A stretch of 64,000 bases of DNA from a bacterium (GTDB lineage Bacteria > Campylobacterota > Campylobacteria > Campylobacterales > Sulfurimonadaceae): positions 1-64,000 of the forward strand of contig JAHJEG010000033.1 in NCBI GenBank assembly GCA_018825665.1. The letters are read 5' to 3'. This document shows, piece after piece, positions 1-64,000 of this stretch. The notes beneath the pieces are model-generated. The model had not been told where the DNA came from. It made no database searches and saw nothing but the letters and a program-made list of their open reading frames with translations. The stretch's first letter is position 1; every line of letters begins with the position of its first letter. The position numbers and the translations under genes are program-made.

Positions 1-797
1 GTATCTGTATCTGTATCGTTATCTGTGTCAGTATCCGTATCATTGTCAGTGTCTGAGTCAGAATCCGTATCGTTGTCTGTGTCCGTGTCAGTATCCGTGT
101 CAGTATCAGTGTCTGTATCTGTATCGTTGTCTGTATCTGTGTCAGAATCCGTATCGCTGTCTGTATCTGTGTCAGAATCCGTATCGTTGTCTGTATCTGT
201 GTCAGAATCCGTATCGTTGTCTGTGTCCGTGTCAGTATCCGTATCAGTATCCGTATCAGTGTCTGTATCTGTATCAGAATCCGTATCGTTGTCTGAATCT
301 GTGTCGCTATCAGTATCCGTATCGCCACCAAGTTCTAAATTATCGTTTCTGGATAATTCTTCATCATTCATACCTGCTCTTTTGCCACTAAAGTCGTCCT
401 CCCCATCGTCACTTTTGCCTCTTGAAAAGCTTTGTTCGTATGCTTGGGCGACAGGATTCTCTTCAATTGGACCAGAGTTTCCTTCAGAGCCTTCCTCACC
501 GGCTGCAGTTTCAAATATATCAAATAAGTCAGCATCATTTATTATACTGTCAATTGCTTCCACTCCTGCAATGACCGAACCATCGGCCAGCACTCTAAAA
601 ATACCGTCGTATGCCGTCGCTTCCGGAAGTGCCGTATATTTAATCTGAAACAGTGCCTCAGGGTCACTGCTTACAATCTGCTCACCTTCATACATCAGTC
701 CGTCGTATACCGCATTGCGGGCAGAACCGTCCACCCCGATAATTTTTACGTTCCCCAACGCAACCTGAACTTTTCCTATTACATCTCCAGCAGCCAT
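1..797 (-). CDS. N-terminal part of a LapA-like/RTX-type retention-module surface adhesin (runs off the left edge); not listed in the ORF track
   Basis: Minus-strand reading from ATG at 797: MAAGDVIGKVQVALGNVKIIGVDGSARNAVYDGLMYEGEQIVSSDPEALFQIKYTAL...DLFDIFETAAGEEG..., then a (DT/DS/DN)n tract. Resembles the N-terminal retention module of LapA-type adhesins, with TAAG at residues 97-100. No stop codon to the window edge. Confidence 0.75.
   Translation of the reverse strand, partial: MAAGDVIGKVQVALGNVKIIGVDGSARNAVYDGLMYEGEQIVSSDPEALFQIKYTALPEATAYDGIFRVLADGSVIAGVEAIDSIINDADLFDIFETAAGEEGSEGNSGPIEENPVAQAYEQSFSRGKSDDGEDDFSGKRAGMNDEELSRNDNLELGGDTDTDSDTDSDNDTDSDTDTDTDTDTDTDTDTDTDNDTDSDTDTDNDTDSDTDTDSDTDSDTDTDNDTDTDTDTDTDTDTDTDNDTDSDSDTDNDTDTDTDNDTDTD
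3..330 (-). repeat. Low-complexity tandem repeat encoding Asp-Thr/Ser/Asn; includes 30-bp units at about 133-162, 163-192 and 193-222
   Basis: Near-identical units gtatctgtgtcagaatccgtatcgYtgtct on + strand, encoding DNDTDSDTDT on the minus strand. Confidence 0.85.
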
Positions 798-888
798 ATC
801 ACACCTCCAAATCTAATTGTCAGTAATGATAACATAGCCTAAGACAAGATGTACATAGTACTTTGGTATTGTTTGCACTCCTATTTGC

Positions 889-1683
889 TTATGAATGCAC
901 GAATAGCTCAAACAATCCCATAACAATTTCAATACCGATTAAAATTATTATTATCCACTCCAAAAATGAACTGTGGTTATGATTTGTAAGATCCATAACC
1001 ATAACAATATCATCTTTAATACTGTTAAGTTTATATTCTACGATATCAAACCGATCTTTCAATTCAAGAATAGATGCCAATCTGTTATAGAGCATCTCTA
1101 CATCTTCATTATCCCATAAAATATTCGGCTTATCCAGTAATTGCAGCTCAATGAGCATATCATGACGGATTAGGACGAGTTGTTTGGCAAATCGAGCCAA
1201 ACGGGTTCGTTTGAAAATAGAGAATGTATCTGATGCATCAAGTAGATCACGACTTTTTTCATAATGTTCCGCAAGCTTTTTTTCATAGATCTCCAAGGCA
1301 ACACTCTGGGAAATCACATGTGCTATAATAATCATACTTGTGAGGGAATATTCTTTTAATGTAATTACATCATTGTTTATCAAAAAAGCCTGAGAGATAC
1401 CTGCGTCAATCACAAGAGGATATTCCTGATAAAATCCGGCTTTATCAAAGTCTTCCGCCTCATCGAGGCCTATAGCAGAGAGGGCGTTTATAATATCCTC
1501 TCTTTTAAAGTTTATCATGGTCAGCACATTAAACTGTGTATATGTCAGGATAGTGTCGCCTATCTCAGCGTAGTATGTTGCTTCTATCCTTTTTTTCATG
1601 GTAATATCGAGTGCATTTTCAATATCACCAAGAGAGGTGTTCTCCGGCAAATAAAAAGAAAATAATTCCATCTTCCGTTTCAT
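889..1683 (-). CDS. RMD1/YagE (DUF155) family protein with C-terminal TM
   Basis: ORF of 264 aa; family-like sequence ending in a TM segment (SSFLEWIIIILIGIEIVMGLFELF). Confidence 0.65.
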   Translation of the reverse strand: MKRKMELFSFYLPENTSLGDIENALDITMKKRIEATYYAEIGDTILTYTQFNVLTMINFKREDIINALSAIGLDEAEDFDKAGFYQEYPLVIDAGISQAFLINNDVITLKEYSLTSMIIIAHVISQSVALEIYEKKLAEHYEKSRDLLDASDTFSIFKRTRLARFAKQLVLIRHDMLIELQLLDKPNILWDNEDVEMLYNRLASILELKDRFDIVEYKLNSIKDDIVMVMDLTNHNHSSFLEWIIIILIGIEIVMGLFELFVHS

Positions 1684-1795
1684 TATAAAAACTCCTGTAA
1701 CGTTATAATCCTAATATAATAACACAGATAGCAAACTTATAAATGCAAATATAAGTATTTTATATACATTTATATTCCTCACACTCTTAAAATGA

Positions 1796-1801
1796 TATAA
1801 T
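1796..1801 (+). promoter_or_regulatory. Putative sigma70 -10 box (TATAAT)
   Basis: aaaatgaTATAATgtcac upstream of the 1833 CDS in an AT-rich intergenic region. Confidence 0.5.
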
Positions 1802-1832
1802 GTCACATTAACATAAATAAACATTTGAGGTT

Positions 1833-3104
1833 TTGATGAAAAACAAATATGCGAAGTTAAAATATATCGCACCCGATATTCAGGATGCGTTTGATATGTT
1901 TTACAATACTATGCTTAGTGATGTGCGTCTTTCATCTTTTTTTGAGAGTGATGCGCAGATACAATCATTGATTGATAAGCAAAAGAAATTTTTCCTGGAA
2001 GCTTTTGAATTGGATGTGGATCAGATTGAAAAATCTTACATAAAAATAGGTGAGATGCATTACGACATGAGGATTCCATATGTTGATTACATGAAGGGCA
2101 TGGAAATTTTGCAAGAGCATTTTCTTTTGTATTCAGCCTCAATAGAGGATTCTGCTGAAATTATGAGAGAGATTTTTTCATATTTCAGATTTATCAAGTC
2201 CAAGACTGCTCAAGGCTATTTAAATAAAATGCTGGAGTCGGACGAACATGATATTCAGCTGTTTTTACAAAACATCACTACGATTAATGATGAATTTGAC
2301 AAAAAAATAGTCCTAAACCGTATCAATTGGTTAAATACTTTAATACTTTCTATTAAGAATAGTATTGTGCTGGATACAAAAACAAATGATACCGAATTCA
2401 AAGAATGGATAGAGAGAGCAACTTTTATAGATATGGAAAAAAAACTTTTCTTTGAGGATTTGGAAAAAAGAATAAATATCAATACCCAAAACCTGTTCTA
2501 CTTTTTGGAAAATGGGAACTACCTTGAGATGTTACCACTATACGAATCACTGCAAAATATTTACAAACTGACGCTTATTCTGAGCAATTCCGTTTCACTC
2601 ACTGTTGCCGATGATTTAGTAAAAAACTTAAAAATCGATTCGCTTACCCATCTATACAGAAAAGACGCCTTTAATACATTCCTGGAAAAAGAGTTATTCT
2701 TTTTGAAACGCTCAAACTCTTATTTTAGTGTCGTATATATCGACTTGGATAAGTTTAAATATATTAATGACACCTATGGGCATTGGAGCGGTGACAAAGT
2801 TCTTGAAAAAATCGGGGAACTTATAAACAGCAATATCAGAGAATCAGATATCGGATTTAGAAACGGCGGTGATGAGTTCGCCATAATTTTAAAGCAGGCG
2901 AATGAAGAGCAGGCAAGCAAAATATGTGAAAAAATATATCAAGAGTTTTCAAGTTGTAACTTTATGCATAATGAAAAAACTTTCTTCAATGTTTCATTAA
3001 GTTATGGTGTTTTCGTTTGTGATGAGAGCACAAAAGATATGAATATTACTGATGTTATAGAAGCTGTCGACCAACGACTCTATAAAGCAAAAAACAAAAA
3101 CTAG
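1833..3104 (+). CDS. Globin-coupled sensor diguanylate cyclase (GGDEF)
   Basis: N-terminal globin-sensor-like segment IKIGEMHYDMRIPYVDYMKGMEILQEHF (DosC-like proximal-His region), C-terminal FRNGGDEFAIIL. Confidence 0.8.
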   Translation: MMKNKYAKLKYIAPDIQDAFDMFYNTMLSDVRLSSFFESDAQIQSLIDKQKKFFLEAFELDVDQIEKSYIKIGEMHYDMRIPYVDYMKGMEILQEHFLLYSASIEDSAEIMREIFSYFRFIKSKTAQGYLNKMLESDEHDIQLFLQNITTINDEFDKKIVLNRINWLNTLILSIKNSIVLDTKTNDTEFKEWIERATFIDMEKKLFFEDLEKRININTQNLFYFLENGNYLEMLPLYESLQNIYKLTLILSNSVSLTVADDLVKNLKIDSLTHLYRKDAFNTFLEKELFFLKRSNSYFSVVYIDLDKFKYINDTYGHWSGDKVLEKIGELINSNIRESDIGFRNGGDEFAIILKQANEEQASKICEKIYQEFSSCNFMHNEKTFFNVSLSYGVFVCDESTKDMNITDVIEAVDQRLYKAKNKN

Positions 3105-3112
3105 ATTGCAGC

Positions 3113-3502
3113 ATGATTGATGATTTGATTTTAAACTATGTCTTTCTTTTTGTACTGCTTGAGGTGTATGAGATAAGCTGGCAAAAAGCACCCAGCCTGA
3201 TGGGTATGCTTTTGCGCATGTACAAACAGTATAATAAAAGTATTTGGCTGTTTTTAATCATGCATCCCACCTTTTATTTCAGTATAGGCTTTGCAATGCT
3301 TACAGAGTATAATTTTGCCGCTATGATGCTGCTTTTTATTAAGACTGCGGATATCGCCACAAAAATAATGCTTATAGAACAGGTTTTTATAAAAAAAGAA
3401 CTCTCTCAGGAATTGGGACTGATTCTTTTAGCACCGATAAATAACTTCTTACCCTATCTGGGTCTTATCATCTATCCGGTTTTAATCATACTAGCTGTCT
3501 AA
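3113..3502 (+). CDS. Small integral membrane protein, unknown function
   Basis: 129 aa ORF with several hydrophobic helices, directly downstream of the diguanylate cyclase. Confidence 0.65.
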   Translation: MIDDLILNYVFLFVLLEVYEISWQKAPSLMGMLLRMYKQYNKSIWLFLIMHPTFYFSIGFAMLTEYNFAAMMLLFIKTADIATKIMLIEQVFIKKELSQELGLILLAPINNFLPYLGLIIYPVLIILAV

Positions 3503-4738
3503 CTGCGTATACCCTTTTTGAAGTTTCGCTTTTTTAGCCAGCATTTGAACACTCTGGGTGATATCTTCTCCGGCAATGTGATAATGTTCGTGAAGCTTTG
3601 CAAGAGAATCGTCAATCTTCCGGGTAAGGGCTTCTCCTAGTGTGTCTATCTGATTTTTCATAGCTGTTATTTGTTCATTTTCAGAGTATTTAATCTCTTT
3701 AGAAACAATACTAAGCTGTGCCTGAGACTTGACATAATCTGCTTTTATAACTTCCATATCTACCATCAACTCTTTTATCGTTGCATAAATATCGTGTAAG
3801 CCGTGATTTTGTTTTTCAAGTTCATTCATTTTATTGGATGAAAGGACCATCTGCTTCATGATTATCTCGCTTTGGTCTCGTATGCTGCCAAGTCTGCTTT
3901 CACTCTCGGACAAGGAGGTGCCTACACCCTCCGTTTGTGACTTGAGCGCCAGCATCTGCTTTTCAAAGGCTTTTGTGACACTTCCGAGTTCCTGAAGGGT
4001 CTGTCTTGTAATCAATCCGGCTATTGTATCTGACATATTTTTCAGTTTATCGAGATTCTCTTTTAAAAAATCCAGATCCTCTTGTACATCGTATCTGTTT
4101 TCAAAGGCTTTATTGATGGCTGCCGTGAGTTTATTGAAATGTTCTTGTTCGGCCACTCTGAGTATGTCTATATGTTTGTGAACCACATTGTCGAGTTCAG
4201 GAAGCTGCGTATGCGTAAAATCTTCAAAAGAGTTCGTCACATCCTTGTGCCAGTTGCTCAAATCATCAAATTTTTCTAAAAACTTTCCCTGATTTGTCTG
4301 GATAGCATCCAGTGCTTTGATATCTTTGCTGAATTTTTCCCGTATTTCTTTTTGGGATTCCCTGTCCTCTTGCTGAGAGATGCTTATCCTTTCTTCGAGT
4401 TCACTCATAAATTCTTTGAGCTGTGCAACCTGTGAGATAATTGTTTGTGTAAATTCACTCTGCGCTCTTGCATTTTCTGATTGTTGCGTCTGGTGAAGGA
4501 TATTCATAACGATATAAAGCAACAACCCCACAAGCAAAGGGAAGAACGACTCCCTTAAAAGCATGACGACATTACTCACATCAGGATGTATTATAAAATG
4601 CACTACGGAGCTAATAGCACCGATGCCGACCATCAAAGGTGCATAATTAATCTTGTTTGGCTGTTTTAAAATATATATTTGTCTTAAGAAGAGTATGGCC
4701 ATAAATAAAAAGGCCAGAAGTAAATCATTTTCAAACAC
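3491..4738 (-). CDS. Membrane-anchored coiled-coil protein, unknown function
   Basis: N-terminal TM helices followed by a long heptad-rich region. Confidence 0.65.
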   Translation of the reverse strand: MFENDLLLAFLFMAILFLRQIYILKQPNKINYAPLMVGIGAISSVVHFIIHPDVSNVVMLLRESFFPLLVGLLLYIVMNILHQTQQSENARAQSEFTQTIISQVAQLKEFMSELEERISISQQEDRESQKEIREKFSKDIKALDAIQTNQGKFLEKFDDLSNWHKDVTNSFEDFTHTQLPELDNVVHKHIDILRVAEQEHFNKLTAAINKAFENRYDVQEDLDFLKENLDKLKNMSDTIAGLITRQTLQELGSVTKAFEKQMLALKSQTEGVGTSLSESESRLGSIRDQSEIIMKQMVLSSNKMNELEKQNHGLHDIYATIKELMVDMEVIKADYVKSQAQLSIVSKEIKYSENEQITAMKNQIDTLGEALTRKIDDSLAKLHEHYHIAGEDITQSVQMLAKKAKLQKGYTQLDS

Positions 4739-4782
4739 AATATCTCCTATGTGTTAAAGTTTGATTATTCTATCATATATTT

Positions 4783-5412
4783 TTATAAAACTATATCTAA
4801 AATCTCTTTTGGCATGTGGAGGAGCACATCATGCTCGCCTGATGGAGAAAACCCCCATGTAGCAAACATAGAGCCGATGCCGGCACTCTTTGCACTCAGC
4901 ATATCTTTTGAGTTGTCACCGACCATCCAGGCATTATGTCTGTCTCGGTCAAAACCATAATGGTTTAATATCTCATTGAGCATTTGAGGGTCGGGCTTGG
5001 AAGCCTTTACCTTATCCGCTCCTATGATTACGTCAAAAAGATGCGCTACCTCCAGGTGTCCCAACATCCTTTGAGCAAACTTGGTCGGAGCATTCGTAGC
5101 AACGGACAATTTAATTCCACATGCCAGAAGCTCATGCAGAGTTTCTTTTATCCCATCATAAAGATAAGGATTCTGGATACACTGCTTTTCATAATGTGCC
5201 TCGAAGATATCTCTGTCGCTGTCGTGGTAAATATCTGTTCCGTAAAAAAGCTTAGGCAGGTTTCGAACCTCCATATTTATTGCCTCGACTATGAACTTTT
5301 CTGAGAGAGGGGGAAGATTATAGTTTAATGCCCGGACATAGTTTATGGAGATGGTTATGTCTTTTTGGGAATCTAGCAGCGTACCGTCCATATCAAAGAT
5401 AACAACTTTCAT
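4783..5412 (-). CDS. HAD-family hydrolase, phosphoglycolate phosphatase-like
   Basis: FDMDGTLLDS, SVATNAP, KPDPQML, WMVGDNSKDMLSAKSAG motifs. Confidence 0.85.
   Translation of the reverse strand: MKVVIFDMDGTLLDSQKDITISINYVRALNYNLPPLSEKFIVEAINMEVRNLPKLFYGTDIYHDSDRDIFEAHYEKQCIQNPYLYDGIKETLHELLACGIKLSVATNAPTKFAQRMLGHLEVAHLFDVIIGADKVKASKPDPQMLNEILNHYGFDRDRHNAWMVGDNSKDMLSAKSAGIGSMFATWGFSPSGEHDVLLHMPKEILDIVL
4811..4820 (+). repeat. Dispersed motif GGCATGTGGA
   Basis: Exact 10-mer in HAD phosphatase gene (HMP register). Confidence 0.9.
5116..5125 (-). repeat. Dispersed motif GGCATGTGGA (extended CTTCTGGCATGTGGAATT)
   Basis: Exact 10-mer in HAD phosphatase gene (ACG register). Confidence 0.9.
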
Positions 5413-5418
5413 CCTGCC

Positions 5419-6369
5419 CTACTTCATCTTCTCATAGATTTCACAAAGCGCATCCACGAACAAGTCGCTGTCATTGACACATCTGCAAACCCTGTAATCT
5501 TTAAAACCAAGTTCCTCTGCTATTTCTCTGTACTCTATCTCCAACTCAAAATCAGTCTCAGAGTTGTCAATCGTAAAAGCTATAGGGTAGATTACCACGC
5601 CCCTGTTTCTGACGGTTTTGAGCTTGTCTTCCAAAGAGGGTTTCAACCATTGCATCGGTCCCACCTTCGACTGGTATGCCAGATGCGTTTCATAAAAGTC
5701 CATCTTTTGTTCTTTTAGCATCTGCTTTAAGATCTCCACATGCCGCGTAATATGTTTTTCATAAACATCCCCTGCGTCGACTATCTTTTGAGGAAGACCG
5801 TGTGCCGAGAAGATTATGTCGAAATCTCTGTACTCATCCTCTCCCATGCTCTCTTTTATTCTCTGGATTACGGCTTTGTTATAGCTTTCATTCTCAAAAT
5901 AGTGTTTTATCTCAACCAAAAGCGCATCCCCCGTACTGTCATGGTAACACTCTTCAAAATCTTCCAGGGAGGACTTTGTCGTAGTTGTAGAATACTGAGG
6001 ATACATAGGAATAAGATAGATCTTGTCTATATCTTCTTTGTTGAGTCTCTCTATCACCTCTTTGGCAAAAGGCGGAGTGTAGCGCATCACAAAATCCACG
6101 ATATACTTTTCTCCGAGCCTCTCCTGTAGTTTTTTCACAAGACTCTGCGTATGACCCACTATAGGAGACTTCCCGCCCAATTGTCTGTATATTTCCTGAG
6201 AACTTTCTGTTCTGGTAAAAGTTATCAGACCCCCGACAAGCTTTCTGAGGAGATTACTTTTCATCGTCAAAATATTTTTATCACTGAACATATTTGTTAA
6301 AAACATCTCAACCTCTTCAAGGTTGTTGGGCCCGCCCATATTCAGTAAGATTATCGCTTCTTTTTTCAA
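5419..6369 (-). CDS. hemH: Ferrochelatase
   Basis: AIILLNMGGP start; PMYPQYSTTTTKSSLEDF; FSAHGLPQKIVDAGDVYEKH; YQSKVGPMQWLKP. Confidence 0.95.
   Translation of the reverse strand: MKKEAIILLNMGGPNNLEEVEMFLTNMFSDKNILTMKSNLLRKLVGGLITFTRTESSQEIYRQLGGKSPIVGHTQSLVKKLQERLGEKYIVDFVMRYTPPFAKEVIERLNKEDIDKIYLIPMYPQYSTTTTKSSLEDFEECYHDSTGDALLVEIKHYFENESYNKAVIQRIKESMGEDEYRDFDIIFSAHGLPQKIVDAGDVYEKHITRHVEILKQMLKEQKMDFYETHLAYQSKVGPMQWLKPSLEDKLKTVRNRGVVIYPIAFTIDNSETDFELEIEYREIAEELGFKDYRVCRCVNDSDLFVDALCEIYEKMK
5735..5744 (-). repeat. Dispersed motif GGCATGTGGA
   Basis: Exact 10-mer in hemH (HVE register). Confidence 0.9.
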
Positions 6370-6437
6370 GTTAGTCCTATTTCATTAATCTCTAATCATA
6401 TCCAATTAGCTTAATTATACACTTTATTTTTAAATGG

Positions 6438-6443
6438 TATAAT
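6438..6443 (+). promoter_or_regulatory. Putative extended -10 promoter (TGGTATAAT)
   Basis: tttttaaatggTATAATcatcgc about 28 bp upstream of the 6471 CDS. Confidence 0.6.
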
Positions 6444-6470
6444 CATCGCAAAATATTTATAAGGTAAAAT

Positions 6471-6863
6471 ATGAAAATTGCTATTCCTGTTAAAGATGAG
6501 AGTCTTACGTTTTTTGGTAATGCCGGACACACTCCTGAATTTGCCGTATACGAGATGAACGGAACCGGTATGTTCAAGTCATTTAAATTAAATGAAATCA
6601 GAAAAAATCCTCGTACGGATTTGGACCATGAACATGATGACGAAGAGCATCAGTGCGGTCATGATCACGATGATGCAGAGCACATCGCGCAACATGATAA
6701 AATGGGTCTGGTTCTTGAAGACTGTAACTATATCGTCGTAAGCCGTGCTTGTAAAAATACTGTAAATACTATGAAAAACTATGGTGTCAGTGTTGTCAAA
6801 TACAGTGGTGACGCACAAAAAAGTGATGCTATCCTTAGAGAGCTTTCCGCGAAATTCGCCTAA
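6471..6863 (+). CDS. NifX/NifB-type dinitrogenase iron-molybdenum cofactor binding-fold protein with His-rich insertion
   Basis: MKIAIPVKDESLTFFGNAGHTPEFAVYE...; HEHDDEEHQCGHDHDDAEH insertion. Confidence 0.7.
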   Translation: MKIAIPVKDESLTFFGNAGHTPEFAVYEMNGTGMFKSFKLNEIRKNPRTDLDHEHDDEEHQCGHDHDDAEHIAQHDKMGLVLEDCNYIVVSRACKNTVNTMKNYGVSVVKYSGDAQKSDAILRELSAKFA

Positions 6864-6875
6864 ACAAAACCTTCC

Positions 6876-7571
6876 CTAAAAATCGGCAGATAGACTTATT
6901 TTGTACATTATCTGCTGCAGGGGCAACATCTCTTCATACATCTTATACAATGTATCTATCAGCAGTTCGCCCTTTTGTATAAGAGTCGGATCTAAAATTT
7001 TGTAGGCTGCCATCCCTTTATAGAGACTCATATCGGCACGTAACATATGCGCGTTAAAACCTCTTGGATATCTTTTGTATCCGTGTTCGAGTGTTTGATA
7101 TCCGCATGCCATGAGTTTGTCCAGGAGCATGCTAAGTTCAAGCCTTTTATCTTCATCTTTTATATATTCTCTGTAAGCGTCAAGCATAGGTTTTTCAAAC
7201 CATCTCACGCCCGCTGCGACAAAAAGTTCGTCCGGGGAAAAATGAAGATAGAAAGAAGAGCTCTGAAGCCTTTTTCCTTTTCCCTGCCAAAAGATGATGC
7301 CTATCCTGCTTTTTAAAGGCTCTTTGTTTGAACCCATTCTTCGGGTGTCTCTGTAGATCCTAAAAAGTGATTTGTTGATTTTAGGTTCCGCGTTTATAGT
7401 GGGTTCTAAGGCCTGAAGGTGTTCACCCATCTCTACCACAAAGGCGCGAGAGGGATTTAGGATAAGTTCTTCATACTCATTTTTATGTGCTTCAAACCAT
7501 TCTTTGTTGTTATTTTTGCGGATTGTTCGTAAAAAAGTTAATGTTTTTTTACTAAAACCTTTGAATTCCAC
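6876..7571 (-). CDS. DUF2461 family protein
   Basis: FSKKTLTFLRTIRKNNNKEWFEAHKNEYEELILNP; FRIYRDTRRMGSNKEPLK; GTG start lies inside a GGCATGTGGA motif. Confidence 0.8.
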   Translation of the reverse strand: MEFKGFSKKTLTFLRTIRKNNNKEWFEAHKNEYEELILNPSRAFVVEMGEHLQALEPTINAEPKINKSLFRIYRDTRRMGSNKEPLKSRIGIIFWQGKGKRLQSSSFYLHFSPDELFVAAGVRWFEKPMLDAYREYIKDEDKRLELSMLLDKLMACGYQTLEHGYKRYPRGFNAHMLRADMSLYKGMAAYKILDPTLIQKGELLIDTLYKMYEEMLPLQQIMYKISLSADF

Positions 7572-7576
7572 ATGCC
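7567..7576 (-). repeat. Dispersed motif GGCATGTGGA (extended CCGGCATGTGGAATT)
   Basis: Exact 10-mer overlapping the GTG start of the DUF2461 gene. Confidence 0.9.
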
Positions 7577-7580
7577 GGCC

Positions 7581-10500
7581 TTAGACTAACTTTCTGTTTC
7601 TAAAAGCCAAGGCAATCACCAAAAATATTATCAGATATGTGACGGGCACAAAATCAGGGATTGGAACAGGGTCGCCTTTTGCATAGGAATGAAGACCTGC
7701 AAGGTAGTAGTTAACACCGAAATAGGTCATGATTACAGATGTAAATGCCAAAAGGGAGATAACACTGAAGTTAAAATCGCTGTATATAGATTTTATAAAT
7801 CTAAGGTGGATAACAATAGCGTACACAAGGATTGTCACAAGTGCCCAAGTCTCTTTTGGATCCCATCCCCAGTATCTTCCCCAGGATTCATTTGCCCAGA
7901 CTCCGCCCAAAAAGTTACCTATGGTCAAAAGCACAAGCCCCACCATCAAACTCATCTCATTAATCGAGTTCAACTCTTTTATAGAGAGGCTGATATGTTT
8001 TTCATTGTTTTTGGTTTTTAACACAAAAAGAATAATACTTATAAACCCGAGCAAGGCTCCCAATCCCAAGAAGCCGTAACTTGCGGTAATCATGGAAACA
8101 TGTATACTCAGCCAGTAAGAATTAAGAACGGGAACCAGGTTTGTAACCTGAGGATCCATCCAGTTCAGGTGTGCTACAAACAGGATAAGCCCCGCCAAAA
8201 TACCCGTCGACGCCATAGTCATACTTGAACGTTTTGAGAAGATAAAACCTGCCAAAACAGTAGCCCACGCGATATATATCATAGACTCATAGCCGTCAGA
8301 CCAGGGAGCGTGCCCCGAGATGTACCATCTGTTTATCAGACCGATGGTATGTGCCGTAAAAAACAAGATTAAAAGAGCCAGAGTCGATTTTGTAAAAAAT
8401 TCTATCTTAAAACTCGGTTTTAGAATTTTTACAAAACTCAAAATCAAAAGAAGAAAACCAACCAAAAGATAAAGAGGATAAATTCTTTCAAAAATATTTG
8501 CCTCATTATAGAATACTTCTGCGAGGATTCTGTTCTGGCTTGGATATACCTCTGCTCCGTAAAACTTCTGATACTCTGCGAGCTTTGATATCGCCGTGTC
8601 GGCCTCAGACCAGTTTGCGCTTGCCAAAGCTCTGTCTATAGATGTAAAATAATCCACCGCTATGGCTCTTAACTTCTCACCGTTTTGGGGCGTGAAACTC
8701 TGAAGTGCCTCTATGGTCGCAAACCATTTGTTGTTTACATCACCCGGTTTAGGCCAGATTTTTATCAGTGCTCCGGTATAGACCATATAAGCCACATTGA
8801 CGCGCTCGTCTACTTTTAATATCTCTTTGTCAAGCTTATCTCTGTATTTTGGTTCTTTTCTGATGGCTTCTTCAACTTTTTGGGAGAGCTTATATCCGCG
8901 CATATTTTCAGGATCCGTAAAAAACTGGGAAAAGGAGACATATTTGGCATCCTCTTTTGCATCGATGAGTTTATTTACTTCGCCATCTTTTGTTAAAATG
9001 ATTTTGATATCTCTGTAGATGTCAGGTCTGACCATCATCCCCAAGACAACCTGATTTGCACTTAGTTTGAACTCCCCTATATTTACGCTTGAACCTCTGT
9101 GTATCTTGGCAAGTATCTCTGTTGAGAGGGTATGCATGGGTTTCATTCTTCCGCCGCTGTCCTGGACTACAAGCTCTCCAAATTTCTTGGCATGTGCATT
9201 GTCAAATGAAAGAATCGTTTTTATAGCAGGGTTTAGCTCCTCTGCATAGGACGGGGATATACTAAAAAGAACTCCCAGACCGAGCAAGAACGACAATGCT
9301 TTTGATTCGCTGGCTTTTTTTGCTTTTTTAGCCAAAGACGCAAACCTGTGCTGTTTTGAGAATAATGACCAAAACATCCCAAGAGCCAAAAGAAAATATC
9401 CTATATACGAAGGAAGGGTTCCCGGGTCATTATTTACAGAAAGGATTGTCCCCATCTCATCCTGGTCGTACGATGCCTGAAAAAATCTGTATCCTCTGTG
9501 TTCGAGGATATTGTTCATAAAAATTCTATATGGCATCTCCACGCCCTCTTGTTTATCCACTAAGACAACCTCGCTCGCATAAGAAGCGGGGCTCATAGAA
9601 CCTGGATAACGGTCAAGCTGAAAATCAAGAAGCTTTATCTCAAAAGGCAGCTGCAGTTCTTTTGCCCCATACGAGAGATGTACATCCACACCGTTGATAT
9701 CGTTATGATACTCTTTTGCCATTTCCCCGCTTCTTCCAAAGATCAAGACCTCTTTTGAGACATCATCGACACGCACATTAAAACGAAGGGCATCATAGCC
9801 CGGCTGTCTCGCCGAAGCATTTGGATTTGAGACGATCTTAGTTGTGGAATGGGGTATAAACTCACGTAGGACGAAGTTGTTTTTTTCGGCTGTAAAAAGT
9901 GTTCTGCTTGTAAAGAGTTCTTTTTCATTCGCAATCAGCTCACCTTTTGAACCATCATCCATTTTCAGATAGCTTAGGGGCATACTGTGATTCATATATA
10001 AGATATCATCTTCGATAAACATAGAGATAACGGTTTTATCAAAGCTCTTATTGGAGCCAAAATCAAGAACAAAATCGCTGTCTTCATAGTATTCACCATG
10101 CTTAAGCGTAATCGGCTCACCTTGCCCGCCGCCAGTTACCATCATCTTGGCAACGGCCTGTCCGCCCTCTTTGAGCTCTACCGTCTCTTCTATCGCATCA
10201 TGTATATATTCTCTCAGCTCGACTTCAACATTTTTTCCCTCTATACTCAAAGAAGATGAAAGGCTGTTTGTACTTTTTTTAGACAGATATACAATCTCGC
10301 TTGTCGAGACTTTTTTACCGCCTGCAGAAGCATCAACCATGAAAAAAGTATCGCGGCTCAGCATCGTAGAACTGCTCTCACCTTCACGGATGTGCATAGA
10401 GCCTTCAAACCCTACAAAACGGGTAATCGCAGCACCCAGCAATATAACTAAAAAAGCAAAGTGGAAAATAAAGATAGGAGCCTTTTTTAAAGTGTACATT

Positions 10501-10706
10501 TTAAAATTATAGATATTGAGAATAAGGTTTAGGGCTAAGAGAGCGAGTAAGAGTTCAAACCATCCTGCATTGTAAATATCTGCTTTTGCGGTGATAGTGC
10601 CATAGTCATTTTCGACAAATGTCGCATAACCGATTGATACGGCAAAGATGCCCATAAGCACTGCCATCGTCTTCATAGAGCTCAAGAAGGATAAGAGGTT
10701 TTTCAT
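7581..10706 (-). CDS. ccsBA: Fused CcsBA-type cytochrome c biogenesis protein (ResB + CcsA/ResC)
   Basis: 1041 aa; ResB-like N-terminus, C-terminal WANESWGRYWGWDPKETWALVTILVYAIVIHLR heme-handling WWD motif. Confidence 0.9.
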   Translation of the reverse strand: MKNLLSFLSSMKTMAVLMGIFAVSIGYATFVENDYGTITAKADIYNAGWFELLLALLALNLILNIYNFKMYTLKKAPIFIFHFAFLVILLGAAITRFVGFEGSMHIREGESSSTMLSRDTFFMVDASAGGKKVSTSEIVYLSKKSTNSLSSSLSIEGKNVEVELREYIHDAIEETVELKEGGQAVAKMMVTGGGQGEPITLKHGEYYEDSDFVLDFGSNKSFDKTVISMFIEDDILYMNHSMPLSYLKMDDGSKGELIANEKELFTSRTLFTAEKNNFVLREFIPHSTTKIVSNPNASARQPGYDALRFNVRVDDVSKEVLIFGRSGEMAKEYHNDINGVDVHLSYGAKELQLPFEIKLLDFQLDRYPGSMSPASYASEVVLVDKQEGVEMPYRIFMNNILEHRGYRFFQASYDQDEMGTILSVNNDPGTLPSYIGYFLLALGMFWSLFSKQHRFASLAKKAKKASESKALSFLLGLGVLFSISPSYAEELNPAIKTILSFDNAHAKKFGELVVQDSGGRMKPMHTLSTEILAKIHRGSSVNIGEFKLSANQVVLGMMVRPDIYRDIKIILTKDGEVNKLIDAKEDAKYVSFSQFFTDPENMRGYKLSQKVEEAIRKEPKYRDKLDKEILKVDERVNVAYMVYTGALIKIWPKPGDVNNKWFATIEALQSFTPQNGEKLRAIAVDYFTSIDRALASANWSEADTAISKLAEYQKFYGAEVYPSQNRILAEVFYNEANIFERIYPLYLLVGFLLLILSFVKILKPSFKIEFFTKSTLALLILFFTAHTIGLINRWYISGHAPWSDGYESMIYIAWATVLAGFIFSKRSSMTMASTGILAGLILFVAHLNWMDPQVTNLVPVLNSYWLSIHVSMITASYGFLGLGALLGFISIILFVLKTKNNEKHISLSIKELNSINEMSLMVGLVLLTIGNFLGGVWANESWGRYWGWDPKETWALVTILVYAIVIHLRFIKSIYSDFNFSVISLLAFTSVIMTYFGVNYYLAGLHSYAKGDPVPIPDFVPVTYLIIFLVIALAFRNRKLV

Positions 10707-10783
10707 AAATTAGCCTTTAATTAAAAAAGGGATATTTTAATCAAATTAAGCTAATACTAGGTTAAAGAGGCGAAACTATTGAT

Positions 10784-11491
10784 TCACTCCTTTAAAAACT
10801 CCTCAATATACTCAGCTATACTGTCTATAGCTTCCGTAGCCTTAGAGTAATATACCTTGGTGAAATACCTGTCGTCTATAGCGTCGCTTGGTTCAAGATT
10901 ATTTAAAATGGAATACTCACTGAGCTGTGCAAAATAGGTCACATCCAGAACATTTCCGCTTGTGCCTATCACTACGATGAGATCGCATTCATTGAGGGCG
11001 TGTATCAATTTTTCATATTCGGGAGCCGCTTCTCCAAAAAATACGATATTGGGTCTGAGTTCACCGTGGCAAGACGGGCATCTCTTATAGGTCAATGCAT
11101 CCTGAGCTCCATAGGCGATATCCAGGACCATTGCACATTCTCTGCATCTAAGTTCACGAAGAAATCCGTGCAGATGCACGATCTCATCCCTTTGCATTCC
11201 CGCCTTTTCAAAAAGATCATCCACGTTTTGCGTAAGTACCGAGATGGCATGTGGAAATCTCTGCTTTAGCTCCACTATGGTTTTGTGCGCATGGTTAGGC
11301 TCTTTGTCTTTGATGTCTGCACGTCTTGCATCATAAAACTTTTTTGTTGCTTCTGCATTTGTATCAAGACAACCGGCAGTGCATATCTCCTGTATATTAT
11401 GGTTTTCCCATAAACCATCACCGCCTCTAAAAGTGGATATTCCTGATTCTGCACTGATTCCTGCTCCGGATAAAATCAAGACCTTCGGCAT
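10784..11491 (-). CDS. cobB: NAD-dependent protein deacylase, sirtuin
   Basis: LSGAGISAESGISTFRGGDGLWE; TQNVDDLFEKAG; VHLHG; Zn CxxC pairs; VVIGTSGNV. Confidence 0.9.
   Translation of the reverse strand: MPKVLILSGAGISAESGISTFRGGDGLWENHNIQEICTAGCLDTNAEATKKFYDARRADIKDKEPNHAHKTIVELKQRFPHAISVLTQNVDDLFEKAGMQRDEIVHLHGFLRELRCRECAMVLDIAYGAQDALTYKRCPSCHGELRPNIVFFGEAAPEYEKLIHALNECDLIVVIGTSGNVLDVTYFAQLSEYSILNNLEPSDAIDDRYFTKVYYSKATEAIDSIAEYIEEFLKE
11246..11255 (+). repeat. Dispersed motif GGCATGTGGA
   Basis: Exact 10-mer in the sirtuin gene (PHA register). Confidence 0.9.
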
Positions 11492-11504
11492 AGACGCTAT
11501 CCGA

Positions 11505-13649
11505 TTACCTTTTTTCTACCATATTGTCTAAATGTCTAAACAACTCTTGCGAAGCCTTTTCAGCCCCTTTGAACATCTCAATAATCTCATTTGAATTAGA
11601 ATCGATATCCCGTTCAAGTATGCTTATCACTTTTGAGATATTGGCATGAACTTGTTTATGCGGCTCTATAATATTTTTGTACGAACTGCTTGTTGCAAAG
11701 TTTTCTTTTCCCTCTTTTGCGTACCACTTACCAAGGTTGCATGTCGTATGGTCGCTTAGCTGTATATTCGTATTTCTTTCAAATACGCAGGAATATGCTG
11801 TGTTTTTATAGATCATATGGTCTAGTTTTGCCATATTCGTAAAGAGCTCGTGACCGATTACCGTATTGTCTGATTTGATTTTATGGGCATTGTCGATAAG
11901 CTCAAGCAATATATTTTTAAACTCATCCAATCTTTCCTGGGAAGAGATGGCATGGCTTTCAATCTGCTCACTGTTTTGCGACATGCTTGTAGAGTTTTGT
12001 TTGAGTACGCTTATATTGGCTTCGACCTCGCTTGTAGCCTTTTGCGTTCTCTCGGCAAGTTTTCTGACCTCATCAGCCACCACGGCAAATCCGCGTCCGT
12101 GTTCGCCCGCCCTTGCAGCTTCAATCGCAGCATTTAGAGCCAGAAGATTTGTCTGGTCTGAGATATCTTTGATGAGTGAAATCACATCAAAGATCTCTTC
12201 AACATTCGAATTGAGCTGTTCTGCAGATATCCTTGAATCACTGATCATCTCTGTGATGTTTGAAATAGTGCCTATAATCTCATCGGTTGAGAGGGTTACT
12301 TTGGAGATAACATTTTGCGTATCTTCGTTTAGGGTATTTATCTCATTTACGTTTTCAACATTTTTTTTCATACTGTTGCGAAGGTTTTGGGCATTGTTGA
12401 TGGAACCGCCTATCATCTCATAAGAGAGGGTGAGAGTCAAGAAGTTTTTTTCTATACTTGCTTTTACTTCTCTGGCTGATTCTTCCGCTATATGGGCCTG
12501 CTCCTGTGCATCTATTGCTATAGTTTGAACTTTATCCAAAAACATATTTATGCTTGAGCTTGCCTTTCCGAGTTCATCATTTGAATTCACCGGGAGTCTT
12601 TTTGAGAGGTCTGCATCACCCTGTGCCAATTCTACAACAACATTATCAAGATAGATGATAGGGTCGCTTACGGCTTTTTTAATTATCAGCATCAAAAATA
12701 CAAATATGAACATCTCGATAATAAATACGATCAGCATCTGCTGAAGGAGCGAGCTTTTAGAATGGTCTATCATGCTCTCAACATTGGATATTTTGTTTCC
12801 GATTATCGCATATCCCACGACATCATTGGAGTAATCCAAAATAGGCTCCGATACTATGAAATGCTGATCTGTAACCTGATAGTCCTCACTGCTTGCTATA
12901 TCGATACTGCCGTTGCCAAGAGCTTCTCGTATCTCTTTTAAAAATTCTTTGTCTACCACTTCCTCTTTTACTGCCAGGGTATACTTACCGATTTTTGGAG
13001 CATCCTGGAGTGAAGTTGCCGTTGATAGGTATTTATTGTCCATGACGATAAGCATCTCATAGCCGTTGTTTTTCTTGGCACTTTTGATAATCGAGTTCAG
13101 CCCCTGCATAAACTCAACCGAACCGAAATAGTTTTCATGTTCTATAATAGGTGAAACTCCGCGAAGGACCAGACCTGCACGGCCCAGTTCTATAGCCACA
13201 AAGGGTTTTTTCATAACCTTAACATCCACTATCGTCTTTCTAAAAGAGCTTAGGTCATCACCGTATTTCTCCGGTTTCCAATTTCTTAAAAAACTGCGTG
13301 TATCGGCGTCGTGGACATGTATCTTGATATTATTATATTTTGTGTTGTCTTTAAACTCTTTGGATATTGACGAGAGCCCGTTTATGGCGAGGTCCCTGTC
13401 GTTTTCCATAAGGGATCTGATCACGTTGTAGTTTCTGGATATATTTATGGCATTTGTCAAACCTATATCTTCTTTTGATTTCATCAATTCATTATACGTC
13501 ATACGGATAGATTCTGACTGTGTAGTATATACATCCTTTTTCATCTGACTGATCGAATAAAAATAATTTCCGATTATAACTATGAACCCCACTACGATTG
13601 ATAGAAACAAGGGTATATATATTTTTTTACTGATAGATAAATCTGACAT
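11505..13649 (-). CDS. Methyl-accepting chemotaxis protein with periplasmic sensor domain and C-terminal CZB-like zinc-binding domain
   Basis: Signalling tip [48 protein letters not shown]-term [11 protein letters not shown]...[11 protein letters not shown]...PHKQVHANI. Confidence 0.9.
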
Positions 13650-13701
13650 GCGCCGGCCTTAAAATTAAAATTGCAAAGATTCTATCATATTGTTTATGTT
13701 T

Positions 13702-14964
13702 TTACAATTTAATCAATTCTATATTTTCAAACAATAGATTATATTTTTCAACAGAATATTTAAGCCTCTTCAGAGTGATCTCATATATATTCGTATAACC
13801 GTTTTTAAATGCCGGAGAACTTTTCTTTGTCGCTTCGCTCGATTGCACCAAAATAAAGCGTCTTGTTCCCCCGTCTTCGCTGTTTAGCCGCATAACCGCT
13901 TCTGCTGTGGTTCCGCTTCCTGCAAAAAAATCCAAAATGAGCGCATCCTTTTTCTGATACGTAACAGACTCAAGAAGCAGTTTTATCAGACCAAGAGGCT
14001 TTGGTTTTGTAAATGCTTCAAATCCGAAAAGTGTATTCATCTCCGATGTCGCGTCCTCATATGTAGGAGTATTGTAGCTCTCTTTTGTCAGCATATTTCG
14101 CATAGACTTTCGTTTTGATTCCTGTTTTATGAGGTTTATTCTAAAGGGTACTTTTGCCACCGTGAATTTCTCACCCTTTTGTATCAGGGTGTCTATATAC
14201 TCCTGAGTGTATCTCCACGAACCCTTTATTCTGAACTGATTTGCATTTTTTCCGTTTACTATCTGCACATCATCGAGTAAAACACACTCTATTGTTTTAC
14301 TCGACATATCCGATGCTCTGATGAGAGAATCACTCAGATTAAAATCTACGCTTGCGGCTTGAAAGAGCAGCTCTTTTGGAGGATTGTGTTTGAAATTAAG
14401 AGGATAGGCTTTTTTCTGAGATGATTTTTCAACGCTCAGCATGGGTGCTCTTTCTCTATTTTTTGCATAAGACAAGATATACTCGCTCACCTTTGAGACT
14501 TTTTTGTGCAAAAAAGAGGGTTTGTTTTTCTTTTGCCATACAAACTGTGCTATAAAATTATCCTCACCGAATATTTCATCACATACAAGTTTCAGCTGTG
14601 CCGCCTCATTGTCGTCGATACTGATAAAAATAACACCCTCATCACTTAAGATTCCACATGCCAGAATGAGCCTGGGATAGATAAAGTTAAGCCAGGCACT
14701 GTGAGGATCTCGGCATGTGGAATCTTTCGCAAAATTATCTTCATAGACAAACTTGTGATTTTTTGTATTATAGGGAGGGTCGATGTAGATTACATCTATT
14801 TTATTTTTGTACTCTTGTGCCAATATTTTAAGAGCATCGAGATTATCCCCGTTTACAAGGAGGTTGTTTGTTGAGAATTTTATCTTTGTCCTGGATCTGC
14901 TTTTTGTAAAAGATTCCCTTTTCGCCTCATCTTTTAAAGCCCAGTTGAGTGAATACACAGACAT
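13702..14964 (-). CDS. Site-specific DNA methyltransferase (beta-class, type III Mod-like order)
   Basis: VIYIDPPYNTKNHKFVYEDNF near the N-terminus, LDFFAGSGTTAEAVMRLN near the C-terminus; no adjacent restriction subunit seen. Confidence 0.9.
   Translation of the reverse strand: MSVYSLNWALKDEAKRESFTKSRSRTKIKFSTNNLLVNGDNLDALKILAQEYKNKIDVIYIDPPYNTKNHKFVYEDNFAKDSTCRDPHSAWLNFIYPRLILACGILSDEGVIFISIDDNEAAQLKLVCDEIFGEDNFIAQFVWQKKNKPSFLHKKVSKVSEYILSYAKNRERAPMLSVEKSSQKKAYPLNFKHNPPKELLFQAASVDFNLSDSLIRASDMSSKTIECVLLDDVQIVNGKNANQFRIKGSWRYTQEYIDTLIQKGEKFTVAKVPFRINLIKQESKRKSMRNMLTKESYNTPTYEDATSEMNTLFGFEAFTKPKPLGLIKLLLESVTYQKKDALILDFFAGSGTTAEAVMRLNSEDGGTRRFILVQSSEATKKSSPAFKNGYTNIYEITLKRLKYSVEKYNLLFENIELIKL
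14653..14662 (-). repeat. Dispersed motif GGCATGTGGA (extended TTCTGGCATGTGGAAT)
   Basis: Exact 10-mer in the DNA methyltransferase gene (ACG register). Confidence 0.9.
14712..14721 (+). repeat. Dispersed motif GGCATGTGGA
   Basis: Exact 10-mer in the DNA methyltransferase gene (STC register), inverted relative to 14653. Confidence 0.9.
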
Positions 14965-14998
14965 CTTTTACCTCCAAATCCGCTCTGGGCGCGCTATG

Positions 14999-15283
14999 CT
15001 AAGCTTTTTTAAATACTATCCTGTAGTCTTTATTCTCAAGTTCCGTTGCTTCATATGTAATATCCGAAGGTATCCTCGCATAAAGCGGCGCAGGCTCATG
15101 AAAGAATATCCCCACCAGTCTCTCATTTTTATTTTTCAGCAGACTCAGCCCGACAATAGCATTGACCATAGGTTCGGGAGGAGTGCACTCCGTAGCATCA
15201 AACTCATAAAACACTAGACCCTCCTGCTCATATTTGTAGAACTTCAAGGTCGCTCTTTTTACCTCTATTAACTCTTTTTCCAA
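14999..15283 (-). CDS. Small conserved-looking protein, unknown function
   Basis: 94 aa ORF upstream of and co-oriented with the methyltransferase. Confidence 0.6.
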   Translation of the reverse strand: MEKELIEVKRATLKFYKYEQEGLVFYEFDATECTPPEPMVNAIVGLSLLKNKNERLVGIFFHEPAPLYARIPSDITYEATELENKDYRIVFKKA

Positions 15284-15286
15284 TTT

Positions 15287-16792
15287 TCAGACCTTAATAT
15301 TTTTTTCAAATTCAGATAAAGAAAAAATCTGTTTTTCTAATATATTTATATCTTTTACAGTTGCATTTAGCATCGGGTCCGCTTCTGAGAGTATTTCCTT
15401 TATTTTGGAGATATCACTTGTTGTTTTTTTACTCGAAAGTAGGATAAAGTCATCTCCTTGAAAACGAAACAATATCACATCTTTGAAACTCTTAGAGAGG
15501 CAAAGAGCAACTCGTTTCAACAACTTATCACCTTCCTTCCAGCTATGATTTTGATTAAAATGTGTAAAATTATGAAGACTAATGAGCGAAATATAGTTGT
15601 AAATTTTAGAATTTGCATTTTGATTCAATATCAGATCTAAATATTCCTGATTATATAAGCCTGTAATTTGGTCCTTATAAAAATAAGCAAAACGTTCCTG
15701 TTCAATCTCTCCTTTGGGAAGTTGTGTCGTTTTAGAGTTCGTGTTGATACTATTTAATGCTTCTAGCGCAAAAGGGACAATTTCCGGATCAAACTGTTTC
15801 GCACTGTTTATCGCTATCTCCTGCAGTGCCGCCTCAACACTCAAACGAGGCTTGTAAATACGGTTTGTTGTCATTGCGTCAAAGGCATCTGCTATTATCA
15901 TAATTCTTGATAAGAATGGAATCTCCTCCCCTTGTAATCCTTGAGGATAACCGTTTCCGTCATACCTTTCATGGTGCGACAGAATAATTGTTACCAGTTC
16001 TTTATACATCGGAATCTTTGCGAGCATTTGTGTTCCTGCCGTGACATGACCTTGAATCAGTTTATATTCATTCTCGTCAAGGTTTCCGGGTTTTAGCAAA
16101 ATGGCATCCGGAGTTACAACCTTGCCTATGTCATGGAGTATTCCGGCTCTATATATAAGATCACATTGCTCAAGAGTGCATTTCATATGCTCTGCTATAG
16201 CTTTGCAGTACGTAGCCACGCGCTGGGAATGTCCTCCTGTATATGTATCTCTTCGCTCAATCAGCTCTACAAGAGCAATGAGTGTTTGCTCATAATTGTC
16301 AATTTTTTCACTCTCCAATTCACTGTTTTTTTGAAGCTCTTCTTTCACCATCTCTTCTAAATGAAGTTTATATTCCCTATTTTGACGTAGTGCAATTATC
16401 TTTTCAACAACACGAAAGAGAGTACTGTTCATACTGTTAAAATCAACAGGTTTCAGGAGATAACCACTTATATCAAGTTTGATTGCATCCATTAAATAGT
16501 CAGATTCAGAAAAAGCGGTCAAAATTATCACCTCCTGATCTGGAGATTCCTTTTTAATTGCTCGAATCATCTCTATGCCATCCATATTTGGCATTTTAAT
16601 ATCTGTTATAACTAGGTCAAACTGATTTTTTTTAAAGTTTTCCAAACCTAAAAGACCGTCATTTGCACTGACCACCTTGGCAAAAATATTTTTAAGATAA
16701 TCCGATACCATCGCCTGAAGTTGTGCATCGTCTTCTACATATAAAACACTCAAACTTGAACAAAGCTGTTTTAACTCTTTTAGTGAACCCAT
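15287..16792 (-). CDS. Response regulator: REC-HD-GYP with degenerate GGDEF-like C-terminus
   Basis: VITDIKMPNMDGIEM; HSQRVATYCKAIAEHM...HDIGKV...HHERYDGNGYPQGLQGEEIP; C-term FRFQGDDFILL. Confidence 0.9.
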   Translation of the reverse strand: MGSLKELKQLCSSLSVLYVEDDAQLQAMVSDYLKNIFAKVVSANDGLLGLENFKKNQFDLVITDIKMPNMDGIEMIRAIKKESPDQEVIILTAFSESDYLMDAIKLDISGYLLKPVDFNSMNSTLFRVVEKIIALRQNREYKLHLEEMVKEELQKNSELESEKIDNYEQTLIALVELIERRDTYTGGHSQRVATYCKAIAEHMKCTLEQCDLIYRAGILHDIGKVVTPDAILLKPGNLDENEYKLIQGHVTAGTQMLAKIPMYKELVTIILSHHERYDGNGYPQGLQGEEIPFLSRIMIIADAFDAMTTNRIYKPRLSVEAALQEIAINSAKQFDPEIVPFALEALNSINTNSKTTQLPKGEIEQERFAYFYKDQITGLYNQEYLDLILNQNANSKIYNYISLISLHNFTHFNQNHSWKEGDKLLKRVALCLSKSFKDVILFRFQGDDFILLSSKKTTSDISKIKEILSEADPMLNATVKDINILEKQIFSLSEFEKNIKV

Positions 16793-19700
16793 GCTGTCTC
16801 CTCCTCTATATTTGTATTCTCTAAAGGTATTTCAATTGTGAAACAGCTTCCATCTTTTATATTTTTCCATTTTAAATTTCCGCTGAAATGTTTTTGTAAA
16901 ATAATCATAGACATATAGATTCCAAGACCGGTTCCATTTTGACTTTTTGTAGTTACGTAAGGTTCCCCCAGTTTAGTTATAACAGATTTATCAATCCCGC
17001 CTGCATTATCTATTACATCGATAGTAAGGATCTCTGAAGTAACTCTGGTAATGACATCAATTTTAGCATTTTTTACTTTTTTCTCTTTCATTGCATCTTT
17101 GGCATTATTAAACAGATTAATCAGTACCTGTATCAGTTCATTGGGAAAAGTATACAGCTCAATATCGCAGCTATTTATAAAATGAATTTCAACCTGGTTA
17201 TTTTCCATTATCTTATGAATCATACTCTCAAGTTTTTCATATATTTTACACAATGAGATTATTTCTCTTGTCTTTTCCGGTTTAAAAAATGTACGAAAAT
17301 CATCAATTGTATGACTTAGATACTGCGTTTGTTCCATTAATACATCGGTTAGTTTAATGATATCTTCAGGCGTAATCTCTTCTTCAAGTTCAAGTTGCGC
17401 TTTCAAATTATTGGCTACCATCCCTATCACGGCCAGGGGTTGCCGCCATTGATGAGCTATCATCCCAATCATATCGCCCATTGCTGCCTGACGCGATTGC
17501 GCAAGCATAAGCTCCTCTTTTTTATGCATATCCGTTATATCCATAGCCGAAGAAACTATGATTCTCATCCCGCTGTATATATTTCCAAGGGGTGCATAAG
17601 AAAATATCCAAATTAATTCTCTTCCATCTTTTGTAGTGACACTAATATTTCCTTCATCAACCCTTGTACCATTCTCAAAAAGTTTGTCTACGTCTAAACT
17701 TTTTTCAGCAAGAGAAGTTTGTTTGTGCCATGCTTCAATCGTAGGTATATCTTTTATGGAATATCCACTGAGCTCTTCCCAAGATTCATTTACCATAAGA
17801 ACCGTTCCATCTTCCGAATGAAGCATTATAGGATTTGGAGCAAAACGAATAATGTTTTCAAATTCATTCTTTTTCGATTCAAGTTCTAACATCAGTAATT
17901 TAATTTGCGAAATATCTTGAATAATAGAGATAAAGTAAAGAGGATTATGATTGCTATCTCGAATAAGAACTACAGATAAATGTATCCAAATAATATTGCC
18001 ATTCTTCTTAATATAGCGTTTTTCCATGCTATAGGTGTCTTTTTCCCCGGCTATGAGTTGTTTCACGTAATTCAAGTCTTTGCTTAGGTCATCGGGATGG
18101 GTGATGTCTTGGAAAGTCAGTTTCAATAGTTCTGCTTTGGTATATCCGACAAGCCTGCAGAAATATTCGTTTACCTCCAGCCATGAACCATCCGCTGACA
18201 CATGGGCGATTCCGATTTGTGCCGCTTTAAATGTAGTTTCATATTTAATATGGCTTTCATTGAGTTTTTCACTCAGCGCTTTTTCTTTTGTAATGTCATT
18301 TCCGGTTGCTATGATGCCAATGACATTTCCCGCACTATCTGTTTGTCTTACATTGTTCCATGATATAAGATGCTTATTTCCTTTGGCATCTATAATTTCA
18401 TTGATATAATGTGCTGTTTCTTTTTTTTTCAATAATGAAACAAAAACTTTTCTCGTCTCCTTAAGAAGCTTTTTATCTATAAAATTATCAAACCAATTTA
18501 AGCCTATAAGCTTCTCTTTACTTAACCCAAGCAATTTACTTCCGGTATTATTAATAGATACAATGGTTGATTTTGTATCTAAAACCATAATGAGTAATCC
18601 TGAGACTTCAAGATAAGAAGTAAGTAGTTGATGTTCATTTTCAACTTTTTTCTCCAACTCTTTTTTCTCTGAAATATCATGAAAAAACATAACTACACCT
18701 GTTATTTGTCCATCTTCCATAATAGGGCTTCGTACATATTCCACATGAAATCCTCTACCCTCTTTATTCCAAAAATAATCCTCGCCTCTGGATTCTTTTC
18801 CTGTCTTTATCACTTCATTGATAGGACATTCCTCCTCCGGATAATAAGAGCCGTCCTCTTTTGTATGGTGCCATATTGCATGGCTTGTTTTGCCAAGAAG
18901 ATACTCTGCTGAGTATCCAAGCATTTTTGCAGCTTTTTTGTTTACAAAAATATGGCGGCTAAAAATATCAAGTCCCAATATCCCTTCTATGGAAGATTCT
19001 AAAAGAAGAGAAAGTTTATTTTGAAGTTCCCTGTTTGAGGACAAAGATGCATGAAGCTCTTCGTTTGATGATTGCAGCTCTTCATTGGATGTTTCAAGCT
19101 CTTCGACCGTAGATTGAAGTTTTTCATTGGATTCTTGAAGTTCTGAATTTATCATGGACATATTCTGTTTGGAAAATAACAGTTCATCAAACATGCTTTG
19201 TATTTCATCTCGAGATTCATTTAATTGCACAGACAGAGTATGAATGATTTTATTTTCATTCATAGACGCCAGGGAAGAACCTGTAAACTGTATATCGTCC
19301 GATGAAATCTCCTCAAAACTCATCAATATCATGGATGTAGTTGATTCAAATTCAAAAGGCTGTGCCACAATCCTTAGAAGCACTTCTTCCTTTTTGGATT
19401 CAAGCTGAATGAATTTTGTCCTCTCTAGTTTCTTTGAGACAAAAACATGATTTAAAAGCATTCGGATATCATAGTGCAGCCGCTTATCCAGATTCATAAA
19501 CAGATTTAGGCTTACAATCCCGTCCGAATAGTTCAGATAAGGGATATTCCCTTTTTTATACACGATAGTATAATCACGGTCAATAATCAAGCAGGCATTT
19601 TTATAATACTCAAACATTGTATTTTTTAATGATTCTTCGATTTTTTCAACATTTACAGTTTTCATGCGTTCTCCTCTAGAGGGTGACAATTTTTTTTGAT

Positions 19701-21138
19701 ATTTATCTATACTATGCTGTGGAAATTTAGATAGATACACTTCCTCTTTTTTTTCATAAATCTTATACTTGTTATCAATTGTCAAAAAGTAATTTGTACA
19801 GCTTGCAGTAGACTCAGATGGACCTAAAAAAAGTAAACCGTCTTTATTTAAAGAAAAATGAAATAAAGAAAAAACCTCATTTTGTACAGAATGTATAAGA
19901 TAAATCAGTACATTTCTGCAACTAATTAAATTCATATTGATAAAAGGAGGATTGTGTAAAAAATTATGATGTGCGAATACCATTTGTTCTCGCAAGGATT
20001 TAATTACTTCGTAACCATAAGGTGTCGGAGTAAAATATTTTTGCAACCATTCAGGTTTTACATTTTGGAGATTTTCTTTTGAATATTCTCCTTTTCTAGC
20101 CTTTTCCAAGGCAATATCATCTATATCTGTAGCAAAAATTTTTATATTTATTTTTTTATCAAGTTCTTGGCTTATTTCGTTCACAAGAATTGCTAAACTG
20201 TACGCTTCTTCTCCGCTCGAACAAGCAACACACCATATACGAAACTCACTAAATTCCTTTTGGATTTTAAGATTGATTCTCAATTTGGCTTGAAGCGCCT
20301 CAAAAGCTTCCTCTCCACGAAAAAACTCGGTCACACCAATTAAAACCTCACGGTTTAATATCTCAATCTCTTTCTTATTTTTTTTTATATATCCTGCATA
20401 TGCTTCTAAATTTTCCAGATTCAAAAACTCTATTCTCTTTTGTATACGCCTGAGTACTGTTTCATCCTTGTATTTGAAAAGATCAAGTTGCTTTTCTGTA
20501 CGAAGGAGCTTTCGGATCTCATCAAAAGGGATATCTTCAGTGTAGTACGTTCCTTCGTTTACGGCATGTGCAAATTTTATAAGCATTTGCGCAATATCTT
20601 TGACGCGCAGTATATAATCCACAACTTTCGCTTCAATTGCACTCTGTGGCATATGGGCAAACATTGCTTCTTGTGGATGCTGTACCACTGTAATCCCATT
20701 GTTGTTTTTTACGGCTTGCATTCCGGATGTACCGTCACTTCCGGAACCCGAGAGTAAAACAGCAACTATCTTTGAGTTTTTTATCGTGCATAATGTCTTG
20801 AATAATATATCAATATTTGGAAAAGGAAAAGGGGTATCTGTAACAACTTCTCTAACAGAAGGTTTGTTGTTTTGAATATATATTTCCAATTCTGAAGGAA
20901 GGATATAAAGTATGTCAGGCTTAAAGAGCGTTCCACACTCTATACTTTGAACTTCTATACTACTTTTTCTGCCAAGCAAGCCCGCTAACATGCTATTTTC
21001 ACCTTTTGCACAATGCTGCGCCAAAAAATAAAAAAAACCCGATTTTGGAGGTAAGCTTGCCACAAGTTCAGATAAGGCTTCAAAACCGCCTGCACTCGAA
21101 CCTATTGCGACATAAATAGAAGAGGCTTTCTTTTTCAT
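16780..21138 (-). CDS. CheB-CheR-multi-PAS-histidine kinase fusion
   Basis: AIGSSAGGFEAL...LLSGSGSDGTSGMQ (CheB), ACSSGEEAYSLAI...NLISCRNVLIYL (CheR), PAS repeats, GMIAHQWRQPL and GTGLGIYMSM kinase boxes. Confidence 0.92.
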   Translation of the reverse strand: MKKKASSIYVAIGSSAGGFEALSELVASLPPKSGFFYFLAQHCAKGENSMLAGLLGRKSSIEVQSIECGTLFKPDILYILPSELEIYIQNNKPSVREVVTDTPFPFPNIDILFKTLCTIKNSKIVAVLLSGSGSDGTSGMQAVKNNNGITVVQHPQEAMFAHMPQSAIEAKVVDYILRVKDIAQMLIKFAHAVNEGTYYTEDIPFDEIRKLLRTEKQLDLFKYKDETVLRRIQKRIEFLNLENLEAYAGYIKKNKKEIEILNREVLIGVTEFFRGEEAFEALQAKLRINLKIQKEFSEFRIWCVACSSGEEAYSLAILVNEISQELDKKINIKIFATDIDDIALEKARKGEYSKENLQNVKPEWLQKYFTPTPYGYEVIKSLREQMVFAHHNFLHNPPFINMNLISCRNVLIYLIHSVQNEVFSLFHFSLNKDGLLFLGPSESTASCTNYFLTIDNKYKIYEKKEEVYLSKFPQHSIDKYQKKLSPSRGERMKTVNVEKIEESLKNTMFEYYKNACLIIDRDYTIVYKKGNIPYLNYSDGIVSLNLFMNLDKRLHYDIRMLLNHVFVSKKLERTKFIQLESKKEEVLLRIVAQPFEFESTTSMILMSFEEISSDDIQFTGSSLASMNENKIIHTLSVQLNESRDEIQSMFDELLFSKQNMSMINSELQESNEKLQSTVEELETSNEELQSSNEELHASLSSNRELQNKLSLLLESSIEGILGLDIFSRHIFVNKKAAKMLGYSAEYLLGKTSHAIWHHTKEDGSYYPEEECPINEVIKTGKESRGEDYFWNKEGRGFHVEYVRSPIMEDGQITGVVMFFHDISEKKELEKKVENEHQLLTSYLEVSGLLIMVLDTKSTIVSINNTGSKLLGLSKEKLIGLNWFDNFIDKKLLKETRKVFVSLLKKKETAHYINEIIDAKGNKHLISWNNVRQTDSAGNVIGIIATGNDITKEKALSEKLNESHIKYETTFKAAQIGIAHVSADGSWLEVNEYFCRLVGYTKAELLKLTFQDITHPDDLSKDLNYVKQLIAGEKDTYSMEKRYIKKNGNIIWIHLSVVLIRDSNHNPLYFISIIQDISQIKLLMLELESKKNEFENIIRFAPNPIMLHSEDGTVLMVNESWEELSGYSIKDIPTIEAWHKQTSLAEKSLDVDKLFENGTRVDEGNISVTTKDGRELIWIFSYAPLGNIYSGMRIIVSSAMDITDMHKKEELMLAQSRQAAMGDMIGMIAHQWRQPLAVIGMVANNLKAQLELEEEITPEDIIKLTDVLMEQTQYLSHTIDDFRTFFKPEKTREIISLCKIYEKLESMIHKIMENNQVEIHFINSCDIELYTFPNELIQVLINLFNNAKDAMKEKKVKNAKIDVITRVTSEILTIDVIDNAGGIDKSVITKLGEPYVTTKSQNGTGLGIYMSMIILQKHFSGNLKWKNIKDGSCFTIEIPLENTNIEEETAWVH

Positions 21139-21276
21139 AAAATGTACCGACCTTTGTTCATATAAACATATTTATACTCCATTTATAACACAATCTGTAT
21201 TAATTTATTGATAAAATCTATGTTATTTTAAGCTTGCATATACTAAAAAAGAGTTTTTTACTCTACTCACTGCACA

Positions 21277-22269
21277 TTAGGAAAACTGTTTTGCGATTCT
21301 TATCTCAAAACCTTTTCTCTCACCCTTGAGCAGTTCCACACATCCGCCGTGGGCCTCTGCGATTTGTCTGCTTAGAACCAGTCCCAGACCGTTGCCCTTT
21401 TCTTTGGTGCTTTTAAATGCTTCAAAAAGCTCTTTTTTGTTTTCTATTGCGATTCCGCTGTCATAGATGTAAAACCTGTGAAAACTGGCATCATTCTCAT
21501 ACACGATCTCAACACTTCCCTCTTCGTTCTCATCAAGCTCAATGGCATCGATAGCATTGATAATGAAGTTTGAGAAAAGCATCTCCAAAAGGTCTTTGTC
21601 CGCATTTAATATAAACTTTTGCTCAGGGAAGATAAAACGGATCTCTTTTGAGTATGCATAATAGCCTATTGCCATATCTATAGACTCTTTTAGCTCACTC
21701 CACATAAAGGGAGCGATATTTGCCTCAACACCCTTGGAAAACATCAAAGTGGCTTTGATAATCCTGTCGATGCGATACACGGATTTTTGGATCTCTTCAA
21801 CGATGGGGATGTTTTCCGGGATAACCCTCTTTTTTAAAGCCGAACTTAAAAGAGAAATGGAACCGATGGGATTGCGTATCTCATGTGAGAGATGTGCCGC
21901 CATCTGCCCCATGGTAGCGAGGTTCTCTTTTCTTTTTTGTTCCGTTATATCGGTTGCGCTGAGCATGAACTTGTCTTGGTAGGAGGAGCTTTTGATGAGA
22001 TAGGAGCGTTTTTTGAAACTCACTTCATAATCATCATTTTTGGATTCCAGGAGCTCAAGCAGTTTTCCAAGAGATTTGGCCTGGGAATTTTGTAAAAAAA
22101 CCTCCCCCTCCTCATCCAGGATCCAGATAGCATTTGGCAAGAATTCGACCACTTTTTCCACAGTATCCTGCAGATGGGTGTAAGACTCTTTTAGGTCCGT
22201 AAATTCCCGCTCGACCTTATAGGTCTGCTCTATTAAAAGATTTAATTCCTGGGGCGTGATACCGGACAT
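21277..22269 (-). CDS. PAS/NtrB-type sensor histidine kinase, possibly FlgS-like
   Basis: MGQMAAHLSHEIRNPIGSISLLSSAL; GNGLGLVLSRQIAEAHGG; resembles Campylobacterota FlgS. Confidence 0.75.
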   Translation of the reverse strand: MSGITPQELNLLIEQTYKVEREFTDLKESYTHLQDTVEKVVEFLPNAIWILDEEGEVFLQNSQAKSLGKLLELLESKNDDYEVSFKKRSYLIKSSSYQDKFMLSATDITEQKRKENLATMGQMAAHLSHEIRNPIGSISLLSSALKKRVIPENIPIVEEIQKSVYRIDRIIKATLMFSKGVEANIAPFMWSELKESIDMAIGYYAYSKEIRFIFPEQKFILNADKDLLEMLFSNFIINAIDAIELDENEEGSVEIVYENDASFHRFYIYDSGIAIENKKELFEAFKSTKEKGNGLGLVLSRQIAEAHGGCVELLKGERKGFEIRIAKQFS

Positions 22270-23528
22270 CAGTCGCTAAATCCCACTAATATCTTATACA
22301 AAGAATGGGCATCATCGCTTCCGCAAAGCTCCCTTATCGAATGCATTGCAAAAGTAGGAAGACCTACATCCAAAGTCTCGATTCCTAGTCTTGTGGCAGT
22401 GATGGGTCCTATCGTAGAGCCGCATCCCATATCGCTTCGTGTCACAAACTTCTGAATCGGTTCATTAAGTGAAGAGGCAACATTCATAAACCTTGACATT
22501 GTCTTGGAGTTTGAGGCATAACGCTGATTGGAGTTTACCTTTATGACCACGCCTGCATTGATATGGGGGGCATGGTTTTCATCATGTTTCGCCGGATAGT
22601 TTGGATGTATGGCATGTGCATTATCCGCAGAGATCATCACTGAGGAGCGTACCATCTGTATATATTCCTCATAGTCGCCAAACATCCTTCTGAGCGTGTT
22701 TTCCAAGAAGGAGCCGGCAGCTCCGGAAGTCGAAGCACTCCCCACCTCTTCATGGTCGCTCGCGATAAAGAGCATAGGCTTGTTTGCATCTATACTGCAA
22801 ATGCTCAGCATCCCTACATAACAGCTCAGAAGATTGTCCAGCCTTGCACTCGCTATGAAGTCATTGTCTATTCCGACATAAGAAGCATTTTGAGTATCAT
22901 AAAGGCTCAGCTCATTGGCGTAAAGTTCTACAACCTCGTCAATTCCACATGCCAGAAGCTGGTCTTTTATAAAATGCTCAAAACTAAAGCTGTTTCCACA
23001 TGCCAGAATCGGAGAGATATCCGTCTGGGCGTTGATGGTCTTGGCTGTGTGTACATCTCTGTCCAAATGTATCGCAAGAGAAGGGATAATCGCAATAGCT
23101 TTTTTGACATCTATAAGAGCATCCCGGATTCGGTTGTTCGTATCAAGATAGCTCACCCGTCCTGCCAAAGACAAATCTCTGTCAAACCATGGATTCAACA
23201 GTATCCCACCATAAGGCTCAACCGCGAACTTCACAACCCCGTCATTTTTAATAATCGGATTTGGTTTGAGTTTGAGATTTGGAGAGTCCGTATGTGTTCC
23301 CACCATAGTATAGTTTCTGCTCTTTGGATAGGTAAAAGCGATAACAGAAGAGTCGTTTCTGCTCACAAAATACTTTTCGCCCTCCTGCAGATTCCACTTC
23401 TGATCCTCAAAAAGCTCTATAAAACCTGCATTCTCAAACATTCCCGACATATTTTTCGTAGCATGAAAAGGGGTTGGCGAGGCATCCAAAAAACCGAGTA
23501 AGCCTTCATTAAAATCTTGTTTGTTCAT
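22269..23528 (-). CDS. apeB: M18 family aminopeptidase
   Basis: MVGTHTDSPNLKLKPNP; ASDHEEVGSASTSGAAGSFLE; ISADNAHAIHPNYPAKHDENH; SDMGCGSTIGPI. Confidence 0.92.
   Translation of the reverse strand: MNKQDFNEGLLGFLDASPTPFHATKNMSGMFENAGFIELFEDQKWNLQEGEKYFVSRNDSSVIAFTYPKSRNYTMVGTHTDSPNLKLKPNPIIKNDGVVKFAVEPYGGILLNPWFDRDLSLAGRVSYLDTNNRIRDALIDVKKAIAIIPSLAIHLDRDVHTAKTINAQTDISPILACGNSFSFEHFIKDQLLACGIDEVVELYANELSLYDTQNASYVGIDNDFIASARLDNLLSCYVGMLSICSIDANKPMLFIASDHEEVGSASTSGAAGSFLENTLRRMFGDYEEYIQMVRSSVMISADNAHAIHPNYPAKHDENHAPHINAGVVIKVNSNQRYASNSKTMSRFMNVASSLNEPIQKFVTRSDMGCGSTIGPITATRLGIETLDVGLPTFAMHSIRELCGSDDAHSLYKILVGFSD
22944..22953 (-). repeat. Dispersed motif GGCATGTGGA (extended CTTCTGGCATGTGGAATT)
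   Basis: Exact 10-mer in apeB. Confidence 0.9.
22995..23004 (-). repeat. Dispersed motif GGCATGTGGA (extended TTCTGGCATGTGGAAA)
   Basis: Second exact 10-mer in apeB, 51 bp from the first, same orientation. Confidence 0.9.
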
Positions 23529-23533
23529 CTTTT

Positions 23534-26500
23534 TTATCCTTCTATAATATCCACGTGTTCATTATTTTCCAGTGCCAAAATTATTTTTCCGTCTACTCTG
23601 ATAGCTGAGTCTATAACAACATTATGCAGTTTTGAGATTACGGTTATCTTAAGGGGTCTGTTTCCCGGATTTTGTCGCACAAGCATATACAGGTCCTCAA
23701 GGACTTTCATGTTCGTATCAAGCCTTACAGCCAGATTCAGCGGTTCCTGCGGCTTTTCACGCACTTCTGTTTTTGTTTTTTTCGTCTCTTTTTTTGCTTC
23801 TTTGAGCGTCATAATCTTTGTTACGCCGATTCTTGTAAACATCTCCGTATGCGTAATCTTGGCTTTAAAGGCGACCGGCTCGTTCAAATCCATCTCACTC
23901 AGCTGTTCGAGCTTGTCTGAAAAGAGCATAATCTCTATATTTCCGTGAAAGTCCATAAGAGAAACGATTCCAAAAGCGTTCCCTTTTTTGGATACTTTTT
24001 TTTGTATCTCTTCAACCTTGCCTATAAAGATGGCGCTGGAACCGTCTTTTATATTTTCAAGCTCGGAAGAGAGCGTATATGTCAACTCATCCAGTGCGTC
24101 TCTGTATTCGTCCAGAGGGTGCCCCGATACATAAAAGCCCAGGGTTTCTTTTTCAAACTCCAAAATCTCTTTGAGCGTATATTCATCCGAATTTGTCAGT
24201 TTAAGTTCTACCGTAGTTATCTCGGCATCGTCTCCAAACAAAGAACCCATCGCATTTTTCTTTGCCACCGAAGCATCTTTTGCCGTATCGACGATAAGCT
24301 CCAACTGATCCAGAAGTGCTTTTCTCGAAAAGCCGTATCTGTCAAATCCGCCCGATTTTATAACCGATTCTATAAATCTTTTATTGACCTTTGAGGGATC
24401 GATTCTGTTTACAAAATCCTGTATGGAAGTAAAATTGCCGCCCTCTTTTCTTGTTTCAAGGATAGATAAGACAGCGGATTTTCCCACACCCTTAATCGCA
24501 CCAAGACCAAAGAGGATAATCTCCTGCTCATCTTTGGTGATGGCGGAAAATTCCAATTGAGAATCACAAACGTCAGGCGGCGAGAGTTCTATACCCATTC
24601 GCTTCACCTCATCGATGTAACGCACAACCTTGTCCGTGTTGTCCTTGTCCGAGGTAAGAAGAGCCGCCATAAACTCGTTGGGGTAGTAGGTCTTGAGCCA
24701 TGCTGTTTGAAAGGTGACCATCGCATAAGCCGCGGAGTGTGATTTGTTAAATCCGTATCCCGCAAATTTTTCTATCAGGTCAAAAAGCTTTGAGGCTTCA
24801 TTATAGTCAAAGCCCTGCTTTTGGGCACCCTCTGAAAACTCGGCATTGTACACATTCATATCTTTTTTCTTACCCATGGCACGACGGATAATATCTGAAT
24901 ACCCAAGGCTGAATCCGCCGATAGTCTGGACTATCTGCATAACCTGTTCCTGGTACACGATGACCCCGTAGGTGTTTCCAAGGATAGCTTCCATAGGTTC
25001 AAAGGTATATTCTATAGCCTCACGCCCGTGTTTACGCTCGATAAAACTATCAAGCATCCCGGACTCCATAGGTCCCGGACGGTACAGTGCCAAGACCGCA
25101 ATCAAATCCTCAAAATTATCGGGTTTCAGACGTTTGTTCAAATCCTGCATTCCCGAGGACTCTATCTGGAACATCCCGACAGTTTCACCGGTTCTTATGA
25201 CCTCGTACACTTTTTTGTCATTCTCGTCTATCTTGTGCCAGTCTATATCTTTTTTATATCTTCTTTTGATAAGCTTGATCGCATTATCGATAACATCCAG
25301 AGTCTTCAGACCGAGGAAGTCAAATTTGATCAAATCGACATCTTCTAGATAGTTAAGCGAATACTGCGTTACAAATGTCGTCTCACCCGATGGCTTGTAG
25401 ATAGGTGTCTTATACCAGAGCTCTTCATTGGAGATAACGACACCTGCTGCATGCATGCCGGAATTGCGCTTGAGCCCTTCGAGCTTTTTGGCAAATTCCC
25501 AAACTCTTGCGGCACTTGGGTCTGTTTCTATAAGTTCTCTGAGTTTAGGCTCTTTTTGAAAAGCCCCGTCAATAAACTCCCCTTTTTTCTCTTTTCCGTT
25601 GAGAGTGATACCAAGCTCGTCGGGAACCAGTTTTGCCATCTTGTCCGCCTGACTCAAAGGCATATCCAAAACCCTTGCTACGTCACGGATAACCCCCTTT
25701 GCAAGGAGCGAACCGAAGGTGATGATCTGCGCCACCTGATTACGTCCGTATTTCTCGACAACATAGTCTATAATCTCTCCGCGGCGCGCCTGCATAAAGT
25801 CCATATCGATATCGGGCATGGAGACACGCTCAGGATTGAGAAACCTCTCAAAAAGCAGATCATACTTCATAGGGTCGATATCCGTAATATCAAGCGAATA
25901 CGCGACAAGACTCCCCGCGGCAGAACCGCGTCCGGGTCCTACGGCGATGCCCATCTCTTTTGCAACCTTCACGAAATCCCAGACTATAAGCATATAGCCT
26001 GGAAACTTCATGTCGTTTATGATTTTCATCTCAAAATCAAGTCTCTCTTTGTATTCCTGATGCTTGGCATGTGGAACATGCACCAATCTGTTTTGCAAAC
26101 CTTTTTTACAGCAAAAGATAAAATATTCCGCATCGTTTTTGTCTGCCCCGCTCTTCCATGCTTTTTTGTCATCTTTTGAAGCATCTTCGGGCAAAGGCGC
26201 GTCATCTTCATAGTTGATATCCAGTCCCTCTTTTTTTGCATATTCGGGAGTAAACTTAAAATTCGGAGGAGTCGGATCGCCCAGTTTTAGTTTGAGATTA
26301 CATTTATCCACAATCTCCTGAGTGTGGGCAAGCGCTTCTGGGATATCTGCAAAAAGTCTGGCCATCTGCTGTGGGCTTTTGAGATAAAACTCATGTACGG
26401 AATGGCGCATACGGTTTGGGTCATCATAGAGCTTATTCATCCCGATACACATAAAAGCCTCATGATACTGGGCATCACCCGGATATGTATAATGGGTGTC

Positions 26501-27142
26501 ATTCGTAGCCACCACTTTTATCCCCGTCTCTTTGGATATCTTGAGAACCTGATCATCTATAAAAAGCTGGTCACCGATACCGTGACGCATAAGTTCAAGA
26601 TAAAAATCATCTCCGAAGATATCCTGATACTCCCGTGCGACTTCCAAAGCACCGTCATAACCAAGAGCGCCGTTTTTTACATTTCTCTCATTTGAGAGGT
26701 TTAAATGCCAGTTCACTTCGCCCTGAAGACAGGCGGAGGTGCAGATAAGACCTTCGCTGTGCTCGCGGAGTTCCTGTTTGTTAATGCGGGGAAAATAGTA
26801 AAATCCGTCTATAAATGCCTTGGATGAGAGATACATAAGATTCTCATACCCTTTTTGGTCTTTGGCATAGAGACAGATATGAAACCTCTGTTTTGTGCTT
26901 TTGTCATCCAGGGTGTCTCCGTTGTGTATATAACCTTCCATCCCGATGATGGGCTTGATTCCTGCATCCGTCATCTGCTGGTAAAAGTCAATCGCGCCAA
27001 ACATGTTTCCATGGTCGGTCATGGCTACGGACGTCATTCCAAGCTCTTTGACTCTGCTTACGAGATTTGTGATTTTGTTGGCACCGTCGAGCAGTGAATA
27101 TTCTGTGTGCAAATGGAGATGTGTAAAGGGTTGAACGCTCAT
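23534..27142 (-). CDS. dnaE: DNA polymerase III alpha subunit
   Basis: FTHLHLHTEYSLLDGA PHP domain; GPGRGSAAGSLVAYSL; MPDIDMDF; GYGFNKSHSAAYA. Confidence 0.97.
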   Translation of the reverse strand: MSVQPFTHLHLHTEYSLLDGANKITNLVSRVKELGMTSVAMTDHGNMFGAIDFYQQMTDAGIKPIIGMEGYIHNGDTLDDKSTKQRFHICLYAKDQKGYENLMYLSSKAFIDGFYYFPRINKQELREHSEGLICTSACLQGEVNWHLNLSNERNVKNGALGYDGALEVAREYQDIFGDDFYLELMRHGIGDQLFIDDQVLKISKETGIKVVATNDTHYTYPGDAQYHEAFMCIGMNKLYDDPNRMRHSVHEFYLKSPQQMARLFADIPEALAHTQEIVDKCNLKLKLGDPTPPNFKFTPEYAKKEGLDINYEDDAPLPEDASKDDKKAWKSGADKNDAEYFIFCCKKGLQNRLVHVPHAKHQEYKERLDFEMKIINDMKFPGYMLIVWDFVKVAKEMGIAVGPGRGSAAGSLVAYSLDITDIDPMKYDLLFERFLNPERVSMPDIDMDFMQARRGEIIDYVVEKYGRNQVAQIITFGSLLAKGVIRDVARVLDMPLSQADKMAKLVPDELGITLNGKEKKGEFIDGAFQKEPKLRELIETDPSAARVWEFAKKLEGLKRNSGMHAAGVVISNEELWYKTPIYKPSGETTFVTQYSLNYLEDVDLIKFDFLGLKTLDVIDNAIKLIKRRYKKDIDWHKIDENDKKVYEVIRTGETVGMFQIESSGMQDLNKRLKPDNFEDLIAVLALYRPGPMESGMLDSFIERKHGREAIEYTFEPMEAILGNTYGVIVYQEQVMQIVQTIGGFSLGYSDIIRRAMGKKKDMNVYNAEFSEGAQKQGFDYNEASKLFDLIEKFAGYGFNKSHSAAYAMVTFQTAWLKTYYPNEFMAALLTSDKDNTDKVVRYIDEVKRMGIELSPPDVCDSQLEFSAITKDEQEIILFGLGAIKGVGKSAVLSILETRKEGGNFTSIQDFVNRIDPSKVNKRFIESVIKSGGFDRYGFSRKALLDQLELIVDTAKDASVAKKNAMGSLFGDDAEITTVELKLTNSDEYTLKEILEFEKETLGFYVSGHPLDEYRDALDELTYTLSSELENIKDGSSAIFIGKVEEIQKKVSKKGNAFGIVSLMDFHGNIEIMLFSDKLEQLSEMDLNEPVAFKAKITHTEMFTRIGVTKIMTLKEAKKETKKTKTEVREKPQEPLNLAVRLDTNMKVLEDLYMLVRQNPGNRPLKITVISKLHNVVIDSAIRVDGKIILALENNEHVDIIEG
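26066..26075 (+). repeat. Dispersed motif GGCATGTGGA
   Basis: Exact 10-mer in dnaE (PHA register). Confidence 0.9.
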
Positions 27143-27253
27143 AATATATTGCCTGTATTCTATAAAATTGTATATTTTTGAATTAATTTTTGATTATAGT
27201 AAAATTGACTTAATATCTAGTTTATGAAAAAACTTAAACATCAAGCCTATGGA

Positions 27254-29110
27254 TTAGCTTAACGATACCACACGGTTTCTTCCGTTTTCTTTGGCGGAAT
27301 AAAGATTTTCATCGCATCGTTTTGCTATGGAGTCGACGGTATCCTCATGACGGTACTGCGTCACGCCAAAACTGCAGGTGACATGTTTTACATGTGAAAA
27401 TGTGTTCTCATCGATAACCTTACGAATTTTTTCTGCAAAATCCTCGCAGTGGAATATCTCGGTACGGGAGATAATCATAAACTCTTCCCCGCCCCATCTT
27501 GCAAAAATATCGACAGAACGCGTGTGTTCTGCGACAAGTTTTGTAAGCTCTTTGAGTATGATATCTCCCACATCGTGTCCATAGGTATCGTTGATGGATT
27601 TAAAATGGTCTATATCAAACATAATCAGAGAAAATATCGCACCGTAACGGGAAGCATTTTCTATCTCCTTGTTGAGGAAAAAATTAAAACGGTTACGGTT
27701 GTATATATTGGTAAGAGTATCGTAGTTGGCACGGTTTTCAAGTTTTTCAAACTCATTCAACTCTTTTGTGATATCCCTGAAGATTATAAAAGAGTTTTCA
27801 CTGTTTCTAAAAGGCTTCTTGCTTATCTCAAAGATTCTGATTTCATTCGTGCGAAAATCACTCATCTTGACCAAATGCCTTATATCTGGATATTTTTCTA
27901 TATATTCCGTCCATGTGAGGCTTCCCATCTCTTTTTGAAGATAGCCGTCCTCTTTTAGGAAAAAATCACATATACAGGCGTGTTCCCTGTGAAAATCCTT
28001 TAGTCTCTTATAGCCGAAAAATTTCAGCAGGGCATCGTTGGCATCTTTGATGTTGATTCCATCGGACACGATAAGAATCTCTTTTTGCATATTTATCAGT
28101 TCTCTTGCATACGCCCTGTTCATAATCTGCTTGACTATAAACAGATAAATAAAAAAACCCAAAAGCAGGGCAAGCACGATTTCTGTGAGAAGCGTCTTCA
28201 GATAGCCGCTTTTTGGAGTCTCAGTGATGTCTGTAAACATATAAGCAATATGTTTTCCCTGAATGTCATACATCTTTGTGACTGCAAGGGCAAAGCTGTG
28301 CGCATTGTAGTTGTACTCTATAACCCAAGGGGTATCAACTCTAAGAGCCTCTCTAAGCTCTTTGAGCCTGATAATATACTTCAAACGATTCTGGTCAATA
28401 CTGTCATGATATGCACTCTTTTTAAAATAATAGGATTCCCCTGCTATTTGTATATCATCATAGCGATTGTGCACGATATTCGGTTCTACTTTGGCATCTA
28501 TCTCTTTTGCCTTGAATAAAAAGACATACTGCCTGCCGTACAACTTCTTCATCTCACGAATCAAAGCATCGGAACTCACGCTGTATTCATACGCTCCCAC
28601 AAAATTCCCGTCATAGAATAACGGATACTGAAATCTGAAGGATTCTTTGTTTGTCCCTATTTCCAGACCTTTGCTGTAAGACAAATCGTCTACGATCTTT
28701 TTTATAGAAAAACGCATTTGATAGACAGGATCATCGTACATGCTCAAATTATGAAATCTCAGAAGCGAATACCCCTCTTTGTCAAATACATGCACCCCTT
28801 CCAACAGATCAAGGCTTTGGGTATTATAAAAATTCATCAGATACGCTATCATCTCTTTGCGCACCTCTTCTCTTGATTCTTTGTTCTTTTCATTCAATAG
28901 ACTCAAAAATTTTGAAAGTTCATCCGCATGATGGCTGTAATTATCCTCGTTGGCAAGTTCAAACACATTCATAGCACTGTTAAAAGAGCTTTTCACAGAA
29001 GCCAGCACACTCTTATGAAAATGCTCCATTTTTTGTACATACTGGTCATAGAAGAAAAAACCGGCAAACACCCCGTATAGAATAAAAGCTATAAAATAAT
29101 AACGCATCAA
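27254..29110 (-). CDS. Membrane sensor diguanylate cyclase (periplasmic sensor + PAS-like + GGDEF)
   Basis: Two TM segments bounding a periplasmic region; FARWGGEEFMIIS. Confidence 0.85.
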   Translation of the reverse strand: MMRYYFIAFILYGVFAGFFFYDQYVQKMEHFHKSVLASVKSSFNSAMNVFELANEDNYSHHADELSKFLSLLNEKNKESREEVRKEMIAYLMNFYNTQSLDLLEGVHVFDKEGYSLLRFHNLSMYDDPVYQMRFSIKKIVDDLSYSKGLEIGTNKESFRFQYPLFYDGNFVGAYEYSVSSDALIREMKKLYGRQYVFLFKAKEIDAKVEPNIVHNRYDDIQIAGESYYFKKSAYHDSIDQNRLKYIIRLKELREALRVDTPWVIEYNYNAHSFALAVTKMYDIQGKHIAYMFTDITETPKSGYLKTLLTEIVLALLLGFFIYLFIVKQIMNRAYARELINMQKEILIVSDGINIKDANDALLKFFGYKRLKDFHREHACICDFFLKEDGYLQKEMGSLTWTEYIEKYPDIRHLVKMSDFRTNEIRIFEISKKPFRNSENSFIIFRDITKELNEFEKLENRANYDTLTNIYNRNRFNFFLNKEIENASRYGAIFSLIMFDIDHFKSINDTYGHDVGDIILKELTKLVAEHTRSVDIFARWGGEEFMIISRTEIFHCEDFAEKIRKVIDENTFSHVKHVTCSFGVTQYRHEDTVDSIAKRCDENLYSAKENGRNRVVSLS

Positions 29111-29170
29111 GGAACCTCCGCCATTTTTACATTTATTTTACTTTAACATAAAACTGTTTATGATGTCTAC

Positions 29171-29977
29171 ATGAAAGCTGTATTTTTTATACTTATATTA
29201 CTACTGCAACTTCAGGCATCCGAGGTCCTGGTTTTTGGTACGGCGGCGACCGTCGAGACTGCCTTGATGAAAAAAAGACTCATGCCCCTTGTCGACTATC
29301 TGCAGGAGAGCATAGGCAGGCCCATAGAGTTTCAAAGCGGATATGACTATAAGGATGCTATTAAAAAAGTCTCAAACGGGACCTTTCATCTGGCATACAT
29401 CGGTCCTGCCCCTTATGTTTTGGCGAAACGTCTGAATCCCGAATCTATACAGATTCTTGCGGGTTTAAAAAACTCGCAGGAGGGGTGTTTTCACACCGTT
29501 CTTATCGCAAAAAAAGGCTCGCATATTGTAAAACTCGGCGATCTTGAAAATCACAGCTTTGCCTTTGGATCACCCGAATCTACACTCTCTTATTATGTCC
29601 CTATGGAGATGCTGATAAAATCAGGAATGATACAAAAGATAAAAAGATATGATTTTTTAGGACGTCACGACAAGGTAGCCAAGTATGTGATAATGAATAA
29701 ATATGACGCAGGCGCAATCAAGCATTCTGTCGCAAAAAAATATTCCAAACATCTGCAGGTCCTTGCACAGAGCAAGGATATGCATGACTTTATGATTGTG
29801 GCGAATGCAAATATGGATAAAAAACTGCTCCAAAAGATACAAAAAGCCCTTTACGAATTAAAAAACCCCGAGATATTAAAACCTATAAAAGAGTCGGCCA
29901 CAGGATTTGAGCCAAGAGAGGACGGGGATTATGACGAGGTCAGAAAAATCATAGATTTTGTTTCTGTACACAAATAG
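29171..29977 (+). CDS. PhnD-like (phosphate/phosphite/phosphonate-type) periplasmic substrate-binding protein
   Basis: FGTAATVETALMKKRLMPLVDYLQESIGRPIEF...AYIGPAPYVLA; signal peptide; no adjacent ABC permease/ATPase. Confidence 0.8.
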   Translation: MKAVFFILILLLQLQASEVLVFGTAATVETALMKKRLMPLVDYLQESIGRPIEFQSGYDYKDAIKKVSNGTFHLAYIGPAPYVLAKRLNPESIQILAGLKNSQEGCFHTVLIAKKGSHIVKLGDLENHSFAFGSPESTLSYYVPMEMLIKSGMIQKIKRYDFLGRHDKVAKYVIMNKYDAGAIKHSVAKKYSKHLQVLAQSKDMHDFMIVANANMDKKLLQKIQKALYELKNPEILKPIKESATGFEPREDGDYDEVRKIIDFVSVHK

Positions 29978-30047
29978 CCAAGGCACAAAACAGCTCTTCC
30001 CCGCTGATTCTTAAACATTGATTAATAGATTTTTTATATAGCTTCGT

Positions 30048-30053
30048 TATAAT
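30048..30053 (+). promoter_or_regulatory. Putative -10 box (TATAAT)
   Basis: gcttcgtTATAATcgttgg upstream of the 30087 CDS. Confidence 0.5.
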
Positions 30054-30086
30054 CGTTGGAGATAATCACTTTAAAAAGGGTTCCCT

Positions 30087-33000
30087 TTGAATCATTTTAT
30101 GAATATATCTGATATTATGTGTACAGATGTGGCATCCTTAGGGATAGACTCTTCGCTTCAAGAAGTTGTTCTTTTGATGCAAAGCAAAGAGATCAGCTCC
30201 GTTGTCGTCTGCAAAGACGATACTCCTGTCGGTATTATCACCGAACGGGATATCGCCAGAGCGGCTTTATCGCCTGAGGAAAGTCTCACAAAAGCTGCTT
30301 CTGAAGTGATGGCTGCACCCGTCTGCACCGTACAAAAAGATGCCGATTACAGAGATGCGTATATGACTATGGTGGAGCGCGGCATTCGTCATCTCGTTGT
30401 TGTAGATGAACAAAATACCCTGCTTGGCATCCTGGATGAAGGTGATTTTTTGCGCCATCTGAGCCCCGAACAGCTTCTAGCAATCAAAGAGATAGAAAAG
30501 GTGATGAGCAAGCTTGTCCTTACATGCTCTCCCGATGAGACAGTTGCTTATGCCCTAAAACTCATGAACAAAAAACGTGTCAGCACTCTGGTGATACAAA
30601 AAGAGGGGAAACCGGTCGGTATTCTCAGTGAACGGGACACGCTCAAACTGATTCAACTGCCAAACAGCGTATTACAAACAGCCGTAAAAGAGTTTATGTC
30701 CTCACCCGTTATAACTATTCATTATAAACAAACCGTTTTAAATGCACAGAGTGTCATGGCGGACAAGCGTGTGAGAAGACTCATAGTCGTTGACAGCGAA
30801 GGTAACACCAAAGGTATCATAACACGTCATGACCTTATCAAAAATCTACCCAATTACTATATCGAACTCTTGCGCGAAATGGTTGAAAATCAAAAACAGC
30901 TTGTCACAAAGACAAAAAAACAGCTTGATGAAAAACTTTTTTTTCAAAATGCTATGCAGGCACTCCCCCATTCACTTGTCTTTGCAGCGGACAAGGAAGG
31001 GTACGTACAGTTTGTCAATATAAAAAAGAATGAATCCTGCGAAATACCCGATGTAAAGATTGGTGATAATCTTTCTACCCTGAGCGATACTCTTTTTGAA
31101 CTCCTGCAAGATTCAAAATGGCAGGAAAAACTGGCTCTGAAATACACCCTGAATAAAATTATAGAGATAGAAAATACCGGCACACACCCTCTTTGTTATT
31201 TTCAAACAAGCATTTCAGAGATTTACAACAGCGAGAATACACTTGAAGGATACATATTTATCGCTAAAGATATCTCCACGAGCGAGCATCTTAAAAAAGA
31301 ACTTAGAAACACTTCTGAAAAACTGGAAAACGCGTATCATATAGCCAAAATAGGAAACTGGCAGCTTGATGCAAATACGATGGACGCGGTCTGGTCAGAT
31401 GAGATATGCGATATTCTGGGCATTCAAAGGGGAACGGTTGGCGGTCCGAAAATTTTAAGCCAATTCGTAAAAGATAAAGATTTTTCCAAAATAAGCAACT
31501 CCCTAGCTTCTGCAATAGAATACGCAACCGAGCATGAAGTGATTTATGAAATCACGCGTCCAAATGATAAACAGACACGATGGGTAGAGTGCCGTGCGAA
31601 AAGAGAGATTGACAAAGATGGAAACACCCAAGCTCTTTTGGGAACGCTTCAGGATATCACCCAACGCGTCAAGTCTGAAAAAAGTATTCAGCATCTCAAC
31701 AGTCTGCTCAAGTCTATTCGAACCATCAATCAGCTTATCATAAAAGAGCGAAGTCCTGAGAGACTTTTACAAAAAATATGTGATGAGATAACACATGTAC
31801 GTAATTTTTACGGTGCGTGGATTCTCCTGCATTCCAATCAAAAAAACGAGTTTTACAGTTCCGGTTTTAAAGAATCTGAAATATCCAAGATGAAACAAAA
31901 CCTAAACAGTCATATACTTCCGGAGTGTTGCAGTGATACCTCCTCCGGCGTAAAAATCTATGAAAATACAAAGATGCAATGCATAGAATGTCCCTTATCT
32001 ACGGCATCTAAAGAGCAAATAGCGATTACTGCACCCATTATCTTTAATGGAATCCACTTCGGACATCTTGGACTCTCTGTGCCGCTGGAATCTGTGCAAA
32101 ACAATGAAGAAAAGCAGCTTATCAAAGAGCTCTCCGATGATATTGCCTTTAGTCTCAATGCAATTGCGCAAAATGAGATCTATGAAAAGACCCAGCGCCG
32201 CTACCGCTCTTTGGTGGATAATTCACAAGACGGTATCTTTATTCATACTTTAGAGGGGGTACTTCTGGATGTAAACCCCGCCCTTGAACTGCTTCACGGC
32301 CGCCCAAAAGAAGAGATCATCGGTCACAATGTGATTGAATTTTACAAACCTGAAAATCTTCCTCTGGCGGCATTGCATTTTGAGGAGATTCAAAAAACCG
32401 GTCATATAATGCTCGATATGGAACTTTTGAAACTTGATGGAACCCCTTTTCATGCAGAACTGGTTGCATCTCTTGTTGAGATTGACGGTGAAAACGTAGT
32501 GCAGGGCTCGATTCGTGACGTCACCCAAAGATATGAAGCTGAAAAAAAAGCAAAGGAGAGTGAAGATACGATGATATTGGCACTTGAGAGTGCCGGACAC
32601 GGTGTTTGGGAGTACAATATCAAGACCAACGAGATACTTTTTTCCCATCATTACAAAAGTATGCTCGGATATACAGACGAGGAACTTGACAACTCTTTAG
32701 ACACTTTTTTGGAGCTTGTTCACCCTGATGATTTAAAATATACACAATTTTCTGTTGAGAGATTTATACAGCAGAACAAAAAAAGTCTGCGTCTCACCTT
32801 TAGGCTCAGATGCAAGGACGGTACATACAAATGGATCCTCTCTATTGCGACAAAGGTTATCTATGAAGGGGAAAGAGCCGTTAAAATAACAGGTACGAAT
32901 ACGGATATTTCCGAACAAAAAGAGGAAGAGGAAAAATTCAAACGTATCTTCAAGGACTCTCCTACAGGGATTATCTACTATACCTCTGAGGGTATTCTAC

Positions 33001-35328
33001 TCGACTGCAACGACAAATTTGCAAAACTTTTTCATACTGAACCCGAAAAACTCATCGGTATCAATATCTTTGACACAATAAAAAACGAAAATTTCATACA
33101 GGCCTTTCAATCTTCCATAGAAACAGGACATGGTGAATATGAAGGGTGGTATGAAGCTTCGACCACCACTGCAATCGGCTATGGACATGCCATATTTCAT
33201 GGAATAAAAGATGCCGATGGCAAAATACGCAACGGTATCGGTCTTGTTTCGGAATATACAAAACTCAAAGAAACCGAATCTTCCCTTCGTCTTTTCAAAC
33301 GCGGAGTAGAAGCATCCACAGAGGGTATAGTCATCACAAAAGCCGACGGAAATCAGGATGCCGTCTATGTAAACCCTGCATTTGAAAGATTAACCGGCTA
33401 CACTTCCCGGGAGATTCTTGGAAAAGAACTCTCATTTTTACAGGATACTACACAAAATGAAAATGAACTGCTCAGCTTGCATGATGCACTGGAAAAAGGG
33501 ATATCCAAAACCGTCTTTTTAAATAATCTAAAAAAAGACGGAACCAGGTTTATATCCCGACTCAGTATGGACCCCATATTTGACGAAAACAACAAGTTGA
33601 GCCATTTTGTCGGTTTTCAAAAAGACATCACAAAATTAAAAGAGGATGAAAAACGCCTGAGACAGTCTGCTGCCGTATTTGAAAATACTTCAGAAGGGGT
33701 AATGATTACTGATGCACAGGTTTATATCATAGATGTCAATGATGCCTTCACCTCGATAACAGGAAGAACAAAAGAAGAAGCAATCCATCAGAAACCTTCT
33801 ATCCTGAAATCAGGCAGACATGATAAGGCTTTTTATCAAGGCATGTGGAAAAGCATCACCGATACAGGGCAGTGGTGCGGCGAGATATGGAACAGACGTA
33901 AAAACGGCGAAATATATCCCCAATGGCTCAACATAAGCAGTGTAAAAAATTCTCTTGGGGAGATAGAGAACTATATCGCCGTCTTCTCCGACATCACGAC
34001 ACTCAAAGAGTCTGAAGAAAAACTCGACTATATGGCACACCATGATCATCTCACCGAATTGCCAAACAGAATTTTACTAAAAGCAAGACTGCAGCATACC
34101 CTCAGTATCAACAAACGTCAAAAACTACTGACGGCCGTAATGTTTATGGACCTGGATAACTTCAAAAATATTAACGACAGTTACGGTCATTCGGTGGGAG
34201 ATGAAGTCTTGGTGGCTGTTTCAAGCAGAATCTTGTCTACCTTAAGAGAAGATGACACACTCGCCCGCATAGGCGGAGACGAGTTTGTGATCGTCATGGA
34301 TAATTTTAAAACGACAGATGATATAAACAGAGTGGCCCAAAATATTATAGATACCTTTGAAAAGCCCTACTATATAGGAGAAAGAGAGTTTTGGATCACT
34401 TCAAGTATCGGAATCAGTATATCTCCCGAGGATGGGACATCTGCTGAAACACTTATCAAAAATGCAGATACCGCCATGTACGAAGCCAAAAGCGACGGAA
34501 AAAACATGTTCAAATACTATAATGACAATATGACTGCAAAATCATTTGAACGCATGCTTTTTGAAAATGCCCTAAAAACAGCCGTGATAAACAATGAGTT
34601 TGAGGTCTATTACCAGCCTCAGGAAAATATCCAGACAGACACGATTATAGGTTTTGAAGCCCTGCTGCGATGGAATCATCCAAGCCTTGGAATTGTCACC
34701 CCCCGATCGTTTCATACCCATTGCAGAAGAGACAAAGATGATTCTTTTTATTGGTGAGTTCGTACTCGAACAAGCATGCAGAGATATCTCAAAATGGAAA
34801 AAGAATGGAGTTTGCGACGGCAGGGTCGCCGTCAATGTCTCAGGGATTCAGATAGAACATTCAGATTTTGCAGGCACTCTGAAAAAATGCCTGCATAAAT
34901 ACAATGTTGAACCCTCTATGCTCGAAATTGAGGTGACGGAATCTACGGTTATGAAAAATCCCGAACAGTGGATAAGCATACTTGAAGAGATAAAGAGAAT
35001 CGGTGTAACTATAAGCGTTGATGATTTTGGCACCGGATATTCATCCCTGAGCTATTTACGACGCCTGCCTGTAGATACGCTCAAAATCGATATCAGTTTT
35101 GTGCAGGATCTGCCCTTTGAAAAAGATGCCTGTGCTATTGCAAATGCGATTATCAGCATGGCAAACAGTTTGGGACTGACGACTCTGGCTGAAGGTGTTG
35201 AGACACAAGAACAACGTGATTATCTAAAGAAAATAGGATGCATACAGACGCAGGGATTTTTACTTTCAAGACCAATGACATATTCTGCGACATGCGACTG
35301 GCTTACAAATATAAAAACTATAAGATAA
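30087..35328 (+). pseudogene. CBS-PAS-GGDEF-EAL signalling protein, interrupted by an apparent +1 frameshift in a C6 tract (34699-34704)
   Basis: ORF 30087..34757 ends EALLRWNHPSLGIVTP|RSFHTHC..stop; ORF 34654..35328 continues |DRFIPIAEETKMILFIGEFVLEQA...DDFGTGYSSLSYLRRLPVDTLKID. Removing one C restores a continuous EAL domain. Confidence 0.85.
33840..33849 (+). repeat. Dispersed motif GGCATGTGGA
   Basis: Exact 10-mer in the CBS-PAS-GGDEF-EAL gene (GMW register). Confidence 0.9.
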
Positions 35329-35333
35329 AAGTT

Positions 35334-35343
35334 TCCACATGCC
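35334..35343 (-). repeat. Dispersed motif GGCATGTGGA, left arm of hairpin
   Basis: Exact 10-mer, intergenic. Confidence 0.9.
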
Positions 35344-35355
35344 GGTACAACTTCC

Positions 35356-35365
35356 GGCATGTGGA
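35356..35365 (+). repeat. Dispersed motif GGCATGTGGA, right arm of hairpin (CTTCCGGCATGTGGAAAT)
   Basis: Exact 10-mer, intergenic. Confidence 0.9.
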
Positions 35366-35376
35366 AATAAAAAAGT

Positions 35377-37164
<1,788 letters not shown>

Positions 37165-37237
37165 TTATTTAATAGAAGATATTAAGTTTCTTTATATTTT
37201 TTAAAGTATACAATCACACTAAAATAAGGGTAGCAGT

Positions 37238-39598
37238 ATGAATTTTTTTAATAAACCGCTAATATTTATCGCTGTTTTTGCTCTGTCTTTTTTTATACTC
37301 AATGAGTCTTTTTCATACTATTTCGGCTTGGAAAAAGCCAAAACGGAATTTTATGAAAAAGACCGTCTTATCCTCACAAACCTTATTGCGGCACAATCTA
37401 AAAACATTGAGACATTAGCCGAGGTCCTGGCCTCAGATGAAAGGGTCAAACAGGGATATATCCAAAACGATCCCGAAATAATAAAAAAACATGTATTTCC
37501 CATTTGGAACAGGATAAAAGATAAAAAAATCACCTATGAAATCCATTTTTTCAAACCGCCGGCGATATCTTTTGTAAATTTTTCCAATTTTAAATCCATC
37601 GGCAATGACGTCTCAAGCGTCAGAACAGATATCCTATGGATCACCTCCTCGTTCAAATCAAGCTCTCACGCCCTTATGTGTAAAACCTATGCGGGATACA
37701 GAGCAACCCATCCCATTATCGACGATAATGGGACCATGCTCGGCGGCTTGTCTCTGGGCAAGAAGATTGACTGGATTCCAGAGGCTATAAAAGAAAGAAC
37801 AACACATGATTCTTTTCTCATCTACACAAAAGAATCAACAAACTCTCTTATGAAAAAATACTATGAACATTTTATAAAGGACAAGGAAGTTGTCGGCGAT
37901 TATATTCTCGCCGACAAGACTATACCCGTAGCGGCTGAAGACATCAAAGGGATAGACTACACAAAAAATATTCAGGATATTGTCATTGCCGATAAAAGCT
38001 ACACCTTATATTCCTACCCGATTATCGACTTCAACAAAGAGACTATGGGCTATGTTTTTACACTTACGCAACTAGAGGAGTTCAAAGAAAGGTTTAGCGC
38101 GAATCTAATCAAAAATTTCATTATCATAGTGCTTACTGCCTTGCTTATCTTTCTTATCACAAGAAGAAGCACTATCACTCTTTTAAAACAGATACATTTT
38201 ATAAAAGAGATTACAAAAGAGATCAAAAAAAGAAACTTCAAACCTCTGCACAAGCTCTCTTTTAATTCCAAAACAGTTGCAGTACCGCTTATAGACCTTG
38301 AAAAAGACATTCTTGAGATGGGACTGGAGCTTGAAAAACAATATACAATCCTCGAAGACGACAACCGGGAAAAAACTCAACAGCTCATCAAACAACTCTA
38401 TACCGATGAAGTAACAGGTCTGGCAAACAGAAATGCTCTCTTTAAAGACCTTGAAAAGAATAAAGACGCTTTTGTGGCTATTTTCAATATTCGAAGCTTT
38501 AAGGAGATCAATGATGCCTTTGGATTTGAAGCCGGCAACCATATCCTAAAAGAAGTAGCAAAGAGACTCGTGCCCCACACGAAGCAAAAAGAGTTCAATA
38601 CATACAGAGTCGGCAGTGATGAATTTGTCATTATAAACAACATTGAAGATATCTCAAAGATTGCTTTTAAAGAGTTTATTATAGATATGATAGACAAGGT
38701 GGAACATACTTTTTTTGACTTTGAAAATGAAGATATCAACATCAGTGTCAATATCTATGCAGGCATATGCCTAGACAAAAACAAAAGACTCGAAAAAGCG
38801 GATATGGCTTTGACCCAGGCAAAAAAAGACAGAAAAGATTACGTGATTTACAGCGAAAAAGAAAACACGCAAGATATGCATATCAATAATATACAGATTA
38901 TCAACAAAATAACAAAAGCTCTTCAAAATGACAATATCATAGTTTACTATCAGGCTATCATAGATAAAAACGGAGACATCACCAAGTATGAAGCTCTGGT
39001 AAGAATGAGAGATGAAAACACGGTTCTATCTCCCTTTTATTTTTTAGACATCTCCAAAAGAACCAAACATTACACAGCTATTTCCAAAGTCGTTATAGAA
39101 AAAACTTTTCAAAAATGCCAAGAGTGCAGCAAAGCTTTTTCGATTAATCTTACTGCGGATGATATTTTAAATGAGGGGACCGTAGTTCTGATAAAAAATA
39201 AAATGCTGACACTGCAGGATCCGACCAAGGTGGTCTTTGAACTTGTAGAATCTGATGATCTTTACAATTTGCCTGAGATTAAAAACTTTATCATCGATAT
39301 AAAAAAGATGGGTGCCAAAATAGCCATTGATGATTTTGGTACAGGGTATTCAAACTTTTCTTATATGATGAAAATACAACCCGATTATTTAAAAATCGAC
39401 GGTTCTTTGATAAAAAATATAAACAGCGATAAGAATGCCTATAAAATCGTCAAGACCATAGTCTCTTTTTCAAAAGAGCTCAACATAAAGACGATAGCTG
39501 AATTCGTCCATTCAAAAGAGATATATGAAGTTTGTAAGGCTATAGGTATAGATGAGTTTCAGGGGTATTATTTTAGCGAGCCAAAAAGCGAACTATAG
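37238..39598 (+). CDS. Periplasmic-sensor GGDEF-EAL protein (GGDEF signature altered to GSDEF)
   Basis: N-terminal TM and periplasmic sensor; YRVGSDEFVII; KYEALVRM; IDDFGTGYSNFSYMMKIQPDYLKIDGSLI. Confidence 0.88.
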   Translation: MNFFNKPLIFIAVFALSFFILNESFSYYFGLEKAKTEFYEKDRLILTNLIAAQSKNIETLAEVLASDERVKQGYIQNDPEIIKKHVFPIWNRIKDKKITYEIHFFKPPAISFVNFSNFKSIGNDVSSVRTDILWITSSFKSSSHALMCKTYAGYRATHPIIDDNGTMLGGLSLGKKIDWIPEAIKERTTHDSFLIYTKESTNSLMKKYYEHFIKDKEVVGDYILADKTIPVAAEDIKGIDYTKNIQDIVIADKSYTLYSYPIIDFNKETMGYVFTLTQLEEFKERFSANLIKNFIIIVLTALLIFLITRRSTITLLKQIHFIKEITKEIKKRNFKPLHKLSFNSKTVAVPLIDLEKDILEMGLELEKQYTILEDDNREKTQQLIKQLYTDEVTGLANRNALFKDLEKNKDAFVAIFNIRSFKEINDAFGFEAGNHILKEVAKRLVPHTKQKEFNTYRVGSDEFVIINNIEDISKIAFKEFIIDMIDKVEHTFFDFENEDINISVNIYAGICLDKNKRLEKADMALTQAKKDRKDYVIYSEKENTQDMHINNIQIINKITKALQNDNIIVYYQAIIDKNGDITKYEALVRMRDENTVLSPFYFLDISKRTKHYTAISKVVIEKTFQKCQECSKAFSINLTADDILNEGTVVLIKNKMLTLQDPTKVVFELVESDDLYNLPEIKNFIIDIKKMGAKIAIDDFGTGYSNFSYMMKIQPDYLKIDGSLIKNINSDKNAYKIVKTIVSFSKELNIKTIAEFVHSKEIYEVCKAIGIDEFQGYYFSEPKSEL

Positions 39599-40810
39599 TC
39601 TGTTCACTTTTTTGCCCTGAAAACTCATAAGTATCTCTCCGCTTAATTCCTCTTGGTTGTAAAGAGATTGTCTGTTTCGAACTTTCACCTTGGCATGTGG
39701 ATTAAATACTAAAGCATTTGCACTCTGCCCCACTTCGATATTTCCCGCTTCTTTATTGATACAGCTTGAAGGGTTTCTTACCGTCAGTTTCACCAGATCG
39801 CTCATGCTTATCATTCCGCTTTTAACAAGTTTGGTGTAATAAAGAGGCAGAGCATTTTCAAGTGCTTCACAACCATATGCCGCATCGTAAAAAGCCACTT
39901 CTTTGTTTACGGGGGAACTTGGCTGATGCAAGGTTGTGAGGGTGTCAATTTGATTGTTTTTAAGTGCTTCTTGCAAAAGAAGTACATCACTTGCACATGC
40001 CAAAGGAGGATTTATCTTGGCAGTTGTATTAAAATTTTCACACAATGCATCCGAACATATAAGATGGTGGATGGAAACTTCGCATCTCACATCTACTCCG
40101 TCTTTTTTTGCCTGATTTATCAAATAAATAGAACGTGGTGAAGCGATAGATTTGAAAAGTATCTTTATTTTAAAATGTCTTGCAATCTCTATCATTCTCG
40201 AAACGTGCAGCACTTCGCTAAGGTCAGGGATGCCGGCCAGACCCAATTTTGAACTTACATCGCCATCTAGCATCACACCGCTTTTTATAAGTGAATTGTC
40301 CTCAGCCTTGCAAAAAAGTGTCACTCCGTACATCTGGACGTACTCGGCTATTTTTATAGCCACGTCATTTTTTGCTATCGTACTCATATAAGGTGCCACG
40401 GCACCGCTTTTTAAAAGTATCGCTATATTGCTGAGTGTGGCATCCTCTTTTAGGGAGTTGAGCATCAAATCGACTTTTGCTCCTTCAATATCTCTAAGTC
40501 CGTTTTGGGCAAACTCCAAAACCACCTCATTGTCTATGGCGGGAGTCGAATCCGCATTCAGGACGATATGCCCGACACCCCCTTGAAGTGCCTGTTTGGA
40601 TATGGATTTGATATTTTTTGAATTGAGCGTAGAGTCTTGCAGTCTTATGTTTGTATCTACCAAAAGAGGGATAAAATAAGCACCATTTGCATCAAAAACT
40701 TCCGAATCGCTCAAGCCTGAACCTATCTCCGTGATAATTCCATCTTCGATACGAACATCGGCATTTCTTTCACCCCGGACATCACAAACTATAAGATTTG
40801 AAACTACCAT
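39593..40810 (-). CDS. Dihydroorotase-like protein, probably non-catalytic (PyrC'-type)
   Basis: Amidohydrolase/dihydroorotase layout, but FIPLLVDTNIRLQD replaces DxHxHLR and TTLHQP replaces TDHAPH. Confidence 0.75.
   Translation of the reverse strand: MVVSNLIVCDVRGERNADVRIEDGIITEIGSGLSDSEVFDANGAYFIPLLVDTNIRLQDSTLNSKNIKSISKQALQGGVGHIVLNADSTPAIDNEVVLEFAQNGLRDIEGAKVDLMLNSLKEDATLSNIAILLKSGAVAPYMSTIAKNDVAIKIAEYVQMYGVTLFCKAEDNSLIKSGVMLDGDVSSKLGLAGIPDLSEVLHVSRMIEIARHFKIKILFKSIASPRSIYLINQAKKDGVDVRCEVSIHHLICSDALCENFNTTAKINPPLACASDVLLLQEALKNNQIDTLTTLHQPSSPVNKEVAFYDAAYGCEALENALPLYYTKLVKSGMISMSDLVKLTVRNPSSCINKEAGNIEVGQSANALVFNPHAKVKVRNRQSLYNQEELSGEILMSFQGKKVNRL
39692..39701 (+). repeat. Dispersed motif GGCATGTGGA
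   Basis: Exact 10-mer in the dihydroorotase-like gene (PHA register). Confidence 0.9.
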
Positions 40811-40862
40811 ATTTCCACCACCTTTGATATAATGCTGGTATTATAATTTATCAAGGCTTAGA

Positions 40863-41225
40863 TTGCGTTTTTTACTACTACTTTTTTCAACACTTTTATT
40901 GATTCATGCCGAGAATTCTTATGAATCGGGAAAAGCTCTTTATATGCAAAAATCATGTTACAGCTGTCATGGTTCAAAGGCTGAGGGGATGCACATGTAT
41001 CCAAGTCTGGCAAACCGGGCAAAGGGGTATTTAGCCTACAAACTCAAACGCTTTCGCGATAAGATCTCTGATAATCAGCAGCAGGATATGATGATAGCCT
41101 TCGCTGTGGGTCTGAGTGACAAGGATATAGAGGATTTGACGACGTATCTCTATGAGTACGCCGATGAAGAAAATGAACAAAGATATGATGACAGTTATCA
41201 TACACACGGGGATGGTGGATCATGA
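40863..41225 (+). CDS. Class I c-type cytochrome
   Basis: Signal peptide, CYSCHGSKAEGMHMYPSLANRA; TTG start likely. Confidence 0.85.
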   Translation: MRFLLLLFSTLLLIHAENSYESGKALYMQKSCYSCHGSKAEGMHMYPSLANRAKGYLAYKLKRFRDKISDNQQQDMMIAFAVGLSDKDIEDLTTYLYEYADEENEQRYDDSYHTHGDGGS

Positions 41226-42268
41226 AAGTTTTAGTAAGCGCCTTGGAGCATTCTGCGAATATCCATCTTAGATCTTTAAAAAAAGAGCTGAGCGGTGAGA
41301 TAGAATTTATCGGCATATTTGACAGTGAACTCGGTGACTCGATAGTAGATTTGCGTTCACTCGCCATTATGGGTTTTGTGGATGCTATCAAGAAATTACG
41401 CTATTTTTTAAAACTAAACACACAAATGGCTGAACTGGCATCCGAGGCTGACAAGGTACTGCTGATAGATTCATCCGGGTTTAATCTTCCTCTGGCAAAA
41501 AAGATAAAAAAAAGATATCCGGAAAAAAAGATAATCTACTATATTCTTCCTCAGGCCTGGGCATGGAAAAAAAAGCGTATTCCCGTACTTGAACGCACCA
41601 TCGACCACCTGGCTTCCATATTGCCCTTTGAGAAGGATTACTACTCCAAAAATGCTCCTATCACCTACGTAGGTCATCCCCTTTTGGACATTATTACACA
41701 GTTCAAGCAAGAGTTGAATCCTGAAGTCAAAAATATTGTTTTTATGCCCGGCAGCCGCAAAGGTGAGATAAGCAATCTTATGCCTGTTTTTAAAGAACTA
41801 AGAGAAAAGATTGGGATTCAGGCGACAATCATAATCCCGACACATTTCAGCAAAACGGATATTCAAGATCTTTATGGGGATTTGTCTGGATTTACAGTAG
41901 TGCACGACACCTACAAAACGCTCTACGAAGCTGACTTTGCGTTTATATGCAGCGGTACGGCGACACTCGAAGCCGCGCTTATCGGCATCCCTTTTGTGCT
42001 TAGCTACATTGCAAAACCGCTTGATTATTTCATAGCCAGCAAACTTGTGAAACTAAACCATATCGGGCTTAGCAACATTATGTTCACACAGTTTAATGAA
42101 AGGGATCTGCATCCAGAGTTTATTCAAAAGGATGTCACGGCGGATAATTTATTCAGGGCGTATAAAGAGTTTGACAGAAGTACATTTTTGGATGATTCCA
42201 AGGCTCTTAGAGCCTATCTCAAGCACGGAAGCTCAAAAAATGTGGCTGCCATACTTGAGCAGAGGTAA
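41222..42268 (+). CDS. lpxB: Lipid-A-disaccharide synthase
   Basis: KILYYILPQAWAWKKKR-type region, YVGHPLLD, FMPGSRKGEI, CSGTATLEAALIGIPFVLSY. Confidence 0.93.
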   Translation: MKVLVSALEHSANIHLRSLKKELSGEIEFIGIFDSELGDSIVDLRSLAIMGFVDAIKKLRYFLKLNTQMAELASEADKVLLIDSSGFNLPLAKKIKKRYPEKKIIYYILPQAWAWKKKRIPVLERTIDHLASILPFEKDYYSKNAPITYVGHPLLDIITQFKQELNPEVKNIVFMPGSRKGEISNLMPVFKELREKIGIQATIIIPTHFSKTDIQDLYGDLSGFTVVHDTYKTLYEADFAFICSGTATLEAALIGIPFVLSYIAKPLDYFIASKLVKLNHIGLSNIMFTQFNERDLHPEFIQKDVTADNLFRAYKEFDRSTFLDDSKALRAYLKHGSSKNVAAILEQR

Positions 42269-42274
42269 AAACAA

Positions 42275-42661
42275 TCAGTTATTCGCTTTTACCTCTTTTA
42301 GTTTGTCTCTAAAATCTCTAGCATTCGCACCGCCGTCTATTCGGTCGAGTCTTCTCTCGCTTTTGTTCAAAAAATGAAAAGTCGGAGTGCCGATATACGT
42401 CAAACCTTCCGGAATAAAATCATTGTGTATATCCAGATGCACACCTAAAAAGTCCTTGTTAAACTCATTGACTACATTGTCGTCTTCAAACACTATGTCG
42501 TCCATATATTCACAGGTAGGGCAATCTTCACGGCTCAGCATGACCATCACTATCTTATTCTCTTTTTTTGCTTTTTCTATCGCATCATCATATTTCATCC
42601 AGTGAATCTCTGCAAATAATGAGCTGACAAGCAGACTTGCTATTAGTATTATCTTTGACAT
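42275..42661 (-). CDS. Secreted thioredoxin-fold protein
   Basis: Signal peptide; DCPTCEYMDDIVFEDDNV; TPTFHFLNK. Confidence 0.8.
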   Translation of the reverse strand: MSKIILIASLLVSSLFAEIHWMKYDDAIEKAKKENKIVMVMLSREDCPTCEYMDDIVFEDDNVVNEFNKDFLGVHLDIHNDFIPEGLTYIGTPTFHFLNKSERRLDRIDGGANARDFRDKLKEVKANN

Positions 42662-42670
42662 CTTCTCTTC

Positions 42671-44461
42671 CTATATTTTATTTAAATGGGTCAAAAACTC
42701 ATCCGGCGGTATAAACCCTATGATTGTTTTTGCCTGCATCACTTCACCCGTTTCATCTATAAACAAAATCGCGGGAGGACCAAAGACACCGTACTTTTTA
42801 CTCAAAGCTTTTTCATTCTCGCCGTTATCCGTTACATCCGCTTTTATGAGCACAAACTCTGCCATCTTCGCTTTTACGTTTTCATCGGCAAAGGTCACCT
42901 CTTCAAGCTCCTTGCAGGCTGTACACCATTTAGCACTAAAATCAAGAAGTATCTTTTTACCCTTGTATTTTGCCAGCTCAATATCCAGCTCTTCAATCGA
43001 TGTGACTGTTACAAACGTAGTGTTGAGCTGCTTTTGAACCGCGGTTTGAGAGAGTGTGCCCCCCTTGAAAACTTCCAAAGGCTTGCTCATACTTGAAGAG
43101 CCTCCAAGCACTCCGATAAATACTGCAAGAGAATACAGGAAAATAAGCATGGCAATCGATTTTTTGATGTGATGCTGCTGTTTTTCAGTATCAAAGAGTC
43201 CAAGATAAAAGGCAAAACTTATACCAGTAACGGCATAAAGCATCATAGTGACCGTGTTATCCAGGATTCTCTCCAACATCCAGATAGCAATAACTATCAT
43301 AGAAACACCGAAGAAGGCATTGACAAGAGTCATCCATTCACCCGGTTTTGGCATAAATTTACCTGCACTCGTACCGATAAAGATAAGAGGCAGTCCCATT
43401 CCAAGACTCATCGCAAACAGCGCTGCACCGCCTAAAAATGCATCTCCGGTTTGACCGATATACACCAGGGCTCCTGCAAGCGGCGCTGCAACACAGGGTC
43501 CGACGATAAGAGCAGATAGGAATCCCATCACCGCCACACCTGCCATGCCGCCTTTTTTCTCACCCGTACTGCTTACTTTTGCGACGATGGAATCGGGAAT
43601 TTTAAGTTCATAAAAACCAAACATGCTCATTGCAAGTGCCACAAATACGCCGGCAAAGGAAACGATAACCCAAGGATTTTGAAGCGCTGCCTGCAGGTTT
43701 GCTCCAAACATACCGGCTAAGACCCCTGCTATCGTATAGGCTACGGACATAGCGAGCACATACACAAGAGACATGCTAAATGCCCGACATACGCCCTGGT
43801 CCTTACACTGAGAGACGATAACACCCGAGATTATAGGTATCATAGGAAAAACACAAGGGGTCAAAGAGAGCAAAAGTCCAAAACCAAAAAAGGTCAGCAA
43901 AATCACCCAGACACTGCTGTTTTTCAATACATCAGAGATTGCATCCGTTTGTGAAACTTCGCCTGTATCTACACTCTGTTGTGATGTTTTTAAAGGGATT
44001 TTCGCCACTGCAGGTTCTTTTACCGCAGAGAGTACAGAGAGCTTTGAGCTGTCTATCTCAAAAGTAAAAACTTTACTCAGGGGCTCATAACAAAGCCCCT
44101 GTTCTGAACACCCTTGATAAAAGAGTTCAAACTCGATACTTTTCATTCCCTGGACTCTGCTCTCTTTTTGCAGGTTTACTACAAAATGGGGAGTCTCAAG
44201 ATATGCCATATCCCCTTCATGTGCAACCCGAGAGGGTGATATTATCTCTGAAATATGTATTCCATCACCTTTTTTTATCTCCATCTTCAACTTGTCTGCA
44301 TACAAATAAATATCTTTCGCTATCTCCACGCTGGCCTGTATCTGCATATTTTCATTGAGCTTGGCATGTGGAATAAATGCTTCCTCAGGCATTAAAAATT
44401 TAGGAGGCGCTGCAAGCACAACCAAAGAAGCAAGCAGGAATAAGAACAGTTTTTTCATCAT
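42671..44461 (-). CDS. dsbD: Thiol:disulfide interchange protein DsbD
   Basis: N-terminal DsbD-alpha-like region, TM domain LTPCVFPMIPIISG, C-terminal SAKWCTACKELEEVTF. Confidence 0.93.
   Translation of the reverse strand: MMKKLFLFLLASLVVLAAPPKFLMPEEAFIPHAKLNENMQIQASVEIAKDIYLYADKLKMEIKKGDGIHISEIISPSRVAHEGDMAYLETPHFVVNLQKESRVQGMKSIEFELFYQGCSEQGLCYEPLSKVFTFEIDSSKLSVLSAVKEPAVAKIPLKTSQQSVDTGEVSQTDAISDVLKNSSVWVILLTFFGFGLLLSLTPCVFPMIPIISGVIVSQCKDQGVCRAFSMSLVYVLAMSVAYTIAGVLAGMFGANLQAALQNPWVIVSFAGVFVALAMSMFGFYELKIPDSIVAKVSSTGEKKGGMAGVAVMGFLSALIVGPCVAAPLAGALVYIGQTGDAFLGGAALFAMSLGMGLPLIFIGTSAGKFMPKPGEWMTLVNAFFGVSMIVIAIWMLERILDNTVTMMLYAVTGISFAFYLGLFDTEKQQHHIKKSIAMLIFLYSLAVFIGVLGGSSSMSKPLEVFKGGTLSQTAVQKQLNTTFVTVTSIEELDIELAKYKGKKILLDFSAKWCTACKELEEVTFADENVKAKMAEFVLIKADVTDNGENEKALSKKYGVFGPPAILFIDETGEVMQAKTIIGFIPPDEFLTHLNKI
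44363..44372 (+). repeat. Dispersed motif GGCATGTGGA
   Basis: Exact 10-mer in dsbD (PHA register). Confidence 0.9.
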
Positions 44462-44668
44462 TGTTTACCTATTGAATAATTTGAAAATATTATACTGATA
44501 AAAAACTAATATCTATCTTCTAAATAGAAGCATTGTCTCTATTTCAAACAGATTTAATACTTGCATGTTTTATCTATAATTAAAAGCGGCATATAGAGGC
44601 CCATTTAATCTAATTTACTTGTCAAATATGATAAGATTTTGTATATGTTAAATAATAAAGGCTTATAA

Positions 44669-45907
44669 TTGAGAAATTTTATAAATAAATATTTTTTATT
44701 GTTGATAATCTTTGTCATAATTTTTATTGTGATAGAGGTTGTACTTAAACAGCAGGTAGAAGAGTATGCTATCTATGAGAACAATGAAAAACTTGAGAAT
44801 ATACTCACAAATCAAAAAGCCCTGCATACCTATATTGAGGATATGCAAAAACCGGTTATCTATAACCTGAAAAAAAGCGAGAAGCTGTATCATGAATTTT
44901 TTGACCCGAACATACTGTCTTTTACATATATCGCCAGAAATATACATGCGATAGAAAATAAGATCGAACAGGAAAACAATCGCACGCAAAAGTATTACAA
45001 ACTAGCCTCCGTCAATCCAAGAAACGACCTCAATATTGCCAATGACTTTGAAAAAGAACTCATTGAAAGATTCAATACAAGCGAGCTTAAAGACTATAAA
45101 AAGGTCATTGAAGAAGATGGCAAGAAGTTTTTATACTATGCAAAACCCGTCGGAGAAAACAAGCAAAGCTGCATGAAGTGTCACAGCACACCCGATAAAG
45201 CACCTACGGAAATGCTTAAGATGTACGGAGACAAAAAGGGATTTTATGAAAAAATAGGCGATATACGAGCCATAATATCCATAAAGATCCCGCTTGAGCA
45301 CGAACTTAAAAATGCATCCAAATATTACAATATCGTCTCGGCCATAATCTTCGTCAGTTTGGTATTTATCTACCTGATTATATTTTATCTCATGAAAAAA
45401 CTGGACAAAAAGCAGGAAAAACTTCAATTGCTCGTCCATGTAGACCAATTGACAGGCTGTTTGAACAGAAGAGCATTTGAAGCCAATGTTAAGCGTGAAA
45501 TAGAACTGGCAAAAAGATCCAAAAACAGTTTTTCTCTTATCACCTTTGATATTGACCATTTTAAAAATATCAACGACACCTACGGGCATCAGGCCGGAGA
45601 TGAAATTTTGGTAGAGGTCTGCGAGATGATTACACAGCAAAACAGAGAGTACGACAAATTTTACAGAATCGGCGGTGAAGAGTTTATGATACTCTGCCCA
45701 AGTACAGATATCAAAGATGCTCTCAACATAGCCCAAAGATTACGCATAAAAATACAAGAGCATAACTTTAAATATGATTACATCACCATCAGTCTTGGTG
45801 TGACAGAGTATAACAGCAATGACAGTTTTGAAGAACTGTATAAAAAAGTCGACAACGCCCTGTATCTATCCAAAGAGAAGGGAAGAAACAGAGTCGAAGC
45901 CGGCTGA
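44669..45907 (+). CDS. Diguanylate cyclase with periplasmic heme-c-type sensor (DUF3365/Tll0287-like)
   Basis: YYAKPVGENKQSCMKCHSTPDKAP between TM segments; YRIGGEEFMILC. Confidence 0.85.
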   Translation: MRNFINKYFLLLIIFVIIFIVIEVVLKQQVEEYAIYENNEKLENILTNQKALHTYIEDMQKPVIYNLKKSEKLYHEFFDPNILSFTYIARNIHAIENKIEQENNRTQKYYKLASVNPRNDLNIANDFEKELIERFNTSELKDYKKVIEEDGKKFLYYAKPVGENKQSCMKCHSTPDKAPTEMLKMYGDKKGFYEKIGDIRAIISIKIPLEHELKNASKYYNIVSAIIFVSLVFIYLIIFYLMKKLDKKQEKLQLLVHVDQLTGCLNRRAFEANVKREIELAKRSKNSFSLITFDIDHFKNINDTYGHQAGDEILVEVCEMITQQNREYDKFYRIGGEEFMILCPSTDIKDALNIAQRLRIKIQEHNFKYDYITISLGVTEYNSNDSFEELYKKVDNALYLSKEKGRNRVEAG

Positions 45908-45912
45908 TTCTA

Positions 45913-46836
45913 TTATTCGGTTACGTCTCTTAGGATAGATTCAAAGTCCTTTTGCGCCTTAAGAAGGACTTTTTGGGCTGCTTTGTCTTGCACTTTTGCA
46001 CTGCTCATCCAGTTGTAAACAGCAGGGAAGCCAAGAACGATTTTGTTTTCCCCTTTTTTCTTATATACCATAAGCGTACACGGTGCAAAGGCAGCAGCTT
46101 CAGGACGGCTTTTAGAAACGGTATAGATAACTTTTAACTTGCAGATAGAGTATGTGTCATAAAAATCAAACGGACTCTCTATCGTACCCTCTTGTGTAAG
46201 CTCGTCGTTATATGCCAAGAATGAAGGCATAACAAAACCAAAAGGCTCAAAACCTGCTTCGAGATTCATCTCCAGCTCCTCTTTTGCATCCTCCCACTCG
46301 TCACCGTCCAAGACAAACTCAAACTTAGTCACAAGCGCACGGCTTTCTTTGAGAGAGTCCTCGCTGTATCTGTGTTTTGCACCTTCTAGAACCGTGTTTA
46401 ACACCTTCAGCACATCTTTTTCTATCTGCTTTAAGATTTCATCATTATCAATGCCGAGTATCTTTGCCTGCGCATCCGATGTTAAAGCGGACACATGAAG
46501 CGTATCTTCATTAAGACCTTGGTAGATTCCTATACCCATAGGTGTAAAAACACCGGCCTGGGGATATTTTTTTATCAAATCCTGAGCCAGAGCAGTGTGA
46601 TATACCGTAAGCAGTGTAAACACTTTAAAATCAGTCTGTTTGAACTGTTTGTTAAACGGAAGATTCATCTCGCTGTTGACACCCAGGGTAAAACCCTTGC
46701 TTGTAAAGGCTTCTTCAATCTTTAGCGTAGTAATCTTCCCCTCTTTATTATTTACATCGAATATGTGCAGGTCTCCCTGAGCATATAACGATACGGCACA
46801 TAGTAATGCAACTATCAGAACAACTATTTTTTTCAT
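45913..46836 (-). CDS. DUF302-type periplasmic protein (two repeats)
   Basis: Signal peptide; FKVFTLLTVYHTALAQDLIKKYPQAGVFTPMGIGIYQ and SICKLKVIYTVSKSRPEAAAFAPCTLMVYKK. Confidence 0.7.
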   Translation of the reverse strand: MKKIVVLIVALLCAVSLYAQGDLHIFDVNNKEGKITTLKIEEAFTSKGFTLGVNSEMNLPFNKQFKQTDFKVFTLLTVYHTALAQDLIKKYPQAGVFTPMGIGIYQGLNEDTLHVSALTSDAQAKILGIDNDEILKQIEKDVLKVLNTVLEGAKHRYSEDSLKESRALVTKFEFVLDGDEWEDAKEELEMNLEAGFEPFGFVMPSFLAYNDELTQEGTIESPFDFYDTYSICKLKVIYTVSKSRPEAAAFAPCTLMVYKKKGENKIVLGFPAVYNWMSSAKVQDKAAQKVLLKAQKDFESILRDVTE

Positions 46837-46868
46837 CTGTATTTCCTTGTTTTAAATTAAAATTTTGT

Positions 46869-47303
46869 TTAAGGGACTATGTTGATCCACCCCTCTTTTA
46901 CTCTCTCAACCATTTCGACTATTCCGGCCGTCACGATCTCGACGCCCTCTATCAGTTCATCTTCTTGGATATTTTTTGTCTTCATCGTATTTCCACATGC
47001 CACGAATTCAACATCGTATTGCATAAGAGCATCCACGCGGACTGCTATATCTTTTTCTTTTTTGAGCAAGGCTCTTATACCATGGTAGTACGCAACAATG
47101 CGCATATGCACCTTCTCTGGTCCATAAAACTTCAAGACATTGTTTGCACTGCTTAGAACATGGTGAATATCTTCATCATCGGCACTTTTGATAGAGAATA
47201 CTATCTCCCGCTGATTGTCAAAAGATGGTTTGGGTTCGGCAAATTCGGTATCGGCATGTGCAAATGTACAAGCCATCAAAAATACGAACAATACTTTAAT
47301 CAT
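46869..47303 (-). CDS. DsrE-family periplasmic protein
   Basis: Signal peptide; HHVLSSANNVLKFYGPEKVHMRIVAYYHGIRALL...VEFVACGNTMKTKNI. Confidence 0.75.
   Translation of the reverse strand: MIKVLFVFLMACTFAHADTEFAEPKPSFDNQREIVFSIKSADDEDIHHVLSSANNVLKFYGPEKVHMRIVAYYHGIRALLKKEKDIAVRVDALMQYDVEFVACGNTMKTKNIQEDELIEGVEIVTAGIVEMVERVKEGWINIVP
46992..47001 (-). repeat. Dispersed motif GGCATGTGGA
   Basis: Exact 10-mer in the DsrE-family gene (ACG register). Confidence 0.9.
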
Positions 47304-47707
47304 TTTAAATCCTTCGTAAGAGATTTAAAGTCCTCTATATTCCAGGAACCCGGTATTTTTTTTACTATCTCTTTTTTTGTATTGAAAAAATAAAAGGTCG
47401 GTGTCATCATCACCTTAACACCCTCTGGTACCACGTCCTTGTCAAGATTTATTTTTACAGCGATAAAACGCTTATCCAGCCATCTTGACATCTCTTTATC
47501 CTCAAATACGCCCTTATCCATATCCTCGCAATAGTGACAATGTTCTCTGACAAAATCTATCATAATCAGTTTTGAGCTCTTTTTCTGAAGCTCTAAAGCC
47601 TCTTCATAGCTATGCCACTGTGTTGCCGACAAAGACAAAAAGCCAAACAATAGAACAAAAACTGTTTTATTCATCGCCCCACTCCAACATTCTATATGCC
47701 ACTTCAA
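47300..47707 (-). CDS. Secreted thioredoxin-fold protein (SoxW-like context)
   Basis: HCHYCEDMDKGVFEDKEMSRWLDKRFIAVKINLD; TPTFYFFNTKKE. Confidence 0.8.
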   Translation of the reverse strand: MKWHIECWSGAMNKTVFVLLFGFLSLSATQWHSYEEALELQKKSSKLIMIDFVREHCHYCEDMDKGVFEDKEMSRWLDKRFIAVKINLDKDVVPEGVKVMMTPTFYFFNTKKEIVKKIPGSWNIEDFKSLTKDLK

Positions 47708-48578
47708 TATTTTGTCTATGCATCATCTCATAGAGTTTAAAATTTTGAAAATACGGCATTGTCGCTTCATTGAGGGCATCATCAATCTCAACACCCTCTT
47801 CTATCAAAGAAGCTACTTTATTTTTCAGCTCGCTTAAATACTTGTATGTGGCATCTGTCGATTCCATATTTGTAATAGCTCCGTGACCGCCTACAATATA
47901 CTCGGCATCTAAAGATTTAATATCGTCCAGGACTTGTATCCAGGTGTTTATATTTCCGTCTCTTAGAGAAGGGATTCTTTCATTAAAAACCAAATCACCT
48001 GCAAAAACAGTTGAGATGGAGGGTATATAAACGAAAAGATCACTGTTTGAGTGAGCTTTCTTATTTATACTTTTGATTTGTACTTCCATATCATTAATCA
48101 TCAGCACTTTTTTATCATTGACAAACTCATTTGGAAACACTTCTGAGGTTCCTGCATAAGCCTCTTTTGATATATTTTTCTGCATACGTGTCATTTCAGA
48201 TTTCACCAAAGATTCAAACTGTTTTGAACCTAGTATCTTTACTCCAAGTTCATTGTAATAGCTGTTTCCAAGCCAGTGGTCATCATGCACATGCGTGTTG
48301 ATCACATAAGAGACAGGCAACTCTTTTATCTCTTTCATCTTCTTATACGCATTTTGCGCATACAAATATGTAGGACCGCTGTCTATCACTAAATAGCTCG
48401 TCCCCATATCAACAAAACAGGAGTTGACCATATTACCGTTGTTGTGTTTATCCATCACCTCAGGCAAACCGATAAAGCAGTGTGTAGTAGCACCTACTTT
48501 TTTTGCCTCTAATGTGTATTCAAAGGAGAGGAGTGAATGAAAAAAAACCATACACATTAAAAGTGACTTCATAAACAC
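47667..48578 (-). CDS. Periplasmic metallo-beta-lactamase-fold hydrolase
   Basis: Signal peptide; VINTHVHDDHWLGN; FAGDLVFNERIPS; VGGHGAIT. Confidence 0.85.
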   Translation of the reverse strand: MFMKSLLMCMVFFHSLLSFEYTLEAKKVGATTHCFIGLPEVMDKHNNGNMVNSCFVDMGTSYLVIDSGPTYLYAQNAYKKMKEIKELPVSYVINTHVHDDHWLGNSYYNELGVKILGSKQFESLVKSEMTRMQKNISKEAYAGTSEVFPNEFVNDKKVLMINDMEVQIKSINKKAHSNSDLFVYIPSISTVFAGDLVFNERIPSLRDGNINTWIQVLDDIKSLDAEYIVGGHGAITNMESTDATYKYLSELKNKVASLIEEGVEIDDALNEATMPYFQNFKLYEMMHRQNIEVAYRMLEWGDE

Positions 48579-48603
48579 AACCTTTATATCTATTTAAATA
48601 TGT

Positions 48604-48625
48604 GCAAGGAAGCTGGATTCCTTGC
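48604..48625. terminator. Candidate hairpin downstream of porin gene
   Basis: GCAAGGAA-GCTGGA-TTCCTTGC, 8-bp perfect stem; weak T-tract on minus strand. Confidence 0.5.
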
Positions 48626-48646
48626 TCCTACACGTACTTATACTTT

Positions 48647-50149
48647 CTAGAATAAGTAGTTTAACTCGAAACGGTACTCATTGTATGAATCTTTGTCACC
48701 GCCTGCTTCACGCTCATTTGCAGAAACAAGACCTATACGGATCTTAGCGTCAAGTCCAGGGACCGAAGCGAATTGTTTACGAAAGTCCATGTGCAGGATA
48801 TTACTGTCTGCCTGAACGCCTGCAGCTTGTTTATCTTCATCAAAATCTTGCATAGCGTAACGCGCCATTGCACTGAATCCTGAAACAAGTTTAGCTTTTC
48901 CAAAATCGTAATGCACTTCGGCAGCTGTGGTCTTAGTGTTGGCATACCAGTTGTACTGCGCCATTGCACGAGTATATCCGCCTGTCGGGAAACCTCTCCA
49001 TGGAGCTACGATATCCGCTTCATCAGCCACTGCAGAATAAGCCACCTGCACTTTAAGAGGACCCTGTTTTAGCACTAAACGAGCCATAGCAAGGGAACTG
49101 TCCAGAGTTTTTGCATCTTTGTATCCCAGAGTATCCCCAGTTGTCCAGCTGGCCAAAGTACCTTTGAGTGTTGCCCCACCGATATCTCCGCCGCCGTTAT
49201 CCATTTGTTTCATATAACGGATACCGGGAGTTACTGACATACTCTCAGATACATTAATCTGGTAGTTTGCTTCACCGGTGATTGAAGAAACCACATCAGG
49301 AACAGAACCGTATGTCACATCAATCTGAAGATTTTCTACAGACTTGTTTTGTACATCCGCTACGATGAGAGCATGTTCGGTGTCTTTGCCCGCAGCAGTA
49401 AAGTTTGCAAAGGAGAGACCTTTATGCACGGCTGAATCATCATTATTGTTCCAGCTGTCACCTGCTGCATCTTTAAAAGTGATAACATCATGAAATGTAG
49501 TATGATCACGAAGTTTTTGAGCATAGAAGTAAGCAGCACGCACTTTGGTCTTAGGGATCTCTTTTATCTCAACACTGTACCCTTCAAAGGTATTTGGGAT
49601 CATTTTTGTGTCATTTGATTTTGTTAAAAAAGACTCAAATATTTGACGACCGGCTTTAAAACTTGTTTTTGACACATCATATTGTAAATACGCCTGACCA
49701 AGAACCGCCATCGACCAGTTACCGCTTGTTTTTACATCATAACGGCTGAAAGTATCTTTCCCGGCTTTTACGGTTCCAACATCCGCGTTATCTTCACGAA
49801 TACCTGCAAACGGACTGTCTGCATAGTAAAGTCCGGCCGTTGCGCTCACACCTGATAGAGGTGCAGTTTTATAGATCATACTGCCGCCAAGTCCAAATCC
49901 GTTATTATCCTGATTTGAAGCAGTGTCTTCAGCTTTCCAGTCCCATTTAAAAGAGTTCATTCTTAAACGACCGTAAAAGACACCTTTTGAAAATGCTTCA
50001 GTCAAGTTTTCTGCATTTTGAGGAAGCGTGTTGTAAACTTCCATCATATTATTTTTAAGTTCACGTTTTGGTTTTGTATCTTCTGCATTTGCACTTGTAG
50101 AGAGCGCTATTGCAGCGATTGCCACTATACTCATTTTCACTAATTTCAT
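48647..50149 (-). CDS. Outer-membrane porin (OprD/major OMP-like)
   Basis: Signal peptide; amphipathic beta pattern; C-terminal ...YNEYRFELNYLF. Confidence 0.75.
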   Translation of the reverse strand: MKLVKMSIVAIAAIALSTSANAEDTKPKRELKNNMMEVYNTLPQNAENLTEAFSKGVFYGRLRMNSFKWDWKAEDTASNQDNNGFGLGGSMIYKTAPLSGVSATAGLYYADSPFAGIREDNADVGTVKAGKDTFSRYDVKTSGNWSMAVLGQAYLQYDVSKTSFKAGRQIFESFLTKSNDTKMIPNTFEGYSVEIKEIPKTKVRAAYFYAQKLRDHTTFHDVITFKDAAGDSWNNNDDSAVHKGLSFANFTAAGKDTEHALIVADVQNKSVENLQIDVTYGSVPDVVSSITGEANYQINVSESMSVTPGIRYMKQMDNGGGDIGGATLKGTLASWTTGDTLGYKDAKTLDSSLAMARLVLKQGPLKVQVAYSAVADEADIVAPWRGFPTGGYTRAMAQYNWYANTKTTAAEVHYDFGKAKLVSGFSAMARYAMQDFDEDKQAAGVQADSNILHMDFRKQFASVPGLDAKIRIGLVSANEREAGGDKDSYNEYRFELNYLF

Positions 50150-50230
50150 TTCATTTTCCCTTTTTATTAATTTAAAATATGTAATACTATTACAGTTTGT
50201 TTTTGTATCTATTACAAATTCAGATTCCGG

Positions 50231-50248
50231 CGGCAGCAGCTACTGCCG
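50231..50248. terminator. Candidate hairpin between soxB and porin gene
   Basis: CGGCAG-CAGCTA-CTGCCG. Confidence 0.4.
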
Positions 50249-50260
50249 TCTCACCAATAC

Positions 50261-52021
50261 CTAACAGCTTCTTGAACCTTTTACGGGACATCCGCAGTCA
50301 TAATCAACCAAAGTAACATTTCCCTTATTGCTTACGTCCACAACTTTTTGTCTTTTGATATAGTCTCTGGTAACATCATATACTGCTCTAATCTTCTCTT
50401 TTTGAAGATTAGTTCCGGCATTTTGCAGGTTACCGCCCCAAGATGAGACTATATAAGTTTTTTCTAGATCAATAGGCTTCCCGCCGATCATAAGCTTGGA
50501 AATCCTTTTCCCTGCCTGGTTTGCAACGGCTATGTCATATGTAACACCGCCAAGACGGCTCATATCACCGCCCTGCTGATAAAGCGGATTGGAATTAAAG
50601 ACATTGTCCGCTATATCTTCCAAAAGCGTTGCTATTTTACTGCCTTTTAATTCAAATGTATAGACATTCGGATAGGTAATTCCGCACATCTCATAGACAT
50701 TATCCATTAAAATGTCATCACCTGCAAGAACCGTAGTTCCCCATCTGTATCCTGGCGTAAAAGAAATATCACATTTCATCTCATCCATGATGGCATCATT
50801 GATAAGCTGATCAAATGTCGAGAAGAAAGTATCTCTTTTATAAAGAGTATTCTTTGTTTTACCCAACACTTCGTTAAATTCTTTTGCATAGGGAGCATAT
50901 AACTCATCTACCAGTTTCACACCAGCAGGATCCGCAGGAATCATATTGGATGCGATTGGAACAAGTTTATACTCATAATCTTTCACTTTGCCGTTTTTAA
51001 TATCTACATCCAAACGGCCAATATATTTACCGTGACTTCCGGCTATTACGATTACTGTACCGTTGATCGTAATCGGCTTTGGTGAAGGGTCATGCGTGTG
51101 ACCGCTTAAGATAAAGTCTATGCCGTGAACCTGACGGGCAACTTCCTGATCAACGCTGAATCCGTCGTGGGATAAAACAACGACACAATCGACTTTGTGT
51201 TCATCTCTTAACTCATTCACATATTCCTGAAGTGTCTCAAGTCTAAGACCAAAACTCCATCCCTGCGTAAACTCTTTAGGATTTGCTGTCGATGTAAACG
51301 GAAAGGACTGTCCGATGATACCAATCTTGGCACCGCCTTTTTCTTCAATTGTATAAGGCTCAAAAATAAGCTCTTCATACTCTTCGGAAAATGGGTCATC
51401 CCCTACAACATTTTGAGAGATGAACTTGGCATCAAGCATCTCGATAAGCTCTTTAACTCTCTCTTTGCCGTAAGTAAATTCCCAGTGTCCGACCATTACA
51501 TCAACGCCCAAATAGTTTTGCGCCTTGACAATCGCTTCACCGCCGCTCTTTAGTGCAACACCGGTACCCTGCCACGTATCGCCGGAGTCCAGGAACAACA
51601 CATTGTCATTTCCTCTCTCTGCTCTTACATGATCAAGGTATGTTTTCATATGGGCAACACCGCCCATTTTACCAAACTTTTTGGCAAGTGTGTCAAAGTC
51701 CATATGCGTATCAAAATAAGCATCAAGTGAGCTTGGTTCCAATCCGTAATGTTTTGCAAACGCTTCACCGCATAAAAAACCTGGTGTTCCAACCAGGTTC
51801 GGAGCAGAAATCAAAGTAGACGGCTCTCTCCAATACAGGGGCTTTATATGTGCATGCAAGTCACACATATGAAGCAATGTAACCTTCCCTTTTGACTTAA
51901 AATCATAAATATCTTTTAAAGATATCTGAGCAGGCGTTTTTGAACTTGCCATACTGCTTGTAGCTGCACCTAATCCAAAAATGGCTGCTATATGCATAAA
52001 GTCTCTTCTAGATATTTCCAT
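50261..52021 (-). CDS. soxB: SoxB thiosulfohydrolase
   Basis: Tat signal SRRDFMHIAAIFGLGAA; LLHMCDLHAHIKPLYWREPS; LFLDSGDTWQGTGVAL; LSGHTHDPSP. Confidence 0.96.
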   Translation of the reverse strand: MEISRRDFMHIAAIFGLGAATSSMASSKTPAQISLKDIYDFKSKGKVTLLHMCDLHAHIKPLYWREPSTLISAPNLVGTPGFLCGEAFAKHYGLEPSSLDAYFDTHMDFDTLAKKFGKMGGVAHMKTYLDHVRAERGNDNVLFLDSGDTWQGTGVALKSGGEAIVKAQNYLGVDVMVGHWEFTYGKERVKELIEMLDAKFISQNVVGDDPFSEEYEELIFEPYTIEEKGGAKIGIIGQSFPFTSTANPKEFTQGWSFGLRLETLQEYVNELRDEHKVDCVVVLSHDGFSVDQEVARQVHGIDFILSGHTHDPSPKPITINGTVIVIAGSHGKYIGRLDVDIKNGKVKDYEYKLVPIASNMIPADPAGVKLVDELYAPYAKEFNEVLGKTKNTLYKRDTFFSTFDQLINDAIMDEMKCDISFTPGYRWGTTVLAGDDILMDNVYEMCGITYPNVYTFELKGSKIATLLEDIADNVFNSNPLYQQGGDMSRLGGVTYDIAVANQAGKRISKLMIGGKPIDLEKTYIVSSWGGNLQNAGTNLQKEKIRAVYDVTRDYIKRQKVVDVSNKGNVTLVDYDCGCPVKGSRSC

Positions 52022-52030
52022 AATGCATCC

Positions 52031-52798
52031 CTATCTTTTTAAACCGGGAATAGCAATTGCCTGGCCTTTTGATTTATCCGTAACATATACTTCCAGTGCT
52101 ACCATCTCAGGAGATCCCAATGGAATAACATCCAAAAGTGCATTTTTCATACATCCCTGAAAACGGCGCTGGAGTGTTCTTAAAGATGACTTAGTCATTC
52201 TATATGCCGGCCATGTTCCACCCGCATTCTGCGCACCCAAATCCGGTAAAGGCTGTGTTCTAAGGACTGAGCCGATTACATCCGGACTGTGACAGCTCAA
52301 ACATGCCAGACCTCTTCCTCCGCGTTTGGTGTCAAATGTTTTTTGACCCAAGGCATACGCTTCTTTCATATGTTTGTTTGCATTGACATCGATATTAATC
52401 GCTACATCGTTGGCAATTGATTTGGTATATGCCACCATGTCAAACATTTTTCCGTCTTTAAGAGCAAAAGGTTTGTGAGAGTTTTTATGCATCAAAGCCT
52501 GTAAAACCTGATCTATCCCCACAACCATTTTAAACTCTTCGAGATAACGGGGAAAACCGGCTATATAAGCAGGTAAATCTTTTTCACTTACATTAAGAAA
52601 CTTTGCAAGACCCGCATCTCCGCCACAATACTCTTCAAGCAGCTCACTGCCGCTCTCAACCATAATGTCTGCGGGATTGTTGTCTAACATCTCCGCATAC
52701 ATTGCACGGTCTGCATCACTCATCGCAAATTGCTCACCGCCAAAAGAGAGTGATGACAAAAGCGCTATAGACAATGCTATTTTTATACCTGTTTTCAT
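52031..52798 (-). CDS. soxA: SoxA c-type cytochrome
   Basis: GGRGLACLSCHSPDVIGSVLRTQPLP; RTLQRRFQGCMKN Cys-ligand region. Confidence 0.95.
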   Translation of the reverse strand: MKTGIKIALSIALLSSLSFGGEQFAMSDADRAMYAEMLDNNPADIMVESGSELLEEYCGGDAGLAKFLNVSEKDLPAYIAGFPRYLEEFKMVVGIDQVLQALMHKNSHKPFALKDGKMFDMVAYTKSIANDVAINIDVNANKHMKEAYALGQKTFDTKRGGRGLACLSCHSPDVIGSVLRTQPLPDLGAQNAGGTWPAYRMTKSSLRTLQRRFQGCMKNALLDVIPLGSPEMVALEVYVTDKSKGQAIAIPGLKR

Positions 52799-52801
52799 CG
52801 A

Positions 52802-53137
52802 TTATCCTTTTGGTTTAATCTTGATACTTTTTTCACTAACTTCGCCAGTGCTTTCAGTATAAGTTACTTTTAGCTCACCTGCACCATCTATTTTCATATA
52901 TGTTGTAAATACCGGATTCGTCGATAATGACTCCCAAACATTCATAGTAGTGATCACTTTACCCTTATAAGTAAATTTAACACTGTTTACATATTCTGCA
53001 GGAACCAATTTTTTTGTTTCCTTATCTTTACGCATACCGGTTTCCATCGGATGCATAACCATAAAACTTACCTTTACAACCTCGCCGTCTTTATATTTTT
53101 TTGGCTTGATCTTGATTAGTGATTTTCTTTTTCCCAT
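52802..53137 (-). CDS. soxZ: SoxZ
   Basis: KIKPKKYKDGEVVKVSFMVMHPMETGMRKDKETKKLVPAEYVNSVKFTYKGK. Confidence 0.95.
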   Translation of the reverse strand: MGKRKSLIKIKPKKYKDGEVVKVSFMVMHPMETGMRKDKETKKLVPAEYVNSVKFTYKGKVITTMNVWESLSTNPVFTTYMKIDGAGELKVTYTESTGEVSEKSIKIKPKG

Positions 53138-53189
53138 TTTAATTTCCTTAATTTTCTTTTATATTTTATGCTTTAAAATCGGGTTGAAA

Positions 53190-53657
53190 TCAACCACATC
53201 CGCCGATTGTCACTTTTACGCTCTGAGCAGCTGTTAAAAATGTTCCGTCACTCATCTCTACGATTGTCGCCACGTCCTGTGTTCCGCCAAGTTTGATACG
53301 CGTTGCAAACATTGCTTTTCCGTTTGCCGGAGTCAAGTGCACTGAAACACAACGTGAGTTAGAGTTCTTCGTTGCAAATATATGGATAGTTTTTACATAA
53401 TCGCTCTCAGTCATAGGAGAATCCACCTCAACAGTTACAGGAACAACAGCTCCATTTTCAGCAATTTCCGGAACTTTCAATTGTACTTTTGAAGATGTTT
53501 TAGCAGGTTTGCCGCCAGTTATTACATCTAATGCCTTTTGATATGAAAACTCATTAGGACCTTTTGGTTTTGCCTCTTCTGCAAAACTCATCGATGGCAT
53601 TACAGCTGTTACAGCGGCAACAGCACCTAACTTTTTAAAAAATTCTCTTCTTTGCAT
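53190..53657 (-). CDS. soxY: SoxY sulfur carrier
   Basis: Tat-like RREFFKKLGAVAAVTAVMPS; C-terminal swinging-arm ...VKVTIGGCG. Confidence 0.95.
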   Translation of the reverse strand: MQRREFFKKLGAVAAVTAVMPSMSFAEEAKPKGPNEFSYQKALDVITGGKPAKTSSKVQLKVPEIAENGAVVPVTVEVDSPMTESDYVKTIHIFATKNSNSRCVSVHLTPANGKAMFATRIKLGGTQDVATIVEMSDGTFLTAAQSVKVTIGGCG

Positions 53658-53671
53658 AATCTACTTTCCTT

Positions 53672-54196
53672 TTATTTTGGAGATACAATATATGAAGCTA
53701 TATCACATATCTCTTTTTCATTAAATAATTTTGTTGTCAAATTAACCGTCATATGCGTATCTGCATTGTCTATGCGTGGATCAGCTATTTTTTGATATAC
53801 AAACTGATTATCTCTTACACCTGTTGCCATAAACATATCTTTGTATCCTGTTAGATCAGGACCTATATTTCCGGCACCTTTTGCACCTTCTATATTATGA
53901 CATGCGACACAGTTTCCGTATTGCTTGTATGTTCCATCAGCATTTTTCTTTTTTAAGCCCTCAGGTGTTTTTCCTTTTACTTTTTCCCCATTCAAGTTAT
54001 GGAAAATAAAAGAACCTCTGGCAATCGCTTTTGGATCATTTGTTATACATCCCGTAGGCATCGTATAAACTTTAGCTGGTGCTAACAGATCTTTTTTTAT
54101 TATCTCACTGGCACTCGGGTTTTCAATAACACTGCTGTAATCAGCCGCGAAAAGTGAACCCATTAGAAGCATCGAGAGTGTAAAAGATTTCTTCAT
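53672..54196 (-). CDS. soxX: SoxX c-type cytochrome
   Basis: GNCVACHNIEGAKGAGNIGPDLTGYKD. Confidence 0.93.
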   Translation of the reverse strand: MKKSFTLSMLLMGSLFAADYSSVIENPSASEIIKKDLLAPAKVYTMPTGCITNDPKAIARGSFIFHNLNGEKVKGKTPEGLKKKNADGTYKQYGNCVACHNIEGAKGAGNIGPDLTGYKDMFMATGVRDNQFVYQKIADPRIDNADTHMTVNLTTKLFNEKEICDIASYIVSPK

Positions 54197-54290
54197 TGTA
54201 GTTCCTCCTATTAATTTCAGAGGTAAGTATAACTGTGAAGTGTAAAATTAGTATAAAATGTATTTCTTATTGGAAAAGAAGTTTGTAATT

Positions 54291-55457
54291 TTAGTTTATA
54301 TCTACAATATCCGCCGGGAATTTATATATAAACGTACTGCCCTGCTTAGGTTTTGACCTTACACTGAGCTCAATATCAAGGGTATCGATAATAGATTTAA
54401 CTATGTTCAAACCTATTCCAAAACCGCCTTTGCTGACATCTTCACGGTAATAACGGCTAAATATTTTATTTGTATCCTCTATGCCGACCCCATAATCTTT
54501 AAAACTCAGATAGCAGCTCTTGTCTTTTATATACAGATCTATCTCGATGCAACTCTCTTCATAAGAATACTTGATAGCATTTGAAATATTGTTGTCAATT
54601 ATTCTCTGCAGCTGCTTTGTATTCATAATAAAATAAATGCCTTTTGTAATATTGCTTTTTAAAGTTATATTCTTCATCAGCGCCACCTCTGAAAAATACT
54701 CCACCCTTTCATTTAAAAACAGGGTCATATCGATTGATTCCTGTTCAAAATGCAATCTGTCATGCTTTATCAGATAATCCATGTCATTATAAATATTTGA
54801 AAGCACCTTTGCCGCAGCCTTCATTCTCTGCATATATTTATTAGACTCATTTTTTCTATTGTACAAATCTATATTGACATTAATGATAGACAGGGGCGTG
54901 TTTATCTCATGCATGGAATCTTTGATAAAATTATCCAGAGTTTCATTCATCTTTTTAAAGGGAGTGGCAAAACTGTTTAAAAAGAAGATACTTAAAATAA
55001 AAACAAGCACCACAATGGAAAACAGGATGAGCATCACTTTTTCATAGACGACTGCAAAAGAGAGCGTATTCTTTACAATTAAATATTCTGCACCGAAATA
55101 TCTGTTTTTTGGCAGCTTGACGATTAAATAGGCATTGTTTGCATCATCTAAATGGTAGCCCTCTTTAAAATGCTCAATATTGGAGCTGATCAAAGAAAAG
55201 ATAGCCTGAAATCTTAAATCATATAGACCAGACTCAAATGTTTTAAATCTCGGATACTCATAGTGTGTTTCATTTTGATTAAACTCCTCCATAGACTTTA
55301 CGATAAGCAGGGATTTTTCTTTTAGAAGAAGCTCATTTTGAATGGAATGTATGTTTTTCATATAGATCAAATAAAAAAACAGCGGCGCCAATAATATAAG
55401 AGTAATCAATGTCGTATAGATGAGCGCATACTTGCCTGCATACGTATTATCGTTCAA
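54291..55457 (-). CDS. Sensor histidine kinase
   Basis: DSMHEINTPLSIINVNIDLY; IIDNNISNAIKYS; GGFGIGLNIVKSI. Confidence 0.88.
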   Translation of the reverse strand: MNDNTYAGKYALIYTTLITLILLAPLFFYLIYMKNIHSIQNELLLKEKSLLIVKSMEEFNQNETHYEYPRFKTFESGLYDLRFQAIFSLISSNIEHFKEGYHLDDANNAYLIVKLPKNRYFGAEYLIVKNTLSFAVVYEKVMLILFSIVVLVFILSIFFLNSFATPFKKMNETLDNFIKDSMHEINTPLSIINVNIDLYNRKNESNKYMQRMKAAAKVLSNIYNDMDYLIKHDRLHFEQESIDMTLFLNERVEYFSEVALMKNITLKSNITKGIYFIMNTKQLQRIIDNNISNAIKYSYEESCIEIDLYIKDKSCYLSFKDYGVGIEDTNKIFSRYYREDVSKGGFGIGLNIVKSIIDTLDIELSVRSKPKQGSTFIYKFPADIVDIN

Positions 55458-56100
55458 TGATATATCCTAGGCCTCTTCTGTTTTGAACCACCCCGTTTGG
55501 AAGTTTTTGACGAAGATTATTTACCTGAACCCTGACTGTGGCAGGCTCCACATACTCACCCCAGACTTCATCCTGAAACATCTCTGTCGAGACAACACAG
55601 TTTTGATGTTTTATAAGAACCTCTAAAATATCTTTTTCCGCCTTTCTCAGTACAATCTCTTTATCGTTCAAACTGAGTCTGCTTTTGGTCATATCGTATG
55701 TGACTTCGCATCCAAGATTGACAATATTTTCATCATCCAGATAAAAACTGGCAAATGCCTGATTGATACGCAGTTCCAACTCTTCGAGGTCAAAAGGCTT
55801 TCGTATATAATCACAGCACCCTCTTTTGTACCCTTCTTTGAGATTTTGTATATCTACCATAGATGTTAAAAAGATGGTCGGTATCTTTTTGTTTTCTTTG
55901 CGCAGATTCTTTAAGAGTTCAAAACCGTTCATTGAGGGGACGTTTACATCAAGCAGCAAAAGATCATATGTCTTATCAAAAATAGCATCATACGCTTCAG
56001 CTCCATCCATAAAAGAGTCAACTTCATAACCAATATCAACCAAAAATTCCTGAATACTTATACGCAGTGAGTATTCATCTTCCAATAACAAAATCTTCAT
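55447..56100 (-). CDS. OmpR-family response regulator
   Basis: LLLLDVNVPSMNGFELL; winged-helix C-terminus LRQKLPNGVVQNRRGLGYIIE. Confidence 0.92.
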   Translation of the reverse strand: MKILLLEDEYSLRISIQEFLVDIGYEVDSFMDGAEAYDAIFDKTYDLLLLDVNVPSMNGFELLKNLRKENKKIPTIFLTSMVDIQNLKEGYKRGCCDYIRKPFDLEELELRINQAFASFYLDDENIVNLGCEVTYDMTKSRLSLNDKEIVLRKAEKDILEVLIKHQNCVVSTEMFQDEVWGEYVEPATVRVQVNNLRQKLPNGVVQNRRGLGYIIER

Positions 56101-57212
56101 TTAATCTTTCCATCAATCTTTTTAATAATCTTATGCTCCAACATAAGCTGAATCAATTCATCCTTGCTGTAGGCATCTAGTTTTTTATATGCTTCATCAA
56201 AAAACAGCTCTCTGTCTTCCTTGGCAATAATATCTTTTATGTAGAGTAAAGAATCAACACTGTACTTGTCATACATGTTATTTTGATACTGTTCCTCTTT
56301 CACCACATCGTATAAGCTGCTCCTCGTCACATTTACCAAAAAGGATATATCATCCTCCGGATCTTTGAAATAGTCCAAATATTTTTCCGGCAATACAAAG
56401 ACAAAAGCACCTATTGTCTGCCCTTCACCGTTATTCATCGTCTCGTAAAATATATACTTGTTATCCACATATAAAATACGGTCTACCTTTAAGGTCTTAA
56501 AATCAATCTTATTGAGAGTCTGTATATGATTGAAATTATAATTTCTATTTGAGACAATATATCTGTCTACCGTCAAATTTTCCTGCATCAAGATGGCTGT
56601 ATCAAAATACTTATCCTCAAGCATAACATACAAGTCTATCCCCTGCTTGGAAAAATACTTTGTGATAGACTCAAAAAAATCGATGACTTCTATAAAGCCT
56701 AAAAAAACACCCTCTTTATATATAGGAACAGTTGCCTTGATTCCCAAGCGTCTTCCCACTTCTATGGAAGTCCTTGGAGTTGTATGGGTTTTAAAATAAT
56801 CAAGATCGGTCCTGTAATCTTCCAGCGGCATTCCGGCATAGACATTATCCCAGCTTCTGGCAAAAATATTATACTCACTTGTAATGATTTGCGTTCTGAT
56901 ATATCGGTTTGTATTCGTTTTAATGCTAAGCATGATGTCCGAGAGGATCTTATACCCCAAGTCTTCGTTGTCATTTTCCAGAGCATTGACCAGACCCTCG
57001 TTTTTTGACAGGACAACAGCTATTTCAAGAGCATTCATCTGCTCATTTTTAAGCTGACTTTCCAAAGACAAAGTACACTGGTCCAAGATGTATTCGATTT
57101 TCTGATCATTGACCTGATATTTCAGATATCCGATAACGACCATAATAGTTATCACTATAAAAACAAACACATATAATAGACTTCTAAGCATATTCAATAA
57201 AACCGATACCAA
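56097..57212 (-). CDS. Membrane-anchored periplasmic sensor (dCache-like) lacking a recognisable output domain
   Basis: N-terminal TM plus periplasmic domain similar to the MCP sensor region at 11505..13649; overlaps the RR gene by 4 bp. Confidence 0.7.
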   Translation of the reverse strand: MVSVLLNMLRSLLYVFVFIVITIMVVIGYLKYQVNDQKIEYILDQCTLSLESQLKNEQMNALEIAVVLSKNEGLVNALENDNEDLGYKILSDIMLSIKTNTNRYIRTQIITSEYNIFARSWDNVYAGMPLEDYRTDLDYFKTHTTPRTSIEVGRRLGIKATVPIYKEGVFLGFIEVIDFFESITKYFSKQGIDLYVMLEDKYFDTAILMQENLTVDRYIVSNRNYNFNHIQTLNKIDFKTLKVDRILYVDNKYIFYETMNNGEGQTIGAFVFVLPEKYLDYFKDPEDDISFLVNVTRSSLYDVVKEEQYQNNMYDKYSVDSLLYIKDIIAKEDRELFFDEAYKKLDAYSKDELIQLMLEHKIIKKIDGKIK

Positions 57213-57355
57213 TAATTTTTTAGATTATATCAAGAAAATAAGATGTCACGTTGAAATTTTTAGTATTATCGTAATAAATTATATAATTCAAATAAAATTA
57301 ATTATTTTACTCTAAAATTAGCTCACTTAAAATATTCGGATTGGAGGAGCCTGTT

Positions 57356-57577
57356 ATGATAGACTTAGAAACTGAGATATGCATATGTAACGGTTTGAGC
57401 GTAAGAGATATTGCTGAATGCATCAAAGAAAACAAGCTTACGACTATGCAGGAGATACTTGAAAATGAGATCTGTCCCATGGGGGACAAGTGCGAAGCTT
57501 GTCAGGATGAAGGATTTAACAATGACGGGCTCAATATACCAATGGTTCTTTCTCTGGTGCAAAAAAAACTAATTTAA
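57356..57577 (+). CDS. BFD-like [2Fe-2S] ferredoxin-type protein
   Basis: ICICNGLSVRDIAECIKENKLTTMQEILENEICPMGDKCEAC; RBS GGAGGA before ATG 57356 (track start 57341 is a TTG at the RBS). Confidence 0.7.
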   Translation: MIDLETEICICNGLSVRDIAECIKENKLTTMQEILENEICPMGDKCEACQDEGFNNDGLNIPMVLSLVQKKLI

Positions 57578-60169
57578 ATCTCTGATCTCTATCATAAATG
57601 TAGAACCTCTGGGTGATGTTTCTACTTTTATGTCCCCTCCAAACTGTTTTTGGATAATCATCTGACTCATATAAAGACCTAATCCCGTGCCATTTTTACC
57701 CTTGGTGCTGAAATAGGGTTCAAATAATTTTTTCATATTCTCTTCGCTTATCCCAGAAGCATTGTCCTCAACACATATACAAAACCTGTCTTTATAAGAT
57801 TTTACATAGAGGCTTATAGCTTTGTTTTCCCTATCTACCTCTTCAAACGCATCAATGGCATTGTTTATAAGGTTGAGTATCACCTGAATCAACTCATTCA
57901 TATATACCTGTATATATATTTCCCGCTCTTTTTTTATATGAATACTTATATTTGTAGCGTTTATTTTAGGTAATGTGAAATTCACTACCTTTTGTAAAAG
58001 TTCATGTATCTCTACTTTTGTAGATTTTTTATCGGGATGAAAATATGTCTGAAAATCGTCTATGGTGTTTGAGAGATAAATGATTGAATCGCTGATCTCA
58101 CTTAAAGTTTTATCAGTTTTTTCTTCATCGATTGCACCTCCCATTAACTTTGTCAGCTGCAAATTAGAGATTTGAAGAGTGATATTTGAGAGTGGCTGTC
58201 TCCACTGATGAGCAATCATACTTATCATCTCGCCCATAACGGCCTGCTTCGACTGAGCCGTAAGTATTTTATCTTTTTGAATCAGTTCCTGCACTTTTTC
58301 CGCAACGGTAAGCTCTAAAGATTCGTTCAGTTCTTTGAGTTCGTGCGTTTTTATCTTAACTTCGCTTGCCAGTTTTGCGTTAAAAGAGCTCAGCTTTCTC
58401 TGATGATATGCCATCACGCCCACTAAAAAACTTACAGCTATCAAAATCTTCCAAACTAAACTGTAATCTGTTTCTGAATGATATCTTGTTATCATCCAGC
58501 TCTTGATTATACTGTCTATCTTCTGCGGGGGTATGGCATCGAGCGATTTTTGTATTATATCTGCGAGAACAGTCTCATCCTTAAGAATGCCTATGCTCCC
58601 TTTTATCTTATTCTCTTTAGAGATAAATCCGTTGATTTTTAATTTTCCGTATCCATACTGTTCTACAAGATAATCGGCAGATTCATTCAGAGAGAGGGCC
58701 GCATATGCATTCCCATCCAAAACATTTTTCATCATCCTGTTAGGGTCTCTTTGGACTGTTATATTTAATTTCGGATGGCTCTTCAAAATATGTTCTTTAA
58801 AAATTTGAGACTGAACGACAAGAATGACATCTTCCAATATACTTATGTCTTGGACAAAAGACTTATCCAGTTTTGTAATAAGCGTAAAATAGCTCTCGAT
58901 AAAAGGTCTGGTATGAATAAGCAGCTCTTTATTACTGTTTGTAACGTTTACGGATACGATTTGACATGTTTTATTAATGACATTTTTTCTCAGTTCTTCA
59001 ACGGACGAAGATTCTATCGCTACAAATTTAAGACCCGATTTTTTGGATATGAGGCTGTATATGTCAGCCATAATGCCCGCTTGAGCATTGGATGCATATC
59101 CGTCAATTGGAAATATATTTGGTTGGACACATACTTTTATCGGTTTGGTGGTATTGATATAGTGAAACTCATTAAGAGTAAAATCTATCTTGGAATTTCC
59201 CGGTGTGAATAAAAAATCATCTAAATAGATTGTGTCATTTATCTTATAATACATCTTCAAAAGTTCGCACTGCTTGAGTAAAAAACTTTTATCCATCGAA
59301 CCTATGTCATAAATTTTTGGAAGGATGAGTTTTTCTATTTCTCTGGCTTCATTTTTTAAACTGTCTATGGATATATTCTTTGAATATTTGTCATAGATGA
59401 GCTTTACTGTTTCATCCTTGTGCCTCAGTGCATATTCCCATCCTTTTTTAGTGGCATCCCTAAATAGCTTTACTCTGTCTGGGTTATTTTTAACTTCATC
59501 CTTGGAAGTGAACAGCTCAAGCTGTAGATTGAACATTCCGAGTTCGCTTGGATTGATAACATTATATTTTACGCCCATTTTATCAAGTTTATACGGCTGG
59601 TCAGAGATAAATGCCGTCATAGCATCTACATTTTTATTTACAAAATCTTTTAAATCATATGTATGCTTGACCAGTTTCAACTGGTCTGAATTTACACCGT
59701 ATTCATCAAACAGATATTTAAAGTTCAGATTAAAATCTTCTCTGCCGTTTGCCATGATTGTTTTGCCCAACAAGTCTTTTGGAAACTTTATATCGGTTGA
59801 GGTGATTAACACCAATGCAGATCTTTTAAAATAGGATGCGACAAGCTTTATGGACCTGTCTTGCAAATACTCTACTAAAATATTTGAATTATACACACCA
59901 AACGTAGAGCGCCCGCTGACTACTTCATCAACAATATCTGTGCCAAACTCATATTCTTTTAATTCAACATCTAAACCGACATCCTCATAAAAACCTTGCT
60001 CTTTGGCTGCGATAAAACCTGCATACTGAAACTGATACTTCCAATGAAGCTGAACCGATACCTTCTCAGGCTTTTTACTTTCTTCAATACTATGGAATCT
60101 CTTATAATCATCCTCAAGCGCTGATGCACTATTAATCAAAAGCAATACGAGGAGAATCAGATTTTTCAT
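57569..60169 (-). CDS. Hybrid sensor kinase: NMT1/THI5-like SBP + SBP_bac_3-like domain + histidine kinase
   Basis: VQLHWKYQFQYAGFIAAKEQGFYEDVGLDVEL (NMT1); second SBP region; GEMISMIAHQWRQPLSN; GTGLGLYMSQMI. Confidence 0.88.
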   Translation of the reverse strand: MKNLILLVLLLINSASALEDDYKRFHSIEESKKPEKVSVQLHWKYQFQYAGFIAAKEQGFYEDVGLDVELKEYEFGTDIVDEVVSGRSTFGVYNSNILVEYLQDRSIKLVASYFKRSALVLITSTDIKFPKDLLGKTIMANGREDFNLNFKYLFDEYGVNSDQLKLVKHTYDLKDFVNKNVDAMTAFISDQPYKLDKMGVKYNVINPSELGMFNLQLELFTSKDEVKNNPDRVKLFRDATKKGWEYALRHKDETVKLIYDKYSKNISIDSLKNEAREIEKLILPKIYDIGSMDKSFLLKQCELLKMYYKINDTIYLDDFLFTPGNSKIDFTLNEFHYINTTKPIKVCVQPNIFPIDGYASNAQAGIMADIYSLISKKSGLKFVAIESSSVEELRKNVINKTCQIVSVNVTNSNKELLIHTRPFIESYFTLITKLDKSFVQDISILEDVILVVQSQIFKEHILKSHPKLNITVQRDPNRMMKNVLDGNAYAALSLNESADYLVEQYGYGKLKINGFISKENKIKGSIGILKDETVLADIIQKSLDAIPPQKIDSIIKSWMITRYHSETDYSLVWKILIAVSFLVGVMAYHQRKLSSFNAKLASEVKIKTHELKELNESLELTVAEKVQELIQKDKILTAQSKQAVMGEMISMIAHQWRQPLSNITLQISNLQLTKLMGGAIDEEKTDKTLSEISDSIIYLSNTIDDFQTYFHPDKKSTKVEIHELLQKVVNFTLPKINATNISIHIKKEREIYIQVYMNELIQVILNLINNAIDAFEEVDRENKAISLYVKSYKDRFCICVEDNASGISEENMKKLFEPYFSTKGKNGTGLGLYMSQMIIQKQFGGDIKVETSPRGSTFMIEIRDLN

Positions 60170-60170
60170 T

Positions 60171-60707
60171 TTAAAGAGTACTTATCTTTTTAAGGACGTC
60201 TTCAAATCCGCCTTCTACTATTTCAATGACCGAACAGGCAATCATCAGGTTTACAGGATAGTCAAAATCTTCTATCATCTTGCCGTCTGTGTCTACCGTC
60301 ACCGCACCCTTCAATCTCTTTTCCTTATCGCTAAAATGCTCAATATAGGATAGTTTTTTATTCATATAGCCATACACTTTTTTACCGAGTCCATACGCAT
60401 AACCGCATTCCCAGACCGTACCGCTGTCGGCTTCTTTACCACGAAAGGCGTTTATGTTTGCTATAACGATATCTGCCTTTTTTATAAGCTCTTCGTTAGC
60501 CTTGAAAATATCATGTGCCACCTTTTGTTTTGGCTGATCAAAATCTATGCTGTTGTCCAACGGATACATGCCGACAAATCCGTACTCTCCGCAAAGCTTC
60601 GAATATTTTTTCCCGATTTCAATCGAATCCGGCTCAAAGACGTCCGGTCCGGCTATGTATATTTTTTGCATTCTATGACCTAATATTTTTATTTGTTCAA
60701 TTATCAC
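60171..60707 (-). CDS. Nucleoside 2-deoxyribosyltransferase family protein
   Basis: KIYIAGPDVFEPDS; FRGKEADSGTVWECGYAYGLGKKVYGY. Confidence 0.88.
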   Translation of the reverse strand: MIIEQIKILGHRMQKIYIAGPDVFEPDSIEIGKKYSKLCGEYGFVGMYPLDNSIDFDQPKQKVAHDIFKANEELIKKADIVIANINAFRGKEADSGTVWECGYAYGLGKKVYGYMNKKLSYIEHFSDKEKRLKGAVTVDTDGKMIEDFDYPVNLMIACSVIEIVEGGFEDVLKKISTL

Positions 60708-60783
60708 TAAATAATACCATTTTTAACTTTAATATCTTCCAAGGCACGGTACTTTTTAAGTATAAAACAAATAGAATATACGA

Positions 60784-61581
60784 ATGAAAAATATTCAACG
60801 TACCACATTCTCGGCACTTATAACACTTATCTTGTCAACACCCCTTTTTGCGAATGAAAAAGGGATTGCAGACACTTCTTTGTTCAAACCTGATTTTACC
60901 TTTGGCAATATCAGTCTAAACTATCTGGATTGGACGCAAGACACCCAAAACCGCTCTCCTCAGAGAGACTTTTCGTATCTTGAGCTTGAAGGTGGCGCAG
61001 GATGGAGCTGGGGGGAGTTCTATATGCTTGCAGACCTTGAGAATCCCACAAGGTCATACGATGATACGACGGACAGCAGGCATTATGTTTTTAAGCCTGT
61101 CCTGGATATCAGACTCTTAAAAACAAACTTTCATATTCATATACAGGATTATAATTTTTACTCCGAAAATTTTTACGTGAGCAATGCAATAGCAGGTCTC
61201 TCCTATAAAATAGAAAGCGGGTCTGATTTTTGGGCGATTCCCTTTATCGGTATCCATCATCAGCAAAGTACATACTATACAGGGTTTAACGGCTTTATGG
61301 CAGGGTTTTCCCACTCATACAGTATGCATAAACAAAACAATAAATTTTCTATAGCAGGCTGGCATGAATTTGAATTTGGACGTAACAAAAAGGACTATCA
61401 GCTTGAGGATGGAACACCTATAGGAGATGGCGACAGCTATGGAGTCCAAGGGGCACTTTCTTTTTGGTGGCATCCCAGAACAGAGGTCACTACCGGAGTC
61501 CAATACCGCTACGCACATAATAAACTTGGATTCAATGGCTATCAGGATGGATTTATTTACTCTGTAAAGTATAATTTTTAA
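60784..61581 (+). CDS. Tsx-like nucleoside-specific outer-membrane channel
   Basis: FGNISLNYLDWTQ...FSYLELEGGAGWSWGEFYMLADLENP; C-terminal beta-strand ending YSVKYNF. Confidence 0.75.
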   Translation: MKNIQRTTFSALITLILSTPLFANEKGIADTSLFKPDFTFGNISLNYLDWTQDTQNRSPQRDFSYLELEGGAGWSWGEFYMLADLENPTRSYDDTTDSRHYVFKPVLDIRLLKTNFHIHIQDYNFYSENFYVSNAIAGLSYKIESGSDFWAIPFIGIHHQQSTYYTGFNGFMAGFSHSYSMHKQNNKFSIAGWHEFEFGRNKKDYQLEDGTPIGDGDSYGVQGALSFWWHPRTEVTTGVQYRYAHNKLGFNGYQDGFIYSVKYNF

Positions 61582-61595
61582 AAGCTGTTTTTATT

Positions 61596-63128
61596 TTATT
61601 TTATTTTTGCGGCTTCGTTAAGGTCCATATAGCCCTTGATATCTGCTGTCTTTAAATTCAAGTAGCGGTGGTTGCAGTAAAGATTATTTTCTTTTAGCAT
61701 CGCTATAGCATTTATCTTATCTATATCAATCGCAAAATCCATATTTTTCAACAAAACAAAATCATCGCCAAAAAGACGAAAGATCTGAAAATCATGAAAC
61801 TCAGATTGTAGGTATTTGGCAAATGTATTTAAAAAAACATCTCCGGCATTCCATCCAAATTTTTGATTATAAAGCGTAAAATTTTTTATATAGATTATAT
61901 TTAAATACAAAGACTTATGCTCGTCAATATTCTTATGTATTAAAAAATCCAGATAATTATGGTTATACACATGTGTCAGCGTATCCTTGTAAAAGTAGGC
62001 AAATCTTGCATCATCCAAATATGTATCGGGTTCCTGAGATGCGTTGTTATCCACGTTTACATCATCTAAAACATGAACGGCATTTTTTACAACCACGGGG
62101 TCGTAGAGTGAACCGGCCAAGTCCTGCAACTCTTCAATCGCCTCTTTCTTTGTTTTTCTTGCCTTATATATTCGGCTGGTCGTCATTGCGTCAAAAGAAT
62201 CCGCTACCGTCATGATACGCGCAAAAATTGGAATTTCTTCATATTTTAGTCCCCTTGGATACCCGCTTCCATCGTAATATTCATGATGAGAATACACGAT
62301 ATTGGCAAGTTCTTTATACATCGGGACATCCGAGAGCACGTTATAGCTAATCGTAACGTGCTCTTTAATCAGTGAGTATTCCTCATTTGTCAACTTATCC
62401 GGTTTTAGCAGGATTGCATCAGGAGTGATAACCTTGCCTATATCATGTAATATTCCGGCCTGATAAATCAAATCACACTCTTTTTGTTTAAATCCCATAG
62501 CACGTGCTATATCTCTGGAATAGACTGCTACACGCTCGCTGTGCCCGCCTGTATAGGTGTCACGTCCGTCAATCATCTTCACAAGAGAAAGCATCATCTG
62601 TTTATAGTTTGAGAGCAGTTCATCCTGAAGATGGATGATTTTTTTAGTTCGTTTATCGACCATGACTTGCAATTTGGTCTTGTATAGTTCATTTTCTCTA
62701 AATGCCGTCAATTTATCCACGGATTGCTGAAGCACCTTTACTATCTGTTCAAAATCTATAGGTTTGATAATGTATCCGGTCACTCCGAGCTTAATCGACT
62801 GTGTCAGATAGTCTGAATCTGTATATGCAGAAGTTATGATTACTTCTTGAGCCGCATCTATTTTTCGGATCTCTTGTATCAATTCCAGACCATTCATATT
62901 TGGCATTTGAATATCGGTTATGACTATATCATATTTGTTATGGGCATATTTATCAAGAGCCTCTTTGCCGTCCGCCGCCACCTCAACTCTATTAAATATC
63001 TTATTTAAAAAACTGCCGGTCTTTTCACGCAGCATCCCTTCATCCTCAACATATAAAACACAAAACAACTGTGCCTTTTCTTTTATAGACTCAAGCAATA
63101 TTTTTAAGTTATCCCTCATACAGCACAC
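61596..63128 (-). CDS. Response regulator: REC-HD-GYP with degenerate GGDEF-like C-terminus (paralog of 15287..16792)
   Basis: VITDIQMPNMNGLEL; HSERVAVYSRDIARAM...HDIGKV...HHEYYDGSGYPRGLKYEEIP; FRLFGDDFVLL. Confidence 0.9.
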   Translation of the reverse strand: MCCMRDNLKILLESIKEKAQLFCVLYVEDEGMLREKTGSFLNKIFNRVEVAADGKEALDKYAHNKYDIVITDIQMPNMNGLELIQEIRKIDAAQEVIITSAYTDSDYLTQSIKLGVTGYIIKPIDFEQIVKVLQQSVDKLTAFRENELYKTKLQVMVDKRTKKIIHLQDELLSNYKQMMLSLVKMIDGRDTYTGGHSERVAVYSRDIARAMGFKQKECDLIYQAGILHDIGKVITPDAILLKPDKLTNEEYSLIKEHVTISYNVLSDVPMYKELANIVYSHHEYYDGSGYPRGLKYEEIPIFARIMTVADSFDAMTTSRIYKARKTKKEAIEELQDLAGSLYDPVVVKNAVHVLDDVNVDNNASQEPDTYLDDARFAYFYKDTLTHVYNHNYLDFLIHKNIDEHKSLYLNIIYIKNFTLYNQKFGWNAGDVFLNTFAKYLQSEFHDFQIFRLFGDDFVLLKNMDFAIDIDKINAIAMLKENNLYCNHRYLNLKTADIKGYMDLNEAAKIK

Positions 63129-63154
63129 TCCAATACATAATTATATCTTTCATT

Positions 63155-64000
63155 TTAGGCATCCGCATCGTCACTTTTTAATAATCTTATTATAAAACAT
63201 ACACCCTGGTTTGAATTGCATACATCTATTTTTCCATTTAAATGCTCTTCTATAATCATTTTACTCATATACAGTCCCAACCCCGTTCCGTTTTTCTCAT
63301 CTTTTGTCGTAAAGTACGGATCAAAAATCTTTTGTAAGATATCTTCCTCTATCCCTGTTCCATTGTTACAGACCTCTGTATTGACATACTTTCCATCATC
63401 ATATACATTTATACTTATCAGAGCGTTTTTTATACCGTTGGATACTAAGGAATCCTTAGCATTATTGATTATATTTACAAAGACCTGCATTAATTCTCTT
63501 TGATAGGCACTCACTTCAGAGTAAGAATTATATTTAGCTTTGAACTCAATATTGTTATTTATCAGACTCTCTTTTACTATGGCATAGGTTTCACCTATGA
63601 TAGTTTGCATCTTAACTTTTGAAAAAGTTTTATCAGGCTTGAAGAAGTTTCGAAAATCGTCTATCGTTTTTGACAAGTGTGAGGTTTGCTCCAAAATATC
63701 GCGAGAATATTTTTCTGCCGTATTTGCATCAAAGTCACCGATTGCTATATCCACGAGCATGTTGTTTGCGTCCATAGATATACCTGCGATAGGTTGTCTC
63801 CACTGGTGTGCAATCATCCCTATCATCTCACCCATCGCAGCATGACGCGACTGCATAATCATTAACTCATCCTTTTTCTTCAATTCGGTAATATCCATAG
63901 CCGAAGTTATAAAAGTACGCTTTGCGTCTATAATCCCTAAAGGAGCAGAACTGAACTGCCAGACAATGACATCACCATTTTTTGTCATAATATTGTATTC
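63155..64000 (-). CDS. PAS-sensor histidine kinase, C-terminal part (probably continues past right edge)
   Basis: PLGIIDAKRTFITSAMDITELKKKDELMIMQSRHAAMGEMIGMIAHQWRQPIAG; GTGLGLYMSKMIIEEH; track ORF start at 63988 is likely internal. Confidence 0.85.
   Translation of the reverse strand, partial: EYNIMTKNGDVIVWQFSSAPLGIIDAKRTFITSAMDITELKKKDELMIMQSRHAAMGEMIGMIAHQWRQPIAGISMDANNMLVDIAIGDFDANTAEKYSRDILEQTSHLSKTIDDFRNFFKPDKTFSKVKMQTIIGETYAIVKESLINNNIEFKAKYNSYSEVSAYQRELMQVFVNIINNAKDSLVSNGIKNALISINVYDDGKYVNTEVCNNGTGIEEDILQKIFDPYFTTKDEKNGTGLGLYMSKMIIEEHLNGKIDVCNSNQGVCFIIRLLKSDDADA

Follow-up and report, generated by a model that had tools for sequence, protein, structure and literature searches.

The genes for an EAL-domain protein and for elongation factor P (efp) converge on a perfect hairpin in the window, the whole stretch of 64,000 nucleotides analysed here, which belongs to a 2.34-Mb MAG of Sulfurimonas, a sulfur-oxidising bacterium. 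The hairpin occupies positions 35332-35367 and reads exactly TTTCCACATGCCGG-TACAACTT-CCGGCATGTGGAAA, with perfect arms of 14 bp around an 8-nt loop. The left arm (35332-35345, minus strand) holds a minus-strand copy of the word GGCATGTGG at 35335-35343, the right arm (35354-35367, plus strand) holds a plus-strand copy at 35356-35364, and the loop (35346-35353, assigned to no strand) was delimited by sequence and RNA folding. An earlier note on this DNA had described a perfect inverted motif pair between convergent genes, and this description is exact.

The EAL frame (34738-35328, plus strand) encodes the EAL-domain 3' part of a CBS-PAS-GGDEF-EAL protein and ends with a TAA codon, whose last base is 35328. 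Three nucleotides separate this stop from the stem, and 9 nt separate the stem from the end of efp (35377-35943, minus strand, ending at 35377). The CBS-PAS-GGDEF-EAL gene is itself broken across two frames, the frame at 34738-35328 being shifted relative to that at 30099-34757. The break lies near a run of six C (window 34699-34704) and divides the EAL domain; it is either a true frameshift or an assembly error.

The predicted RNA fold of the hairpin has an energy of -25 to -28 kcal/mol on either strand, with z-scores of -5 to -9 relative to shuffled sequences. An Rfam search of the hairpin region produced no match. The window contains 16 copies of GGCATGTGG, compared with 0.23 expected. The remaining 14 exact copies all lie within or overlap predicted genes, and thus the pair is, as had been claimed, the only fully intergenic one in the window.

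An over-represented word

There are 758 copies of GGCATGTGG in the 2.34 Mb of the genome, almost evenly divided between the strands (358/400), and only 4 copies of the reversed word used as a control. The gene context was analysed in 554 kb of stretches around pairs, with genes predicted by our own simple caller; this sample contains 225 copies, 1.9 being expected. Single copies are scattered mainly through coding DNA: 129 of 145 (89%) are within coding regions, as exemplified by the plus-strand copy at 33840-33848, 13 are intergenic, and 3 lie on gene edges. The coding copies occur in both orientations relative to the gene (56 on the same strand, 73 on the opposite strand).

The extended consensus derived from 154 single copies is yyTGGCATGTGGAA. 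The flanks of these copies show no conservation beyond the 3-4 bases beside the core, and no AT-rich extension was detected in them one or two helical turns from GGCATGTGG. Remnants of small mobile repeats of the REP or MITE kind were rejected because the flanks are not conserved. The high copy number and the inverted arrangement would suit such repeats; however, the loops and orientations also differ from pair to pair, and we regard this explanation as extremely improbable.

A variant word, GGCATGTGC, is 16-fold enriched in the sample and forms a few intergenic pairs too. In the window it occurs at positions 9189, 20563, 22611, 39993 and 47253. It is possibly a tolerated variant or an older dialect.

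Inverted pairs at gene ends

The note had named the absence of other inverted pairs as an outcome that would speak against it. The opposite was observed: the genome contains 40 inverted pairs of GGCATGTGG at distances of at most 30 nt, with about 4 expected, compared with 8 direct pairs, for which 3.8 are expected. The orientation seen between the EAL gene and efp accounts for 25 pairs and the opposite one for 15 (about 1.9 expected each; Poisson P about 1e-19 and about 2e-9, respectively).

The pairs are found just past genes. Thirty-seven of the 40 are intergenic, and in the 554-kb sample the copies in pairs are divided 74/6 between intergenic and coding DNA, versus 13/129 for single copies (Fisher test, 4e-38), so that only 6 of 80 paired copies in this genome are intragenic. 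Among the 36 pairs with both neighbours known, none is in a divergent region and 14 are in convergent regions, the background being 57 and 32, respectively, of 238 intergenic regions. The median distance from a pair to the nearest stop codon is 11 nt. The location downstream of stop codons with a preference for convergent genes, which the note had expected from Neisseria, is therefore seen here as well.

Similar patterns were observed in two other genomes. In G057, 36 of 43 pairs are intergenic and 7 intragenic, 19 are convergent and 2 divergent, and the median distance to the stop is 12 nt. In G167, which has its own word GGCATGTGAA, 26 of 30 copies in inverted pairs are intergenic, and the intergenic pairs lie after stop codons. 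Pairs are present at about eight orthologous 3' ends both in the genome analysed here and in G057, at some of them with the orientation switched.

One explanation of this placement assigns no RNA role to the pairs: surplus tags would gather in 3' intergenic DNA, where constraint is absent, and uptake would favour pairs that are palindromic. The avoidance of promoter regions by pairs is also expected under unconstrained placement. However, the intergenic share of single copies is not raised (13/145, compared with 7% non-coding DNA), and direct pairs are rare, which indicates that it is the hairpin itself that goes with 3' ends. Moreover, transformation in Neisseria is reportedly not increased by pairing of uptake sequences (PMC2397512). 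We consider an origin of the pairs without an RNA role to be quite improbable.

Terminators or 3'-end hairpins

The note considered the pair to be an intrinsic terminator. A part of the expected structure is present, namely a stable GC-rich stem-loop just past the stop codon. In the direction of efp, the stem is followed by the U-rich tail CTTTTATCTT (35322-35331, minus strand), the sole canonical-looking terminator tail at the site, and this strand passes a terminator scan. The transcript of the EAL gene, however, enters UAAAAAAG past the stem and has no U-tail.

The same holds for the hairpins as a class. In the sample they rank first in strength among 3' hairpins (about -20 kcal/mol versus about -12 kcal/mol for others), but have on average 2.2 U in the 8 nt past the stem, compared with 2.8-2.9 for other hairpins of the same genome. 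No excess of T was found downstream of 37 co-directional pairs from two species (0.34, versus 0.37 upstream and 0.36 in random intergenic regions). Tails resembling canonical ones are no more frequent downstream of these pairs (7/37) than upstream (11/37), the background being 26%. Indeed, the extended motif places A or purines directly past the 3' arm in both orientations.

A classical bidirectional terminator with U-tails, formed by a pair of uptake sequences exactly as in Neisseria, would account for the very stable GC-rich stems directly past stops, for their enrichment in convergent regions and for the tail on the efp strand. Given the composition downstream of the stems and the bare EAL strand, it is unlikely. 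The claim of an intrinsic terminator is thus not supported, whereas a 3'-end RNA hairpin, as predicted from folding and position, is well supported. As the class has no U-tail, its members are probably terminators that do without one, Rho-assisted ends or exonuclease barriers, and not classical intrinsic terminators. The element should rather be called a 3'-end hairpin, mostly without a U-tail.

The 3' end of efp in other genomes

The proteins encoded by efp in the fetched loci are 83-97% identical. In two loci (L017 and L036) the 3' flank of efp contains a facing pair in the orientation opposite to that in the window, and in two others (L020 and L028) a facing pair in the same orientation with different loops or a variant arm. 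One arm of the facing pair is degenerate in L018 and L031. The pair in L034 is formed by the word GGCATGTGA, and that in L016 by TCTACATGTA...TACATGTAG, which belongs to the second type of dialect. No motif pair was found at the efp 3' flank in L019, from the G057 genome with its 911 copies. Since the hairpins use the local word of each genome in varied orientations, the efp hairpin has been remade several times.

In a marine Sulfurimonas clade, the hairpin at the 3' end of efp, TGATACGAG..CTCGTATCA, is an ordinary one followed by a C/T-rich tail. The word TGATACGAG was considered as a dialect and rejected, as it is not over-represented.

Distribution and dialects

The word GGCATGTGG was counted in 150 relatives, comprising Sulfurimonas and other families, and is distributed patchily. 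Strong enrichment is seen in a handful of Sulfurimonas genomes (911, 893, 786, 560 and 411 copies), three of which, G057, G073 and G088, have 786-911 copies. About five further Sulfurimonas are moderately enriched (55-179 copies). The approximately 80 remaining Sulfurimonas and approximately 60 genomes from other families have the word at background level only. Named carriers are CG01_land_8_20_14_3_00_36_23 (933 copies), a lake Pavin MAG (1,433), AUK118 (648), CG2_30_36_10 (786) and SulCav_PC08_66_37_13 (893). Short tandem arrays of the motif with a period of 16-18 bases occur in motif-rich relatives (G077:C119:2739-2843, G088:C67:3913-3993, G057:C20:449079-449160, G057:C32:13358-13420).

Other Sulfurimonas have other words. 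The isolate DE12.003 (G167; L034, L259-L278) contains 1,095 copies of GGCATGTGAA, one base off GGCATGTGG, compared with 3 copies of the reversed control, and just 1 copy of GGCATGTGG in 186 kb. Across 95 close relatives, GGCATGTGAA is in slight excess only, with 34 copies at most. The palindrome TCTACATGTAGA has about 140-160 sites in each of G056, G032 and G006, and 0-1 in genomes rich in GGCATGTGG. In 420 kb of G056 no 12-base word ranks above it (28 copies versus 0.08 expected), and its 10-base core has 26 sites there, 22 of them in coding DNA. These properties suggest that TCTACATGTAGA is probably another dialect. The genomes rich in GGCATGTGG, GGCATGTGAA and TCTACATGTAGA form largely separate sets, and the three words have CATGT in common.

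The palindrome is also over-represented in G048 and other Sulfurimonas lacking GGCATGTGG (L130, L133, L239-L258). The words TTACATGTAA and TTTCACGTGAAA seem over-represented in 20 kb of L141 (genome G011) and are possible additional dialects.

The distribution bears on the possibility that the word is an abundant chromosomal signal of another kind, for example for recombination (Chi-like), for segregation or nucleoid binding, or as the mark of a modification system. Such signals likewise are short, frequent and spread over coding DNA. However, Chi and segregation signals track conserved machinery, whereas GGCATGTGG is limited to some species of one genus and relatives carry different words. 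The balanced use of strands also argues against a signal of this kind, and genomes usually avoid restriction sites instead of accumulating them. All this makes another chromosomal signal rather improbable.

Competence genes

Genes for ComEC and pilin-like proteins were found in all 13 Sulfurimonas genomes tested. In most of them, whether rich or poor in the motif, pairs or triplets of pilin genes are situated about 8 kb from comEC. The genome considered here has pilins and a cluster of secretin, ATPase and platform protein genes of the type II secretion or type IV pilus type. The pilin-like genes near comEC may be regarded as candidates for uptake and recognition, and no more. As motif-poor Sulfurimonas have comEC and pilins just as well, no receptor correlating with the motif has emerged so far. 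The two or three small pilin-like genes, in most genomes those near comEC, occupy a conserved place beside flgBC/fliE-like genes (L181:1-1111, L183:2403-3479, L180:2526-4011) and are candidate receptors of the uptake sequence.

Discussion

The word has many properties of the uptake sequences of Neisseria and Pasteurellaceae: over-representation, balanced strands and scatter through coding DNA, clade-specific dialects, and machinery for competence or resembling type IV pili in its host. Its core differs from both GCCGTCTGAA (DUS) and AAGTGCGGT (USS). In its genomic signature, GGCATGTGG is of the uptake-sequence type, and it is from this signature that we infer a function in uptake. Most likely, a group of Sulfurimonas species uses it as their uptake sequence, and facing pairs past stop codons have been selected as 3'-end RNA elements; this is the reading we favour, with reasonable though not high confidence.

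The closest parallel is the neisserial DUS (GCCGTCTGAA and its dialects), also a word of 9-12 bases present in hundreds to thousands of copies on balanced strands, forming inverted pairs after stop codons with enrichment between tail-to-tail genes, and having clade-specific dialects (PMC1852404, PMC3630211, PMC2397512). Unlike it, the Sulfurimonas word has an unrelated sequence and belongs to another phylum, and no ComP was identified. The pairs in Neisseria have asymmetric A/T tails and one dominant orientation, 226:5 in N. meningitidis Z2491 (PMC1852404), whereas both orientations are used in the genome analysed here (25 versus 15), with no asymmetry of A/T tails. Thus the comparison with Neisseria drawn in the note holds for the uptake-type signature and the convergent pairs after stops, and fails for the U-tailed terminator; nor is the motif a neisserial DUS by sequence or by lineage, the host being Sulfurimonas.

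The USS of Pasteurellaceae (AAGTGCGGT) is likewise an abundant 9-mer, and its inverted pairs at distances of at most 10 nt in H. influenzae occur in both orientations (50 versus 25), some of them in terminators (PMC1852404). It differs from the Sulfurimonas word in sequence; moreover, the latter has no detected AT-rich extension, and its inverted pairs are almost all intergenic. Finally, hairpins without U-tails, such as non-canonical terminators and REP-like stabilisers of mRNA 3' ends, also have a strong stem past the stop. Unlike them, the arms of the Sulfurimonas hairpins are two copies of a genome-wide tag, and the hairpin of one gene was rebuilt from different dialects.

The following scenario would connect these observations. 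Firstly, GGCATGTGG, the core of yyTGGCATGTGGAA, would be a self-tag read during natural transformation in some Sulfurimonas species, and biased uptake with recombination would maintain hundreds of its copies. Secondly, with the word and its complement present in such numbers, facing pairs would arise easily. Finally, a pair landing just past a stop codon would form an RNA hairpin that may be selected, since it would end the transcript, protect it, or both. An RNA function of the hairpins is likewise what we infer. The EAL/efp element is apparently such a case, a real 3'-end hairpin made of two copies of a probable uptake sequence and kept by selection; it would serve both efp and the convergent EAL gene. 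Taken as a whole, an uptake-sequence system of independent origin in Sulfurimonas, having three or more dialects that share CATGT as their core, whose pairs have been co-opted as 3'-end hairpins without U-tails and rebuilt when the dialect changed, seems to us slightly favoured.

No report of a DUS or USS in Sulfurimonas or other Campylobacterota was found in the literature searched by topic, most preprints and subscription journals being outside its reach. Searches with the letters of the motif yielded, among the matches listed, nothing but sequences without relation to it, most of them human genes and primers. To our knowledge, tags of self-DNA in transformation have been described in two families only, Neisseriaceae and Pasteurellaceae. 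If our interpretation is true, Sulfurimonas would be a third case, in another phylum, with dialects within one genus and the same exaptation at gene ends. It would show, independently of the other two cases, how tags of this kind originate, spread, change and are built into gene architecture. A comparison of orthologous 3' ends between dialects would make the order of events, with the tag first and the hairpin later, directly testable.
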